NCBI GenBank assembly: GCA_944324475.1
Contig: CALUWK010000005.1
Location: forward strand, 1 to 64,000
Source of the DNA: Candidatus Gastranaerophilales bacterium
Lineage (GTDB): Bacteria; Cyanobacteriota; Vampirovibrionia; Gastranaerophilales; Gastranaerophilaceae
Reading direction: 5' to 3'
DNA length: 64,000 nucleotides
Shown: one piece after another, positions 1-64,000 of the stretch
Numbering within the stretch: the first letter of the stretch is position 1
How the letters are laid out: every line of letters starts with the position of its first letter
Position numbers and translations under genes: made by a program
The notes under the pieces: model-generated
What the model was told of the DNA's origin: nothing
What the model saw: only the letters and a program-made list of their open reading frames with translations
The model's database searches: none

Positions 1-1
1 A

Positions 2-373
2 TTATTTCTTGTTAGAAGATTAGGGTTTAGTTTATATAATAAATTTTTAAAAAGAGCCGGTCTTGATTATTGGGATAAACTTGATATTGAACAAGTGCAT
101 TCGTTAGATGAGCTTACCAAAAAATACAATACCTCAAATTTTTATTATTTTACGACAAAAACTGATAAAAAATATACTAATATAAAATTTAAAGAGGGTG
201 ATTTTTTGGTATTTGGTCCTGAAACAAGAGGTTTGAGCAAAAATATTTTAGACATAAATAAAGAATATTGTGCTACAATACCAATGAAAAAGGAAACTAG
301 AAGTTTAAATTTATCAAACTCGGTTGCAATTGTTGTATATGAAGCAATAAGACAGTTAGATACGGATTTATAA
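2..373 (+). CDS. trmL: tRNA (cytidine(34)-2'-O)-methyltransferase TrmL, 5'-truncated
   Basis: SPOUT/SpoU-family enzyme that 2'-O-methylates the wobble base of tRNA-Leu. The open frame runs in from the window edge, so the N-terminus is missing. The visible part starts with LFLVRRLGFSL and RAGLDYWDKL, which match the TrmL pattern of a leucine-rich start and a RAGLDYW segment. It ends with the SPOUT knot motifs: FGPETRGL (binding of S-adenosylmethionine) and RSLNLSNSVAIVVYEA close to the C-terminus. A GTG at 95 is not the real start, because homology continues upstream. The stop is followed 9 bp later by nnrD, whose Shine-Dalgarno sequence overlaps the end of this gene, so the two are probably cotranscribed. 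Confidence 0.9.
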   Translation, partial: LFLVRRLGFSLYNKFLKRAGLDYWDKLDIEQVHSLDELTKKYNTSNFYYFTTKTDKKYTNIKFKEGDFLVFGPETRGLSKNILDINKEYCATIPMKKETRSLNLSNSVAIVVYEAIRQLDTDL

Positions 374-382
374 AGGAGAAAA

Positions 383-1282
383 ATGTCAGGTAAACAATTT
401 GCAGATATACAAGTTCTGGGAAAAGAAATAGTTTTAAATATGATACCTAAAAGAATTCAAAATTCACACAAAGGTACTTTTGGGCATGTTTTAAACATAG
501 CAGGTTCTTGTCAGTATCCAGGGGCTGCATATTTAAGTTCGATATCTTCACTTAGAGTTGGTGCGGGATATTCTATGCTTGCCAGTTGTTCTGATGTTGT
601 TAATATGGTTGCGTCACAAACTCCTGATATAACATATTTGGATTTAGGACAATCTGCTTATGGCACAATACCAAAGGATGCGATAAAATTTTTGAATGGT
701 ATAGCCAATTATGATGTTGTTTCAATAGGTTGTGGATTAAACCAAGTTGGTGGCGTAAGTGAGCTTGTAACGAATTTTATGAAAAAAAATAAAAATTCAT
801 ATATACCAATAATTATTGATGCCGATGCAATAAATGCTTTAGCTACACATAAAACGTATTCCTTCCCGTTAAATTCTATTATCACCCCACATCCTTTAGA
901 ACTATCCAGATTGATGGGAGTAGATGCAAAAGAAATTCAACAAAATAGAGCAAAATGGGCTTGGGAAGCAAGTAAGGAGTATGATTGTATAGTGTTATTA
1001 AAAGGACATGAAACTGTTATTTCAATTCCAAGCGGAAAAATATTTATAAATCATACGGGTAATTCTGCTCTTGCAAAAGCAGGGAGTGGGGATATATTAA
1101 CTGGTATGATTGCAGGATTTTGCGCTCAAGGTATTCAATTAGAAAATGCTGCTTGTGCTGCTGCTTATATACATGGTTTAGCAGGTGAAATAGCATCAAA
1201 AGCTCTGAGCGAATATTCTGTATTAGCATCGGACCTTCTACGTTATATTCCTTTAGCCTTTAAGGCAATATTGTCTGTTTGA
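383..1282 (+). CDS. nnrD: ADP-dependent (S)-NAD(P)H-hydrate dehydratase NnrD
   Basis: Repairs damaged NAD(P)H hydrates (NAD(P)HX) using ADP; cytosolic ribokinase-like fold (YjeF C-terminal/carbohydrate kinase family). At 299 residues this is the dehydratase half only; the epimerase domain (NnrE), often fused N-terminally, is absent. Diagnostic segments are KGTFGHVLNIAGS with PGAA near residues 30-45, ITPHPLELSRLMG, LLKGHETVI, and the nucleotide-binding GNSALAKAGSGDILTGMIAG near the C-terminus. ATG has a good AAAGGAG 6 nt upstream. The 3' end overlaps the convergent glycosidase gene by 40 bp. Confidence 0.93.
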   Translation: MSGKQFADIQVLGKEIVLNMIPKRIQNSHKGTFGHVLNIAGSCQYPGAAYLSSISSLRVGAGYSMLASCSDVVNMVASQTPDITYLDLGQSAYGTIPKDAIKFLNGIANYDVVSIGCGLNQVGGVSELVTNFMKKNKNSYIPIIIDADAINALATHKTYSFPLNSIITPHPLELSRLMGVDAKEIQQNRAKWAWEASKEYDCIVLLKGHETVISIPSGKIFINHTGNSALAKAGSGDILTGMIAGFCAQGIQLENAACAAAYIHGLAGEIASKALSEYSVLASDLLRYIPLAFKAILSV

Positions 1283-2580
1283 GCTGTCGATATTTGCATT
1301 TCATTGGGATTAAATTCATTTACAATTAAAGCATTAGACACTGCTATGCCTTCTAAATTTATTGCATTGTTGACAATTTTTCCATTTACATAAAGTGCGC
1401 TTGATGATCCGCCATCAAAATTCATTGCATATTCGCAACCTAAATTTTTCATTAACTTTGCAAGTTCATATAGTGTCATTCCAACAGAAGTTTTTTCTCT
1501 ACCATCAACAGTCACAATTATAAATGTTCCGTCTGAATTATATCCAACTGCACTTCTTGGATTTTTCCCACTTATTGCTTGAAGTTTTTGTTCTTTGTAA
1601 TCCACATAAATTTCAGAATTTTTTACAAGATATGGTCCTGCTCCAATTATATGACTTGCTTCTTTTAAATCATCAGGAAGTTTAATTTTAACATTAATTT
1701 CCCTATCTTTTCCAATGGTTGATATTTTTTCTTTACTTGATTGTATAATTATGTCATTTTTTTCAATTTTAATTGGATTTGCTGATATTTTTATAACTTG
1801 TCCATTTCTAATGAGCATGTTATAGCCATTTTTAGGGGGTGGCGGTGAATATTCTCCCCATATTGAAGTATACATAAGTGTATAGCTAGAAAGCATCCTT
1901 GGTTGATTTATATTATCAATTTTCAATACATGATTTTTGCTATATGCAGTAATATCAAAATATACATTAGACATTTTAAAACTTGTATTATTATCGTTCT
2001 CAAAAATTGCTATTGCCACTCTATTATATATTGGTCCACTTAATACTTCTCCATCTATCATTAAAGCTCCAAGAGGTACTCCGGTTGTTGGTTTAAAAAA
2101 TCCTCCGTTTACAGCAATTATTGCTTGATCCTTCTGAGCTATTTTCCTAACTGTTTTTTTTGAATTTAATTTATCTGATGCAATTTGTGGTTTAATTTTT
2201 AAATTAGGATTAACTTTTGTGTTTAGTTCGATTATGTTGATTTTTATTGGTTTAGAGTTAATATATTTAACTTTTTTTATATGTGCTATGCCTTGATATG
2301 GAAACGATATATAAGAACCTGCATATTTATTTTCTATATTTTCTTTAAAATTTTTATACAAATATATTTCTTGGCCAGTGTTTGCTGTTTTAATAATATT
2401 CGGATCACTTTTTGCAAAGATTGGTTTTGATAATCCAATGCTGGCAAGAAATATGCCTATAATAAAAATAAATAGAATAAGATTTAGTCTTTTATCTTGC
2501 TGCTCTTTATTTTTTAGATAATCAGCAAAATAAGAACCGAAATAACTTCGATAGTAATCATTAACTTCCGAATTTAACAT
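1243..2580 (-). CDS. membrane-anchored phosphodiester glycosidase (NAGPA) family protein
   Basis: A 445-residue protein with a cytoplasmic N-terminus of about 31 residues, one membrane segment at about 32-50, then a large extracytoplasmic region ending in a NAGPA (DUF2233) domain. The domain shows NGGFF near residue 157, GALMIDGEVLSGP, NPRSAVGYNSDGTFIIVTVDGR, and the hallmark NFDGGSSSALYVNGKIVN near the C-terminus. Family members hydrolyse N-acetylglucosamine-1-phosphodiester links or act on cell-wall and exopolysaccharide substrates; the substrate here cannot be told. The start ATG has only a weak upstream AGG. Its last 40 bases overlap nnrD tail to tail. Confidence 0.85.
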   Translation of the reverse strand: MLNSEVNDYYRSYFGSYFADYLKNKEQQDKRLNLILFIFIIGIFLASIGLSKPIFAKSDPNIIKTANTGQEIYLYKNFKENIENKYAGSYISFPYQGIAHIKKVKYINSKPIKINIIELNTKVNPNLKIKPQIASDKLNSKKTVRKIAQKDQAIIAVNGGFFKPTTGVPLGALMIDGEVLSGPIYNRVAIAIFENDNNTSFKMSNVYFDITAYSKNHVLKIDNINQPRMLSSYTLMYTSIWGEYSPPPPKNGYNMLIRNGQVIKISANPIKIEKNDIIIQSSKEKISTIGKDREINVKIKLPDDLKEASHIIGAGPYLVKNSEIYVDYKEQKLQAISGKNPRSAVGYNSDGTFIIVTVDGREKTSVGMTLYELAKLMKNLGCEYAMNFDGGSSSALYVNGKIVNNAINLEGIAVSNALIVNEFNPNEMQISTAQTDNIALKAKGI

Positions 2581-2958
2581 TGTTGAATGCCTGTATATAG
2601 TATGCTCTATTTATATTTTATCACAAAGCATTAAAGGTCTCAAGACCAGAAATGATAATATTTTTGGACATATTTTTTAGTGTAAAAATTACTATTTCTA
2701 AATTAGTGTAAAATCTGAAAAAAAAATTTTATAATAAATTAAGTGTTATATTTAACATTAAGAATTGTAAATTTGATATTATTAATTTAAATTTAGGTTA
2801 TAAATTTATAAGATATGGTATATAAATATTATATATATTTTATATATAGTTTTGTCTGCTGTGCTCTGATAATAATTTTACACACACCTACATTTTTCCT
2901 AACCTTTCCTTCCTTTCTATGTACCAAGTAGAAATCTCCCTAGTTTAGGGAGCTTTTT
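2581..2958. other. 378-bp AT-rich intergenic region with an orphan plus-strand terminator
   Basis: No credible reading frame on either strand. It should contain the promoter of the leftward glycosidase gene. A short inverted repeat, GGTCT-CA-AGACC (2636-2647), lies about 56 bp upstream of that gene and could be an operator. The right end holds a hairpin with a T-run oriented for plus-strand transcription (separate entry), preceded by a CT-rich stretch at about 2893-2918 that resembles the complement of Shine-Dalgarno sequences. Both flanking genes are on the minus strand, so a plus-strand transcript here would be non-coding. Confidence 0.55.
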
Positions 2959-2960
2959 TT
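2936..2960 (+). terminator. intrinsic terminator without an upstream gene
   Basis: Stem CTCCCTA / TAGGGAG with a 3-nt loop, followed by C and seven Ts on the plus strand. In the minus direction the hairpin is followed by ATTTCTAC, a poor U-tract, so it terminates plus-strand transcription best. No plus-strand gene lies upstream in the gap. Confidence 0.7.
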
Positions 2961-3843
2961 ATGTAAAATACATTAGTTTTATAAAATCTATTGTTTTTGA
3001 AATTCCTTCAAGAACAGGTGTTTTGCATCTAAAATCCAATTTTGAATTTAAAATATCAATATTTGGTGTAAAAATGGGATCAATTTGAATATTGTTCTTA
3101 ACAATAATTTTAGATTTAGATTTAGTAAAATTAACAATAAGTTTTGCTATATCAAAATCGTATGATATATTTGGAAATGCAACATCAATAATTTTTTCAT
3201 CCAAATAATTATTCATTATTTTAATAAACCCGCAAACAGTATCTTCGCAAAATGTATAATAATGTCCATAGTTATAATCTAAAATTATATTTTCATTGTT
3301 AAAGGACTTTATAATTGTATCAGGAATGAATCTTTTATCGAAAAAAACAACATTTTGACCATATATCTTATCAATTTGAGCAATTTTGATATCAATTTTT
3401 TTAAAATTAGAATATTCTAAAATGAGTTCATTTATAAATTTCTGAAATTTATAATATAAATTTAAGTCGTTTAATTTAAAGTTTTTATCGATAAAACCTG
3501 AAGTAAAAAGAATTTTAGCACCGGAAAAATAGGCATAATCTAAAATTGAATTGATATTTTTTATACTATCACAACAATATAGGTATTTGTTATCATAATA
3601 TTTGCATAAATCACCACAGCCGGCAAAATGATATATTTCATCAACATTAACCGTAATTCTGTCTGATATATTTTGTTGTAGAAAATTGAATCTTTCGTTT
3701 TTTAAAATGCGATATAAATTAGAAATTGAAGAGCAAGAAAAATCATCCACTCCATACACTAAATTATTTTCATCTTCAAGAAGCTTTAGTGCAAGATTTA
3801 CACCCAAAAAGCCAGCTACGCCAGAAATTAAAATTCTCTTCAT
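2959..3843 (-). CDS. NAD-dependent epimerase/dehydratase (extended SDR family)
   Basis: A 294-residue Rossmann-fold protein of the nucleotide-sugar epimerase type. The N-terminal NAD-binding glycine motif is SGVAGFLGVNLAL (residues 7-19), followed by VDDFSCSS, which would bind the adenine ribose. The catalytic YxxxK appears as YKFQK. A FAGCGD segment takes the place of the usual HxAA. The substrate is probably a UDP- or GDP-sugar, but no motif decides which. Codon context is normal. The gene ends just before the orphan terminator and starts 20 bp downstream of the TOPRIM gene, so it may belong to the same leftward transcript. Confidence 0.82.
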   Translation of the reverse strand: MKRILISGVAGFLGVNLALKLLEDENNLVYGVDDFSCSSISNLYRILKNERFNFLQQNISDRITVNVDEIYHFAGCGDLCKYYDNKYLYCCDSIKNINSILDYAYFSGAKILFTSGFIDKNFKLNDLNLYYKFQKFINELILEYSNFKKIDIKIAQIDKIYGQNVVFFDKRFIPDTIIKSFNNENIILDYNYGHYYTFCEDTVCGFIKIMNNYLDEKIIDVAFPNISYDFDIAKLIVNFTKSKSKIIVKNNIQIDPIFTPNIDILNSKLDFRCKTPVLEGISKTIDFIKLMYFT

Positions 3844-3863
3844 AAATTAATTTTAATTTGTTT

Positions 3864-4850
3864 TTAATTTAAAGTAAAGGTATTCAAGTTCTTTTTAAGA
3901 CTTTCTATAATTAAAGAAATTTCACTTTTATTTAAATCATTTTTGTTAAGGGTTGCTATATAATTTGTCAATAATTTAGCAAATTCTGCTTTTTTGAAAT
4001 CACCATATCCGTATTTTTTATAAATAATTTTAAGATTATCTACCATAGATAGTTCAGTGGAAAAGTCATTTAATGAACACTGAAAATCATTATTATGATA
4101 CAAATTAATGGTATTTTTAATAATTTGATTTGAAAATAAATCTTCAAATTCTCCTGAATTTAATATATATAAAGTGTCAATTTTTCTTAATTTTGGTTCA
4201 ATTAGTTCTTTAATTTTAAAAGCATCTTTGTCAAGCAATATGAAAAAAGGAAGTTTTGTATATTCTACCATTTGATAAAATTTCTTGGCAACTTGGTTTT
4301 TGCCTCCGGCTGCAATGACTTTAATGCCAGCTTGCATAAAATTAAGATTAAATATTTTACAAATATTATCCAATAAAAGTTCTTCTGTTTGCCCTTCACA
4401 TAAAATAATTTTTTCAATCGGAAATAATAAAGAATGCTTATTTCTAAGAAAAACAGGATTTTCATTTGATTTTAAAATAGTTTTCAACCATATTATACTT
4501 TGTGCCAAATTAGGTTTAAACGCTATTTCATTTATCATTTGAGCAATATTAAATCTAATCGATAGATACTGATAAGATGCAGGATTGTAAACAAAATACT
4601 TATTTTCTAAATCAAGAATTATTTGATTAAGTTTTGTATCAATGTTAGTACTCGAAAGCGAGCTATTAAAAATATAACAAGCGATATTAATTTTATCTTC
4701 TATTTTTAAATTATTTTTTCTACTGTCAAAATAAAATTTATTAATTATATCGCAAACAACCCTCTCATATCTGATATATGCTGGCTCTATGCGGAAAAGT
4801 CGATCTATAATCGTTGGAAAATAACTATTGGGAATTTTTTTGTATTTCAT
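3864..4850 (-). CDS. standalone OLD-type TOPRIM domain protein
   Basis: A 328-residue protein. Residues 145-240 form a TOPRIM domain of the kind found in OLD-family nucleases: CEGQTEELLL with the catalytic glutamate at E152, a GGKNQVAKKF segment, LLDKDA with the metal-binding D207 and D209, and the OLD-typical GEFEDLF (233-239). The C-terminal KAEFAKLL (287-294) also fits. The N-terminal 140 residues are helical and show no Walker A motif, so the ABC-type ATPase normally fused to OLD TOPRIM is missing. Predicted role is metal-dependent nucleic-acid cleavage, but target and partner are unknown. The start overlaps the upstream small membrane-protein gene by 26 bp, implying coupled translation. 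Confidence 0.7.
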   Translation of the reverse strand: MKYKKIPNSYFPTIIDRLFRIEPAYIRYERVVCDIINKFYFDSRKNNLKIEDKINIACYIFNSSLSSTNIDTKLNQIILDLENKYFVYNPASYQYLSIRFNIAQMINEIAFKPNLAQSIIWLKTILKSNENPVFLRNKHSLLFPIEKIILCEGQTEELLLDNICKIFNLNFMQAGIKVIAAGGKNQVAKKFYQMVEYTKLPFFILLDKDAFKIKELIEPKLRKIDTLYILNSGEFEDLFSNQIIKNTINLYHNNDFQCSLNDFSTELSMVDNLKIIYKKYGYGDFKKAEFAKLLTNYIATLNKNDLNKSEISLIIESLKKNLNTFTLN

Positions 4851-5115
4851 TTTTTTTGCTAAATAAAACTGAAAAAGAATTTACTCCAAAAGTAAGCAAA
4901 CCACTTAAAAGAGCACAATATCCGGCATTTTTTGCAGTGGCAATCAATCCTTTTTTAAAAGAAAAATCTACAATGTCTCTATTTTTAACATACTTATTTA
5001 TTAATGAACACGATTGTACACAACCACCCAGAATGCCACCAAAAAATGCAGCATTAAGTGCTGATTTATAAACGATTCGATTACTTTCTTTTAAATTACA
5101 ATTTAATATTGACAT
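4825..5115 (-). CDS. small two-helix membrane protein of unknown function
   Basis: A 96-residue protein if read from the ATG at 5115; a TTG at 5157 would add 14 residues but has no ribosome-binding site. It has two hydrophobic stretches, about residues 17-37 (glycine and cysteine rich, FFGGILGGC) and about 57-80, and a basic, polar tail. I do not recognise a family. Its 3' end overlaps the TOPRIM gene by 26 bp in another frame, so the two are very probably made together. It is the first gene of a leftward set reaching at least to the TOPRIM gene, and perhaps the SDR gene. Confidence 0.6.
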   Translation of the reverse strand: MSILNCNLKESNRIVYKSALNAAFFGGILGGCVQSCSLINKYVKNRDIVDFSFKKGLIATAKNAGYCALLSGLLTFGVNSFSVLFSKKNEIQKNSQ

Positions 5116-5190
5116 CAGTTTTTTGTTCAAAATAACACAATATATAAAAATATTCAATCATAATTAGCTATTTTATTATAAAGTGTAGTC

Positions 5191-5218
5191 TTGACATTTA
5201 ATAATTATGTAGTAGAAT
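5191..5218 (+). promoter_or_regulatory. adhE promoter (sigma-70 type)
   Basis: Perfect -35 TTGACA (5191-5196), 16-bp spacer, -10 TAGAAT (5213-5218), giving a leader of about 33 nt before the adhE ATG at 5258, which has AAAAGGAG upstream. The rpmE promoter uses the same -10 and spacer. Confidence 0.75.
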
Positions 5219-5257
5219 TTAAATAGAGATTTTTTTCACGAAAAGGAGAATACTTGT

Positions 5258-7882
5258 ATGACAACAACTGAAAATTTAGAAATGAGTTGTACGGTTGAAA
5301 CTTCGGAACAACTGGAAGCTCTTATTGACAGAGTTGTTGCTGCACAAAAAGAATTTGCCACTTATTCGCAAGAACAAGTAGATAAAATTTTTAAAGCAGC
5401 AGCCACTGCAGCAGACAAAGCCCGCATTCCATTAGCAAAAATGGCACACGAAGAAACCGGAATGGGTGTAATTGAAGATAAGGTAATTAAAAATCATTAT
5501 GCTTCAGAATACATTTATAATAAACATAAAAATACAAAAACATGCGGTGTTATTGAAGAAGATAAACCAAATGGAATTAGAATAGTAGCTGAACCTTTAG
5601 GTGTTCTTGCTGGTATTGTTCCTACAACAAATCCCACTTCAACAGCTATTTTTAAATCGTTAATAGCACTTAAAACAAGAAATGGTATAATTTTTTCACC
5701 ACATCCAAGAGCTAAAAAATGTACAATTGAAGCGGCAAAAATTGTTTTAGATGCTGCTATCAAGGCTGGTGCACCAAAAGACATCATAGGTTGGATTGAT
5801 GTTCCTTCTATTGAGCTTTCGGGTCAATTAATGAAACATAAGAAAATTTCTTGTATTTTGGCTACTGGTGGCCCTGGAATGGTTACTGCGGCGTATTCAT
5901 CAGGAAACCCTGCACTTGGTGTAGGTCCCGGAAATACTTCTGCTGTGATTGATGAAACAGCTGATATTAAAATGGCAGTTTCTTCAATTTTAATGTCAAA
6001 AACATTTGATAATGGCATGATTTGTGCATCCGAACAATCAGTTATTGTTATTGACAGTATTTATGAAGATGTTAAAAAAGAATTTGCATATCGAGGTGCT
6101 CATATTTTGAGTGAAATTGAAATGCAAAAATTAATTGATTTTGGTTTTATAGATCCTGCAAGAGGAACTGCACATCCAAAAATTGTCGGACAAAGTGCAC
6201 ATACAATAGCACAATTAGCAGGTTTTGAAATACCTGAAAATGCTAAGATATTGCTTGCACAAAGACCAGAAGTAAATTGGAATGATCCTTTTTCAAGAGA
6301 AAAATTGTCTCCAATTTTAGCAATGTATAAAGCTGATACTTTTGAACATGCAGCTGAAATGGCATATACACTTGTTTCAAAAGGCGGCGCAGGGCATACT
6401 TCTGTACTATATACAGATGAAAGAAAAAGCGATAGAATTAATGCTTATGCTCAAAAAATGCCTTCATGCAGAGTGTTAATTAATCAACCTTCAAGTCAAG
6501 GTGGTATAGGTGATTTATATAATTTCCGCATGGAACCTTCATTAACGCTAGGTTGTGGTTCTTGGGGTAAAAATTCTGTATCTGGTAATGTAGGGGTTGA
6601 AAATCTATTAAATTATAAACGAGTTGCTGAAAGGAGAGAAAATATGCTTTGGTTTAAAGTTCCTCAAAAAGTTTATTTTAAAAGAGGTGCAACAGATTTA
6701 GCACTCCGTGAATTACAAGGTAGAAAAAAAGCTTTTATAGTTACTGACCGATTTTTGTTTAACTCCGGCGCTGCTGAAAAAGTTACCAAAGTTCTTGATG
6801 ACATAGGTATTGATCACGAAATTTTCTTTGATGTTAAACCTGATCCGACATTGTCTACAATAGAAGAAGCTTATGCAATAATGAAACCATTTGAACCTGA
6901 TGTAATTATCGCACTGGGAGGTGGTTCTCCGATGGATGCAGCTAAAATTCTGTGGTTAAAATATGAACAACCTGAAACCGTGTTTGAAGATATTGCAATG
7001 AGATTTATGGATATCAGAAAAAGAATTTGCCAGCTCCCCGAACTTGGTAAAAAAGCACTTATGGTTGCAATCCCAACAACATCGGGTACTGGATCTGAAG
7101 TTACACCATTTTCTATTATTACAGATGATAAAACTGGAGTTAAATATGCCATAGCTGATTACGCGCTTACTCCTTCAATGGCTATAGTTGATCCTAATTT
7201 TGTTGATGGTATGCCTAAAGGATTGACATCAGCATCTGGAATTGACGCACTTGTTCATGCAATAGAAGCTTATGTTTCATGTATGGCAACAAACTTTACA
7301 AACTCAAATGCGCTTGAGGCTGTTAAGTTAGTATTTAAGTATTTAAGTCGTTCTTATCATGAAGGGGCAAATGACCCGATAGCGCGTGAAAAGATGCATT
7401 ATGCGGCAACTATTGCTGCTATGGCATTTGCAAATTCATTCCTCGGATTATGTCATTCGATGGCTCATAAATTAGGTGCAATGTTCCATATTCCCCATGG
7501 AGTTGCTAATGCTTTATTAATAAGACAAGTAATTAAATACAATGCTACAGATTGTCCTAAAAAACAAGCTACATTCCCGCAATATAAATATCCTTGTGCA
7601 GTTGAAAGATACGCACAAATTGCGGATGAATTAAAACTTGGCGGAAATTCTAATGAAGAAAAAACACAACTCCTTTTAGATGCAATCGATAAATTAATGG
7701 CAGATATTGAGCTTCCACGATCAATAAAAGACTTTGGAGTATCTGAAGAAGACTTTTATGCTAAATTGGATGATATGGTTGAACTTGCATTTGATGATCA
7801 ATGTACTGGTGCAAACCCTGTTTATCCTATAATGGAAGATATGAAACAACTGTACATTGATGCATTCAATGGTGTAGTATAA
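5258..7882 (+). CDS. adhE: bifunctional acetaldehyde-CoA/alcohol dehydrogenase AdhE
   Basis: Reduces acetyl-CoA to acetaldehyde and then ethanol, oxidising two NADH; forms spirosomes in fermenting bacteria. The 874 residues match the usual length of about 870-890. Residues 1-440 are the CoA-acylating aldehyde dehydrogenase, with catalytic cysteine C256 in NGMICASEQS and NAD-binding GVGPGN. From about 458 (MLWFKVPQKVYF) the iron-dependent alcohol dehydrogenase begins, with GGGSPMDAAK and the metal-ligand region around CHSMAHKLGAMFHIPHG. It has a strong promoter and Shine-Dalgarno and is closed by an intrinsic terminator. The next gene is rex, the usual NADH-sensing repressor of adhE. Confidence 0.97.
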   Translation: MTTTENLEMSCTVETSEQLEALIDRVVAAQKEFATYSQEQVDKIFKAAATAADKARIPLAKMAHEETGMGVIEDKVIKNHYASEYIYNKHKNTKTCGVIEEDKPNGIRIVAEPLGVLAGIVPTTNPTSTAIFKSLIALKTRNGIIFSPHPRAKKCTIEAAKIVLDAAIKAGAPKDIIGWIDVPSIELSGQLMKHKKISCILATGGPGMVTAAYSSGNPALGVGPGNTSAVIDETADIKMAVSSILMSKTFDNGMICASEQSVIVIDSIYEDVKKEFAYRGAHILSEIEMQKLIDFGFIDPARGTAHPKIVGQSAHTIAQLAGFEIPENAKILLAQRPEVNWNDPFSREKLSPILAMYKADTFEHAAEMAYTLVSKGGAGHTSVLYTDERKSDRINAYAQKMPSCRVLINQPSSQGGIGDLYNFRMEPSLTLGCGSWGKNSVSGNVGVENLLNYKRVAERRENMLWFKVPQKVYFKRGATDLALRELQGRKKAFIVTDRFLFNSGAAEKVTKVLDDIGIDHEIFFDVKPDPTLSTIEEAYAIMKPFEPDVIIALGGGSPMDAAKILWLKYEQPETVFEDIAMRFMDIRKRICQLPELGKKALMVAIPTTSGTGSEVTPFSIITDDKTGVKYAIADYALTPSMAIVDPNFVDGMPKGLTSASGIDALVHAIEAYVSCMATNFTNSNALEAVKLVFKYLSRSYHEGANDPIAREKMHYAATIAAMAFANSFLGLCHSMAHKLGAMFHIPHGVANALLIRQVIKYNATDCPKKQATFPQYKYPCAVERYAQIADELKLGGNSNEEKTQLLLDAIDKLMADIELPRSIKDFGVSEEDFYAKLDDMVELAFDDQCTGANPVYPIMEDMKQLYIDAFNGVV

Positions 7883-7895
7883 TTACAAAAAAGTT

Positions 7896-7921
7896 AATCG
7901 GGGCGTTAGCCCCGATTTTTT
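7896..7921 (+). terminator. adhE intrinsic terminator
   Basis: Stem AATCGGGGC / GCCCCGATT with a 4-nt GTTA loop, then a T-run. It separates adhE from rex, so rex either has its own promoter in the 16 bp that follow or depends on readthrough. Confidence 0.9.
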
Positions 7922-7937
7922 AGTATAGAGTTAGTTT

Positions 7938-8561
7938 ATGAAAAATAATTTATCACAACGAGCCATAGTTCGTTTAACTCAATATCATACAATTTTAAGA
8001 GATTATAGTAAGAAAAAAATTGAAAATATTACTTCTTCTCAAATATCAAAATTACTTGAAATTGATGAAACTTTGGTCAGAAAAGATATTAAAAACATAA
8101 ATTGTAAAGGTAAATGTAAGGTCGGCTACAGTGTATTTGAATTAAAATATATAATTGAATCTGTACTTGATTGCAATATAACAAAAAAAGCTTATATAAT
8201 AGGTGCTGGAAATTTAGGTATTGCACTTGCAAAATATTCAAAATTTAACGATTTTGGGCTGGAAATAAGTGCCTTATTTGATATTGATAAGCATAAAATT
8301 GGACAAAAAGTCGATAATAAACCAATTTATGATTTAAATACAATAAAAAAACATATTCAAAGTACAAATATTAATATAGCAATCTTAACTACACCAAATA
8401 AAGTTGCACAAGAAGTTACTAATTTTTTGGTTGAATCGGGAATAAAATATATATGGAATTTTGCTCCTACAATTTTAACTGTGCCAGAAGGTATCCACGT
8501 TTGGCATGAAAATTTGATAGGAAGTTTTTTACAATTTTGTACAATAGAAAATATTTCTTAA
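7938..8561 (+). CDS. rex: redox-sensing transcriptional repressor Rex
   Basis: DNA-binding repressor released by a high NADH/NAD+ ratio. 207 residues, the normal size. The N-terminal winged helix (about 1-80) has SQRAIVRLTQYHTIL, then SSQISKLLEIDETLVRKDI as recognition region. The Rossmann domain has IIGAGNLGIALAKY (GxGxxG) near 93-106 and LFDIDKHKIGQ. The C-terminal swapped helix includes the HENLIGSFLQFC end. Its position after adhE fits regulation of fermentation. I found no convincing Rex operator near adhE. The ATG lacks a clear Shine-Dalgarno. Confidence 0.93.
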   Translation: MKNNLSQRAIVRLTQYHTILRDYSKKKIENITSSQISKLLEIDETLVRKDIKNINCKGKCKVGYSVFELKYIIESVLDCNITKKAYIIGAGNLGIALAKYSKFNDFGLEISALFDIDKHKIGQKVDNKPIYDLNTIKKHIQSTNINIAILTTPNKVAQEVTNFLVESGIKYIWNFAPTILTVPEGIHVWHENLIGSFLQFCTIENIS

Positions 8562-8597
8562 TTTTTTAACTTAATTAAAATTTTTTTTAAAAAACTA

Positions 8598-8625
8598 TTG
8601 CAAAAAAATTATTTTCATATAAAAT
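8598..8625 (+). promoter_or_regulatory. promoter of candidate small RNA
   Basis: TTGCAA (8598-8603), 16-bp spacer, TAAAAT (8620-8625). The spacing matches the adhE and rpmE promoters in this window. Predicted transcription start is near 8632. Confidence 0.5.
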
Positions 8626-8631
8626 AGATAA

Positions 8632-8745
8632 TGCGCCCTAAATATGGGTTAAAAAAAAACCGAATTTGATGACATATCAAAAACGGTTATATAATGAGTC
8701 TTGTATCGTTAGTAAATCTTGAAGCCCTAATAGGGCTTTTTTTTA
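8632..8745 (+). ncRNA. candidate small RNA of about 113 nt between rex and the rhodanese gene
   Basis: Bounded by a plausible promoter and a strong terminator with no gene between. Inside is a defined hairpin at 8658-8688: outer stem AACCG/CGGTT, a symmetric AA/AA internal loop, inner stem TTTGAT/ATCAAA, and loop GACAT. I could not match it to 6S, SRP, tmRNA or a riboswitch class. No plus-strand gene follows, so a cis leader is unlikely. Alternative: an ATG at 8631 opens a 12-codon frame (MRPKYGLKKNRI) almost at the predicted start, so a leaderless micropeptide is possible. Confidence 0.5.
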
Positions 8746-8748
8746 TTT
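8722..8748 (+). terminator. intrinsic terminator of candidate small RNA
   Basis: Stem AAGCCCT / AGGGCTT with loop AAT, followed by a long T-run. It lies 160 bp after rex, with a promoter-like sequence between, so it probably ends the small RNA and perhaps rex readthrough. Confidence 0.85.
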
Positions 8749-8846
8749 CGTGTATAATTATACTATATTCTACAAATATAGAAATACTACTTTTATACTA
8801 TTTATAACTATAGCTAAAAATAGTCCATTAGGGTAGTTTACACGAA

Positions 8847-9239
8847 CTACTCATTAGCAGATGTTTTTATAATATCATAATCCATTTTTTTCCAAGCACG
8901 ATAGCCTCCTTGCAATACTTTTGTCGGAAAACCGTTTTCTACAGCCTTATATGCAGCTTTATACCCCAGTTTACAATTATAATCATAACAATAAATTATA
9001 TTTATTTTATTTTTTTCTAACATAACTAAATGTTCATCCATTGACTCATAAGGAATATGAATAGCATAAGGTATATGTCCATCAATATAATCATCGTATT
9101 TTCTAACATCAATAATATTGATATTTTCTATGTCATTTTCAATTAAATTTTTTAATTCGTAAATACTTGCAATGAAAGATATTTGTTCTAAGAAAAATTC
9201 TTTTGCTTTGTGCAAATCTTTGGTTAAATTTTCACTCAT
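8847..9239 (-). CDS. rhodanese-domain protein
   Basis: A 130-residue single rhodanese domain with a helical N-terminal extension of about 30 residues. Motifs are NIIDVRKYDDYIDGHIPYAI and an active-site loop beginning at C84 (YCYDYNCKLG), followed by LQGGYRAWKKMDYDI at the C-terminus. C84 would carry a persulfide. The loop lacks the usual arginine and has a second cysteine (C89), unusual for a classical sulfurtransferase. AAGGA precedes the ATG. The upstream region has two copies or near-copies of a motif that also lies before the FAD oxidoreductase gene, suggesting shared control. Confidence 0.85.
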   Translation of the reverse strand: MSENLTKDLHKAKEFFLEQISFIASIYELKNLIENDIENINIIDVRKYDDYIDGHIPYAIHIPYESMDEHLVMLEKNKINIIYCYDYNCKLGYKAAYKAVENGFPTKVLQGGYRAWKKMDYDIIKTSANE

Positions 9240-9290
9240 GTTGAATTCCTTTCTAATCGATTGATAACTATAAAATTATTAATATAACGT

Positions 9291-9308
9291 ATCGATTGGT
9301 ATTGATAA
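9291..9308 (-). promoter_or_regulatory. shared 18-bp motif, rhodanese copy
   Basis: Reads TTATCAATACCAATCGAT toward the rhodanese gene, 52 bp before its ATG. It matches 16 of 18 positions with a copy at 10233-10250 in the same orientation relative to the FAD oxidoreductase gene. A weaker copy of the core (ATCGATTGAT) lies at 9256-9265. Probably an operator; binding factor unknown. Confidence 0.4.
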
Positions 9309-9312
9309 GATA

Positions 9313-10005
9313 CTAAACTATTCCTTCACGAATAGCTTTTACGGCAGCTTGTGTTCTATCATCAACAACTAGTTTTTGAATAATATTGCATACATGTGCT
9401 TTTGAAGTATGTTCAGATATGTTTAGTGCAGCTGCAATTTGTTGATTTGATTTGCCATCGACAACAAGTTTTAATACTTCATATTCTCTTGCAGTTAAAT
9501 TTGCATGTGATGATTTAAAACTTGACCTGCTAACTTGAGTTACTGGAATAACATTTGGATTTAATTCGCGTAAAATTTGTACTACTTTTTTGTCAATCCA
9601 CATTGCACCTGTTGAAACTGATTTTACAATCATATCCAAAAATTCAGAATTAATATCTTTTAAAATATATCCATATATTCCCATTTTCATGGCTTTGTTT
9701 ATAACATGTTCGTTAATGTGAGAAGTTAAAATTACAAATTTTACATCTGGTTTTTGAGATAAAACTTTTTCAATTAAATCTAAACCGTTGATATCACCTA
9801 ACTCTAAATCTAATAATACTACATCGGGATTTTGTGCAATTATTTTACTTATGCCTTCTTTTCCATTTGACGCTTCTGCAATTACACAAACATTACTTGA
9901 CGAATCAAAAAGTGACTTTATGCCACATCGAAAAAGTTTATGGTCATCAACCAACATTAATCTGACTTTTTCATTATTTTTAATATTTGTTATAGTGTTT
10001 TCCAT
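9313..10005 (-). CDS. NarL/FixJ-family response regulator, no adjacent kinase
   Basis: A 230-residue two-domain regulator. Receiver domain about 14-130 has the acidic pair D20/D21, phospho-acceptor D66 in LLDLELGDING, T94 in VILTSH, and K116 in YILKD, all conserved. After a linker rich in serine (about 148-165), the LuxR-type helix-turn-helix reads LTAREYEVLKLVVDGKSNQQIA, then LNISEHTSKAHVCNII. AAGGAG lies 6 nt before the ATG. No histidine kinase is in the window. It is flanked by rhodanese and FAD oxidoreductase genes that share upstream motifs, so these are plausible targets. Confidence 0.92.
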   Translation of the reverse strand: MENTITNIKNNEKVRLMLVDDHKLFRCGIKSLFDSSSNVCVIAEASNGKEGISKIIAQNPDVVLLDLELGDINGLDLIEKVLSQKPDVKFVILTSHINEHVINKAMKMGIYGYILKDINSEFLDMIVKSVSTGAMWIDKKVVQILRELNPNVIPVTQVSRSSFKSSHANLTAREYEVLKLVVDGKSNQQIAAALNISEHTSKAHVCNIIQKLVVDDRTQAAVKAIREGIV

Positions 10006-10336
10006 TACATTCTCCTTAGTTTACACCACAATTTAAACAAATATATTGATTTTATTCATTATAATTCTATCCATACAAAAGAACTGTTATAACATTATAA
10101 TTAATTTGAAATATAATTATATCTTCATTTATAATTAATTAGTCTGTAAAATCGTTTTTAAGAGGTGTTGAATTAAATAATATAGTGAATATACTATATC
10201 ATTTTTTTAAGTGCCAAGTTACATAATATACATTATCATAACCAATCGATTTATAACAATATTAAGTTAAAACTACTATAACATCTAGATATTAATTTTA
10301 ATAGAATTATAATGAAATTTGAATTATAATTTAAAC
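10006..10336. other. 331-bp divergent regulatory region
   Basis: Non-coding. It holds the response-regulator promoter leftward and the oxidoreductase promoter rightward. A 15-bp element, TAGAATTATAATGAA, occurs exactly once toward each gene: minus strand 10055-10069 and plus strand 10302-10316. A further GAATTATAAT follows at 10321-10330. Between them are an inverted repeat ATATAGT-GAATAT-ACTATAT (10180-10199) and the shared 18-bp motif (10233-10250). Confidence 0.5.
10233..10250 (+). promoter_or_regulatory. shared 18-bp motif, oxidoreductase copy
   Basis: Reads TTATCATAACCAATCGAT toward the FAD oxidoreductase, 87 bp before its ATG. Partner of the copy before the rhodanese gene; the last ten bases are identical. 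Confidence 0.4.
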
Positions 10337-11617
10337 ATGAGTTATACAAACAAATATGATGTAATTATTATAGGGGGTGGAACTTCAGGTTGTTCTTGTG
10401 CTTATAATTGCTCAAATTTAGGTTTAAAAACATTACTTGTAGAAAAAAATAATTTTTTGGGCGGTTTAATGACAGGTGGATTGGTTGTTCCAATCATGAA
10501 ATCATCTGCCACAGATTTGAATTGTAAATATTATAATTTACTGGTAAAAACAGCTAAAAAATTTAATGCACAAGCAACATATAAAGATGGTAATGATGGC
10601 TGGTTCAATCCTGAAGTTCTAAAAATTGTTTTAGAGGATATTCTTACAACTTCAAAAATTAAAATGAATTTAGATATACTTTTTGAAACAAATATAATTA
10701 GTATTAATAAAAATAATTCATTAATAGAAAATATAATATTGAATTCAAATTTATTATCATTACCAGTCGAGTCGACTTATTATGTCGATGCTACTGGTTC
10801 TGCCGAATTTTCAATTTTAGCTGGATGTGAAATTTTAAAAGAAAATAATATAATTCAACAAAATTCACTAAGATTTATTTTGGATAATGTTGACTTTAAT
10901 AAATTTGAATTATTCTTAAAAAGTTTAGATGATGATGAGAATATTACCAATACCTTTCGAGACGACATAAGTAATACTTTACATTTTACTACAGCTTCCA
11001 CTTGGAATGACAATGAAAGCTGGAAATTAGACAAATATTTAAAGTTAGGTGTTGAAGAAGGATTGCTGATAGAAACTGATAGGTCATATTTTCAAATATT
11101 TTCGGTTGCTGGAACAAATAATAAAGTTGCATTTAATTGTCCTAGAATTAATAATTATAAAAATAATCCTTTTATGGCTTCAAATGAACTAATTGAAGCA
11201 AAAAAAGCCATATGGAGAATATATAATTTTGTAAAAAAAATGTTTCCTGGATTTGAAAATTCTCAAATTTGCAACATTGCAACCCAAACAGGAATTCGAG
11301 AACAAAACCGAGTAAAAACAAAATATTATTACACTAAGGACGATTTAATCTCTGGAAAAAAATTCAAAAACAGTGTTCTTAGTGCAAATTATGGAATTGA
11401 TGTTCATTCACAGAATAAAAATTGCTCAATGACTCAAGTAAAAAAGAATTATGAACTTCCGATAGATACTCTAATTAGCAATGATTTTGATAATCTATTT
11501 ATAATAGGAAAAGCTATCGGAGCAGATTTTTATGCTCAAAGCGCTCTCAGAGTCCAGAAAAGCTGTATGTCAATGGGTGAAGCGATAGCAAAATATATTG
11601 CTCAAAATAAAAATTAA
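10337..11617 (+). CDS. FAD-dependent oxidoreductase (FAD_oxidored family)
   Basis: A 426-residue protein with an N-terminal FAD-binding motif IIIGGGTSGCSCAY (residues 10-23) and LLVEKNNFLGGLMTGGLV, typical of PF12831-type oxidoreductases. YVDATGSAEFSILAGCE supplies the conserved ATG/GD-like segment, and the C-terminal FIIGKAIGADFYAQSALRVQKSCMSMGEAI is the second FAD contact. Substrate unknown. I chose the ATG at 10337 over a TTG at 10319. No Shine-Dalgarno is present, and a perfect TATAAT ends 6 nt before the ATG, so the mRNA may be leaderless. Its stop lies 1 nt from the end of convergent mnmE. Confidence 0.85.
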   Translation: MSYTNKYDVIIIGGGTSGCSCAYNCSNLGLKTLLVEKNNFLGGLMTGGLVVPIMKSSATDLNCKYYNLLVKTAKKFNAQATYKDGNDGWFNPEVLKIVLEDILTTSKIKMNLDILFETNIISINKNNSLIENIILNSNLLSLPVESTYYVDATGSAEFSILAGCEILKENNIIQQNSLRFILDNVDFNKFELFLKSLDDDENITNTFRDDISNTLHFTTASTWNDNESWKLDKYLKLGVEEGLLIETDRSYFQIFSVAGTNNKVAFNCPRINNYKNNPFMASNELIEAKKAIWRIYNFVKKMFPGFENSQICNIATQTGIREQNRVKTKYYYTKDDLISGKKFKNSVLSANYGIDVHSQNKNCSMTQVKKNYELPIDTLISNDFDNLFIIGKAIGADFYAQSALRVQKSCMSMGEAIAKYIAQNKN

Positions 11618-11618
11618 T

Positions 11619-12953
11619 TTACTTACCTATGCAAAAATTACTAAAGATATCATCTAAAATGGTATCTGTAAAGACTTCCCCTGTTATTTCGCCAAGAGCT
11701 AGTATGGCACTTTTTAAATCCATTGCAAATAAATCATCATCACAATTAAAATTTGATGTTTTAATGACATTTTCAAGTGCATTTCTAGCATTAGTTAAGC
11801 AAAATTGCTGTCTTTTATTTGCAGTATAATCAATATCATCAGGAATGAATTTAATAATTTTTTGATAGATTGCATCTTTTAATTTATCAATTCCAAATCC
11901 TGTTATAGAACTAATTTCAATAACACCATCATCAATATTTTCATTTTGTGCAGCAAAAAGATCAGATTTAGTTTTTACAAATATTATTTCTTTGTTTTTC
12001 GCATAATTAAGAAGATTATTTTCTATTTTATCTTTTGAATCATCGAATAAAAATAAAACTATATTTGAATTTTCTATTGCATTTATAGAATTATCGATTC
12101 CGATTTTTTCAACTAAATCAGCTTCAATTTTATTTCTAATACCAGCAGTATCTATAAAATTAACCATATAACCATTCAAATTAATTGCTTCTTTAATTGT
12201 ATCTCTTGTTGTTCCTTCGATTGGAGTGACTATGGCTCTGGTGTAATTTAAAAGCGCATTAAAAAGTGAACTTTTACCGACATTAGGACGTCCAATCAGA
12301 CATGCGTTTATTCCATCTCTTATAAAATTGTGGCTTGATGCATTTTTTAATATTGCATTAATCTTAAGAATGTTATCGTTACATATCGAAACGATATAAT
12401 TAATATCAACTTCACTTACTTCATCAGGAAAATCTATCGAAGCAATCAATTTTGAATACAGATCGGTTAAATTTATACGAATTTCATTTATTTTATTTTT
12501 TAAATATCCCTCTAAATTATTTAAAGCAAACTTGGCTGATTTTGCATTTTTTGATGTGATAATGTCATTAATGGCTTCTGCTTGCGAAAGGTCGATTTTA
12601 TGATTTAAAAATGCGCGCTTAGTAAATTCTCCTTTTTGCGCCAAACGGACACCTTTAGATAATATTAACTCGAGTATTGAATTTATGACAGAAATTGACC
12701 CATGTGCTTGAATTTCAACAACATCTTCGCCGGTATAACTGTGAGGAGCAACAAAAGGAAGCAATATAACTTCATCTACCTTGGTCGAATTATTGGTTAT
12801 GTAACCATAATTTATCATTCCAATTTTGATTTTTTTTGAAAAAATAGACTGTGCAACTTTTAGCGCGTTTTCTCCCGAAAGTCTGATTATTCCTATGGCA
12901 CTTTGAGCAAGAGGGGTTGATATTGCAACGATTGTATCAAAATTATTTTCCAT
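11619..12953 (-). CDS. mnmE: tRNA modification GTPase MnmE
   Basis: With MnmG it installs the (carboxymethyl)aminomethyl group on wobble U34 of tRNAs. 444 residues, normal length. N-terminal tetrahydrofolate-binding domain begins DTIVAISTPLAQSAIGIIRLSG. The central G domain has GRPNVGKSSL (Walker A), GTTRDT and DTAGIR. The C-terminus ends with the obligatory FCIGK. No Shine-Dalgarno: TAAAAT (12960-12965) lies 6 nt upstream of the ATG. It is divergent from yidC, a remnant of the common rnpA-yidC-mnmE neighbourhood. Confidence 0.97.
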   Translation of the reverse strand: MENNFDTIVAISTPLAQSAIGIIRLSGENALKVAQSIFSKKIKIGMINYGYITNNSTKVDEVILLPFVAPHSYTGEDVVEIQAHGSISVINSILELILSKGVRLAQKGEFTKRAFLNHKIDLSQAEAINDIITSKNAKSAKFALNNLEGYLKNKINEIRINLTDLYSKLIASIDFPDEVSEVDINYIVSICNDNILKINAILKNASSHNFIRDGINACLIGRPNVGKSSLFNALLNYTRAIVTPIEGTTRDTIKEAINLNGYMVNFIDTAGIRNKIEADLVEKIGIDNSINAIENSNIVLFLFDDSKDKIENNLLNYAKNKEIIFVKTKSDLFAAQNENIDDGVIEISSITGFGIDKLKDAIYQKIIKFIPDDIDYTANKRQQFCLTNARNALENVIKTSNFNCDDDLFAMDLKSAILALGEITGEVFTDTILDDIFSNFCIGK

Positions 12954-13018
12954 AAATTGATTTTATCATGTTTATAGTAAAATTTATATATAATTCATTT
13001 TAACATGAGGAGAAAACA

Positions 13019-14116
13019 ATGGATTTTGTTACATTAACAATAAATATACTTGGAAAATTGGCTGAATTTGCCGGAAGTTATGGCATGGCAATTATAATTT
13101 TTACCATATTAATGCGTATTTGTTTGTGGCCCATGAATGTGTCACAACAACGTTCTATGAAAAATATGCAACAATTAACACCAAAAATGAAAATGATACA
13201 AGAAAAATATAAAAATAATCCTCAATTAATGCAACAAAAAATGATGGAATTTTATAAAGAACATAATTTCAATCCTACTGCAGGTTGTTTGCCTATGTTA
13301 ATTCAAATTCCGGTTTTCATAATGCTCTATAGTGCACTTATGAGTCCTTCTTTCATTCAAATGGCTGGAAATACACATTTTCTTTTTATAAATAGGTTAG
13401 ATTCTACTATTAAATCAAATGCTGGTATATCACTAGATGGCAAATTTTCAATTTCAAAAAATGCTCAATTTCAAGCTGGTAAATCTGCTAAAGTTTATCT
13501 TTCAAACGGAAACATAATTGAAAATGTTAAAATTGAAAAACCCCAAAAGGCCGTTGGAGTTCAAGGAGAAATTGAGACAGATAAACCAATCGAGCTTAAA
13601 ATTTCACTTGATAATTTAAATTTAAAATTTTCACAACTTGATAAAGTGGAAAAAGCCGAACTTTCCATTATGAATATCATGACAAAAGAGACTGAAAATA
13701 TAACTTTTGTTCGCAGAGGTGATATATTGGCTGCAGTTGTTCCGACAATACCTGCTCAAAACCAAATTCATTATGATGTAATATTGCTCGTTGCGCTATT
13801 TGGACTTACAATTTGGTTATCTCAAAAAGTTATGATGGCATCAACTCAAAACAAAAATCAAGATGCCACTCAAGCTGCTATCCAAAAGTCTATGGGTACG
13901 ATTATGCCAGTTATGATTATTCTTACGTTTGTGTTCATTCCTATTCCTGCAGGTGCTTTGTTATATTTGGTTACAAGTAATATTTTTCAAATAATCCAAA
14001 CACTTGTTATAAACAAACAACTTGATATTGAAGAAACTAAAAAAGAAAATAAAATTGCAGAAAAAGAAGGTATAATTGATGCAAAAGTAATAGATAAAAA
14101 AATTATAGATAAATAA
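13019..14116 (+). CDS. yidC: membrane protein insertase YidC with cyanobacterial-type insertion
   Basis: Inserts proteins into the cytoplasmic membrane alone or with SecYEG. 365 residues. The first membrane segment region (about 15-45) is followed by the cytoplasmic coiled region QQLTPKMKMIQEKYKNNPQ, then AGCLPMLIQIPVFIMLYSAL. The region from about 122 to 245 is an extra extracytoplasmic domain rich in beta-strand-like sequence, inserted before the last segments (about 245-265 and 290-330, ending TSNIFQIIQTLVI). Gram-negative YidC instead has its large domain after the first segment; this placement resembles cyanobacterial YidC. A lysine-rich C-tail may contact ribosomes. GAGGAG precedes the ATG. 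Confidence 0.93.
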   Translation: MDFVTLTINILGKLAEFAGSYGMAIIIFTILMRICLWPMNVSQQRSMKNMQQLTPKMKMIQEKYKNNPQLMQQKMMEFYKEHNFNPTAGCLPMLIQIPVFIMLYSALMSPSFIQMAGNTHFLFINRLDSTIKSNAGISLDGKFSISKNAQFQAGKSAKVYLSNGNIIENVKIEKPQKAVGVQGEIETDKPIELKISLDNLNLKFSQLDKVEKAELSIMNIMTKETENITFVRRGDILAAVVPTIPAQNQIHYDVILLVALFGLTIWLSQKVMMASTQNKNQDATQAAIQKSMGTIMPVMIILTFVFIPIPAGALLYLVTSNIFQIIQTLVINKQLDIEETKKENKIAEKEGIIDAKVIDKKIIDK

Positions 14117-14202
14117 ATATCCTTCAAAAATTTTATTTTTATCGCTAATTCTTTAAAAATAAGCAAATATATACTAAAATCAGTTAGAAAAGGGTATTTA
14201 AA

Positions 14203-15489
14203 TTGAGTGAAAAATTAATAATAAAAAGTTCAAACCCGGCTACAGGCGAGGTCACAATTAGTGGAGCTAAAAATTCTGTTTTAAAACTCATGGCAGCTTC
14301 CCTGCTTGCAAAGGATAAATCTACCATTTATAATGTCCCGGAATTAACTGATGTTGAAATAATGCTTGAGGTAATTAACGGATTAGGCGCCAAAACTTTT
14401 TATGATAAAAAACAAAAAAAAATTGAAATTGATGCTACTAACTTAACTAACTGTGTTGCAAAAAAAGAGTATGTTTCAAAAATGAGAGCAAGCTTTGTTG
14501 TACTTGGTGCTTTAGTTGGAAGATTAAAATGTGCCGAGGTTGCACTTCCTGGTGGTTGCAAAATTGGTGAAAGACGTGTCAATTTTCACATTAAAGGCCT
14601 TGAGTCACTTGGTTGCAAATGTGAAATAAAAGATGGTTATGTATATGCAAAAGCTACTAAACTCACTGGTGCTACCATTTGTTTTGATATCCCTTCTGTT
14701 GGAGCAACTGAAAATGTTATGATGGCTGCAATTTTAGCTGAAGGCACAACTATAATTCAAAATGCTGCACAAGAACCGGAAATAGTTGATTTAGCAAATT
14801 TTTTGAAATCAATGGGGGCAAAAATCGATGGTGCTGGTACTAATCAAATTATAATAAATGGTGTAAAACAGGAGAATTTAACTGGATGTGAATATACAAC
14901 CATTCCGGATAGAATTGAAGCAGGTACATATATGAGCATTATAATTGCTTCAAAAGGAAAAGCTATTATAAAAAATATATTTCCTAATCATTTGACTTTA
15001 TTTACAGGAAAACTTCTTGAAATGGGGGCCAACATTAAATTAATTGATCCAAATACAATGGAAGTGTCCAATGAAAAAAGACTGAAAGCAATGAATTTTA
15101 TTACTCAACCATATCCCGGTTTTCCAACAGACCTTCAGGCTCTTGCTATGGCACTTTTATGTTGTGCAGATGGCATATCTGTAGTAACAGAAAGTTTATA
15201 TGAGAATAGATTTATGCATGTCCCCGAATTTTGGAAAATGGGTGCTAATATAATAATTAATAAAAAACACGCAATAATTAAAGGTGTGGATTATTTGGTA
15301 GGCACACAAGTGGAATCAACTGATTTAAGAGCAGGAGCTGCATTGGTTACCGCTGCTGTTGCTGCAAGAGGCGAAACAGAAATAGGCTCGCTCAATCATA
15401 TTGATCGCGGATATGAAAATTTTGTAGAAAAGCTGCAAGGTCTTAAAATTAATGCAACAAGGGTAAAATATGACAATGATAATAATTGA
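14203..15489 (+). CDS. murA: UDP-N-acetylglucosamine 1-carboxyvinyltransferase MurA
   Basis: First committed step of peptidoglycan synthesis: transfers enolpyruvate from PEP to UDP-GlcNAc. 428 residues. N-terminal SGAKNSVLKLMAASLL binds substrate, and the catalytic cysteine C119 (fosfomycin target) sits in LPGGCKIGERRVNFH. Late motifs are PGFPTDLQALAMALL and STDLRAGAALVTAA. The start is a TTG, supported by AAAAGGG about 9 nt upstream and by alignment of MSEKLIIKSSNPATGEV with the family N-terminus. The small repeat-protein gene begins 24 bp downstream. Confidence 0.96.
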   Translation: MSEKLIIKSSNPATGEVTISGAKNSVLKLMAASLLAKDKSTIYNVPELTDVEIMLEVINGLGAKTFYDKKQKKIEIDATNLTNCVAKKEYVSKMRASFVVLGALVGRLKCAEVALPGGCKIGERRVNFHIKGLESLGCKCEIKDGYVYAKATKLTGATICFDIPSVGATENVMMAAILAEGTTIIQNAAQEPEIVDLANFLKSMGAKIDGAGTNQIIINGVKQENLTGCEYTTIPDRIEAGTYMSIIIASKGKAIIKNIFPNHLTLFTGKLLEMGANIKLIDPNTMEVSNEKRLKAMNFITQPYPGFPTDLQALAMALLCCADGISVVTESLYENRFMHVPEFWKMGANIIINKKHAIIKGVDYLVGTQVESTDLRAGAALVTAAVAARGETEIGSLNHIDRGYENFVEKLQGLKINATRVKYDNDNN

Positions 15490-15512
15490 CAACTATTTTT
15501 CTGGAGGAATAC

Positions 15513-15833
15513 ATGACTCAAAAGTATAAACGATGGTATGACCATGATCCGTTATTACTGGATGTTATTAATATGCTTAAAGATTACAAAGATGAGCTCC
15601 ATGAGCAAGCAGAGTTATTTTTAAAGAGCATTGAAAAAAAAGTTTCAAAAGATGTAATAGAAAAATTTTATCAGACAGTAAAACCGATAAATGGTGGTAA
15701 ACGTTGGTATGACAATGATGAGGTAATATCAAAAACTGTTGAATTACTTAGAATTGTTCCTATGGATGTTCAAAAAAGAACTGCTCAGAATTTTATAGAC
15801 ACACTTAAAGCAAATGGCATAGAACTTAAATAA
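15513..15833 (+). CDS. small protein of two tandem KRWYD repeats, unknown function
   Basis: 106 residues, ATG at 15513 behind a strong GGAGGAAT. Two homologous units start at K6 (KRWYDHDPLLLDVINML) and K63 (KRWYDNDEVISKTVELL), a period of 57. Each has the signature KRWYD-x-D followed by amphipathic helix and a second helix ending FLKSIE or FIDTLK. No cysteines, no signal peptide and no membrane segment; probably a soluble helical cytoplasmic protein. It follows murA by 24 bp and may be in the same operon. I do not recognise a family. Confidence 0.8.
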   Translation: MTQKYKRWYDHDPLLLDVINMLKDYKDELHEQAELFLKSIEKKVSKDVIEKFYQTVKPINGGKRWYDNDEVISKTVELLRIVPMDVQKRTAQNFIDTLKANGIELK

Positions 15834-15840
15834 TAAATTT

Positions 15841-16074
15841 TCATAATTTTTTATATAAGTTTAATACAACTTCTTCTGCGCTTTCATACAAATATTTTTT
15901 AACTGATGTTATTGAACGAGTTATAGCTGAAAATTCAGTAAATTTTTTATCAATGTATTCTTTTGTATATTCAGATTTATACATTCTGGCTTCAATTGCA
16001 AATAGCTCATTTTCAGATAATTCATTATCATAATATCGATTAATTTCTTCATCTAAACAATCAAGACATAACAT
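15841..16074 (-). CDS. small putative anti-sigma-like protein
   Basis: 77 residues, directly downstream of the ECF sigma gene with a 2-bp gap; its Shine-Dalgarno (AGGGGG) lies inside the end of the sigma gene. The start MLCLDCLDEEINRYYDNELSENE resembles zf-HC2 anti-sigma N-termini (CxxC, then Y-x-D-x-E-L-S), but the usual upstream histidine is missing and there is no membrane segment. The remaining helices could wrap the sigma factor. The anti-sigma role is inferred mostly from position. Confidence 0.6.
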   Translation of the reverse strand: MLCLDCLDEEINRYYDNELSENELFAIEARMYKSEYTKEYIDKKFTEFSAITRSITSVKKYLYESAEEVVLNLYKKL

Positions 16075-16076
16075 AT

Positions 16077-16643
16077 TTACCCCCTGGTATATTTATCTAT
16101 ATCATCTTTTATTTTTGCTCTGGCTCTTGAAATTCTTGATTTTACTGTTCCTATGGATGTTTTCGTAATTGCTGATATTTCATCATAACTCAATCCCTGT
16201 ATTTCTCTAAGTGTGATAGGGATTTTATATTGAATAGGTAAATTTTCAATAGCATTCTTAATAATTAAATCAAGTTCATTATATAAAATTTTATTTTGCG
16301 GATTACTGCTGTTATCTGGAATTTCAAATTCTATTTCTTCGTTGATTTTAAAAGGATCAAAAGTAATAATTTTTTTTCTGCTTTTTCTAAGATAATCGTA
16401 ATATGAATTAATAACAATTTGATTTAACCAGGTTTTAAAATATGCTGGTTTTTTTAATTGTTTAATTCTTTGAGTCAATTTAATTAAAACATCTTGCATA
16501 ATATCGGCTAAATCTGTTTCATTTTTTTTAAGGTAAAACAATGTTGTGTAGATATTGTTTTGTTCTTTTTTTATTATCTCCTCAAGGGCGGATTTATCAC
16601 CTGATTGTGCTTTTAAAATTGTTTTCTCAAAATCGTCATTCAT
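16077..16643 (-). CDS. ECF-type RNA polymerase sigma factor
   Basis: 188 residues. Region 2 spans about 20-90 (DLADIMQDVLIKLTQRIKQL, then FKTWLNQIVINSYYDYLRKSRKK). After an acidic linker, region 4 is at about 125-180 (ENLPIQYKIPITLREIQGLSYDEIS, then IGTVKSRISRARAKIKD), the -35-binding helix-turn-helix. Domain 3 is missing, as in ECF factors. The next gene probably encodes its partner. Divergent from thiE across 71 bp. Confidence 0.9.
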   Translation of the reverse strand: MNDDFEKTILKAQSGDKSALEEIIKKEQNNIYTTLFYLKKNETDLADIMQDVLIKLTQRIKQLKKPAYFKTWLNQIVINSYYDYLRKSRKKIITFDPFKINEEIEFEIPDNSSNPQNKILYNELDLIIKNAIENLPIQYKIPITLREIQGLSYDEISAITKTSIGTVKSRISRARAKIKDDIDKYTRG

Positions 16644-16714
16644 AAAAATAAGACTATTAAAATTTATGAAAATTAGCTATAATCATAGATATATAATCAT
16701 AGTGGTAATTTTTT

Positions 16715-17740
16715 ATGAACTATCGAATAATAGATGCAAATATAAATAGAGCTAATGAAGGTTTAAGATGTGTTGAAGAATATGCAAGATTTATTCTTAA
16801 TAATAAAGAAATTACAACAAAATTAAAAAACATCAGACACGAAATTTCACTATATTTCAATATTAATTATGAAAATTTAATTAAATCAAGAAATACCATA
16901 GAAGATGTAGGAACAAACATTAAAAACATTTCAAAAGAAACTAAATCAACAAGTGTTATTATTGCCAACCTTAAAAGAATACAAGAAGCGCTGAGGGTAT
17001 TGAGCGAATATGGTGGTTTAAATGAAAAATACAGGTATGAAATATATACGGTTGAAAAAGAAATTATGCAAAATATATCAAAAAACAAATGTACAAATAT
17101 AAAACAAGCTTTACTTAAAAATAAGAATATATATCTCATAACTTCAGACGAGAATTTTACATCGGTAAGTGATTTTCTTGATAAAATTGCACAAAATTTA
17201 AAGGCCGGCGTAAAAATTATACAATACAGGGAAAAAAATAAGTCTGCATCAGAAATAATTAAAACAGGAAAATTAATAAGACAACTTTGCTCAATGTATA
17301 ATGCATTATTTATTGTTAATGACAGAATAGATATTGCAAAAATCTTAAATGCTGATGGTGTTCATTTAGGCCAAGATGATATTCCGTTAATAGAAGCACG
17401 AAATATCTTAGGTGCAGAAAAAATTATTGGCATATCAACTCATAAGCCTGAAGATGCCATAAAAGCTGAGGAGGAAGGAGCAGACTATATTGGAGTCGGA
17501 CCAGTTTTTAAAACCCCTACTAAACCTGATACTAATCCCGTTGGACTTGAATATGTTAAATGGGTAAAAGAAAATATACATATTCCTTTCTATGCAATAG
17601 GTTCTATTAATGAAGAAAATATTAGTAAAGTCGTTGCAGCAGGTGCAAGCAATATTGCTGCAATAAGGGCATTAATGCAGTCAATAAACCCTGATGAAAC
17701 AGTAGGAAAATTTATGGAGGTAATTAAATATGGAAAGTAG
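16715..17740 (+). CDS. thiE: thiamine-phosphate synthase with N-terminal ThiD2-like domain
   Basis: Couples HMP-pyrophosphate and thiazole phosphate to thiamine phosphate. 341 residues, about 130 longer than a minimal ThiE. Residues 1-125 (RIIDANINRANEGLRCVEEYARF, KNIRHEI) form the ThiD2-type domain attached to ThiE in cyanobacteria and some other phyla, thought to relate to HMP-phosphate kinase activity. Residues 135-341 are the TIM-barrel synthase: QYREKNK (170-176), NDR (202-204), GVHLGQDDIP (215-224) and GPVFKTPTK (262-270). No TPP riboswitch fits in the 71-bp upstream gap. The NUDIX gene overlaps the last 11 bp. Confidence 0.94.
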   Translation: MNYRIIDANINRANEGLRCVEEYARFILNNKEITTKLKNIRHEISLYFNINYENLIKSRNTIEDVGTNIKNISKETKSTSVIIANLKRIQEALRVLSEYGGLNEKYRYEIYTVEKEIMQNISKNKCTNIKQALLKNKNIYLITSDENFTSVSDFLDKIAQNLKAGVKIIQYREKNKSASEIIKTGKLIRQLCSMYNALFIVNDRIDIAKILNADGVHLGQDDIPLIEARNILGAEKIIGISTHKPEDAIKAEEEGADYIGVGPVFKTPTKPDTNPVGLEYVKWVKENIHIPFYAIGSINEENISKVVAAGASNIAAIRALMQSINPDETVGKFMEVIKYGK

Positions 17741-18302
17741 AATTCTGTATGAAACAAAATTTCTTCAATTAAAATCAACCATTTCGCCATCAGGTAACGA
17801 ATGGTACTACGTTAAAAGAACTAATGATTCAAATGAAAAAGATAGTGCTGTAGTGATAACTACTTTAATTAAGAAAAAAGACGGATACAATTTTTTGCTT
17901 TTAAAAACAAGAAGGCCACCTATCTATGCTGAAGACAAGGCAGAGTTTTGTCTTGAATCTCCTGCAGGTCTTATTGGCGATATTGATTGTGATGAAACTT
18001 TAATAAAATGTGTTAAAAAGGAACTTTTAGAAGAAACAGGTTATGTTGCTGACAAAATTTACGTTGAGCTTTTAAACAGTTCAACATCTGCAGGACTTTC
18101 ATCAGAAACTATAAGTTATGTTACTGCGATAGTAGATGAAGATAGAATTTTTAAAGATCCAATTTCTGATGGTGGAATAATTGAAGCAAGAACTTATGTT
18201 CCTGTAAACAAAATAAAGCAATTTTTGTTTGAAATATCAAAAGAATTATCTGTTGCAACCGCTACAGTATGCGGTATATATTTTGCGATAGATAGAATAT
18301 AA
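17730..18302 (+). CDS. NUDIX hydrolase, ADP-ribose pyrophosphatase-like
   Basis: 190 residues. The Nudix box reads GDIDCDETLIKCVKKELLEETGY, matching GX5EX7REUXEEXGU except that K replaces the first R. Upstream hydrophobic strands (VVITTLIKKKDGYNFLLLKTRRPP) and SPAGLI fit the ADP-ribose/nucleoside-diphosphate sugar branch. Translation starts at the ATG overlapping thiE by 11 bp, served by GGAGG inside thiE, so the two are coupled. It may hydrolyse ADP-ribose or clean up thiamine-type pyrophosphates; the context cannot decide. Its stop lies 3 bp from the end of convergent lepA. Confidence 0.85.
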   Translation: MESRILYETKFLQLKSTISPSGNEWYYVKRTNDSNEKDSAVVITTLIKKKDGYNFLLLKTRRPPIYAEDKAEFCLESPAGLIGDIDCDETLIKCVKKELLEETGYVADKIYVELLNSSTSAGLSSETISYVTAIVDEDRIFKDPISDGGIIEARTYVPVNKIKQFLFEISKELSVATATVCGIYFAIDRI

Positions 18303-18305
18303 CAA

Positions 18306-20108
18306 TTATTCATCGTTTAAAGATAAAACTGCCATAAATGCTTCTTGTGGTATTTCAACACGACCTACTGATTTCATACGTTTTTTACCTCTTTTTTGTT
18401 TTTCTAATAGTTTTCTTTTGCGTGAAATATCACCGCCATAACACTTATCTAAAACTGATTTTCTTAATGCCTTAATATTTGTCCTTGCTATTACTCTGCC
18501 ACCGATAGCAGCTTGAATTGCAACTTCAAAAAGTTGTCTTGGGATAATTTCTTTTAACTTATTGGTTAACTTTTGACCAATATTATACGCACTATCTTTA
18601 TGACAAATTACTGATAATGCATCAACCGTTTCATTTGCAAGCAAAATATCCATCTTAACCAAATCAGATCTTTTATAATCACAAAACTCATAATCAAGAG
18701 AGGCATATCCCTTTGAACGAGATTTTAGTTGATCATAAAAATCAGTAATAACCTCTGATAAAGGTAATTGATATTCAAGATTAACTCTAACATCATCAAT
18801 ATAATGCATATTGATGAATATACCTCTTTTATCTTGGCATAATTCCATTAAAGTACCAACATAGTCATTTGGAGTAAAAATATTTACTTTAACATAAGGT
18901 TCTTCAATATAATCACGATATTGAGCAGCAGGTAACTCTGCAGGATTATCTATTTCAACTACAGAACCATCTGTTTTATACACTTTATAAATTACAGAAG
19001 GCGCAGTAGTAATTAATGATAAATTATACTCTCTTTCCAATCTTTCCTGAGCTATTTCCATATGTAACATTCCCAAGAAACCACATCTAAAACCAAAGCC
19101 AAGTGCATTTGATGTTTCAGGTTCATAAGTAATTGAGCTATCCGATAATTTTAGCTTTTCAAGAGCATCTTTTAGTTCATGGTAATCTTCATTATTAACT
19201 GGATACAAGCCAGAAAACACCATGGGCTTAGCTTCTTTATAACCTTCCAGTGGTTCTTTGGCAGGATTTTCTACATGAGTTATTGTATCTCCTACAAATC
19301 TGGTTATTTCTTTAATAGAACCAGCAAAATAGCCAACTTCGCCTGTTTTTAATTCTGTAACTTGATTTCTATTTGGGTTCAAAAAACCAAGTTCAATAAC
19401 TTCAAATTCTCTGCCAGTTGCCATAAATTTAATTTTATCGCCTAACCTAATTGCACCGTCGACAATTTTAAAAAAGCAAATAGTCCCTAAATAAGCATCA
19501 TAAGCACTGTCAAATACAAGTGCCCTTAAAGGTTTATTGGAAGTATCATCAGGTGCAGGAATATATTTTACAATGGCTTCAAGTACATTTTCAATTCCAA
19601 CACCCGTCTTAGCACTAACAGGAATCGCAACTGAAGCATCTATGCCAAGCACATCTTCTATTTCTTTTTTTACTCTATCGACATCTGCAGATGGTAAATC
19701 AATTTTATTTATAACAGGAATAATCTCAAGATTTTGCTCCATAGCAAGATAAACATTCGCTAATGTCTGGGCTTCAACCCCTTGTGTCGCATCAACAATA
19801 AGCAACGCTCCTTCACAGGCAGCTAAAGAGCGAGAAACTTCATAAGAAAAATCAACATGTCCAGGGGTATCAATTAAATTTAAAATATAATTCTTGCCAT
19901 TGTTAGCTTTATAATTCATTCTTGCGGCGTTAAGTTTAATTGTAATACCTCGTTCTCGCTCAATATCCATAGTATCCAACAACTGCTCTTGCATTTCACG
20001 CTTAGAAATTGTCTCGGTTTTTTCTAATAATCTATCTGCTAGAGTAGATTTACCATGGTCAATGTGTGCAATTATACTAAAATTTCTTATATTCTCAAGT
20101 TTTTTCAT
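18306..20108 (-). CDS. lepA: elongation factor 4 (LepA), translational GTPase
   Basis: Ribosome-associated GTPase acting on stalled or initiating ribosomes. 600 residues, standard. G1 [11 protein letters not shown]2/G3 RERGITIK and DTPGHVDF, and G4 NKIDLP are intact. The C-terminal LepA-specific domain has [14 protein letters not shown], and [33 protein letters not shown] is the family signature end. The ATG has no Shine-Dalgarno; TATAAT (20116-20121) lies 7 nt before it. Confidence 0.97.
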
Positions 20109-20158
20109 ATAAAAAATTATACAATAAACAAAACAAATTAATATTTTTTATAAGTAAC

Positions 20159-20186
20159 TTGAAATATTTTTTTGAGTAAATAGAAT
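20159..20186 (+). promoter_or_regulatory. rpmE promoter
   Basis: TTGAAA (20159-20164), 16-bp spacer, TAGAAT (20181-20186), about 36 bp before the rpmE ATG, with AAAGGA before the start codon. Same -10 and spacing as the adhE promoter. Confidence 0.65.
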
Positions 20187-20222
20187 AATATTATCAGTTA
20201 TTATCATTTAAAGGAAAAAATA

Positions 20223-20423
20223 ATGAAAAAAGGTATCCATCCCGATTACAAAAAAACAACTATAAAATGTGTCTGTGGAAATGAAATTGAAACAGGTTCG
20301 ACTGAAGAAAATATCACAGTTGAAATTTGTAACGCTTGCCATCCTTTTTATACCGGCAACCAAAAAATTCTTGACTCTGAAGGTAGAGTTGAAAGATTTA
20401 AAAAACGTTACGAAAAAAAATAG
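20223..20423 (+). CDS. rpmE: ribosomal protein bL31, zinc-binding type
   Basis: 66 residues. Begins [10 protein letters not shown] like other bL31 proteins and carries the zinc ligands C16, C18, C36 and C39 (CVCG and [10 protein letters not shown]), so it is the C+ form. The zinc-free C- paralogue used in zinc starvation is not in the window. Own promoter; a hairpin separates it from thyX. Confidence 0.97.
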
Positions 20424-20436
20424 TTGTGAAACAATT

Positions 20437-20457
20437 TGGCTGGCTAAAAACCAGCCA
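20437..20457 (+). terminator. hairpin between rpmE and thyX (terminator or attenuator)
   Basis: Perfect 7-bp stem TGGCTGG / CCAGCCA with loop CTAAAAA. It is followed by TAAATTTATG rather than a clean T-run, so termination is probably partial. thyX lies 23 bp downstream and has no other obvious promoter. Confidence 0.55.
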
Positions 20458-20480
20458 TAAATTTATGTATGGAGTTTAAA

Positions 20481-21176
20481 ATGGCAAAAAAAAATCTTGA
20501 AGTTAAACTGATTTCAATTCCGAATAATTTATTGGATGTCATATACACTGCTTGTAGAACTTGTTATAGTGCAGATGGTGCTATTGAAATAATTAATACC
20601 ATAACAAATGATTCTGAAAAAAAACTCTCTTTGATTTCAAAGGTTATTTCTTCGGGTCATTATTCAACAATCGAACATATCCAAGTAACTTTTGCCATTA
20701 ACAATATTTCCAGAGCTGCTACTCATCAGCTTGTAAGACATAGACACATGAGTTTTTCACAAAAATCACAACGTTACGTGAAAGAAAAAGGCGAAATTGA
20801 CTATATTATACCTCCTGCCATTGAGAGCAATCCTGAATTATACAAAAAATTTCAAAAACACATGCAAGATACTGCAAATTTATATCAATTTTTTATACAA
20901 AATGGAGTTAAAAACGAGGATGCTCGTTCGATTTTACCAAATGCCACGACAAGCTCTATGGTTGTTAGTTTAAATTTAAGAGAATTGATACATTTAGCTA
21001 ATTTAAGGTTGTGTACCCGAGCACAACTTGAAATCAGGATGGTAGTTAAGAAAATGTGCGCACTAATAGAAGAAAAAGAACCATGGCTTGCATCATATCT
21101 TGTTCCAAAATGTGAAAAATTAGGCTATTGTAATGAAGATAATTCATGTGGAAGGATGAAAACAAAAAATGGATAA
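20481..21176 (+). CDS. thyX: flavin-dependent thymidylate synthase ThyX
   Basis: Makes dTMP from dUMP using methylene-THF, FAD and NADPH. 231 residues from the ATG at 20481, chosen over the ATG at 20469 because GGAG lies 6 nt before the second one. Family signature [14 protein letters not shown] (RHRX7S) is intact, with [12 protein letters not shown] upstream and [18 protein letters not shown]-like dUMP-binding sequence in the second half ([13 protein letters not shown]). prfA starts immediately after. Confidence 0.96.
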
Positions 21177-21180
21177 TTCA

Positions 21181-22260
21181 ATGTTTGATAAAGTTGAAAA
21201 AATTGAAAAAAAATATCAGGAGCTAGGTGTAATATTGTCAAAACCTGAAGTTATCCAGGATTACGAAAAATTCCGCGATTTATCAAAGCAAAGAAAAACT
21301 ATGGAAGAAACTGTTAATATTTACTATCAATATAAAGATGCCATAAATGCTATAAATGAAGCAAAAGAAATGCTCCATAGCGAAAAAGATTCTTCAATGC
21401 GTGAATTTTTAAACAATGAAATTTCATCCAACGAATCTAAAATTGAAGAGTTTGAACACAGGCTAAAAGTTTTGCTTTTGCCAAGAGATCCTATGGATGA
21501 TAAAGACATAATGCTTGAAATAAGAGGCTCTGCAGGTGGCGATGAAGCAAATATATTTGCAGGCGACCTTATGAGAATGTATTTAAGGTATGCCCAAAGC
21601 AAAGGTTGGCAAACTAAAATTTTATCTATTAATGAATGTGAAGCCGGTGGAGTATCTGAAGTGGTTATTTCTGTAAAGGGCGGTGATAACATTTATTCTC
21701 AATTAAAATATGAATCAGGAGTACACAGAGTACAAAGAGTTCCTCAAACTGAGTCACAAGGTAGGGTTCATACATCAACTGCGACTGTTGCAGTTATGCC
21801 TGAAGTTGATGATGTTGAAATTGAACTTAACATGAATGACATTGAAATTACAACTGCACGTTCAGGCGGAGCGGGCGGACAAAATGTAAATAAAGTCGAA
21901 ACAGCAGCAAGAGTCTTTCATAAACCAACTGGTATTATGATTTTTTGTACTGAAGAACGTTCTCAACTTCAAAACAAAGAAAGAGCACTTCAAATTTTAA
22001 AAGCAAAACTATATGATATGGAAGTACAAAAACAAATGCAAGAGGTTACTGATCTTAGGCGTTCTCAAGTGGGAACTGGAGATAGATCTGAAAGAATCAG
22101 AACATATAACTTTCCACAAGGCAGATTAACTGATCATAGAATCGGACAAAATCTTGATGTGTGGGAGGTTATCGAAGGAAATTTGGATAAACTTATTAAT
22201 ATGCTAATTGAATATGACCAAAAATTAAAGTTAGAAAAATTGGCTGAAATTGAAGAATAG
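21181..22260 (+). CDS. prfA: peptide chain release factor 1
   Basis: Recognises UAA and UAG stop codons and triggers peptide release. About 359 residues from the ATG at 21181, which aligns with the usual N-terminus ([12 protein letters not shown]); an ATG at 21169 overlapping thyX would add four residues. The catalytic GGQ lies in [16 protein letters not shown], and [19 protein letters not shown] is the RF1 signature that separates it from RF2. No programmed frameshift, as expected for RF1. Confidence 0.96.
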
Positions 22261-22313
22261 TTATAGCAATTTTTATTTTTTTCATGTTTTCATTCTTTTA
22301 CAAAGGAGAAAAT

Positions 22314-24041
22314 ATGAAGGTCGCTGGATTAAAATTTAATTATGGATTTGAAATTAATCAAAAATCCAATAATAAAGAAATAAATCAATACAACAATAGT
22401 GAAAGCTATCATGCTTGTACACTGTTGCCTTCATATAATTCACATTTATCTTTTCTGGGTGGAGATAGTTTAAATCTGGCCGCAACTATACGTAATTTAG
22501 ATAAACTGCAGGAACAATCATCAATTCCAATTTATCCTCCAAATATAAGAGATAAAGCAAAACAAATTCTTCAAGATGGTAATCCTGAAAATTTAAAGCT
22601 AAAAGATGTGCACAGAGAACATTATAAAGATTTAGCAGATTGTGAAACTCTAGAAGAAGTTAAATTCTTCTTTAATGAATTTGCAGATGTAAAAGGCGCA
22701 AAAGAATTAAGTTATAATCAAAATTCTTTTTTAGATAGTTTTTTTAAAGGTGAAATAAAAACAAAAGATGGTAAGCAATTTTTAAATCCAAACAAGGATT
22801 TAGCGCTACAACTTATTCAAGCATACTATTGTGATACACTTTCACTAAATGATATATACGAGCTGACTGGTTTATATGTTTACTCTACAATGAAAAAACT
22901 TAATATTCCTGTATTTTCTAAAAGTTATGGAAAATATTTAAAACTATCAGATGAAGAAAAAAATAAAAGTATAACTAATGCTATATCAAGAAACAGATCG
23001 ATTACCGTAAGTAGTGTTAAAAAAATAAGAAAACCGCTATCTGACGAACAAAAAGAAAAAATATCCAATTCACTTAAAGAATATTACAAACGCAACCCTG
23101 ATATTGCGTATTCGCGCACAAGCAAAGATCAAGAATATTTTAGTAAAAATCCTATTCAAGCAGAAATTTTTTCTGATATTTTAAAATGTGCTTGGAATTC
23201 AAAAGCAGGAAAAATAATAAGAAAAAAAATGTCAAAATTTTTCAAAAGGAATATGACATCTGAAGATGTTATAAAAATGACTCAAACACCTTCAGAAAAA
23301 TCAAATTTAGAAAAATTTTGGAAAAAACATACATATTTGAAAGACATGTGGTCAAGCGCAATGTCTGATTCATGGCGATTTCATAAAATTTTATCCAGTA
23401 ATAATATGCTTTTTATGCCATTATATGCTACTGAAGAAAACTGGGATGATTTTAATAATATACTGAAATTGATTATAACTCTTGGTAGTATTGATTGTGA
23501 CTCTGATCTTGAATTTAATGCCATACATTTAAAAAATATGTATGTATTAAATGAAAATGACAGAAAAATTCTAAGCTCAAAAAATGAAATAGGTATGGAA
23601 TGTTACAGTACAAAAGCAAGAGAAATGCTAAAAAAAATTTTTGAAGACCCTAGGGCTGCTGAAATGGCAAATTTATCCTATGACTCAACATTAGTATTTA
23701 GTCAAATGCTTGCATCAATTGCTCTTTCAGATCATCCTGACCATAAAAAAAGAGCAAATGTACTTAGCTCAAATTATAACAAAGTTATTAGTGTTTACAG
23801 TAAAATTCTTGATTTATCAAAAATTGGCAAAGAGGAAACTGATCCAATTATAAAATATGATGTCATTATGAAAATACTTGAAATATGTATTGATAATGAT
23901 CTAACAACAATATTAAACTTTATATTTGATGTAAAAAAATATTTTAATGAAAATAATCCCGATATTGAGTCTTTTATTGATGTGGTTAAAAAATCATATC
24001 ATGATGGTATTAAATTTTTCCCAGAATTGATAATTGACTAG
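22314..24041 (+). CDS. large lineage-specific protein with NUMOD3-like segments
   Basis: 575 residues from the ATG at 22314, which has AAAGGAG upstream; an in-frame ATG at 22284 lacks one. No known enzyme motif is visible. N-terminal 60 residues are polar. Residues about 165-200 look like a helix-turn-helix (LSLNDIYELTGLYVYSTMKKL). Two short lysine-rich segments follow, LSDEEKNKSITNAISRN and LSDEQKEKISNSLKEYYK, resembling the NUMOD3 modules of homing endonucleases, but no GIY-YIG or HNH core is present. The rest is helical and charged. Could bind DNA. Its stop codon shares the palindrome CTAG with the convergent helicase gene. Confidence 0.7.
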   Translation: MKVAGLKFNYGFEINQKSNNKEINQYNNSESYHACTLLPSYNSHLSFLGGDSLNLAATIRNLDKLQEQSSIPIYPPNIRDKAKQILQDGNPENLKLKDVHREHYKDLADCETLEEVKFFFNEFADVKGAKELSYNQNSFLDSFFKGEIKTKDGKQFLNPNKDLALQLIQAYYCDTLSLNDIYELTGLYVYSTMKKLNIPVFSKSYGKYLKLSDEEKNKSITNAISRNRSITVSSVKKIRKPLSDEQKEKISNSLKEYYKRNPDIAYSRTSKDQEYFSKNPIQAEIFSDILKCAWNSKAGKIIRKKMSKFFKRNMTSEDVIKMTQTPSEKSNLEKFWKKHTYLKDMWSSAMSDSWRFHKILSSNNMLFMPLYATEENWDDFNNILKLIITLGSIDCDSDLEFNAIHLKNMYVLNENDRKILSSKNEIGMECYSTKAREMLKKIFEDPRAAEMANLSYDSTLVFSQMLASIALSDHPDHKKRANVLSSNYNKVISVYSKILDLSKIGKEETDPIIKYDVIMKILEICIDNDLTTILNFIFDVKKYFNENNPDIESFIDVVKKSYHDGIKFFPELIID

Positions 24042-27000
24042 ATAGAAAATATGTCTTTTATATCTTGATAAGTTAAAGATTTAACTATGTTTCTATCTAT
24101 AGAAATAACACTATCTACAAGTGAGCGCTTTTTGGATTTTAGTGCCTGAATTTTTTCTTCGACAGTGTTTTTAGTAATTAATCTGTAAACAAAAACTTTT
24201 TTAGTTTGACCTATGCGATAAGCTCTATCTGTTGCCTGATCTTCAACAGCAGGGTTCCACCATGGGTCATAATGAATAACGTAATCTGCACCTGTTAAAT
24301 TTAAACCAGTTCCACCCGCTTTAAGGGATACAAGAAAAATTGGAATAGTAGAATCATTGTTAAATCTTTCGACGACCGCTTCTCTATCCTTAGTTTTTCC
24401 AGATAGATATTCATGCTTAATTCCTTTTTCTTCCAGCCACGCCTTAATAATATCTAACATTCCAACAAATTGAGAGAATAATAAAATCCTATGTTTTTCA
24501 GAAATAATTTCTTCCAACATTGATTGAAGCTGCTCAAATTTACCCGATTCATTGATACCAAGCTTACCTTCTTTATCGTACAATCGAGGATGACAACAAA
24601 TTTGCCTCAAGCGCAAAAGTGCAGAAAAAATAGACATTCTGGATTTTTCTAAGCCAACAGTTTCAATAGATTTAAACAACTCTTCTTTAGTAGAATCAAG
24701 AACCTGCAAATATAAATCTTTTTGATCGGGAGTAAGCTCGCAATATGCAACAGATTCAATTTTATCGGGCAAGTCTTTAGCAACATCCCGCTTCATTCTT
24801 CTTAATATAAACGGATAAATTTGTGATTTTAAGCGTTTTTGAACTTCCGTATCTTCATTTTCAACAATAGGATTTACAAATCTATGGTTAAATTCATTAG
24901 CATCAAATAAAAATCCTGGCATGAGAAAATCAAATACACTCCACAATTCTTCCAATTTATTTTCAATAGGAGTTCCTGACAAAGCAAGTCTATGAGAAGA
25001 ACTCAACATTTTGCATGCTTTGGATGTTTGACTTGTTGAATTTTTAATATTTTGAGATTCATCCAAAATTACATATCTAAATTTTACTTTTTTAAGACAC
25101 TCAATGTCACGTCGTACAAGCGCATAACTTGTTATTATAACGTCATAATTTTCAATATCTTTAAATTTCGATTTTCTATCAACTCCTGTTAAAGTTAAAT
25201 ATTTTAAATTTGAAGCAAATTTGTCAATTTCTTTTTCCCAGTTAAAAACTACTGAAGTAGGGCAAACAACAAGAGTTGGCATTTTTCCATCTTTTTCTTT
25301 TGCTTTTTGCAAAAGTGTCAATGTTTGAAGAGTTTTACCAAGTCCCATATCATCCGCCAAAACGCCATTTAACCCGTACTTATATAAAAACCACAACCAA
25401 GTATAGCCCTTTAATTGATATTCACGCAAATCTGCTTTGACAGCTTTTGGTAAGACAGTGGTATCCATAGTAGAAAACGTAGAAATTTCCTTCCAAAATT
25501 TTGCAAACTTGCGACTCATTTTGAGTGTTATTCCCATTTTCTCCATTTCTGAAACAACACCAGCGCGATAGGTTCTAACTATGTATTTTTCTTCATCGTT
25601 CTTGTATACATCATAAGTATTAAACGATTTTAACAGTGATAAAATATCATCAGCAGGAATAGAAACTTGACCACCTGAAGGGATATTAAAATATTTTGCA
25701 CCTTCATAAGTCATATCTACAATTTTTTCAAAATCTAATTCTCTGTCGTCAGCCAATCCCTTTAAACTTATATAAAATTTATCAATGCTGTCAGACAAAA
25801 AATCAATATCTGCAATAAGTTTTAACCCCTTTTTATTTAATTTGTAAAAAGATAAATCGTCTTTTTCAATAAATTCCCAATTTTTTCCTGCTTTAGAAAT
25901 ATAATAATTATAAAAGTCAATAGCAAATTCTTTATCTAAAGCAAGGTTATTTGATTGAACTGGTGCAAATCTACATGCAAGTAGCATTTGATAAGCAGAC
26001 TGCTCAAAATCCATATCACGTTTTATCCAATACAATAAATCTTTTTCAGGATTTTTAATTGTAACATAAGGACTTTTATATTGTTTTTGATATGGCACCC
26101 TAACACCGTCATATTCAAATTCCAATGAAGCCTTAAGAGATTGATCGTAATCAATTCCAAGTTCAACAATGCATTTAGGAGGACGTTTTTCAAAAGAAAG
26201 TTTTTCCATTTCTTCTGACATATTAACAGTCATAACTTCTTTTAATTTTGGCAATTCTTCATATACAAATTTGCCACCGTCTGCATCTTTAATATCAGAA
26301 AAACTTGCTTTTGTAAGATATTGAGGGATTACGCTAACAGAAGCATCGGTTTGAAAAATAACATCTTTATATCTGCCCCATTTCAGTTGCCTTGAAAAAT
26401 ATCTTACTTCTTCAAATGGGTATATCTCGTCAATATCAGGGCGTTTCCAGTACAAACTTAACAAAACATTTCCAACATACGAAACATTTACATCTAAGCA
26501 TAAATTCCAAATATCATTAGTGAATCTTATCTTTTGATGTGTTTTTGCATCAATAACGTCATCCAATTTGGATAACATTTTAAAAAATTCATCAAATTTA
26601 TTAATTTGCACATCATACCAACCTGATTTTTTATCAAGTCTTGATTTATTTAAAAGCATTTTAAACATAACAACCTCAAGTTTTTGAGAATTTGTTAATT
26701 CAAAATTTTCTTCTTCTTTTTGTTTGGTAATAATTTGTTTAAAAACAGCTTCTAAATCCCTAATAACCTTTTTTGTATGCCTATTCATTACAAGAATAGA
26801 AAAAAAGTTTTGTCTGCGCTTAGGATTAAAATGAAAAATAAAATCACCCTCTGGATTTTCATTCATTGGTAAATCTTCATCAATTAAATTCGGTTCAATA
26901 TTTAATTTTTCGTATAAAAACTCTTCCCAAAAATGATTTTTTAATGAATGAAAGCCAAGGGCAATAGCATGCTTACACCAAGGTTCTTCCAATGGACAAT

Positions 27001-27205
27001 TACAAGTCGGACGCACATCTGATTTAGTAAACTTAATTCCAACATCGTAATGTGACTTATAATTACCTTTAACCTTTGCTCTTACGATATTTTCATTAAA
27101 CTTAACTTCTTCAACCAAGCCTTTTTGAAAAGTCTCGTATCCTCTTCGGAAAGAACCGGGCTTAGAATTATCCTTTAAAAACTTATTATTAAATGTATAC
27201 TTCAC
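24038..27205 (-). CDS. SNF2-family helicase with SWIM zinc finger
   Basis: 1055 residues. N-terminal SWIM finger PTCNCPLEEPWCKHAIALGF (about 67-86) has the CxC...CxH ligands. A long middle region fits the bacterial SNF2-associated domain. ATPase: Walker A ADDMGLGKTLQT near 660, motif II DESQ, SGTPIENKLEELWSVFDFL, then helicase C with LLFSQF, SLKAGGTGLNL and YDPWWNPAVEDQATDRAYRIGQ (motif VI). A DNA translocase remodelling DNA-bound proteins; target unknown. Start codon is GTG. The 3' end overlaps the neighbouring gene by 4 bp. Confidence 0.94.
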   Translation of the reverse strand: MKYTFNNKFLKDNSKPGSFRRGYETFQKGLVEEVKFNENIVRAKVKGNYKSHYDVGIKFTKSDVRPTCNCPLEEPWCKHAIALGFHSLKNHFWEEFLYEKLNIEPNLIDEDLPMNENPEGDFIFHFNPKRRQNFFSILVMNRHTKKVIRDLEAVFKQIITKQKEEENFELTNSQKLEVVMFKMLLNKSRLDKKSGWYDVQINKFDEFFKMLSKLDDVIDAKTHQKIRFTNDIWNLCLDVNVSYVGNVLLSLYWKRPDIDEIYPFEEVRYFSRQLKWGRYKDVIFQTDASVSVIPQYLTKASFSDIKDADGGKFVYEELPKLKEVMTVNMSEEMEKLSFEKRPPKCIVELGIDYDQSLKASLEFEYDGVRVPYQKQYKSPYVTIKNPEKDLLYWIKRDMDFEQSAYQMLLACRFAPVQSNNLALDKEFAIDFYNYYISKAGKNWEFIEKDDLSFYKLNKKGLKLIADIDFLSDSIDKFYISLKGLADDRELDFEKIVDMTYEGAKYFNIPSGGQVSIPADDILSLLKSFNTYDVYKNDEEKYIVRTYRAGVVSEMEKMGITLKMSRKFAKFWKEISTFSTMDTTVLPKAVKADLREYQLKGYTWLWFLYKYGLNGVLADDMGLGKTLQTLTLLQKAKEKDGKMPTLVVCPTSVVFNWEKEIDKFASNLKYLTLTGVDRKSKFKDIENYDVIITSYALVRRDIECLKKVKFRYVILDESQNIKNSTSQTSKACKMLSSSHRLALSGTPIENKLEELWSVFDFLMPGFLFDANEFNHRFVNPIVENEDTEVQKRLKSQIYPFILRRMKRDVAKDLPDKIESVAYCELTPDQKDLYLQVLDSTKEELFKSIETVGLEKSRMSIFSALLRLRQICCHPRLYDKEGKLGINESGKFEQLQSMLEEIISEKHRILLFSQFVGMLDIIKAWLEEKGIKHEYLSGKTKDREAVVERFNNDSTIPIFLVSLKAGGTGLNLTGADYVIHYDPWWNPAVEDQATDRAYRIGQTKKVFVYRLITKNTVEEKIQALKSKKRSLVDSVISIDRNIVKSLTYQDIKDIFSI

Positions 27206-27316
27206 AAATAATCCGTGACAAACTACTCACATAAGCGCACCAAAAATCAGAAACTAATAATTCCATACGGTGCCAACAATATAAAAATAACATTAGCACA
27301 AAAAAAATGCAAGCAA

Positions 27317-30076
<2,760 letters not shown>

Positions 30077-30090
<14 letters not shown>

Positions 30091-31402
30091 ATTATTAAGT
30101 AAAAAACTTGAAAGAACAATTTTTACTACTCCAACACATAATCAAAAAGCAATATTTAGTCAAAATTATGATTGTTTTTATAAAGATGATTTTTCTGAAA
30201 TTGAAGGATATGATAATCTTTCAAATCCAAAAACACACATACTAATGGCGCAAGGAAAAGCAAGTGACATCATGAATACAAAAAACACTTATTTTGTAAC
30301 CCAAGGCGCTACAGTTGCTATACTTGCTGCAATGAAAGCACTTATAAATCCAGCTGACAAAGTTCTTGTTGCTCGAAATTGCCATAAATCAATCTTTAGT
30401 GGATTGGTTATTACTGCAGGTTGTGTAGATTGGTTTATGCCTGAAACTGATAAAAGTTGGGGAATATATACAAAAATTAATCCAAAAAAATTAGAGTCCA
30501 CGCTTCAATTAAATAAATATAAAGCATTTATTATGACTAGTCCCACTTATGAAGGTGTAAATTCTAATATAAAAAAAATAGCAGAGATATGCAAAAAATA
30601 CGACACTTACTTAATTGTTGACGAGGCACATGGATCTTTATATAATTTTTCTGATATTCTTCCTCAAACAGCAATTAACCAAGGGGCTGATGTTTCAATT
30701 AATTCTCTCCATAAAACGGCTGGAGCACTCAATCAAACAGCACTTTTAAACATAAACAAAAATATTAGAAATACAGATTCTAATATTTTTCAAAAAGCTT
30801 TAAATCTTTTTCATACTACATCACCTTCTTATCCTCTTTTAGCAAATATCGAAGCATGCCTTACCTATCTTAATTCAAAAAAAGGGTATGATGAAATTCA
30901 AAATTTATTACTTGAAATAGATAAATTTAAAAATGAGCTTAAAAGATATGGGGTTGAATTTTTTGAAGATGAATTCCATGATCCAACTAAACTTTTTTTA
31001 AAAAAAGATGGACTTAGTGGATTTGACTTGTCTGAGTTTATGTATAAAGATTTTAAAATTGAAGATGAATTAAATAATTCTATAGGTTGTATGTATTTAT
31101 GCGGAATTGGAACTACAAAACAAAAACTTGAAAAACTTAAAGTCGCCTTAAAAAAAATTCAAACTAATCCTTCATTTGAACCAATTTATACGGAATTTCA
31201 ACCTTTTCCATTGGTTAAAATTCAACCTGTAGATACTTTTAACAGAGACTACATTTTTATAAACAAACAAGATTCACTTTTGAAAATATCAAATAAAATG
31301 ATTATTCCTTATCCTCCTGGAATAGGTCTTTTATACCCAGGTGAAGCTATACAAAAATGGCATTTAGACTATTTAGATAAAGATGTTGAGGTAATTATAT
31401 AA
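30077..31402 (+). CDS. Orn/Lys/Arg decarboxylase family PLP enzyme
   Basis: Fold-type I PLP decarboxylase. 441 residues, the short form lacking the N-terminal wing domain of E. coli enzymes, like the Gram-positive and cyanobacterial versions. FVTQGATVAILAAMKAL binds the PLP phosphate, and H103 in RNCHKSI stacks on PLP. VDEAHGSLY carries the aspartate contacting the ring nitrogen, and K213 in NSLHKTAG forms the Schiff base. Probably makes agmatine, cadaverine or putrescine; substrate not decided. Its stop is directly followed by the deoB ATG. No Shine-Dalgarno. Confidence 0.9.
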
Positions 31403-32530
31403 ATGAAAAGAGCAATAGTTATCGTAATTGATTCAATGGGAATTGGTGCTCTGCCTGATGCAGAAGAATTTAATGACGATATGAGCGTTAATACGCTTTG
31501 CAATATTGCAAATGCACAAAATGGTTTAAAAGTTCCAAATTTAGAAAAGCTTGGATTGGGTAACATAAAAGATATAAAAGGTGTTAAAAAGACCAATGTA
31601 CCTGCTGCAGACTATGGCATTTTAAACATGAAATCAAAGGGGAAAGATACAACAACTGGACATTGGGAACTTATGGGAATAATTTTAGATAACCCCTTTA
31701 AAACTTACCAAAAATTTGATGAAAAAATTATAGATAAATTTATTTCAGAAACTAATTGTAAGGGCATACTGGGTAATTATCCAGCATCTGGAACTAAAAT
31801 AATTGAAGAATTAAATGATATTCACCAAAAAACCAAATTTCCAATTATATATACCTCTGCAGATAGCGTATTTCAAATCGCTCTTGATATCGATTTAATT
31901 CCGCAAGAAACATTATATCAATGGTGTATAATCGCAAGAAAAATATTAAATGATTATAATGCTGGAATTTCGAGAGTTATAGCCCGACCATATAGAGTAA
32001 TTGATGGCAAACCCGCAAGAATCGGCTCTCTAAGACATGATTATTCTATTAAACCGCCTAAAGACACTGTTTTAAATATTTTAGAAAAAAACAATAAAAA
32101 AGTTCTTGGGATAGGAAAGATTTATGACATTTTTTCAGGTAGTGGCATTTCTGAAAAAATATCAACAAAAGGTAACACTGATGGTTTAAATCAGACATTA
32201 ACAGCAATTAAAAATTCTAATTGTGACTTAATATTCACAAATTTAGTTGACACAGATATGTTATATGGGCACAGACGAGACAGTTTAGGTTATAAAATAG
32301 CAATAGAAGAAATTGATTCCTACATACCTTATTTTATAAATGCCATGAGTGAAGATGATATCTTAATTATAACAGCTGATCATGGTTGCGATCCTACATA
32401 TAAAGGATCTGATCATACTAGAGAATGTGTGCCCTACCTAATGTTTAAAAAAAATTATATTGGCAAATCAATAGGAATAAAAGATAGTTTTGTCTATGTT
32501 AGTGAAATAATAAAAAAACATCTTTTATAA
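31403..32530 (+). CDS. deoB: phosphopentomutase DeoB
   Basis: Interconverts ribose/deoxyribose 1- and 5-phosphates in nucleoside salvage. 375 residues in the alkaline phosphatase superfamily. Metal and phosphate motifs are VIDSMGIGALPDAEEF, DTTTGHWELMG (phosphorylated threonine region) and ITADHGCDPTYKGSDHTRE. The ATG follows the decarboxylase stop with no gap; GAGG lies about 11 nt upstream. Ends 27 bp from convergent leuS. Confidence 0.96.
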   Translation: MKRAIVIVIDSMGIGALPDAEEFNDDMSVNTLCNIANAQNGLKVPNLEKLGLGNIKDIKGVKKTNVPAADYGILNMKSKGKDTTTGHWELMGIILDNPFKTYQKFDEKIIDKFISETNCKGILGNYPASGTKIIEELNDIHQKTKFPIIYTSADSVFQIALDIDLIPQETLYQWCIIARKILNDYNAGISRVIARPYRVIDGKPARIGSLRHDYSIKPPKDTVLNILEKNNKKVLGIGKIYDIFSGSGISEKISTKGNTDGLNQTLTAIKNSNCDLIFTNLVDTDMLYGHRRDSLGYKIAIEEIDSYIPYFINAMSEDDILIITADHGCDPTYKGSDHTRECVPYLMFKKNYIGKSIGIKDSFVYVSEIIKKHLL

Positions 32531-32557
32531 AATATATAAGGATAGCATCGTTTTATT

Positions 32558-35026
32558 TTATTTAACAACTATATTAACCAATTTATTAGGGACAACTATT
32601 GTTTTTACAATAACTTTGTCTTTTGTAAAATCGGAAGCCTTAGGTGCGGACATAGCTATCTTTTCCAATTCATCATTTGCTAAATCTGATTCAACTTCTA
32701 TCTTATCTTTTATTTTACCGTTAACTTGAATTATTAATGTAATACTAGCAGTTTTAGCTAAATTATCATCATAACTGCACCAAGGTAAATCATGAATAGA
32801 GCCGCTGAATCCAAGTGATGAATATATTTCTTGTGACATAAAAACTAACACCGGAGAAATTAACTTTAATAAAGTCATAAGTGCAAAACTTAAAACATCG
32901 TAGTTAATTTCACTGTCATTTTTTATATATTCATATATTGAATTAACAAACTCTCTGTATCTAGAAATTACAGTATTAAATTGAAACTCAGTTTCAATAT
33001 CTTTTGTTATTTTTTTTACTGAAATATGGGTTTCTCGAACTAAATTTGCATCTTTTTTTGTCAAATTGCAAAAATCAAAAGAGTAATCTTTTTTGATTTT
33101 AGTCTGAAACATGGAATATAATCTATATACTCTGCAAATAAATTTATAACATCCGTCAACTCCAGCATCAGTCCAGTCAAAATCACGAGCAGGCGGTGAG
33201 TCAGACAAAATAAAAAGTCTAGCAGCATCTGCTCCGTAATTTTCATATATTTCATCAGGATCAACTGTATTACCCTTAGATTTAGACATTTTTGATCCAT
33301 CTTTTAAAACCATACCTTGAGTCAATAAATTTTTAAAAGGTTCACTAAAATCCAGCAATCCCATATCTCGTAATGCTTTTGTAAAAAACCTAGAGTATAA
33401 AAGATGTAATATTGCATGTTCAATTCCACCGATATATTGATCAACAGGCAACCATTTATTAACTAGGTCTTTGTTAAAACATTTCTGGTCATTCTTTGCA
33501 TCACTATACCTCATATAATACCAACTTGAACAAACAAAAGTATCCATAGTGTCTGTCTCTCTCTGAGCTTTAGATCCGCATATCGGACACACAGTATCTT
33601 TAAATGTAGGACTTGTTTCTACAGGCGAAACACCATGAACAGAAAAATCGACATCTTTTGGTAACAATACAGGCAAATCCTTTTCCGCAACAGGAACAGT
33701 ACCACATTTTGGACAATAAACAACAGGGATAGGAGCTCCCCAATATCTTTGTCGAGAAATTAACCAATCTCGCAATCTATATTGAGTCTTAAAATCCCCA
33801 AAGCCCATTTCTTTTGCATATTTTGTAATTTCTTGACGAGCATCTTCTGTGCAAATACCATTAAATTGTGCACTATTAACTAGTTTACCCTGTTTATTTT
33901 CAAAACATTCGCCTTCTTTAAATCCTTCTCCATTAATAACTTGAATCATAGGAAGATTATATTTCTTTGCAAATTCAAAATCTCTGCTATCATGATATGG
34001 AACCGCCATTACAGCGCCCGTACCATAATCAACAAGAGCGTAATCTGCAACCCATACAGGACAAATTCTTCCCGTAAAAGGATTAATAATATGGGTCCCC
34101 AGAGGAACACCTGTTTTTTGTCTTTGCGTAGACAAACGCTCTATTTCAGAAAGCTTTTTAGCATTATTTCTATATTCTTCAACATTTTTTTTATTTTCAG
34201 GAGTTGTTAATTTTTCAATATCTCTATACTCAGGCGCTACAACAAGATATGTAACTCCATAAACAGTATCCGCTCTTGTTGTATAAACCGGAATTTCAAG
34301 ACCTTCAATTTCTTTTACTTTGAATTTAATAATTGCCCCACTCGATTTACCAATCCAATTAGATTGCATGGTCTTGACATTATCACCCCAACCGGTTAAT
34401 AAATCCAAATCATCTAATAATTCTTGTGAATATTCCGTAATTTTAAAGAACCACTGTGATAAATTTTTCTTAGTTACTTCACAGTCGCACCTCCAGCACC
34501 TTCCATCTATAACTTGCTCATTTGCAAGAACTGTATGACAATTTTCACACCAATTAACCGGAGCAGTTTTTTTGTATGCAAGACCTTTTTTAAATAATTG
34601 AATAAAAAGCCATTGAGTCCACTTATAGTATTCAGGAAGACAAGTAGTAACTTCGCGATCCCAATCTACAGACAATCCAAGCATTTTAAGCTGTTTTTTC
34701 ATGTACTCAATATTATCCAAAGTCCATTTTTCTGGATTTGCCCCATGTTGTATCGCAGCATTTTCTGCAGGTAAACCAAAACTATCCCATCCCATAGGGT
34801 GAAGAACATTATAGCCTTGTGCTCTTTTGAACCTTGCAACAACATCGGTTATTGTATAATTTCTAACATGTCCCATATGTAACTTGCCTGATGGATAAGG
34901 AAACATAGACAATGCATAATATTTTGGCTTAAGAGAATTATCGTCAACTTTATAAGGTTTTTCTTTTTCCCATATATCAAACCATTTTTTTTCAATTTTT
35001 TGTGGGTAGTATTCTTTTTCTAACAT
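32558..35026 (-). CDS. leuS: leucyl-tRNA synthetase
   Basis: Class Ia synthetase charging tRNA-Leu. 822 residues. HIGH appears as PSGKLHMGHVRNY, KMSKS as DGSKMSKSKGNTVDPD. The CP1 editing domain has TTRADTVYGVTYLV and YGTGAVMAVP. A zinc-ribbon-like CENCHTVLANEQVIDGRCWRC is present, with a second CPKCG / CPICG pair. AGGA precedes the ATG. It follows thrC by 8 bp, so hom-thrC-leuS looks like an operon joining threonine synthesis and leucine charging. No T-box is present. Confidence 0.97.
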   Translation of the reverse strand: MLEKEYYPQKIEKKWFDIWEKEKPYKVDDNSLKPKYYALSMFPYPSGKLHMGHVRNYTITDVVARFKRAQGYNVLHPMGWDSFGLPAENAAIQHGANPEKWTLDNIEYMKKQLKMLGLSVDWDREVTTCLPEYYKWTQWLFIQLFKKGLAYKKTAPVNWCENCHTVLANEQVIDGRCWRCDCEVTKKNLSQWFFKITEYSQELLDDLDLLTGWGDNVKTMQSNWIGKSSGAIIKFKVKEIEGLEIPVYTTRADTVYGVTYLVVAPEYRDIEKLTTPENKKNVEEYRNNAKKLSEIERLSTQRQKTGVPLGTHIINPFTGRICPVWVADYALVDYGTGAVMAVPYHDSRDFEFAKKYNLPMIQVINGEGFKEGECFENKQGKLVNSAQFNGICTEDARQEITKYAKEMGFGDFKTQYRLRDWLISRQRYWGAPIPVVYCPKCGTVPVAEKDLPVLLPKDVDFSVHGVSPVETSPTFKDTVCPICGSKAQRETDTMDTFVCSSWYYMRYSDAKNDQKCFNKDLVNKWLPVDQYIGGIEHAILHLLYSRFFTKALRDMGLLDFSEPFKNLLTQGMVLKDGSKMSKSKGNTVDPDEIYENYGADAARLFILSDSPPARDFDWTDAGVDGCYKFICRVYRLYSMFQTKIKKDYSFDFCNLTKKDANLVRETHISVKKITKDIETEFQFNTVISRYREFVNSIYEYIKNDSEINYDVLSFALMTLLKLISPVLVFMSQEIYSSLGFSGSIHDLPWCSYDDNLAKTASITLIIQVNGKIKDKIEVESDLANDELEKIAMSAPKASDFTKDKVIVKTIVVPNKLVNIVVK

Positions 35027-35034
35027 GTTTTTTC

Positions 35035-36087
35035 CTACAATCTTATAATTTTAACTATATCATCAATTTTTGAACTTGTTTTATTAATTAAATTATTTGA
35101 ATACTCCATGGCATTATTGGGATCTTTTAATCCATTTCCAGTTAAAACACATACAACAGTAGAATTTGGTATAACATATTCTTTCAATTTAATTAATCCT
35201 GCAACACTTGAAGCAGAAGCAGGCTCACAAAACACACCCTCTGTACGAGTTAATAGAACATAAGCATCCAAAATTTCTTTATCTGAAACCATATCTATTT
35301 TGCCATACGATTCTTCAAGCGCAATTTTTGCTTTATCCCAACTTGCAGGATTACCTATTCTTATTGCAGTTGCAATCGTTTCAGGATGATCTATTTTATG
35401 TCCCAAAACAATCGGTGCAGCACCTTCTGCCTGAATGCCAAACATTTTTGGAAGTTTAGACGATTTTTTTTCAGAATAATATTCCTTATATCCTTTCCAA
35501 TACGCAGTAATATTACCTGCATTACCAACCGGTATAAAATGATAATCAGGAGCATTTCCTAAATCATCAACAATTTCAAATGCACCCGTCTTCTGCCCTT
35601 CGATTCTATATGGGTTAACAGAATTTACTAATGTAATAGGATAGTTAGCAGAAATTTCTCTAACTGCATCAAGAGCTTCATCAAAATTCCCGTCTATTGC
35701 AATAATATTTGCTCCGTACATCATTGCTTGAGAAAGTTTACCCATTGCAATATGACCATCGGGAATAAGTACGCAACATTTCATCTGCGCTCTTGCTGCA
35801 TAAGCAGCCGCAGAAGCAGAAGTATTACCTGTAGAAGCACATATAACTGCTTTAGAACCAGCTTCTTTTGCTTTACTTACAGCCATTGTCATGCCTCTGT
35901 CTTTAAAACTACCCGTCGGATTTAAACCTTCATATTTCAAAAATAAATTAATGTTAAGTCCTATTTCAGATGCCAAATTATCAGCCTTAATTAAAGGTGT
36001 AGCCCCTTCACAAAGTGACACAACAGGTGTTTTGTCATTAACAGGCAAATATTTTCTATACTTTTCGATTAATCCTGTATATTTCAT
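35035..36087 (-). CDS. thrC: threonine synthase
   Basis: PLP enzyme converting O-phosphohomoserine to threonine. 350 residues, the short class found in B. subtilis and cyanobacteria. K62 in [11 protein letters not shown] binds [21 protein letters not shown] and [18 protein letters not shown] form the phosphate cup. The start codon touches the stop codon of hom (TAG-ATG), so translation is coupled. Confidence 0.96.
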
Positions 36088-37356
36088 CTACATAACCCTT
36101 ATTCTATTTAAAACCTTAATTTCTGATGTTTTCTCCACATCTTTAATCATTAAATTAATATCTTTTTCAAAACACTCCTCGGTTATAACAATGATAGTTG
36201 CGCTTCTGTCGTCATTAACACCTTTTTGCAATATACATGAAAGATTTATATTAAATTTACCACATGCTAGTCCAATTTTTCCTATTGTTCCAGGAGTGTT
36301 GACGGCATTTATCCTTAGGTAATAACAATTAACCGTATCGTCAATATTAATTTGTTTTGCATATTCACTATGATGACAAACGGTCATTGGTAAAATTTTA
36401 TTTTTTTCCTTAATTTCTGATTTTATTGTTAAAATATCACCCACAACAGAACTAGCAGTCGGAAATTCTCCAGCACCCGCACCAACAAACATAACTTCGC
36501 CAACCGGAAAACCTTTCAATAAAATTGCATTTGTTGCATTTTTAATATCTGCCAGTGATTGATTTTTAGAAACAAGCACAGGATGGACCCTAATGTCAAG
36601 CATGTCGGATTCTTGATTAATGCACATTTTTTTTGCTTGAGCAACTAACTTTATTTTATACCCAAATTCATCAGCAAGCTTTATATCAATAGATGAAATA
36701 TTTGTTATGCCTTCATGATAAATTTTACCTATATCAATACGTTTATTAAATACTATATTTGAAAGGATTGCAATTTTATACATAGCATCAAATCCTTCCA
36801 CATCGCCTTTTGGATTGGTTTCGGCATAGCCTAGTTGCTGCGCTTTTAAAAGACATTCATCATAGCTTAAATTTTCTTCTTCCATCTTAGTTAAAATATA
36901 ATTCGTAGTACCGTTTAATATACCTGCAACCTCAGAAAAAACATTTGCACTAAGGCTTGTTTTAATAGGATAAATAAGCGGAATACCACCAGCAACTGCA
37001 GCTTCATACATAATTACAACATTATTTTTCCTTGCTAAATCAAATAATTCCGAACCATGTCTTGCAAGCAACTCTTTATTTGCAGTTACTATATGCTTTT
37101 TATTTCTAATTGCAATTTTTAATAAATCGAAAACTTCTAATCCTCCTGCAACCTCAACAATTACGTCAATATCAGGATTATTAACAATATCAAGAGGATT
37201 ATCAGTTATGCTATCAACACTAATATCACGCTTTTTTGAAAGATTTTTAACTGCCACACAAACAATTTCAATATCATGCATCCCAGACAACACTTTAACA
37301 ACACCTTGTCCAACTGTGCCGAGACCAATTATTCCCAATTTTAATTTTTTTTCCAT
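36088..37356 (-). CDS. hom: homoserine dehydrogenase with ACT domain
   Basis: Reduces aspartate semialdehyde to homoserine. 422 residues. NAD(P)-binding GLGTVGQGVVKVL (residues 11-23); catalytic segment VAGGIPLIYPIKTSL and GILNGTTNYIL; YAETNPKGDVEGFDA; a C-terminal ACT domain (about 345-422, YYLRINAVNTPGTIGKI) for threonine feedback. No aspartokinase fusion. No Shine-Dalgarno: TATTAT (37363-37368) lies 6 nt before the ATG. First gene of hom-thrC-leuS, divergent from gltX. Confidence 0.96.
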   Translation of the reverse strand: MEKKLKLGIIGLGTVGQGVVKVLSGMHDIEIVCVAVKNLSKKRDISVDSITDNPLDIVNNPDIDVIVEVAGGLEVFDLLKIAIRNKKHIVTANKELLARHGSELFDLARKNNVVIMYEAAVAGGIPLIYPIKTSLSANVFSEVAGILNGTTNYILTKMEEENLSYDECLLKAQQLGYAETNPKGDVEGFDAMYKIAILSNIVFNKRIDIGKIYHEGITNISSIDIKLADEFGYKIKLVAQAKKMCINQESDMLDIRVHPVLVSKNQSLADIKNATNAILLKGFPVGEVMFVGAGAGEFPTASSVVGDILTIKSEIKEKNKILPMTVCHHSEYAKQINIDDTVNCYYLRINAVNTPGTIGKIGLACGKFNINLSCILQKGVNDDRSATIIVITEECFEKDINLMIKDVEKTSEIKVLNRIRVM

Positions 37357-37426
37357 AGAAAAATAATAACATAAATTTATTTTTGTAGTAACATAAACTT
37401 AAAAGTTATTTAATGAGGATATAATC

Positions 37427-38869
37427 ATGGCTAATACGGAAGAAAAAGTTAGAGTCAGAATAGCACCGTCTCCATCCGGAAATTTACATATTGGAACTGC
37501 AAGAACCGCGCTTTTTAATTATCTTTTTGCAAAAAAAACAGGCGGAAAATATGTTTTAAGAATAGAAGATACCGATTTAGACAGAAGCTCAGAAGCATAT
37601 AAACAAAATATTTTCGATAGTTTAAAAGCTCTGGGGCTTAATTGGGATGAAGGTCCTGATGTCGGAGGAAATTACGGTCCATATAAACAGTCAGAAAGAT
37701 TTGATATATACCCTAAGTTTGCTCAAATGTTAATAGACAAGGGTTATGCCTATGAGTGTTTTTGCTCGAATGAAGATTTAGACGAAGAACACAGAATTGC
37801 TGAACAAAAGAAAATACCATACAAATACTCAAGAAAATGCTTAAATTTAACTAAAGAAGAAAAAGATGCACTAAAAGCAAAAGGCATTGTTCCTTCAATT
37901 AGATTTAAAGTTGATGCTAAAGAATTAATATTTAATGACCTTGTAAAAGGAGAATTAAAATTTGATACGGGATTGATTGGCGACTTTGCAATAATGAAAT
38001 CAAACGGAACTCCGACATATAATTTTGCCGTAGTTATTGATGATATGCTTATGGAAATTACCCATGTAATAAGGGGTGAAGACCATATTTCAAATACTCC
38101 TAAACAAATTTTAATATATGAAGCGTTAGGCGCAAAAGTTCCAAAATTCGGACATCTAGGGATGATATTAGCTCCAGATAGAAGCAAACTTTCAAAACGT
38201 CACGGCGCGACCGCAGTTTCTGATTTTATTAAGGAAGGATATTTAACCGATGCTCTGCTAAATTTTGTTGCACTTTTAGGATGGGCACCTTCAGATGGAG
38301 TTGAAATTAAAAACGTTGATGAAATCGCCGCCGATTTTCGCATAAATGAAGTTTCAAGCTCAAATTCAATTTTTGAATACGAAAAATTAAATTGGATGAA
38401 TGGGCAATATATTAAAAAAATGAATATTTCAAAATTAACAGACTTAGCCTTACCATTTTTAAATGATTATAACCTTTCAAAATATACAAGAAAACAACTT
38501 GAACACATAATAGAAGTTACTCGTGAACCAATTACACTTCTAAAAGATTTAAAATATGATACACAATATTTCTTTGAAACCCCCGACTACACAGAAGTAA
38601 AAGACATACTTGAAAGTGATTTGTCAAAAGATGTTCTAAATAAATTTAAAGAAGAAATTGTCGACTATGATTTTGAAAACGAACAAGATATACACGATAA
38701 ACTTGCTAATTTCAGAATATTTTTCAAAGAAAATAAAGGTTACAAACCTAAAGAAACAATGTGGGCTATTAGAGCAGCTCTAACCGGCAGAACAAGAGGG
38801 GCCGATATGGTCGCAATAATTCAAATTCTAGGAAAAGATGAAGTTATAAAAAGATTAAACAACATATAA
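37427..38869 (+). CDS. gltX: glutamyl-tRNA synthetase
   Basis: Class Ib synthetase. 480 residues. HIGH as PSPSGNLHIGTARTALFN, KMSKS as DRSKLSKRHGATAV, with HVIRGEDHISNTPKQI between. Whether it is discriminating or also charges tRNA-Gln cannot be read from these motifs; gatCAB is not in the window. GAGG lies 8 nt before the ATG. Ends in a terminator shared with nadC. Confidence 0.97.
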   Translation: MANTEEKVRVRIAPSPSGNLHIGTARTALFNYLFAKKTGGKYVLRIEDTDLDRSSEAYKQNIFDSLKALGLNWDEGPDVGGNYGPYKQSERFDIYPKFAQMLIDKGYAYECFCSNEDLDEEHRIAEQKKIPYKYSRKCLNLTKEEKDALKAKGIVPSIRFKVDAKELIFNDLVKGELKFDTGLIGDFAIMKSNGTPTYNFAVVIDDMLMEITHVIRGEDHISNTPKQILIYEALGAKVPKFGHLGMILAPDRSKLSKRHGATAVSDFIKEGYLTDALLNFVALLGWAPSDGVEIKNVDEIAADFRINEVSSSNSIFEYEKLNWMNGQYIKKMNISKLTDLALPFLNDYNLSKYTRKQLEHIIEVTREPITLLKDLKYDTQYFFETPDYTEVKDILESDLSKDVLNKFKEEIVDYDFENEQDIHDKLANFRIFFKENKGYKPKETMWAIRAALTGRTRGADMVAIIQILGKDEVIKRLNNI

Positions 38870-38872
38870 AAT

Positions 38873-38898
38873 AAAAAGAGGTAAAAGCCTCTTTTTTT
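38873..38898. terminator. terminator between gltX and nadC
   Basis: Stem AGAGG / CCTCT with loop TAAAAG, preceded by A5 and followed by T6, so it can work in both directions. It sits between the 3' ends of two convergent genes. Confidence 0.8.
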
Positions 38899-39757
38899 AA
38901 GGATTATAATCAAAAGCCAAATCCAAAGTCGGAGCTTTCATTACTATTGCACTTGTAGATATAATATCAACTCCCGTCATTGCAATTTGTTCAATATTAT
39001 CCAAAGTAACACAACCTGAAGCTTCAACTATAGCCTTATTGTTTATTAGTTCACAACACTCTTTCATTTGATTACAAGACATATTATCTAACATAATAAT
39101 ATCAGCTTTAGCCAAAATCGCTTCTCTCACTTGTTCAATGGTATCGCACTCGACTTCTATTTTATGAGCATGAGACAAATTTTTTCTAACTTCTTTCACG
39201 GCACTTATAATAGAACCACCCAAAAGTGCAATATGATTATCTTTTAACATAACACAATCAGACAAATTAAACCTGTGAAGATGTCCACCACCAACTTTAA
39301 CAGCATACTTTTCAAATATTCTAAAATTTGGTGTATTTTTTCTGGTATCTACAACTCTAACATTGTATTTATCAACTATAGATTGAAACTTGCGAGTATA
39401 TGTAGCTATTCCTGACAACTTTTGAATGAAATTTAGTGCAAGCCTCTCACCTGTCAAAATATAACGAGCATCTCCACATATTTTTGCTATTTTATCGCCC
39501 TTTTTAATCTCTTGTCCATCTGAAAAATAAAATTCAACCTTTATTTTATCCCCTGAAAGAATTTCAAAAACTCTTTCAAAAATTTGTCGGCCACATAATA
39601 CACCATCAACTCGGGCAGTTAAATATACCTCAAATTGAGGATTAATTATATTCGCACAAACCGCATCGGTCGTAATATCTCCATAATATAAGTCTTCTTT
39701 TAATGCAAATTTTATAAAATCATCAATTACGAAATCATTTAACAGAAATTTTGTCAT
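38897..39757 (-). CDS. nadC: nicotinate-nucleotide pyrophosphorylase NadC
   Basis: Converts quinolinate and PRPP to nicotinate mononucleotide. 286 residues from the ATG at 39757, which has AAAAGG 5 nt upstream; a GTG at 39763 has none. Signature VDTRKNTPNFRIFEKYAVKVGGGHLHR binds quinolinate, and MLKDNH and EVECDT follow. Overlaps the end of nadB by 23 bp. nadA is not in the window. Confidence 0.96.
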   Translation of the reverse strand: MTKFLLNDFVIDDFIKFALKEDLYYGDITTDAVCANIINPQFEVYLTARVDGVLCGRQIFERVFEILSGDKIKVEFYFSDGQEIKKGDKIAKICGDARYILTGERLALNFIQKLSGIATYTRKFQSIVDKYNVRVVDTRKNTPNFRIFEKYAVKVGGGHLHRFNLSDCVMLKDNHIALLGGSIISAVKEVRKNLSHAHKIEVECDTIEQVREAILAKADIIMLDNMSCNQMKECCELINNKAIVEASGCVTLDNIEQIAMTGVDIISTSAIVMKAPTLDLAFDYNP

Positions 39758-41369
39758 AAACACCTTTTAAACTTTCTAATTTTTCGTTTTCCTTTAATTC
39801 AAAAGCACAATAAGGAAAATCACCTCTAAAATGTGCGCCTAATGAATTTTTCCTCAAAATTGCAGCTTTAGTAATTTGTTCAGATACACAAAGGGCATTT
39901 TTAAATTCATATTTTAGTCTTGATTCAGCCACAACACTTTCAATTCTTAGTTTCAGGGCATTAATCTTTTCAAGCGCAATTTCAAGTGACATTTTTGTTC
40001 TTGTAATGCCAACATTTTCAGTCATTGTACTTTTTAATTCATCAAATAAAATTTTAATAAAATCCTCTTGCTTATTTGAAATAGAATCTTGATTAATAAA
40101 TTTATCAACAATATTTTTAACCTTTTCATCATTCTTTTTGGGTGGCAGATTAAAGTTTTTCAACAAATAGTCACAAAGACTGTTTGCAAAAACAACACAT
40201 TCCAATAAAGAATTTGACGCTAAGCGATTTGCTCCATGCAATCCGCTACAAGAACACTCCCCAATGGCATACAAATTTTTAACTGATGTCCTTGAATTAA
40301 TGTCAGTTCTGATTCCACCCATGAAGTAGTGTTCTGCCGGAACAACAGGAATTAAACCAGAATTTAAATCTATATCATTTTCAATACATAGTTTTGTGAT
40401 TGTAGGAAATCTATTTTTAAACTTCTCTATTCCAATTTGAGAAATATCTAAATTCACATGATTAGTCTTGGTTTTTTTCATCTGTTCAACAATAGCTCTT
40501 GCAACAACATCTCTGGGTGCAAGATCTGCCTGATGATGATAATTTTTTGCAAAATAATCTCCTTCTAAATCAACCAATTTTGCGCCCTCACCACGAACTG
40601 ACTCCGAAACGAGAGGCATGGTTCCTTTAGTTTTGCAATATAGAGCAGTCGGATGAAATTGAACAAATTCCATATCACAAATCTGAGCACCTGCTCTACA
40701 CGCAAGTGCAATACCATCGCCTGTAGAAACTGAAGGGTTTGTTGTATTTTTATATAATTGCCCAATTCCACCAGTAGCAAGAACTATACTTCCTGAATAT
40801 ATAGCTTCATAATAATCATTTTTCCAATTATAAGCAATTAAACCTTTACAATTCTTTGAATTATCCACAAGTAATTCTAATGCCATTGTATAATCATAAA
40901 CTTCAATATTAGTTGCAGACTTTAATTTCTTCAATAAAGCCTGTTCTATAACTCTACCTGTTGAATCACCATTAGAATGAAGAATTCTTGGATAACTGTG
41001 AGCGCCTTCAAGTGTAAAATCCAAAATGTTCTTATCATTTTTATCAAATTCCACACCAAATCTCATTAATTCCTCTATTGCAAATGAAGATTGTTTAGAA
41101 ACAAACTCAATAGTATTGATATCATTTAATCCACAACCTGCTTTTAGAGTATCTTTAATATGCGATTCGAAAGAATCACATTTATTAATTTCAGGTATTA
41201 CCGAGACTATACCACCTTGCGCCAGGGAAGATGAACCTGAAAACAATTCATCTTTTGTAATTAATAAAATTCCATCAGAACAAGTTTTGTTTTCTGATAA
41301 CTTATTTGCTAAAAATAGTCCGCTAATTCCACTACCTATAATTACTACACTGTATTTAGAATATCTCAT
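39735..41369 (-). CDS. nadB: L-aspartate oxidase NadB
   Basis: FAD enzyme oxidising aspartate to iminoaspartate, the first step of NAD synthesis; can use fumarate as acceptor without oxygen. 544 residues from the ATG at 41369, supported by AAGGA 7 nt upstream; a TTG at 41387 would add six. FAD motif VIIGSGISGLFLANKL; SSLAQGGI; EGAHSYPRILHSNGDSTGR; GGIRTD; GLHGANRLASNSLLE; C-terminal helical domain. Translationally coupled to nadC. Confidence 0.96.
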   Translation of the reverse strand: MRYSKYSVVIIGSGISGLFLANKLSENKTCSDGILLITKDELFSGSSSLAQGGIVSVIPEINKCDSFESHIKDTLKAGCGLNDINTIEFVSKQSSFAIEELMRFGVEFDKNDKNILDFTLEGAHSYPRILHSNGDSTGRVIEQALLKKLKSATNIEVYDYTMALELLVDNSKNCKGLIAYNWKNDYYEAIYSGSIVLATGGIGQLYKNTTNPSVSTGDGIALACRAGAQICDMEFVQFHPTALYCKTKGTMPLVSESVRGEGAKLVDLEGDYFAKNYHHQADLAPRDVVARAIVEQMKKTKTNHVNLDISQIGIEKFKNRFPTITKLCIENDIDLNSGLIPVVPAEHYFMGGIRTDINSRTSVKNLYAIGECSCSGLHGANRLASNSLLECVVFANSLCDYLLKNFNLPPKKNDEKVKNIVDKFINQDSISNKQEDFIKILFDELKSTMTENVGITRTKMSLEIALEKINALKLRIESVVAESRLKYEFKNALCVSEQITKAAILRKNSLGAHFRGDFPYCAFELKENEKLESLKGVYDKISVK

Positions 41370-41487
41370 TGCAATTTCCTTAATCAATTTTATAATACAA
41401 TAAACAAATAATTTATGTTAAATAAAAACTGGTATGTATAATGTATTTTTTCTATGATAAAATCATGTCGATAAAGAAAGGTTATAT

Positions 41488-43014
41488 ATGACAAATACTA
41501 AAAAAAGAACTCTGCTTTGCATATTAGATGGATGGGGAATATCTCTAGATACAAAATATAATGCAATTTACAAAGCAAATACACCTAATTTCGATAAGTT
41601 TATGGCTAATATGCCCTCTACTACAATACATGCAGATGGATTATCAGTTGGTCTCCCTGAAGGACAAATGGGAAACTCGGAAGTCGGGCATTTAAATATA
41701 GGCGCAGGAAGAATAGTATATCAAGAACTAACCAGAATCAATAAGTCCATTGATGAAGGTGATTTTTTTGAAAATGAAGAATTTTTAAATGCAATTGAGC
41801 ATGTTAAAAAATACAAATCCGCATTACACATCTGGGGACTTGTTTCATCAGGAGGCGTTCATAGTTCTATGAAACACTTAAAAGCATTAATTGAATTAGC
41901 GGCCAAAAAAGATCTTAAAGAAGTTTATGTTCATGCCTTTCTAGATGGTAGAGACACACCTCCAAAATCAGCAAATGTATATCTCGAAGAAATTGAAAAT
42001 GAGCTAAAAAAATATAATTTGCCCCCCATTGCATCAATAATTGGAAGATATTGGGCAATGGATCGTGATAAACGTTGGGATAGAATTGAAAAAGCGTATG
42101 ATTGTTTAACTCTCGGCGATGGCATAAAAGAAGATAATTCAAAATCAGCAATAGAAAATTCATATAAAAATGATACAACAGATGAATTTGTTAAACCTGT
42201 AGTTATTTCAAGCCGACGTGTAAAGGATAATGATGCAGTTATTTTCTTTAACTATAGACCAGATAGAGCAAGAGAAATAACAAGAGCTTTTAACGATGAA
42301 AATTTCGATGGCTTTGAAAGAAAAAAAATTATCAAAAATCTTTACTACGTTTGTATGACTCAGTACGACGAAACATTTAATGTTCCGGTTGCATACAAAC
42401 CACAAAGCCTTAAAAACATACTTGGAGATGTTTTGGATGAAAACAATATCAGACAATTCAGAACTGCAGAAACGGAAAAATATGCACATATAACATTTTT
42501 CTTTAATGGTGGAGTAGAAAAATCCGGAAAGCTAGAAACCAGAGCACTTGTTAATTCACCAAAAGTTGCCACCTATGACTTAAAACCGGAAATGAGTGCT
42601 TATGAAGTTTGTGATAATGTATTAAATGCATTAGATGACAAAGAATACGGTTTTATACTTGTTAATTTTGCCAATCCGGATATGGTTGGACATACAGGTG
42701 TCATGGATGCTGCAATAAAAGCCTGCGAAGCAGTCGATGAGTGTGTTGGCAAAATTGCAAATAAAGCTCTTGAAAATAACGTCACAATGATAATTACAGC
42801 CGACCATGGTAACGCAGAATGGATGTATAATGAACAAACACATGCTCCACAAACGGCACACACAACAAATGTTGTACCCTTTATAATAATCTCCAAAGAT
42901 AAATTTGAGCTCAATGAAACAGGAGCACTATGTGACATAGCACCAACCATTCTAGAGCTTATGGATATAGAAAAACCAAAAGAAATGACAGGAAAGTCAA
43001 TGATTAAAAAATAA
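41488..43014 (+). CDS. gpmI: cofactor-independent phosphoglycerate mutase
   Basis: Manganese-dependent glycolytic enzyme interconverting 3- and 2-phosphoglycerate. 508 residues. Catalytic serine S64 in GQMGNSEVGHLNIGAGR; metal sites ILDGWG near the N-terminus and ITADHGNAEWM near the C-terminus; HAFLDGRDTPP. AAAGG precedes the ATG. Terminator shared with lgt. Confidence 0.97.
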   Translation: MTNTKKRTLLCILDGWGISLDTKYNAIYKANTPNFDKFMANMPSTTIHADGLSVGLPEGQMGNSEVGHLNIGAGRIVYQELTRINKSIDEGDFFENEEFLNAIEHVKKYKSALHIWGLVSSGGVHSSMKHLKALIELAAKKDLKEVYVHAFLDGRDTPPKSANVYLEEIENELKKYNLPPIASIIGRYWAMDRDKRWDRIEKAYDCLTLGDGIKEDNSKSAIENSYKNDTTDEFVKPVVISSRRVKDNDAVIFFNYRPDRAREITRAFNDENFDGFERKKIIKNLYYVCMTQYDETFNVPVAYKPQSLKNILGDVLDENNIRQFRTAETEKYAHITFFFNGGVEKSGKLETRALVNSPKVATYDLKPEMSAYEVCDNVLNALDDKEYGFILVNFANPDMVGHTGVMDAAIKACEAVDECVGKIANKALENNVTMIITADHGNAEWMYNEQTHAPQTAHTTNVVPFIIISKDKFELNETGALCDIAPTILELMDIEKPKEMTGKSMIKK

Positions 43015-43022
43015 AATAATTA

Positions 43023-43054
43023 AAACATCCTGTTATCAAACAGGATGTTTTTTT
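43023..43054. terminator. terminator between gpmI and lgt
   Basis: Long stem AAACATCCTGTT / AACAGGATGTTT with a 4-nt ATCA loop, followed by Ts on the plus strand. The stop codon of lgt falls inside the hairpin, so in the minus direction it overlaps the coding end. Confidence 0.9.
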
Positions 43055-43830
43055 ATATATATCAAGATAATAACTCCAAAAAACAAAGTCACAATACTTA
43101 AAAATGACGCAACAGGCAAAAAACCTAAATTAAAAATGCTATCAACTCTTATTGATTCAACAAAAAGACGAATCAAAGAGTAAAAAATCAAGTATAAAGA
43201 AAAAATCAAACCAGTACGATATTTTTTAGTCTTAAAAAAAATAAACAATAAAACAAAAAACAAAATAAAATTCAAAATACTTTCATATAAAAAAGTAGGA
43301 TGAAAAAAAGAAAAATTCAAAAATTCTTCTGGTCTATATGCTTCATCAACAAAAAGTCTTAAAAAACCATTAGTTGGTAAACCAAAAGCCTCTTGATTAA
43401 AATAATTACCATACCTGCCAATTGACTGACACAAAGGCATAACCAAGGCAAATATATCAAAATATTTCAATATAGCAACTTTTTTAAATTTTAAGTAAAA
43501 AAATAAAGTTAAAATTCCAAACAAAATAGCACCAAAAATAGATAATCCTCCATGATTAATCATAATTATTTCACGTGGATTTTTAAAATAAAATTCATAT
43601 TCAGCCAAAACATAAAACAATCTTGCGCCAACAATTGAACTAAGAACAACAGGGAAAATACTATCAATAAAAATGTCCGATTCAAATTTCGAATATTTTT
43701 TTAAAATAAAATAATTACCAAGAAAAATACCAAGAAAAATAGAACTAGCTAACGCAACCCCATACCACCTTACAGGAAAATTAAAAATCATAAAAGCAAC
43801 AGGGTTATTGATTGGATAAATCGTAAACAT
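43036..43830 (-). CDS. lgt: prolipoprotein diacylglyceryl transferase
   Basis: Transfers diacylglycerol to the lipobox cysteine of prolipoproteins in the cytoplasmic membrane. 264 residues, about seven membrane segments. Motifs: FPVRWYGVALA, INHGGLSIFGAILFG, and the signature GRYGNYFNQEAFG with the essential Arg and Asn, then FLYESILN. Its start lies 2 bp after the stop of the upstream TPR protein gene, so the two are cotranscribed. Confidence 0.95.
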   Translation of the reverse strand: MFTIYPINNPVAFMIFNFPVRWYGVALASSIFLGIFLGNYFILKKYSKFESDIFIDSIFPVVLSSIVGARLFYVLAEYEFYFKNPREIIMINHGGLSIFGAILFGILTLFFYLKFKKVAILKYFDIFALVMPLCQSIGRYGNYFNQEAFGLPTNGFLRLFVDEAYRPEEFLNFSFFHPTFLYESILNFILFFVLLFIFFKTKKYRTGLIFSLYLIFYSLIRLFVESIRVDSIFNLGFLPVASFLSIVTLFFGVIILIYIKKHPV

Positions 43831-43832
43831 GA

Positions 43833-44402
43833 CTACTCTTTTTTAAAATCAAATTCTGAATTTATTTGAGCAATTTTCTCCTTATTTTCATTCATAAGTT
43901 CAATTACACTATTTGCATCTTGTGCATTTGGAACCAAAGTAACATATTTATCAAAAGAATTATTTGCATCAGATAAATAATCAACATATTCTTTAGCTTT
44001 TTGATATGCTACAACAGGATCATTATAGACAATTTTTTCAACTTCACCGTTATCTGATTTTTTTTCATATATCTTTTCAGCTAAACAATTTGCAGCAACT
44101 CCCAGAGTATAATAAACAGAAGGTTCTTCTTTAATTAACTTTTGCGCTTCTTTGATTTGAGAGTATGCCTTTTCGCATTCATTAACTCTTAGATATGCAA
44201 CAGCTAAATTATATCTGGATTCATATATACCCCCATCAAGGTCAATAGAAGACTCTAGCCTTGAAATAGCAGAAGGATAGTCACCCTGCTCCATATATTC
44301 TGCAGCAACCTGATTTAGTTCATGCACAGCAAAAGTATTTATACAGGCACCTGAAATTACTGCAACAAATAATATAAATACAAATGATAATAGTTTTTTC
44401 AT
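43833..44402 (-). CDS. exported TPR protein upstream of lgt
   Basis: 189 residues. Signal peptide at about 1-26. The cysteine in VISGAC does not form a canonical lipobox (Ser at -3), so lipidation is doubtful. Residues 30-105 hold two to three TPR units (AAEYMEQGDYPSAISRLESSIDL, YNLAVAYLRVNECEKAYSQI, VYYTLGVAANCLAEKI). The rest is helical. Probably a periplasmic scaffold. AAGGA precedes the ATG. Confidence 0.75.
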   Translation of the reverse strand: MKKLLSFVFILFVAVISGACINTFAVHELNQVAAEYMEQGDYPSAISRLESSIDLDGGIYESRYNLAVAYLRVNECEKAYSQIKEAQKLIKEEPSVYYTLGVAANCLAEKIYEKKSDNGEVEKIVYNDPVVAYQKAKEYVDYLSDANNSFDKYVTLVPNAQDANSVIELMNENKEKIAQINSEFDFKKE

Positions 44403-44516
44403 GCTTATTCCTTATAAAAATTTTATTAAGATTTTATCTTTAAACTACTTATAAGCATATTTGTGATACATTTAAATGTAAATCATACATTTGATTAATT
44501 TTTTTGAGGTAAGAAT

Positions 44517-45293
44517 TTGGAAAACATTATAATACTGGAGTATCAAGAAAACTTTGCGGACAATTTAAGTTCTATTGTTTACGGTAAAATTCTTGAAAAA
44601 AATACAAATTTACAATGCTTTTATGAAAATGACACAAAGAAAAGACTTGGATTTGAAAACTTCATGTCTAATTTTAGTATGAATTACAATTATATTTCAA
44701 CTTCAAGAGTTAAAAAACTCACAGAGTCTGCCTTTTTGAAAAATAAACTATATGTAAACAGTAAAAAAATAAAAAAAGAGCTAAATAATAAAAATCTAAA
44801 AAATAAAATCATAAATTTAAAATACTTTAGTATCTCTGATATTGAATTAATACCAAAAGAAGTTATAAACATGATTAAATTTAATAAATATGATTTTTTG
44901 ATTAATCATGATATTTTGGAAGACATAAAAAATTGTCAATCCATAGGATTGTATATTAATGAAAATGATATTGATAAAATTAATAGCGATTTCATATATG
45001 AAGCTACAAAAAGACTTAATAAATATATAAAACAACCCAAACTATATGTTTTTACAAAGAAAAAAATACAAAATATAAACTCATTTATAAATTATGAAAT
45101 AATCAATTTGCTGGATTGGAGAGAAGAATTTTACTTTTTAACAAATTGCAAACACAAAATTATACTCAATACTAAAAACTCATACTCAGAAGGTTTTTGG
45201 GCTGCAATAATAAGCCAAAAAGAGTACAGTATTAACATTTACGATAAAAAATTAAAATCTGACAAAAAATTAAAAAACTGGATTGGAGTATAA
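44517..45293 (+). CDS. divergent GT11-like (alpha-1,2-fucosyltransferase fold) protein
   Basis: 258 residues, TTG start with GAGGT 8 nt upstream. The order of elements follows GT11: an N-terminal strand and helix (DNLSSIVYGKILEKNTNLQCF), a FENFMSNFSMN segment, and a C-terminal FYFLTNCKHKIILNTKNSYSEGFWAA that parallels the GT11 YLMSxCKHxIIxNSxFSWW block. The donor-binding HxRRGD motif, however, is replaced by LYINENDI, so GDP-fucose binding by the usual arginine is lost. It may be inactive, use another donor, or be a distant relative. AT content and lysine/asparagine use are higher than in neighbours. Ends 2 bp from convergent gerMN gene. Confidence 0.5.
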   Translation: MENIIILEYQENFADNLSSIVYGKILEKNTNLQCFYENDTKKRLGFENFMSNFSMNYNYISTSRVKKLTESAFLKNKLYVNSKKIKKELNNKNLKNKIINLKYFSISDIELIPKEVINMIKFNKYDFLINHDILEDIKNCQSIGLYINENDIDKINSDFIYEATKRLNKYIKQPKLYVFTKKKIQNINSFINYEIINLLDWREEFYFLTNCKHKIILNTKNSYSEGFWAAIISQKEYSINIYDKKLKSDKKLKNWIGV

Positions 45294-45295
45294 TC

Positions 45296-45907
45296 TTACT
45301 CAAGCGGTTGCTTAATAAACACACCATCACCACCCAAATATTCAACCTCTTTACCATTAATATAAAGATAAATTATCTTGTTAGGTGCAAAAGATTTAAT
45401 GGTTTTTGAAAGTTGTTTTATTCTATTTTCTATACTTTGAGTGCCACCGCCATTGCCAAAATTTGAAGATAAATCAACAGCAAGTTTATTATTATCAATA
45501 CTCTTTACTCCTATTAAATCAACATTGGCAGGAATTTCAGAGTAAATACCCTTTTTAGTCTCTGCGATAGTAGGGCCTTTTAAAAGTAACAAAATGGTAT
45601 TTTCCAAAGAAGGTTTCGCGCTCAACTCTCTTTTTATAGGAACCAATTTTCCATCAACAGAGTAAAAATAACAAGTGTGAGTATATTTTTTATCTTCTTG
45701 TTTAATATCTGATTTTTTATCTAGTTCTTTTGTATTTTCAATAATTTTTTCTTCCTGCGTTTGGATATCATCATGAGTTCCAAAAACAGGACTTTCTTTT
45801 GATACAAATAAATCAGAATTATAACTTTCCATTGAAAAGTATTTATAACCTAAAAAACCAAAAGTTAAAACCAAACATATAAAAAATGTCTTAAAAAAAG
45901 TACCCAT
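45296..45907 (-). CDS. GerMN-domain membrane-anchored protein
   Basis: 203 residues. N-terminal membrane segment at about 5-24, a charged linker (about 30-75), and a GerMN (sporulation/spore germination) domain at about 80-195: LENTILLLLKGPTIAETKKGIYSEIP, KLAVDLSSNFGNGGGTQSIENRIKQLSKTI. Outside spore formers the domain is found in envelope lipoproteins of unknown role. Start touches the truB stop, with AAAGGAG upstream, so it is the last gene of infB-rbfA-truB. Confidence 0.82.
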   Translation of the reverse strand: MGTFFKTFFICLVLTFGFLGYKYFSMESYNSDLFVSKESPVFGTHDDIQTQEEKIIENTKELDKKSDIKQEDKKYTHTCYFYSVDGKLVPIKRELSAKPSLENTILLLLKGPTIAETKKGIYSEIPANVDLIGVKSIDNNKLAVDLSSNFGNGGGTQSIENRIKQLSKTIKSFAPNKIIYLYINGKEVEYLGGDGVFIKQPLE

Positions 45908-46750
45908 CTAAACTCCTTTAAAAAGCTTCTTTGGCTTAATCAAATTATCTGATAAAATTGCAAATGATACAAGTTTATTATTTTTTGTTAATAAAACTTT
46001 ATCAGATTGTATATTTAATCTAGGCATGATATAGTTGCCATTTGTTATTCTCAAATATTCGCTATCATTAAGTTCATAATTATCAAAATGCAGAACATCA
46101 AGTGGATTAATTTTATTATAGCTATTTGAATTGATATCATTTGCATCTTCAACATCAAAATCACCAGCTTTAATTCTTATTAAATCAGTAATATAGGCCC
46201 CACAACCGAGTTTTTGACCGATATCATTAACAAGAGAACGTATATATACTCCTTTTTTACAATGCACAAATATTTCTGCCTGATTATCGTTAAAATTTAA
46301 AACAAAAATTTTATATATTTCTATTTCTCTTTCCGGAATTGTAAAATCACAAATATTTGTTTTTCTTACAATATCACATGCTCTTTTACCATTTAATTTT
46401 ATAGCGCTATAAACCGGAGGAGATTGTTTTGTTTTTCCTAAAAAAGAATTTACTACTGCTTCTAATTGAGAAAAACTAAAATTAGGTTTTTTTATATATA
46501 TCTTTTCTCCTTCATCATCGTAAGTAGAAGTAATATAACCGAATTTCACTTTTGCAATATACGTTTTATCAGAACATAAATAATCTAGTAATTTAGTACA
46601 ACCACCCACACCTATTTGCATCACACCAGATGCTAAAGGATCCAATGTACCTGAATGACCAATTTGTTTAATTCCGATTTTTTTTCTTAAAATTTTTATT
46701 ACATCAAAAGAAGAAATGCCTTTTGGTTTATTTATATTTAAAAAATACAT
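45908..46750 (-). CDS. truB: tRNA pseudouridine(55) synthase TruB
   Basis: Makes pseudouridine 55 in the T-loop of tRNAs. 280 residues. Catalytic aspartate D37 in HSGTLDPLASGVM; KPKGISSFDV at the N-terminus; QSPPVYSAIKLNGKRAC; CKKGVYIRSLVNDIG. Two bp after the rbfA stop and touching the GerMN start. Confidence 0.96.
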   Translation of the reverse strand: MYFLNINKPKGISSFDVIKILRKKIGIKQIGHSGTLDPLASGVMQIGVGGCTKLLDYLCSDKTYIAKVKFGYITSTYDDEGEKIYIKKPNFSFSQLEAVVNSFLGKTKQSPPVYSAIKLNGKRACDIVRKTNICDFTIPEREIEIYKIFVLNFNDNQAEIFVHCKKGVYIRSLVNDIGQKLGCGAYITDLIRIKAGDFDVEDANDINSNSYNKINPLDVLHFDNYELNDSEYLRITNGNYIMPRLNIQSDKVLLTKNNKLVSFAILSDNLIKPKKLFKGV

Positions 46751-46752
46751 AC

Positions 46753-47103
46753 TTACAATTCACCGCGCTCAATCTTATTGATAAGCTCGGTCATTTTTGC
46801 ACCTTTTTCAAGAGATTCATCGAGGATAAACAATAAAGTCGGAGTTTTCCTTAGCTTTATTCTTTTTCCAATTTCATGTCTGATTTGGCCTACATGTCGC
46901 TCCAAAGCTTTTGATGTCCTCAGTTTAACATCATCATTACCATAAACACTATAAAAAACCCTTGCGGCAGAATTATCAGAAGAAACATCAACATCAGTAA
47001 TTGAAACCATACCACAGATATCTCTATCTTTTATTTCTCGAAAAATAATATCTGATATTTCCCTAATTAATGCTTTTCTTACTCTTTCGTTTCTTAATGA
47101 CAT
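46753..47103 (-). CDS. rbfA: ribosome-binding factor A
   Basis: Matures the 30S subunit by binding near the 5' helix of 16S rRNA. 116 residues of KH-like fold: NERVRKALIREISDIIFREIKD, then SDNSAARVFYSVYG, HVGQIRHEIGKRIKLRKTPTL. Twelve bp after infB, 2 bp before truB, in the usual infB-rbfA-truB order. Confidence 0.95.
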   Translation of the reverse strand: MSLRNERVRKALIREISDIIFREIKDRDICGMVSITDVDVSSDNSAARVFYSVYGNDDVKLRTSKALERHVGQIRHEIGKRIKLRKTPTLLFILDESLEKGAKMTELINKIERGEL

Positions 47104-47115
47104 AATATTCTCAAT

Positions 47116-49626
47116 CTAAACAAGCGTTTGTGGCTCCACTTCTTTTGTAGTTGACACTTCTATGATATCACCTTCTTGTATATCATTAAATTTCGCAAAA
47201 GAAATACCACATTCAAAACCTTCTTTTACTTCTTTAACGTCATCTTTAAATCGTTTTAATTGATTAATTTCTCCCTTAAAAATTTCTTCGCCATTTCTGA
47301 TTAAACGAGCGGTTTTCGAGCGAACTATTTTTCCCTCTGTTACGTAGCAACCTGCGATTTTAGTAGTCTTACCAATAGTAAACACTGCTCTAACTTCAGC
47401 TTTTCCAAGTTCAACATCCTCAATCTCAGGAGATAAAAGTGAAAGCATAGTCTTTTCAATATCTTCTAAAACCTGATAAATAATATCGTACTTTTTGATT
47501 TTTACACCTTCTTTTTGAGCAGAAAGTAAAGCATTGGAATCTTCTTTAACCGTAAAACCAAGAATAATGGCATTTGAAGCACTAGCGAGCATAACATCAG
47601 CCTCAGATATATCACCTACTCCTGCATGAATTATTTTGGGAACAACTTTTAACGATTTAACATTTTGAATTGCATTAGATACAGCTTCTGCAGAACCGTT
47701 TGTATTTGCCTTAATTATCAAATTCAAATTTGTTATTTCATCTGAACTCGACATTGCTTCTTTTTGAACATGAGCAGCAGTCATTGCTTCTAATCGAGTA
47801 GAGCGCTCTTTCTGTTTACGTTCCTGAATAATTGCTCTCATCAATTTTTCATTAGCAACAACTTCAAAAACATCACCCGCCTGCGGAACTTCATTTAACC
47901 CCAATATTTCAACTGGAGTAGAGGGACCTGCAGCACGAACACGCCTACCAGAATCATCTAGCAAAGCTCTAACCTTTCCTCCAACTGTACCTGCTACAAT
48001 GGAATCGCCGACCTTTAAGGTACCATTTTGAACAAGCATAGTTGCAACAGGACCCTTACCTTTATCTAAATTAGCTTCTATTATAACACCTGTAGCAGGG
48101 CATTTTTCAACAGCCTTTAATTCCTGCATGTCAGCAACTAACAAAATATATTCCAACAACTCATCAATTCCTGTCTTTTGGAGTGCGGAAACAGGAACAC
48201 AAATTGTATCACCACCCCACTTTTCAGGAACCAAACCATGCTCTGTAAGCTCTTGCATAACTTTGTCAGGATTTGCATCTGGTTTATCTATTTTATTAAC
48301 TGCAACAATTATTGGAACACCTGCAGATTTAGCATGAGAAATACTTTCAACAGTCTGAGGCATAACACCATCATCTGCAGCAACAACCAAAACCGCAATA
48401 TCAGTTGACTGTGCACCACGCAACCTCATCTGAGTAAAGGCCTCATGTCCGGGAGTATCTATAAAAACAATTTTTCTTTTATCCAACCAAACCGTATACG
48501 CACCAATACTTTGAGTAATACCACCAACCTCTGTGTGAACTATCTTATGCTTTGAAGCCCTAATTGAATCCAATAAAGTCGTTTTACCATGATCGACATG
48601 TCCCATAACAGTAACAACAGGGGCGCGCTTAACAATATCTTCTTCTCTAGCATTTATAAGATACTTATTAACTTCCTCTTTTTCTTCTTCTTTTTCAATA
48701 AATGCGTCAATATCTTCATCTAGAATCTCAAGATTAAAATTCTTTGCAACTTTTTTAGAAGTTTCTGTATCAATAGGAGCATTAACAGTTACCATTATTC
48801 CTTCTAGCATCAAAAATTTTATAATTTCGGCTGGAGTCTTTTTAATTTTGTCACTAAGCTCACCGACAGTCATCGGTCTGTCAATAACAACAGATTTTAC
48901 TTCTTCTGCAACAGCAACTTCTTGAGTGTGCTTTTTATGCTTATTCTGCACAGTCTTTTCAAGACTAATTCTTTCTTGTTCTTCTCTTTTATTACTATAT
49001 TCATGGTCTTTTCTTTTTTTCTTAGCACCACGAGACTGATTAGCATATATATCCTGCGAAATTATATGCCTTTTAATAGGTTGTGGTGGCATTGATTGAT
49101 TTTTATCAACAGATGATTTATAGTTTTTTTCTTTTTTAACAACCTCCTGACTTGATTTTTCAAAATTTTTTCTTGTCATAGAAGGTAGAGTAGAAAGCTT
49201 GTCTGTAGAATTTTGAAAAACAGGTTTTTTAACCTCGGCTACTTTTTTTTCAGTAAGTTTCTTTTCTGTTTTCTTTTCTAAAGGCTTATTTTCAATCTTA
49301 GAAACCTTTTTGACCGTACGTAACTGAGAATCCACGGTCGCTGGTTTAACAACTTCCAGTCTGGAAACTGTTTTTATTTCTTTTGTTTGTTTATTTTCCG
49401 CAATTTTTTCGGAAGTTTCTAAAGTTTTTTGTTTTTTAACAACAAAAGCTTTTGGTTTTACGGATAATTTAGAATCCTTTTTATATAATGCTTTAATTTT
49501 ATCAATGTATGCATCACCAACAGTAGAACTATGAGATTTCAGAGACAAATTTAATTTCTCATTAACATTTTCTATTAATTCTTTTGATGTTATATTTAAT
49601 TCTTTTGCAAGTTCGTGTACTCTCAT
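47116..49626 (-). CDS. infB: translation initiation factor IF-2
   Basis: GTPase placing initiator tRNA on the 30S subunit. 836 residues from the ATG at 49626, which has GGAG 4 nt upstream and the family N-terminus MRVHELAKELNITSKELIE; a TTG at 49644 would add six. A lysine-rich spacer (about 60-250) precedes the G domain: VMGHVDHGKTTL, GGITQSIGAY, DTPGHEAF, NKIDKP. Domains II-IV follow. nusA, which normally precedes infB, is not here; a TPR gene lies upstream. Confidence 0.97.
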   Translation of the reverse strand: MRVHELAKELNITSKELIENVNEKLNLSLKSHSSTVGDAYIDKIKALYKKDSKLSVKPKAFVVKKQKTLETSEKIAENKQTKEIKTVSRLEVVKPATVDSQLRTVKKVSKIENKPLEKKTEKKLTEKKVAEVKKPVFQNSTDKLSTLPSMTRKNFEKSSQEVVKKEKNYKSSVDKNQSMPPQPIKRHIISQDIYANQSRGAKKKRKDHEYSNKREEQERISLEKTVQNKHKKHTQEVAVAEEVKSVVIDRPMTVGELSDKIKKTPAEIIKFLMLEGIMVTVNAPIDTETSKKVAKNFNLEILDEDIDAFIEKEEEKEEVNKYLINAREEDIVKRAPVVTVMGHVDHGKTTLLDSIRASKHKIVHTEVGGITQSIGAYTVWLDKRKIVFIDTPGHEAFTQMRLRGAQSTDIAVLVVAADDGVMPQTVESISHAKSAGVPIIVAVNKIDKPDANPDKVMQELTEHGLVPEKWGGDTICVPVSALQKTGIDELLEYILLVADMQELKAVEKCPATGVIIEANLDKGKGPVATMLVQNGTLKVGDSIVAGTVGGKVRALLDDSGRRVRAAGPSTPVEILGLNEVPQAGDVFEVVANEKLMRAIIQERKQKERSTRLEAMTAAHVQKEAMSSSDEITNLNLIIKANTNGSAEAVSNAIQNVKSLKVVPKIIHAGVGDISEADVMLASASNAIILGFTVKEDSNALLSAQKEGVKIKKYDIIYQVLEDIEKTMLSLLSPEIEDVELGKAEVRAVFTIGKTTKIAGCYVTEGKIVRSKTARLIRNGEEIFKGEINQLKRFKDDVKEVKEGFECGISFAKFNDIQEGDIIEVSTTKEVEPQTLV

Positions 49627-49693
49627 AGTTCTCCAATTTATCAAATATTAACTACAACTTTAAGATATCACAACAAAACTCATAAGTACAGCA

Positions 49694-50959
49694 TTAAATA
49701 TTTAATGAATCAATTTTAATCAAAGTCCAAGGAGCTTCTTCTACTTTTTTAGCGTAATACTTAATTATTACATTATTTTCAGATTTTAAATCATTTAATT
49801 TAAAATCTTTTGGCAGATATACTTTATTTAAGGCTGCTTTATCAAAAAAATCAAGTGGATGAGCAACAGAAAACAATTTTTTTTCAACAGAATATTTTTT
49901 ATTATCAACAAACAACTCAATTTGAAAAAACAAAGTATTTATCCTCGATTTCGTATTATTTTCAATATCAAAAACCAAAAAATAACGTTTATTTTTATCG
50001 AAAAGTTTTTTTTCAAAACCAATATAAGAATTTTCAACTAAAATATCATTTTTGTATAAATATATTTTAGCCAGTTCATTTTTAAACATATTTAATTTCA
50101 CAAGATAGAAATCAGAACTATTTATACCTTTTGTATATTTAGCCTCGTTAACCAAATCAGACAATAACTTGTTATAAATATAAGGGTTCACCATAAAAGG
50201 ATTATTCTTAAATACTTTTGAAATATTTTTTTCAGCAATAAATTTATCAATATTTAAATTAATCAAGCCGAGTTTATACATAGCTCTATCAGAATATTTA
50301 ATCGAAAGAGAATTCTCTAAATTTGAAATAGCCTCAATTACATTATCATTTTCAATATTGTAATCAGCTAAATCAATATAACTTGAGCTATAGCCATCCT
50401 TAATTTTATTAAAATAATCTCTATCACGCAAATTTTTAGCGTATTTATATGCAATTTGATAAGCTTTTGTAGCAGCTTCATATTGTTTATCTTTCAAAAA
50501 AGAAATAGCAAGTTGTTCATAAATCCTAGATTTATATAAAAAGACGTTTTTGTCCAAATCAAAAATTTCTTCAGCTAAAGTAGTGGAAAGTCCATAATAA
50601 CCTTGTCTTGCACAATACATTGCGTAAGAATACAACGAAAAATTTGAATTTTGTGAATACTTAAGAGCATCTTTGAAATATTTTTCTGCATTGTCAAATT
50701 CATATAATTTTTCATAAATTGAAGCGATTTTCAACATAATAAAATAATTAGAAGGATTTTTAGCTAAATATGTCTCTAATTGTTCTATAGTAGAAAATTC
50801 AACAAGATTTTTCATACTTAACTCTTCATTATTAACAGATTGTTCCGTCCTAAATAAAAGCTCCAATTCTACACACAAGCATAAAGAAAAAACAAGAATT
50901 GAAGTAACAAAAAAAGTTACAAATAACTCCTTAAAATTTACAACAGAATTTTTATTCAT
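49694..50959 (-). CDS. membrane-anchored TPR protein
   Basis: 421 residues. One N-terminal membrane segment (about 12-32), then TPR-like helices at about 55-260 (FIMLKIASIYEKLYEFDNAEKYFKDALKYS, AISFLKDKQYEAATKAYQIAYKYA, AISNLENSLSIKYSDRAMYKLGLI). The last 150 residues look beta-rich (VFDIENNTKSRINTLFFQIELFVDNKK). No enzyme motif. Its start overlaps the mgtC-like stop by 8 bp, so the two are coupled. Role unknown. Confidence 0.75.
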   Translation of the reverse strand: MNKNSVVNFKELFVTFFVTSILVFSLCLCVELELLFRTEQSVNNEELSMKNLVEFSTIEQLETYLAKNPSNYFIMLKIASIYEKLYEFDNAEKYFKDALKYSQNSNFSLYSYAMYCARQGYYGLSTTLAEEIFDLDKNVFLYKSRIYEQLAISFLKDKQYEAATKAYQIAYKYAKNLRDRDYFNKIKDGYSSSYIDLADYNIENDNVIEAISNLENSLSIKYSDRAMYKLGLINLNIDKFIAEKNISKVFKNNPFMVNPYIYNKLLSDLVNEAKYTKGINSSDFYLVKLNMFKNELAKIYLYKNDILVENSYIGFEKKLFDKNKRYFLVFDIENNTKSRINTLFFQIELFVDNKKYSVEKKLFSVAHPLDFFDKAALNKVYLPKDFKLNDLKSENNVIIKYYAKKVEEAPWTLIKIDSLNI

Positions 50960-51635
50960 AATATTCTCTTATTTCAATTGATTCAATTCCGATTATTTTC
51001 CTGAATATATCATTTAATTCAGTTAAAGTTTTCTTAGTAGAAACAACGCCTGCAAATCTCAATTCTTCGTGATTAACTAATTTTTTATTAAATTTAAAAA
51101 CTTTATGAAAATTATTTTCAAAAATACTCTGTATAATATCACAATCCCTTAATGAAGCGGAAATTGAAATTTCATACAAAGTGTATGTCTTTTTTTTCTT
51201 GGATAAAACATTTTTTTCAAGTCTACGAATCAATATCAATACAATCAACGTCGCAATAGATGTAACAATAGCAACCAAATATTGCCCGCAACCGCAGCAC
51301 ATTCCTATTGCAGCACAAACCCAAAGAGTAGCAGCAGTCGTTATTCCAAAAACGCTGCTTCCATGTCTCATGACCGTGCCCGCACCAATAAAACCAATAC
51401 CTGTTATAATCTGGGCAGCAATTCTTGCGGGATCATTTGTACCTATAATATCTGGACTCATACGCATCTCGAATCCATAAATAGATAAAATAGTAAAAAC
51501 ACACGCACCAAGACAAACGAGTATATGAGTCCTTAAACCTGCAAATTTTCCTGTAAGCTCTCTTTCAATCCCAGGGATAAAAGAAAGCGCAACAGCTAAA
51601 AATACCCTAAATATTACAACTAAATTTTCATCCAT
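50952..51635 (-). CDS. MgtC/SapB family membrane protein
   Basis: 227 residues from the ATG at 51635 (a TTG at 51644 with AAGGA upstream is also possible). About four to five membrane segments in the first 140 residues with the family motifs IPGIERELTGKFAGLRTHILVCLG, GIGFIGAGTVMRHG and GITTAATLWVCAAIGMCCG, followed by a cytoplasmic ACT-like tail (about 150-227). Members affect magnesium homeostasis and membrane potential. An unusual CCGCG cluster sits in a membrane segment. Confidence 0.9.
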   Translation of the reverse strand: MDENLVVIFRVFLAVALSFIPGIERELTGKFAGLRTHILVCLGACVFTILSIYGFEMRMSPDIIGTNDPARIAAQIITGIGFIGAGTVMRHGSSVFGITTAATLWVCAAIGMCCGCGQYLVAIVTSIATLIVLILIRRLEKNVLSKKKKTYTLYEISISASLRDCDIIQSIFENNFHKVFKFNKKLVNHEELRFAGVVSTKKTLTELNDIFRKIIGIESIEIREYYE

Positions 51636-51664
51636 ACTTTCCAACTTATTCTATTCCTTATAAA

Positions 51665-52729
51665 TTACTTCAAAGTTTTTGGATCAAATATATCTCTAAT
51701 TTTATCTCCTAAAACATTAAAAGACAAAACCGCAATAAAAATTAAAAAACCAGGCATTAATAACCAAGGTCGATATATAATGTTTGCAAATTCCTGAGCT
51801 TCACGCAGCATATTTCCCCAACTAGCGTCAGGCAGTTGTATTCCAAGCCCTAAAAAACTCAAACCAGACTCAGCTAAAATATAAGAAGGAACGGACAAAG
51901 TGATGGCAATGATAACATAACTTGAAGTTTGAGGTAAAATATGTTTCAGTATAATTCGCCTTTTTGAAGCCCCTATAGTTTCTATTGCCCTAATATAATC
52001 CTGATTTTTAATAGACAATACCATACCCCTTATGACTCTAGAAAATCCTGCCCAACCGATTAATGCTAAAATTACAGTTATAAGTGCAAATCTTTGAACA
52101 GATGTCATATTAGAAGGAAGTATTGAAGCTAAAATAATTAGTAAATAAAAACTTGGAACAGACATTATAGCTTCAGCTATTCTCATTAAAATTTTATCTG
52201 TGCTACCGCCTAAATACCCTGAAATACCACCATATATGGCACCAATTGGAAATGAAATTAAAAGTGCTAAAAACCCGATTGTTAAAGAAATTCTACCTCC
52301 AAAAAACAATCTTGAATATACATCATGACCGTTTATATCAGTCCCCAAAAGAAACAAATTACACTCATCAGGCTTAGAAATTAAATGTATGTTCGTTTTA
52401 AATAATCCAAAAATCTTATATTCATAACCTTTTGAAAAGAATTTTAACTTATATTTTTTATCTCGTAACTGCTTATATTCTATAGACAAAGTATTTTCAT
52501 CAAAATATTTTTCAAAATTATATGTATATGGAGATACTAGTTTATTTTCAGAAGTAATTACATACAAATTATTAGGCGGTTGATAAGCAAGTTTTCTATT
52601 TGCATATGTTGAAGGGTAAATAGCAAAAAAATCAGCAAACAAAATCAATAAATACATAATAATAAGAGTAATTAAAGCAATAAAAGGTATTTTGTCTTTT
52701 TTTAATACTTTAAAAAAATTAATCATCAA
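51665..52729 (-). CDS. peptide ABC transporter permease, OppC/DppC type
   Basis: 354 residues. After the first membrane segment (about 16-36) comes an extracytoplasmic stretch of about 100 residues (to LLGTDINGHDVYSRLFFG near 133), then five segments with the EAA motif (IRAIETIGASKRRIILKHILPQ). Long N-terminal versions of OppC have this layout. Overlaps the upstream permease by 4 bp (ATGA). No substrate-binding protein or ATPase gene is in the window. Confidence 0.92.
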   Translation of the reverse strand: MMINFFKVLKKDKIPFIALITLIIMYLLILFADFFAIYPSTYANRKLAYQPPNNLYVITSENKLVSPYTYNFEKYFDENTLSIEYKQLRDKKYKLKFFSKGYEYKIFGLFKTNIHLISKPDECNLFLLGTDINGHDVYSRLFFGGRISLTIGFLALLISFPIGAIYGGISGYLGGSTDKILMRIAEAIMSVPSFYLLIILASILPSNMTSVQRFALITVILALIGWAGFSRVIRGMVLSIKNQDYIRAIETIGASKRRIILKHILPQTSSYVIIAITLSVPSYILAESGLSFLGLGIQLPDASWGNMLREAQEFANIIYRPWLLMPGFLIFIAVLSFNVLGDKIRDIFDPKTLK

Positions 52730-53691
52730 ATTCTCACTCTCGGATCGGTAATTTTTAATAAAATATCAGCAATAAGATTACCTGCAATAAGCATAAAAGC
52801 ACCAATCATAAGACTTGCCATTACAAGATTTATATCCGATTGCATAACAGCCTCCAATATCAACTTACCAAGACCTGGATATTGAAAAACATATTCAGTT
52901 AAAGCTGCGCCTGAAAGTAATCCTGCAAACTCAAACCCCAAAAGTGTAATAATAGGGTTAATAGCATTTCTCAAAGCATGTTTTAATATAATTTTAGTTT
53001 TTGAAAGCCCCTTTGCATAAGCAAATTTAATATATTCCGAACTTAAAATATCTAGTAAATTTGCCCTCATTTGGCGCATTAAAGAAGATAGTGAAATTGT
53101 AGTCAACACAAAAACAGGCAAAAACAAATGCCAAGCAATATCAATAATTTTTAACCCGAAACTTAATTCGTTAAAATTTGTGCTCGTCAATCCTCCTGCA
53201 GGAAACCATCCAGTATATTGAGCAAAAAGCAACATCAATATAGCAAAAAAGAATGAAGGAATAGCCATACCTATACTTGAAAAAAGGGTTAACAGTCGAT
53301 CAAAAATAGAATTATAATAAACCGCAGCTAAAATACCAAGCGGAATTGCAATAATCCAACTAGCAAAAATTACACAAAAAGACAGCAATAAAGTGTTTAA
53401 TATTCTTCCTTTAATCTTGGTTGAAACTTTTGTATTATCGGTACAATAACCCATATTTCCAGAGATAAAATTCTTAGCCCATAAAAAATATTGAACAATT
53501 ATCGGTTTGTCAAGTCCGAGCCTTATTTTTTCTTTTTCAATGGTTTCAACGCTTATAGATGGGTTTAATTTCAACTGCGCAAGAGGATCAACAGGAGACA
53601 ATCTTATCAAAAAAAAGCTTATTATAGACACCATAAAAAGTATCGGAATACTGCTTGCAATTCGTTTTAAAATATAAATCCAAATACTCAT
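52726..53691 (-). CDS. peptide ABC transporter permease, OppB/DppB type
   Basis: 321 residues, six membrane segments. N-terminal FFLIRLSPVDPLAQL and GLDKPIIVQYFLWAKNFISGNMGYC are family signatures, and the EAA loop reads YIKFAYAKGLSKTKIILKHALRNA. Forms the pore with the following OppC-type gene. Could import oligopeptides or nickel; the binding protein elsewhere would decide. Confidence 0.93.
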   Translation of the reverse strand: MSIWIYILKRIASSIPILFMVSIISFFLIRLSPVDPLAQLKLNPSISVETIEKEKIRLGLDKPIIVQYFLWAKNFISGNMGYCTDNTKVSTKIKGRILNTLLLSFCVIFASWIIAIPLGILAAVYYNSIFDRLLTLFSSIGMAIPSFFFAILMLLFAQYTGWFPAGGLTSTNFNELSFGLKIIDIAWHLFLPVFVLTTISLSSLMRQMRANLLDILSSEYIKFAYAKGLSKTKIILKHALRNAINPIITLLGFEFAGLLSGAALTEYVFQYPGLGKLILEAVMQSDINLVMASLMIGAFMLIAGNLIADILLKITDPRVRI

Positions 53692-53740
53692 GATAATAAA
53701 TCCTATAACAAATCATGTTTAATTAAATTAGCCTGTTAAG

Positions 53741-55333
53741 TTAATTAAATAAATTATTTAATCTCTCTTGAATGTCAGCAGGGTCTATTTCGTTTGTAAT
53801 ATTATTTACGTCCATGGCTTGTTGAAAATATCTCGCAGCCTCTACATTTTCCCCCTTTAAGGCAAAAGAACGACCAAGATTATAATATGCAAGCGCATAA
53901 TTCGGATTACATTCAATAGCAGTATTAAAACAATCAATCGCCTTTTGAAGTTGTACTAAATCATCAAGATAAATAACACCGAGATTATTATGTGCAATAT
54001 CATAGGTTGGGTCATATTTAATTGAAAGACGATACTCTTTAATAGCTTCATCAAGGTCACCCATCCCCCAGTATAGATAACCTAAATTACAATGAATTTT
54101 TGAATTTTTTGGTTCTAATTCAAGAGCTCTACGATATACTATAAGCGCATTTTTATAGTCTTCATTATCATAAAAAGCACTACCAAGAGAAATATATACA
54201 TCGATTTCTTTGGGAGTCAACATGTGAGCTAATTGGTAATTTGCAATAGCGCAATCAGTATTTTTAATAACATTTTGTTGTATATAACCCAAAGTTTGAG
54301 CAACGATACTTGTCCAATCAGCTTTTGGATTAATTGAAATAGCCGACTGATAATGCGAAACAGCTTTCTGTGCCTCACCTTTCATGAAATATAAATTAGC
54401 TATATTTGAATGTAAAACCGCGTTATATGGATGGATTTTTATATATTTTTGATAATAATTGATTGCATTATCGTAATCTCCCAATTCTTCATAGGTCTGA
54501 ACAAGTCCAGAATATGCACTATGATTAAGAGAATCAATCCAAAGTGCCATTTTATATTCAATTATTGCTTCTTCTAATTTTCCAGCCCTTCTATACATAT
54601 CACCCAAAGCAATATATAACGCAGAAAATCCAGGCATTTTGTCTATAGCTTTTGAATAACAATCAAATGCAAGCTCTAATTGACCAGAAGCAAAATAACT
54701 ATCCGCTTTAATTAATATAGGCAATATCTGAAACCACTTTAATTTTGATTTTAAATTCTTTTTTGCTTCTCTATCAAATGGTAAAGTTAAATAAGATAAA
54801 ATCAACTCTATAAATGCAAAAAATCTCTTTTTCGTGTCTTTAAAATATAATGCACCCAAAAGTCTGGATTTAGAATAATGAAGTCTTGAAGTAGAAAAAA
54901 AAGCATATTTTAATGCGTTATTTACATTTTCAAGAGCGTCCTGAAATCTATCTTTCTTTTTAAGACAATTAGAAATCATATAATAATTCTGGGCCTTATT
55001 ACCTCCATTATCCATTGAAATATTAAAGTAATTTATAGCCTTGTCCAGTTCGCCCTTATAGTAAAGTGCAAGCCCGATTTTATAATATATTTCACCATTA
55101 TCAATTAAAACTTCAGCAGCCTTTTGATATTCTGTTATAGCCTCATCTATATATTGTTTTGCCTGATATATATCAAGATGCCAATCAAGATATAAATCGC
55201 CCAATCTTATATGCAAATTAGTATCTGAAGGTTCTTTCAAAAGAAGACTTTGACAATATTCTATTGCTTGTTGTATCTCACCTTTTTTAGTCAGTTTTGT
55301 GATTTTTCTTTCAATTTTTTTTATATCTTCCAA
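53741..55333 (-). CDS. large TPR-repeat protein
   Basis: 530 residues from the TTG at 55333, which has GGAG 5 nt upstream; a TTG at 55360 would overlap the PilZ gene. About 12 TPR units almost end to end, most clearly from residue 200 on: SALYIALGDMYRRAGKLEEAI, SAYSGLVQTYEELGDYDNAI, HSNIANLYFMKGEAQKAVSHYQSAI, HCNLGYLYWGMGDLDEAI, YYNLGRSFALKGENVEAARYF. No signal peptide or membrane segment, so probably cytoplasmic. Directly follows the PilZ gene, so a c-di-GMP-linked scaffold role is possible. Confidence 0.85.
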   Translation of the reverse strand: MEDIKKIERKITKLTKKGEIQQAIEYCQSLLLKEPSDTNLHIRLGDLYLDWHLDIYQAKQYIDEAITEYQKAAEVLIDNGEIYYKIGLALYYKGELDKAINYFNISMDNGGNKAQNYYMISNCLKKKDRFQDALENVNNALKYAFFSTSRLHYSKSRLLGALYFKDTKKRFFAFIELILSYLTLPFDREAKKNLKSKLKWFQILPILIKADSYFASGQLELAFDCYSKAIDKMPGFSALYIALGDMYRRAGKLEEAIIEYKMALWIDSLNHSAYSGLVQTYEELGDYDNAINYYQKYIKIHPYNAVLHSNIANLYFMKGEAQKAVSHYQSAISINPKADWTSIVAQTLGYIQQNVIKNTDCAIANYQLAHMLTPKEIDVYISLGSAFYDNEDYKNALIVYRRALELEPKNSKIHCNLGYLYWGMGDLDEAIKEYRLSIKYDPTYDIAHNNLGVIYLDDLVQLQKAIDCFNTAIECNPNYALAYYNLGRSFALKGENVEAARYFQQAMDVNNITNEIDPADIQERLNNLFN

Positions 55334-55346
55334 AATAACTCCAAAT

Positions 55347-55928
55347 CTACTTACTCGCAATTAATTCAAATATACGCTTAACAATTTTATTTTCATCATA
55401 CATGTTCAAATTTAAAAATTTAGCTGCATAAATATCATCTTCAATTTTTACAATAGAAGCCTGACAAGTTATATTTTTGCCAAAATCCTTCTCAAAAAAC
55501 TTAATATTAATTATATCACCAATCTTAAATTGTCCTTCATTAATTTTAAAAGCAAGACCACCTGCAGATATGTTATCACATTTTGCTATAATCATCTTTT
55601 CATCTTTTATTATTAAAAAATTAATTGAACAAGAAACTCGAACAGACTCTCTCTTTTGTACAACAGAGTAGGAAGGATTATTTTCAATAACGATACAATT
55701 TTTACTGTTCAATTCAGAAATAACCGAGCTTTTCATCTTTTTTACACCCATATGAGTGTCCACATCAACTTCAACTTCATCCAACTCTTTTATTTCTTTT
55801 GCAACAGACAAAAAATCATCATCAATCTTAATTAATACTCTGTCATCACTAAAATCGACAACAATGCCTTTAATTAAAACGTTATTATAAAAAATTTGAA
55901 CCGTATGTTTTTTTCTAAGCTCATCCAT
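55347..55928 (-). CDS. PilZ-domain c-di-GMP-binding protein
   Basis: 193 residues. N-terminal YcgR-like beta domain (about 8-80), then PilZ (about 90-190). The c-di-GMP ligands are intact: RxxxR as R93-ESV-R97, and [D/N]xSxxG as N119-I-S121-AG-G124. No membrane segment. In other bacteria such proteins tune motility or exopolysaccharide secretion. No cyclase is in the window. Cotranscribed with the TPR gene. Confidence 0.9.
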   Translation of the reverse strand: MDELRKKHTVQIFYNNVLIKGIVVDFSDDRVLIKIDDDFLSVAKEIKELDEVEVDVDTHMGVKKMKSSVISELNSKNCIVIENNPSYSVVQKRESVRVSCSINFLIIKDEKMIIAKCDNISAGGLAFKINEGQFKIGDIINIKFFEKDFGKNITCQASIVKIEDDIYAAKFLNLNMYDENKIVKRIFELIASK

Positions 55929-55968
55929 AAAACGATTTTAAAATATTTTCCTTTTTTTAGCAAATATA

Positions 55969-56523
55969 TTAATTTTCTGATATAACTCCATCGCATCTAA
56001 TATCAAAACTATCCTGCACGAAACCATCATCAATAAAAGCACTTTGAATTACAATAATTTTTTTTGCTTTTAAATTATTTTCAACAAAAAACCTATCGTA
56101 AAATCCTTTCCCATAACCTAAACGATAACACATATTGTTAGCCAATAAAGCAGGTATATATATTAAATCAAGAATATTAGGATTAATAGCTGCTAAAGTT
56201 GACTCAGGTATATTAAAAAGCCCTTTTTTTAACTCCAAGGTATTATCATACATACGAAATTCCAATTTATTATTAACACAAGCAGGAAGATAAAAAGTCT
56301 TTCCGTGAACACGAAGTATGGGAGTAATGTCAACCTCGTTTTTAATAGGAATATATAGTGCTACATGTTTAGAATTATTAAATAATTCAGAATTTAAAAT
56401 TTTGGACACTATAATTGAAGAATTTTTTTGCAGCATGCCAGAACTAGCAAAAAGTCTCCTTTTTTCGAGTGCATCATTCCTTAAAATTAATTTAGATTTT
56501 TTCTTTTCTTTTAAAATAAGCAT
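55969..56523 (-). CDS. 5-formyltetrahydrofolate cyclo-ligase family protein
   Basis: Converts 5-formyl-THF to methenyl-THF with ATP, feeding the folate pool used by ThyX. 184 residues from the ATG at 56523, which lies just after the HIT stop; an upstream in-frame start inside the HIT gene would add 20 residues of unlikely sequence. Basic N-terminus (KSKLILRNDALEKRRLF), VALYIPIKNEVDITPIL, and the signature CYRLGYGKGFYDRFF are present. Confidence 0.9.
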   Translation of the reverse strand: MLILKEKKKSKLILRNDALEKRRLFASSGMLQKNSSIIVSKILNSELFNNSKHVALYIPIKNEVDITPILRVHGKTFYLPACVNNKLEFRMYDNTLELKKGLFNIPESTLAAINPNILDLIYIPALLANNMCYRLGYGKGFYDRFFVENNLKAKKIIVIQSAFIDDGFVQDSFDIRCDGVISEN

Positions 56524-56527
56524 TACT

Positions 56528-56836
56528 CTAATCCGATAAAACATGTATATGTAAGTGCATAACTTCCTGACCTGCTTTTGCACCTGTATTTATTAATGTC
56601 TTAAAATGAGAGATATTTTCTTTTATATTTATTTTAGAAATGGCTTCAAATAATTTTTTAACAATTTCAAAATCCTTTATTTCATTTAAAGACTCAATGT
56701 GTTCTTTGGGTATGACTAAAATATGCTTTTTAGCTTTAGGGTTAATGTCATTAATTGCAAAACAATGCTCATCCTCATAAATAAATTCGGAAGGTATTTC
56801 CTTTCTTAAAATTTTACAAAAAATACAATCTTTCAT
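56528..56836 (-). CDS. HIT-family protein (histidine triad)
   Basis: 102 residues. CIFCKILRKEIPSEFIYEDEHC has the zinc CxxC of HINT proteins, then NPKAKKHILVIPKEHIESL and the catalytic triad MHLHIHVLSD. Predicted purine nucleoside phosphoramidase. Slightly shorter than the usual 110-115 residues. Coupled to the cyclo-ligase 4 bp downstream. Confidence 0.93.
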   Translation of the reverse strand: MKDCIFCKILRKEIPSEFIYEDEHCFAINDINPKAKKHILVIPKEHIESLNEIKDFEIVKKLFEAISKINIKENISHFKTLINTGAKAGQEVMHLHIHVLSD

Positions 56837-56941
56837 ACTTTCTCCTTATTTATTACTTTAACAGAATTATAAATTAAAAATATGAAAAAAAATAATTATA
56901 TTTTACTTAAAATAAAAGCGTACTATAATATTAATCAAGTG

Positions 56942-58093
56942 ATGGGGACCAAATTTAAAAAAATAACAGCTTTAATTTTAACCATAATATTTGTATACAT
57001 TACAAATATTCAGTTTGCATGCTGCGCATCTATGTCGGGTCACATTCAGAAAGATGAAACCATTGACAAAAATCTTGACAAAAAACTTTTTACAGGAGAA
57101 ATTGAACATCTAGACGAAAAAGATACAATCAATTTAACTGTTTCACAAGTATTAAGCTCAGGATACACACTTGAAGGAGATGAATTTTTTGCAGAAGTCA
57201 CATCTGATGTTGAGACTGACAAAGGAATTATTATTCCAACGGGAACAATAGTCCATGGACTTGTAAAATTCATAGAAAATCCAAAAAACTTAGGTAGAGA
57301 CGGTTACGTTAATATTGATTTTGACTATATGGTGACACCCGACGGGAGAGAAATACCAATTCAAGCCTCTCTTACTACAAAAGATAACCTTGTAAAAGGT
57401 GCGGCAAAAACTCTAGCAACACATGCTGGCTATACACTTTTAGGGGGGGTTGCAGGCGGATTTTTTGCACTAAATGTACTGGGTCTTGGAGCTGCAATAG
57501 CATCAAACGGATATACAATAGCAGGTGGCGCTGCAATAGGCGGTGTTGTTGGTCTTACAGCAGCAATAATAAGAAAAGGCGAAGGTTTCATGATAAAACC
57601 TGGAGATGAACTTAAAATCAAAATCGAAACAGGAATGGACTTACCCGTTTTTTCAAAAGACGCCTTCAAACAAGAAGAACTACTATTGGATGGCCTTAAT
57701 GTAAGGATTAACTCAATCAGTTTAGAAAAAGACCCTTTTGGTACAGAAAACACAATAGTATTGTCTCTTGGAATTGACAATTATACAGAATACACCTTTT
57801 CAACATTTGATATTGCATTAGCTTCGAATACAGAGCAGATATTTTTCCCCAGTCCCTTTGGAGATACATCTCTTTGGTTTAAGACAATATCCCCTGGAGA
57901 TAGAGTTGTTGGAAAACTTTCTTTTTGCATTAATGATAAAAAAGCACGCCATTGGTTAGTTTTTTATGACAGAAAAACAAAAAAACCCGTTGCAAAATAT
58001 TCGATTGATAACGCAAAAACAAATCTAAAAGAAATAGCAAAGAATAAAGAAATTAGTAGAAAAAAAACTAAAAAAAGCAATAAATACGAATAA
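56942..58093 (+). CDS. exported protein with glycine-rich hydrophobic core, unknown function
   Basis: 383 residues from the ATG at 56942, chosen because it gives a clean signal peptide (basic MGTKFKK, then a hydrophobic stretch, cleavage near CCA-SM); an ATG at 56882 would add 20 unlikely residues. After the signal: a beta-rich domain (LDEKDTINLTVSQVLSSG, GTIVHGLVKFIENP), then a glycine-zipper-like segment of about 60 residues (TLLGGVAGGFFALNVLGLGAA, IAGGAAIGGVVGLTAAII) that could span or insert into a membrane, then another beta-rich domain. Lysine-rich C-terminus. No family recognised. Confidence 0.7.
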   Translation: MGTKFKKITALILTIIFVYITNIQFACCASMSGHIQKDETIDKNLDKKLFTGEIEHLDEKDTINLTVSQVLSSGYTLEGDEFFAEVTSDVETDKGIIIPTGTIVHGLVKFIENPKNLGRDGYVNIDFDYMVTPDGREIPIQASLTTKDNLVKGAAKTLATHAGYTLLGGVAGGFFALNVLGLGAAIASNGYTIAGGAAIGGVVGLTAAIIRKGEGFMIKPGDELKIKIETGMDLPVFSKDAFKQEELLLDGLNVRINSISLEKDPFGTENTIVLSLGIDNYTEYTFSTFDIALASNTEQIFFPSPFGDTSLWFKTISPGDRVVGKLSFCINDKKARHWLVFYDRKTKKPVAKYSIDNAKTNLKEIAKNKEISRKKTKKSNKYE

Positions 58094-58110
58094 TTTGTTT
58101 TTATTTATGT

Positions 58111-59190
58111 ATGATTAATGTCACCCAAAGCTCCAATGATACCAAAAATTTATTCAGTAAATTTAGTAATGTAGATTTTTCATCAAAACAAAGCTACATG
58201 GTAAATGCTTATGCAAATAAAAAAATACACTACTACAATGACGAAAAAGAAATAAAAAGAAAAAATACAAAGAAAAAATTAGTGCTTGGCACAACTTCAC
58301 TTGTACTCTTGAGCGCGGTGGCTTTTGCATTTGGAAGTAAGAAGTTTAAAATTCCAAACACAGAACAAAGAAAAAATTTAAGAAATATAATAGAAAACTT
58401 TGGAAATAATACTAATAACATTAAAGATGAAATTATAGGTAAAATTATAAATTTTATAGATGAAAAAACACCTTTTAAATTTATAAAAAGAGCTTTTAAT
58501 AAAACAAGTGATTGGTATAGATCGAACGTGTACAAAGCCGTAAAAGGTAAATTTGAAAAAGCGCAAAAAGCAATACTTGAAGCAGAAGGCGGCAAGGCCT
58601 TTGAAGGTAATCTTAAAAACTTTGATGAAATGTATCAGAGTCTCGATAATGGTATAAAACAAACAGCCCAAAAAGAAAAGTTAACAACATCAAAATTATT
58701 TGAAGGCAACGAAAATAAAATCAAAAACCTCTGGAACAATTTAATTCACCCTCTAGCAGACTCTAAAATAGCAAATACGATTAATCAAAATGCAAATTTA
58801 ATCCAACTACCAGATAATGCAAGTGAATCACTAAAAAAAGCAATAGAAAATTATAACAAACTCCAAAAAGAAGAAATAATACCAAAATTAAGAGATATAG
58901 CCTATGGAGCAGCACCTTCAGACATAATAACAGCTGCCATACCAATAGCAACATTTGGTATGGCACTAGCAAAAAGTGATGACAAAGAAGAAAGAAAATC
59001 ACTACTGCTAAATCTGGGAATACCTCTTTTCCCATCAGTCACAATGCCTATACTAGGAACTATATTCCCTATACTCAATGGTATAAAAGCAATGGTAATA
59101 GGATTTGCCGTCGGAAGCGTATTTTCATCGGCGGCTAAATTTCTTGATAACAAACTAAAAAAGAATAAGGCAGCAGAAAATAGAATATAA
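58111..59190 (+). CDS. predicted membrane protein, unknown function
   Basis: 359 residues. Polar N-terminal 55 residues with no signal peptide, one membrane segment at about 57-75, a long charged helical region (80-270), and two or three hydrophobic segments near the end (about 272-290, 303-345, rich in Pro and Gly: LGIPLFPSVTMPILGTIFPILNG). Follows the preceding unknown envelope protein by 17 bp and shares a terminator with it, so the two are likely one unit. ATG lacks a Shine-Dalgarno. Confidence 0.65.
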   Translation: MINVTQSSNDTKNLFSKFSNVDFSSKQSYMVNAYANKKIHYYNDEKEIKRKNTKKKLVLGTTSLVLLSAVAFAFGSKKFKIPNTEQRKNLRNIIENFGNNTNNIKDEIIGKIINFIDEKTPFKFIKRAFNKTSDWYRSNVYKAVKGKFEKAQKAILEAEGGKAFEGNLKNFDEMYQSLDNGIKQTAQKEKLTTSKLFEGNENKIKNLWNNLIHPLADSKIANTINQNANLIQLPDNASESLKKAIENYNKLQKEEIIPKLRDIAYGAAPSDIITAAIPIATFGMALAKSDDKEERKSLLLNLGIPLFPSVTMPILGTIFPILNGIKAMVIGFAVGSVFSSAAKFLDNKLKKNKAAENRI

Positions 59191-59215
59191 AAAAGCACTC
59201 TAAAAGAGTGCTTTT
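59191..59215. terminator. bidirectional terminator
   Basis: Stem AAAAGCACTCT / AGAGTGCTTTT with an AAA loop. It ends the rightward unknown-protein unit and the leftward ferredoxin gene. Confidence 0.88.
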
Positions 59216-59221
59216 AGGTAA

Positions 59222-59401
59222 TTATTCAGCAACGTTAATAACGCTAACAGGACAAGCGTCTGCGGCATCTTTAACGCAATCTTCATTTCCTGCAACTTTA
59301 GAATTATCAGCAACGCATACATCTTCTACCTTAAACACATCAGGGCAAAATGATTCACATGCGCCACAAGCTATGCAACCATCTTCGATAGTAACTTTCA
59401 T
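59222..59401 (-). CDS. 4Fe-4S ferredoxin, 59 residues
   Basis: Small electron carrier. CIACGACESFCP (C9, C12, C15, C19) and a later CP at C50. Cysteines C9, C12, C15 and C50 would hold one [4Fe-4S] cluster. C19 and C42 match the positions that form a disulfide in the Thermotoga-type single-cluster ferredoxin, so the second cluster is probably absent. Acidic, no transmembrane part. AAGGAG lies 7 nt before the ATG. Shared terminator downstream; the tolC-like gene lies upstream in the same direction. Confidence 0.93.
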   Translation of the reverse strand: MKVTIEDGCIACGACESFCPDVFKVEDVCVADNSKVAGNEDCVKDAADACPVSVINVAE

Positions 59402-59473
59402 TTTAAATCTCCTTAATTAAATTACCTATTAAAGTATATAGAAAAACTTTAAATTTTACAATACACAATCAGA

Positions 59474-60922
59474 TTATGGTTTATAATTCTCAACTATAAT
59501 TTCATCCGTTATTGTGCCGCTATTATATAAAAGTTGTAATTGAGCAATATTATACTTGGCAATAGTAGAAACATATTCAATTCTGGCCTGAGTCATTTCA
59601 CTTTGCGCCTGAATTATATCCAATAAAATGCCTTTACCGTTATTAAACCTTAACATAGCAAGTTTTATACTTTCATTTGAATAGTCTACCCTCTGTTTTG
59701 TTACAACCATTTCTTTTTTTGCAAAATCAGACACAGAAAGTGCATCAGCTAAAATCTGTTCTATTTCTCTTAATTTATTCTGAAATTCAAGTGTTCTTAC
59801 TTTAATTTTTTCTTTTTGGGACTTTATTTTTGTAACCGTGCCCATTATAGTATTTTCACCAGGTTGCCATGTAATAAAAGCTGCTGCAATATAGTTAGGG
59901 CGAATTGATGTACTTAACGTACCTTGAAATTGCTGTTGAAAATTTAACAAAGGTTTAGGCATAAAATCCGTCATATAGACATTTTTAATTTCCTTTTCAT
60001 AGGAAATTAAATCTTTATAACTTTTTAAATCTTCCCTATTTTCAAGTGCCAATGTAAAAAATTCACCAATACTCTTATTTGCATCCACTAAATTCATTGG
60101 CTTAATATCGTCTTCAAAAGGCATTAATGCTGAATCAACATCAATACCCATTATATTTGCAAGCCTGGATTGAGAAAGACGAAATTTATTTAATGCTTCA
60201 AGAAGATTGACTTTAGCTTGCGCAGATTCCGTTTCAGACCGAATAACATCAAATTTTGTTCCAAAACCAGATTTTTGAAGCTTTTTTGCAAGAGTAAGTT
60301 GTGCATTTCTTTCAATTAAATTTCTTAAATATATTTCTATATTAAGCTTAGCTAAAAGCATTTCATAGTAATACCTAGAGACAAGATAAATAGTTTCAGT
60401 TTTCGTAAAATTCAAATCATGCTTTCTTGCTCTTTCGAATGATTTTGAAGCTTTTGCTTCGAAAATTTGTCTGCCGCCTTCAGTTAGCTTGTGCTCAGCA
60501 GTAAAGTTGACAGAAATAGCAGTCTCATGGAAGTTATCATTTAAAACTCCTCCAACAAGTATTTGGCCACTATAATCAGCTATATAAGATGTTGTTTTTA
60601 AAACAGGTAAAAATTTAGACAAAGAGTTCTGATATTCATACTTGGAACTTTTATAAGTATGTTCCTTTATTGCTATATTAAAATTATTTTTTAAAGCTAT
60701 ATCAAGACACTCGTCCAAACTTACAACTTTATAATCATTTTTTAATTCTTGCCTTATAAACTTTTCAATATCAATATCATCAATAAATTTTTCACAAAAT
60801 TCATTCAAACTACAGTCTTTTTTGAAAGGCAAATCTATAGGTCCTTCAAAAAGCTTTTCCGCACCAAAAATGAAATTTGTATTCAAAAGTAAAAATACTA
60901 AAATTAAATACAATCTTCGCAT
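59474..60922 (-). CDS. TolC-like outer membrane efflux protein
   Basis: 482 residues. Signal peptide (about 1-20, ending FIFGAEK), then two OEP repeats: SLDECLDIALKNNFNIAI and LNFTKTETIYLVSRYYYEMLLAKLNIEIYLRNL, then LENREDLKSYKDLISYEKEI and QRVDYSNESIKLAMLRFNNGKGILLDIIQAQSEMTQARIEYVSTIAKYNIAQLQLLYNSG-type end. Forms a trimeric outer-membrane and periplasmic tunnel for efflux or type I secretion. No inner-membrane partner adjacent. Its presence indicates a Gram-negative envelope. No Shine-Dalgarno; TAAAAT (60929-60934) lies 6 nt before the ATG. Confidence 0.9.
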   Translation of the reverse strand: MRRLYLILVFLLLNTNFIFGAEKLFEGPIDLPFKKDCSLNEFCEKFIDDIDIEKFIRQELKNDYKVVSLDECLDIALKNNFNIAIKEHTYKSSKYEYQNSLSKFLPVLKTTSYIADYSGQILVGGVLNDNFHETAISVNFTAEHKLTEGGRQIFEAKASKSFERARKHDLNFTKTETIYLVSRYYYEMLLAKLNIEIYLRNLIERNAQLTLAKKLQKSGFGTKFDVIRSETESAQAKVNLLEALNKFRLSQSRLANIMGIDVDSALMPFEDDIKPMNLVDANKSIGEFFTLALENREDLKSYKDLISYEKEIKNVYMTDFMPKPLLNFQQQFQGTLSTSIRPNYIAAAFITWQPGENTIMGTVTKIKSQKEKIKVRTLEFQNKLREIEQILADALSVSDFAKKEMVVTKQRVDYSNESIKLAMLRFNNGKGILLDIIQAQSEMTQARIEYVSTIAKYNIAQLQLLYNSGTITDEIIVENYKP

Positions 60923-61018
60923 TGGTATATTTTATAAAATGATAAAAAGAATAATAATATCTTTATAGGCTAATGCTTTTGTGATAAATTTTTATTATAG
61001 GAATATAAAGGACAAAAA

Positions 61019-63625
61019 ATGACAAACTGCACAAATGAACTTTCTACAACATACAATGCAAGAGAAATAGAAAATGAAACATATAAATTTTGGGAAGATA
61101 ACAATCTTTTTGTAGCTGATGCAAAATCAAACAAAGAAGCGTATTCCATAGTAATTCCTCCTCCAAATGTCACAGGAGTACTCCATATGGGACATGCATT
61201 GGATGGAACTTTGCAAGACATTTTAATAAGATATAACAGAATGCTCGGAAAAGAAGTGCTTTGGATGCCAGGATGTGACCATGCAGGCATCGCAACACAA
61301 AATGTTATTGAAAAAAATCTCGCAAAAGAAGGTTTAAGCCGCCATGATATTGGCAGGGAAAAATTCCTGGCTAAAACGTGGCAATGGGCAGATGAACACA
61401 AAAATAGAATACTAGAACAATTCAAACTTCTTGGGGCAAGCTTTGATCTTTCAAGGAAAAGATTTACTCTAGATAAAGGGTGTTCTGATGCAGTTAAAAA
61501 GGTTTTTGTTGATTTATACAATAAGGGTTTAATCTACAAAGGAAGTTATATTGTCAACTGGTGCCCCAGATGTCAAAGTGCAATATCTGATATTGAAACA
61601 AATTATGAAACCGAAGATGGTAATTTGTGGGAAATATCTTATGCTCTAAAAGATGAAATGGGAGCAATAGTTATAGCAACAACCCGCCCTGAAACAATGT
61701 TTGGAGATGCTGCTATAGCGGTTAATCCAAATGACTTCAAATATAAAGATTTAATCGGCAAGACTTGTGTAATGCCACTTACAGGTCGACAAATTCCAAT
61801 TATTGCTGATGACTATGTTGATAAATCTTTTGGAACAGGTGCACTTAAAATTACACCTGCTCATGACCCAAATGATTTTGAAGTAGGACTCAGACATAAC
61901 TTACCACAAATTAAAGTTATTGATGAAAAAGGCTGCATGATGAGAAATGAATTTGTTCCACCACAAATTCAAGGTTTATCCAGAGAAGAAGCTAGAGAAA
62001 AAACAGTTAAAATGCTTGAAGAAAATCAAGTGTTAGTAAAAGTTACTAAGCATATTCATAATGTTGGTAAATGCCAAAGATGCAACACTACCATAGAACC
62101 CCTTTTATCAAAACAATGGTTTGTCAAGATGGAACCTCTTGCAAAGCCAGCAATAGAAGCAGTTAAAACAGGGTCAATTAAATTTATTCCCGAGCGCTGG
62201 GAAAAAAACTATTTAATGTGGATGGAAAATATACGTGATTGGTGCATCTCCAGACAACTCTGGTGGGGACATCAAATTCCTGCTTATTATCATAATAAAA
62301 CAGGCGAAATGATTGTTGCACTTGAAAATCCTGATTCTGACAATTACACTCAAGACACCGATGTACTGGATACATGGTTCTCATCAGGCCTATGGCCATT
62401 TGAAACAATGGGCTGGCCCGATACTGAGTCTGATGACTATAAAAAATTCTACCCTACATCAACACTTGTTACAGGATTTGATATAATATTTTTCTGGGTA
62501 GCAAGAATGATCACAATGGGACTTGAATTTACCAAAAAGCCACCCTTTTCAACCGTTTATATTCACGGCTTAATTAGAGACGAACATGGCCAAAAAATGT
62601 CAAAATCCAAAGGTAATACCGTGGATCCTGTTGATTTAATTGAAAAATACGGATGTGACGCTCTGAGATTCACTCTGACATCTCTTTGTACATACGGTGG
62701 TCAAGACATTAAAATTAGCAGTGAAAAATTTGACTATGGAAGAAACTTTGCAAATAAAATTTGGAATGCATCAAGATATGTATTAATGAATATCACGAAA
62801 CAGAGAAATGAATTAGAATTTAATTTGAATAATCTTTCACTTGCAGACAAATGGATTATAAATGAATTAAACAAAACAATAAATGAAGTTAATGAAAACA
62901 TTAAAAATTATAGAATAGGCGAAGTTGCATCAATCCTATATGAGTTCTTTTGGAATAAATACTGCGATTGGTATATAGAGCTTTCTAAAATTGAAAAAAA
63001 TGAGACAGTGCTTGTACATGTACTAGATAATTTCTTGAAATTACTTCACCCTATTATGCCACACATAACAGAAGCAATTTGGCAAAAAATACCCACAAAT
63101 AAAAATACAAAAAGTATTATAAATTCAAATTACCCACAATTTGATGAAAAACTTGTATTTAAAGACGATTCTAAAAAAATGGAAACGGTTTTTGAAACAA
63201 TAAAAGCTTTAAGAAATATTAGAGCTGAATTTAACATACCATTAAACTCAAAAATTGATATTATTGTTGATAACAACGAAGATTTATACAATCAAATAAT
63301 TCCATATCTAAACAAACTTGCAAAAGTTAATTCAACAAAATTTGAAAAAAATTCAGACTATTCAAAAAGTGCTTATTGCATAGTCAATGATACAAAAATC
63401 ACTATACCACTTGAAGATTTGATTGATATAAATCAAGAAATCTTAAGACAAAAGAAAAAAATCGAAAAGCTTGAATCAGAATTAAAATCTATTCTTGCAA
63501 GATTAAATAATAAAAAATTCATTGAGTCTGCTCCTTTTGATGTAGTTGAAAAAACAAAAACAAAAAAAGAAGAACTTGAAAGCGAAATTAAAATTATAGA
63601 AAATACAATTAAAAAACTAATTTAG
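61019..63625 (+). CDS. valS: valyl-tRNA synthetase
   Basis: Class Ia synthetase. 868 residues. HIGH in PPPNVTGVLHMGHALDGTLQD, KMSKS in GQKMSKSKGNTVDPVDL; editing domain with TTRPETMFGDAAIAVNP and DDYVDKSFGTGALKITPAHDPNDFEVG; C-terminal tRNA-binding coiled coil (QEILRQKKKIEKLESELKSI). AAAGGA precedes the ATG. The 3' end overlaps the convergent glycosyltransferase by 4 bp. Confidence 0.97.
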   Translation: MTNCTNELSTTYNAREIENETYKFWEDNNLFVADAKSNKEAYSIVIPPPNVTGVLHMGHALDGTLQDILIRYNRMLGKEVLWMPGCDHAGIATQNVIEKNLAKEGLSRHDIGREKFLAKTWQWADEHKNRILEQFKLLGASFDLSRKRFTLDKGCSDAVKKVFVDLYNKGLIYKGSYIVNWCPRCQSAISDIETNYETEDGNLWEISYALKDEMGAIVIATTRPETMFGDAAIAVNPNDFKYKDLIGKTCVMPLTGRQIPIIADDYVDKSFGTGALKITPAHDPNDFEVGLRHNLPQIKVIDEKGCMMRNEFVPPQIQGLSREEAREKTVKMLEENQVLVKVTKHIHNVGKCQRCNTTIEPLLSKQWFVKMEPLAKPAIEAVKTGSIKFIPERWEKNYLMWMENIRDWCISRQLWWGHQIPAYYHNKTGEMIVALENPDSDNYTQDTDVLDTWFSSGLWPFETMGWPDTESDDYKKFYPTSTLVTGFDIIFFWVARMITMGLEFTKKPPFSTVYIHGLIRDEHGQKMSKSKGNTVDPVDLIEKYGCDALRFTLTSLCTYGGQDIKISSEKFDYGRNFANKIWNASRYVLMNITKQRNELEFNLNNLSLADKWIINELNKTINEVNENIKNYRIGEVASILYEFFWNKYCDWYIELSKIEKNETVLVHVLDNFLKLLHPIMPHITEAIWQKIPTNKNTKSIINSNYPQFDEKLVFKDDSKKMETVFETIKALRNIRAEFNIPLNSKIDIIVDNNEDLYNQIIPYLNKLAKVNSTKFEKNSDYSKSAYCIVNDTKITIPLEDLIDINQEILRQKKKIEKLESELKSILARLNNKKFIESAPFDVVEKTKTKKEELESEIKIIENTIKKLI

Positions 63626-64000
63626 TTAAAAAATCTCAATTTAAATATATTGAAAAAAGCTTCAAGAAAAATAAAAATTGACATCTTCGATACACCATAT
63701 TTTCTATCTTCGAAAATAATGGGATATTCAACTATTTTAGCGTCACACTTATATGCCCTATATTTCATCTCGACTTGAAAACAATATCCTTTAGAAATAA
63801 TTTTGCTTAAGTCAATTCTTTCTAAAATGTTTTTTGTCCATCCATTAAATCCACCTGTTAAATCGGAAATAGGACAACCTAAAATTATTCTTGAGTATAA
63901 TGAACCACCTTTAGAAATAAAATTTCTAACAACTCCCCAATTTTTTACCTTGCCACCTGAAATATATCTTGAACCGATTACAACATCATATTCTTTCAAT
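63622..64000 (-). CDS. dolichol-phosphate mannosyltransferase-like glycosyltransferase (GT2), 5'-truncated
   Basis: C-terminal part, about 125 residues; the rest is beyond the window. YDVVIGSRYISGGKVKNWGVVRNFISKGGS, LGCPISDLTGGFNGW, and the membrane-proximal FQVEMKYRAYKCDAKIVEYPIIFEDRKYGVSKMS match the DPM1/polyprenol-phosphate glycosyltransferase family. A methionine at 63999 is not the true start. Probably moves a sugar to a polyprenyl phosphate for envelope glycans. Ends in a 4-bp overlap with valS. Confidence 0.88.
   Translation of the reverse strand, partial: LKEYDVVIGSRYISGGKVKNWGVVRNFISKGGSLYSRIILGCPISDLTGGFNGWTKNILERIDLSKIISKGYCFQVEMKYRAYKCDAKIVEYPIIFEDRKYGVSKMSIFIFLEAFFNIFKLRFFN

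Follow-up and report, generated by a model that had tools for sequence, protein, structure and literature searches.

A predicted small-RNA family with an invariant 21-nt core in a genus of gut Gastranaerophilales

RESULTS

A predicted small-RNA gene between rex and a rhodanese-domain gene

We analyzed a 64,000-nucleotide stretch of the genome of a Candidatus Gastranaerophilales bacterium (contig CALUWK010000005.1, positions 1 to 64,000), referred to here as the window. An initial annotation, made from the sequence of the window alone, had placed a candidate 113-nt noncoding RNA between two convergent genes, with a promoter pair separated by a 16-bp spacer and a strong terminator. Reading both strands of the locus, we found all of these parts at the coordinates given (Table 1). 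The promoter pair has the 16-bp spacer and is conserved in relatives, the stem of the terminator covaries, the neighboring genes rex and a rhodanese-domain gene do converge, and a start at ~8633 gives an RNA of ~112 nt, in close agreement with the length first proposed. Folding predicted at least three stem-loops in the RNA, and for this single sequence the fold was more stable than chance (z = -3.5). The initial annotation overlooked the 21-nt core, which is the strongest feature of the element.

Table 1. Features of the predicted small-RNA locus in the window and duplicated loci in related genomes
Feature	Position	Strand	Basis or remark
-35 box TTGCAA	8598-8603	+	Seen in the sequence; pattern recurs across the genus
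-10 box TAAAAT (TANNAT in relatives), conserved AGATAATGCRCC next	8620-8625	+	Family alignment
Predicted small RNA, ~112 nt	8633-8744	+	Ends deduced from promoter (5') and terminator (3')
Hairpin 1 (5'), variable sequence, re-formed in most relatives	8635-8649	+	Folding versus shuffles
Hairpin 2: stem of 5 bp, 2x2 internal loop, then an upper stem of 5 bp or more	8658-8688	+	Covariation
Invariant single-stranded core CTTGTATCGTTAGTAAATCTT (= CUUGUAUCGUUAGUAAAUCUU), proposed functional surface	8700-8720	+	No variation in 28/28 genus genomes
Intrinsic terminator GAAGCCC-UAAUA-GGGCUUU plus U run	8721-8744	+	Stem covariation; stem 8721-8739, U run 8737-8744
rex	7938-8561	+	Pfam Put_DNA-bind_N and CoA_binding
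Rhodanese-domain gene, convergent with rex	8847-9239	-	RNA gene lies in the gap between the two
Two copies and intervening gene, G017	L091 2887-5114		
Two copies and intervening gene, G015	L092 3033-4901		
Two copies and intervening gene, G005	L098 5635-7399		

In the genomes searched, the element was found in a single genus

The element is present in each of the 28 species examined in one Gastranaerophilales genus (28 of 28 genomes, the window included). A search of 58 related genomes found it in the 27 other members of the genus and gave no clear match outside it. We built a covariance model (R1) from 15 members; it recovers the sampled genus members and matches positions 8632 to 8746 of the window at 133.5 bits, the window sequence itself being part of the model. 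Among 241 genomes of the order, searched with stricter Infernal filters that could miss weak distant homologs, the model found no convincing homolog outside the genus. The weak outside matches that we inspected were ordinary terminator hairpins lacking the core.

An exact search of the GTDB genome collection with the 21-nt core gave 27 stretches, all from Gastranaerophilales-type gut metagenome-assembled genomes (MAGs), with records titled as Candidatus Gastranaerophilales or Cyanobacteria gut MAGs or as "uncultured bacterium" MAGs (e.g., RUG14156 and RUG14173). Viral contigs contained no copy. When at most two mismatches were allowed in 192 genomes of the order, matches from outside the genus occurred at approximately the rate of a reversed-pattern control, and the three that we checked (G146, G083, and G154) read as coding sequence. 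Comparison of the window with Rfam, at the gathering thresholds and at relaxed ones, gave no credible match (the best subthreshold match scored 19 bits against a cutoff of 50), in line with the earlier remark that the RNA belongs to no recognizable class. As far as these searches reach, the predicted small-RNA family appears to be confined to this genus.

Promoter, hairpins, and terminator are conserved across the genus

In the family alignment, the parts stand in the order promoter, AGATAATGCRCC, hairpin 1, A-rich linker, hairpin 2, ~11 nt, core CUUGUAUCGUUAGUAAAUCUU, and terminator. The window alone is AT rich and contains 12 promoter sites of the relevant type versus 11.6 expected, which is not above chance. 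The pattern TTG(N3)-16/17-TANNNT, however, was found upstream of the core in 26 of the 28 genus members, with 3.1 expected from shuffles, and the consensus promoter of the family is TTGCAA-16-TANNAT. Thus, although such a promoter is at chance level in a single sequence, its conservation across relatives led us to take it as real. A loose TTAAGNAAANTTAA/TTAAGNAAAGTTAA-like element ~20 to 35 nt upstream of the -35 box also occurs in part of the family (window 8550-8597 and relatives); its occurrence in the window is not above chance. The TTAAGNAAAGTTAA-like upstream element may be an activator site.

Hairpin 1 folded better than all but 5% of shuffles in 16 of the 20 members tested (median fraction, 0.008), and it re-forms from differing sequences with compensating changes. 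For hairpin 2 and the terminator together, 91% of cells were paired and 13 cells were changed on both sides; none of 500 shuffles scored as high, and every slid control was much worse. Because the shuffle control leaves relatedness in, the slid control and hairpin 1 provide the stronger evidence. Compensatory changes in relatives were the support that the initial annotation had sought for its small RNA. With these changes, the presence of the element in every genus genome, and the lack of an Rfam match at the gathering cutoff, the comparative data indicate that the window element is a small-RNA gene, representing a new family of a known kind.

The initial annotation had also described a hairpin with a symmetric AA/AA internal loop. 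We recovered this hairpin at exactly 8658-8688 (AACCG-AA-UUUGAUG...UAUCAAA-AA-CGGUU), but the AA/AA identity was not conserved. A 2x2 internal loop is kept in 20 of the 28 genomes; nearly all members have AA on its 5' side, and the 3' side reads AA, GC, AC, or GA. Since the 3' side varies, the loop is conserved as a shape. From the end of hairpin 2 to the core, the distance is a nearly fixed 11 nt in most members. In one genome (G008; L017 1399-1601), an insert of some tens of bases lies between the 5' part and hairpin 2, and both ends of the RNA are otherwise conserved.

The core is invariant and predicted to be exposed

Across the 28 genomes the core does not vary (for 27, in the locus taken first; for G017, in its intact copy). 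In the adjoining response-regulator gene, by comparison, mean third-position identity between species is 0.54, and none of the 39 shared fourfold-degenerate sites is invariant. With the silent sites next to it saturated, the lack of any change in the core across the genus speaks for strong selection. Because the core has stayed unchanged while its surroundings vary, the RNA is probably a regulator. In the predicted fold, the core lies exposed between the two 5' hairpins on one side and the terminator stem on the other; it is predicted to be largely unpaired in most promoter-bearing copies (~0.6 to 0.8, versus an average of ~0.45 for the RNA).

DISCUSSION

The element has the general features of trans-acting small RNAs: it is an independent intergenic gene with promoter and terminator signals, a conserved structure, an exposed stretch, and no coding character. 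A comparable design is known from photosynthetic cyanobacteria, in which Yfr1, an RNA of 54 to 69 nt with two stem-loops and the 11-nt motif ACUCCUCACAC in an unpaired region, is laid out as a stem-loop, an ultraconserved unpaired stretch, and a GC-rich terminator hairpin with a U tail (PMC2190773). The window RNA shares with Yfr1 the order of stem-loop, ultraconserved single strand, and terminator, a mostly conserved genomic position, and, in a broad sense, the phylum. It differs in its length of ~112 nt, its additional internal-loop hairpin, its one-genus range, and its unrelated 21-nt core; the Yfr1 undecanucleotide is absent from the window RNA, where CUUGUAUCGUUAGUAAAUCUU forms the core. 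Because it has neither the motif nor the size of Yfr1, we regard the RNA as Yfr1-like in design and not as a Yfr1.

Two other groups offer parallels. Enterobacterial Hfq-dependent trans-acting small RNAs have their own promoter, a conserved single-stranded core near the 3' end, and an intrinsic terminator with a long U run. The window RNA is predicted to resemble them in promoter, core position, and terminator, but differs in that Hfq had no match in the 28 genus genomes, in a search that detected its positive controls. A search for KH-domain proteins (KhpA/B) gave only matches below the cutoff. Sponges of the CsrB/CsrC type display multiple GGA motifs in the loops of their hairpins. We found CsrA in 25 of the 28 genomes, but positions 8633 to 8744 contain no GGA motif, which excludes a CsrB-type CsrA sponge.

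We consider it probable that the locus encodes an independent, trans-acting regulatory RNA of ~112 nt that pairs through its core in a Yfr1-like manner. In this model, the sigma-70-type promoter of the element would drive a stand-alone RNA gene, and the intrinsic terminator would end the transcript. Hairpins 1 and 2, together with the terminator stem, would present the core as an open strand. The core would then be the contact surface of an RNA acting in trans, with parts of it pairing with several mRNAs and altering their translation or stability. Pairing would proceed without Hfq, for which the genus genomes gave no match.

Our target searches used patterns and duplexes, with energy scoring on less than the whole genome, and short seeds of 7 to 9 nt would escape them. 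The complement of the central 13 nt of the core had only one occurrence outside the RNA genes in the 28 genomes. The full-length, wobble-tolerant complements that we examined were inside coding sequence or were not shared genus-wide near start codons, and genome-wide complementary patterns gave shared matches that lay mostly in the coding sequence of conserved genes and not in start regions. Across the 5' regions of 52 window genes, pairing energies of the core differed little from those of shuffled cores. Among the neighboring genes, the rhodanese gene paired at -10.2 kcal/mol versus -8.5 kcal/mol for shuffled cores, which is not clearly better, and the 5' regions of the response-regulator gene and rex paired no better than with shuffled cores; adhE sequences were too few for this comparison.

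We place pairing with several mRNAs through short seeds first and protein binding second. Because the core is longer than one seed requires, it could also be a sequence-specific site for a chaperone, an RNase, or a regulator, with the RNA serving as a sponge, scaffold, or guide. Its 21 invariant nucleotides exceed a typical pairing seed, a conserved complementary target was not found in the searches made, and its nearly fixed spacing from hairpin 2 would fit a protein site. However, the widespread CsrA would lack its motif in this RNA, and the genome of the window holds no further complete copy of the sequence. Binding of a protein is, on balance, unlikely to be the main role of the core. It is more doubtful again that a lineage-specific RNA-binding protein recognizes the core, which would make the RNA central to a post-transcriptional system special to these bacteria, for which the Hfq search was negative.

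The genomic neighborhood bears on two further proposals. Genes for a response regulator, an FAD oxidoreductase, and MnmE are constant on one flank of the RNA, and the opposite flank is variable, with adhE-rex in most genomes. Large proteins of unknown family with D-x-D/N-x-D-G-type, calcium-binding-like repeats adjoin the RNA in some genomes (L096 6133-7032 and L091 5288-6754). Proximity to adhE and rex had earlier been taken to suggest a redox link. Four genomes keep the RNA without an adjoining rex: in G005, adhE is present and rex is not beside the RNA, and in G007, G013, and G014, neither gene occurs in the 11 to 14 kb read. Conversely, 49 of 60 family genomes carry rex; three of these belong to the genus, and more than 40 rex-bearing genomes belong to other genera, so that rex is widespread without the RNA. 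With the RNA persisting without a neighboring rex and rex occurring elsewhere without the RNA, the redox link is unsupported.

The same genomes weigh on the idea that an adhE-rex transcript ends in this element, as its 3' untranslated region and terminator, with possible processing to a stable fragment. The element follows rex immediately in the same orientation (rex ends at 8561, and the promoter starts at 8598) and has a strong terminator, which would suit such an origin. Nevertheless, the conserved promoter in 26 of the 28 genomes, the four genomes just described, and the ~1.8 to 1.9 kb that separate rex from the RNA in L064 and L066 make this origin improbable.

Extra copies of the element were found in several genomes. 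A second core copy lies ~1.75 to 1.85 kb from the first in G005, G015, and G017, and between the two is a gene for a glycosyltransferase-like membrane protein of ~550 amino acids, which is absent at the corresponding place in the window. The degenerate copy is the one on the rhodanese side. In G006, the RNA is duplicated in tandem (L014 1300-1700; L094 3731-3914), and the second copy has no promoter, one core change, and a weak terminator. Extra copies that are promoterless or terminator poor (G006, G015, G005, and one of the two in G017) carry core mutations, in accord with selection for an intact gene, and the second copies look like duplications that later decayed. Two direct copies flanking a gene could alternatively mark a DNA site for recombination, attachment, or regulator binding. 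This is highly improbable given that the RNA stems covary, that promoter, hairpins, and terminator retain a fixed order on a single strand, that viral contigs have no match, and that the second copies are degenerate.

A conserved leader peptide (ATG AGT CTT GTA TCG TTA GTA AAT CTT ...) is hardly credible, since the ATG-led frame MSLVSLVNL that crosses the core in many members lacks its ATG in many others (e.g., L015, L018, L019, and L021 to L028), where the frame enters the terminator and stops at differing positions, and zero synonymous substitutions were seen in the core. No start codon is conserved, and none of the frames of the core shows a synonymous change; by its sequence, the RNA is noncoding.

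Among the top-listed papers of a search covering part of the open-access literature, we found no study of the small RNAs of non-photosynthetic gut cyanobacteria. The present analysis adds a well-supported predicted small-RNA family to these bacteria. Its core is a definite probe of small-RNA use in bacteria without detectable Hfq, and the core, hairpins, and covariance model are directly usable for transcript searches in gut metatranscriptomes. If the core should prove to be the site of a lineage-specific RNA-binding protein, this RNA would be the central RNA of a lineage-specific post-transcriptional system and not an ordinary antisense small RNA.
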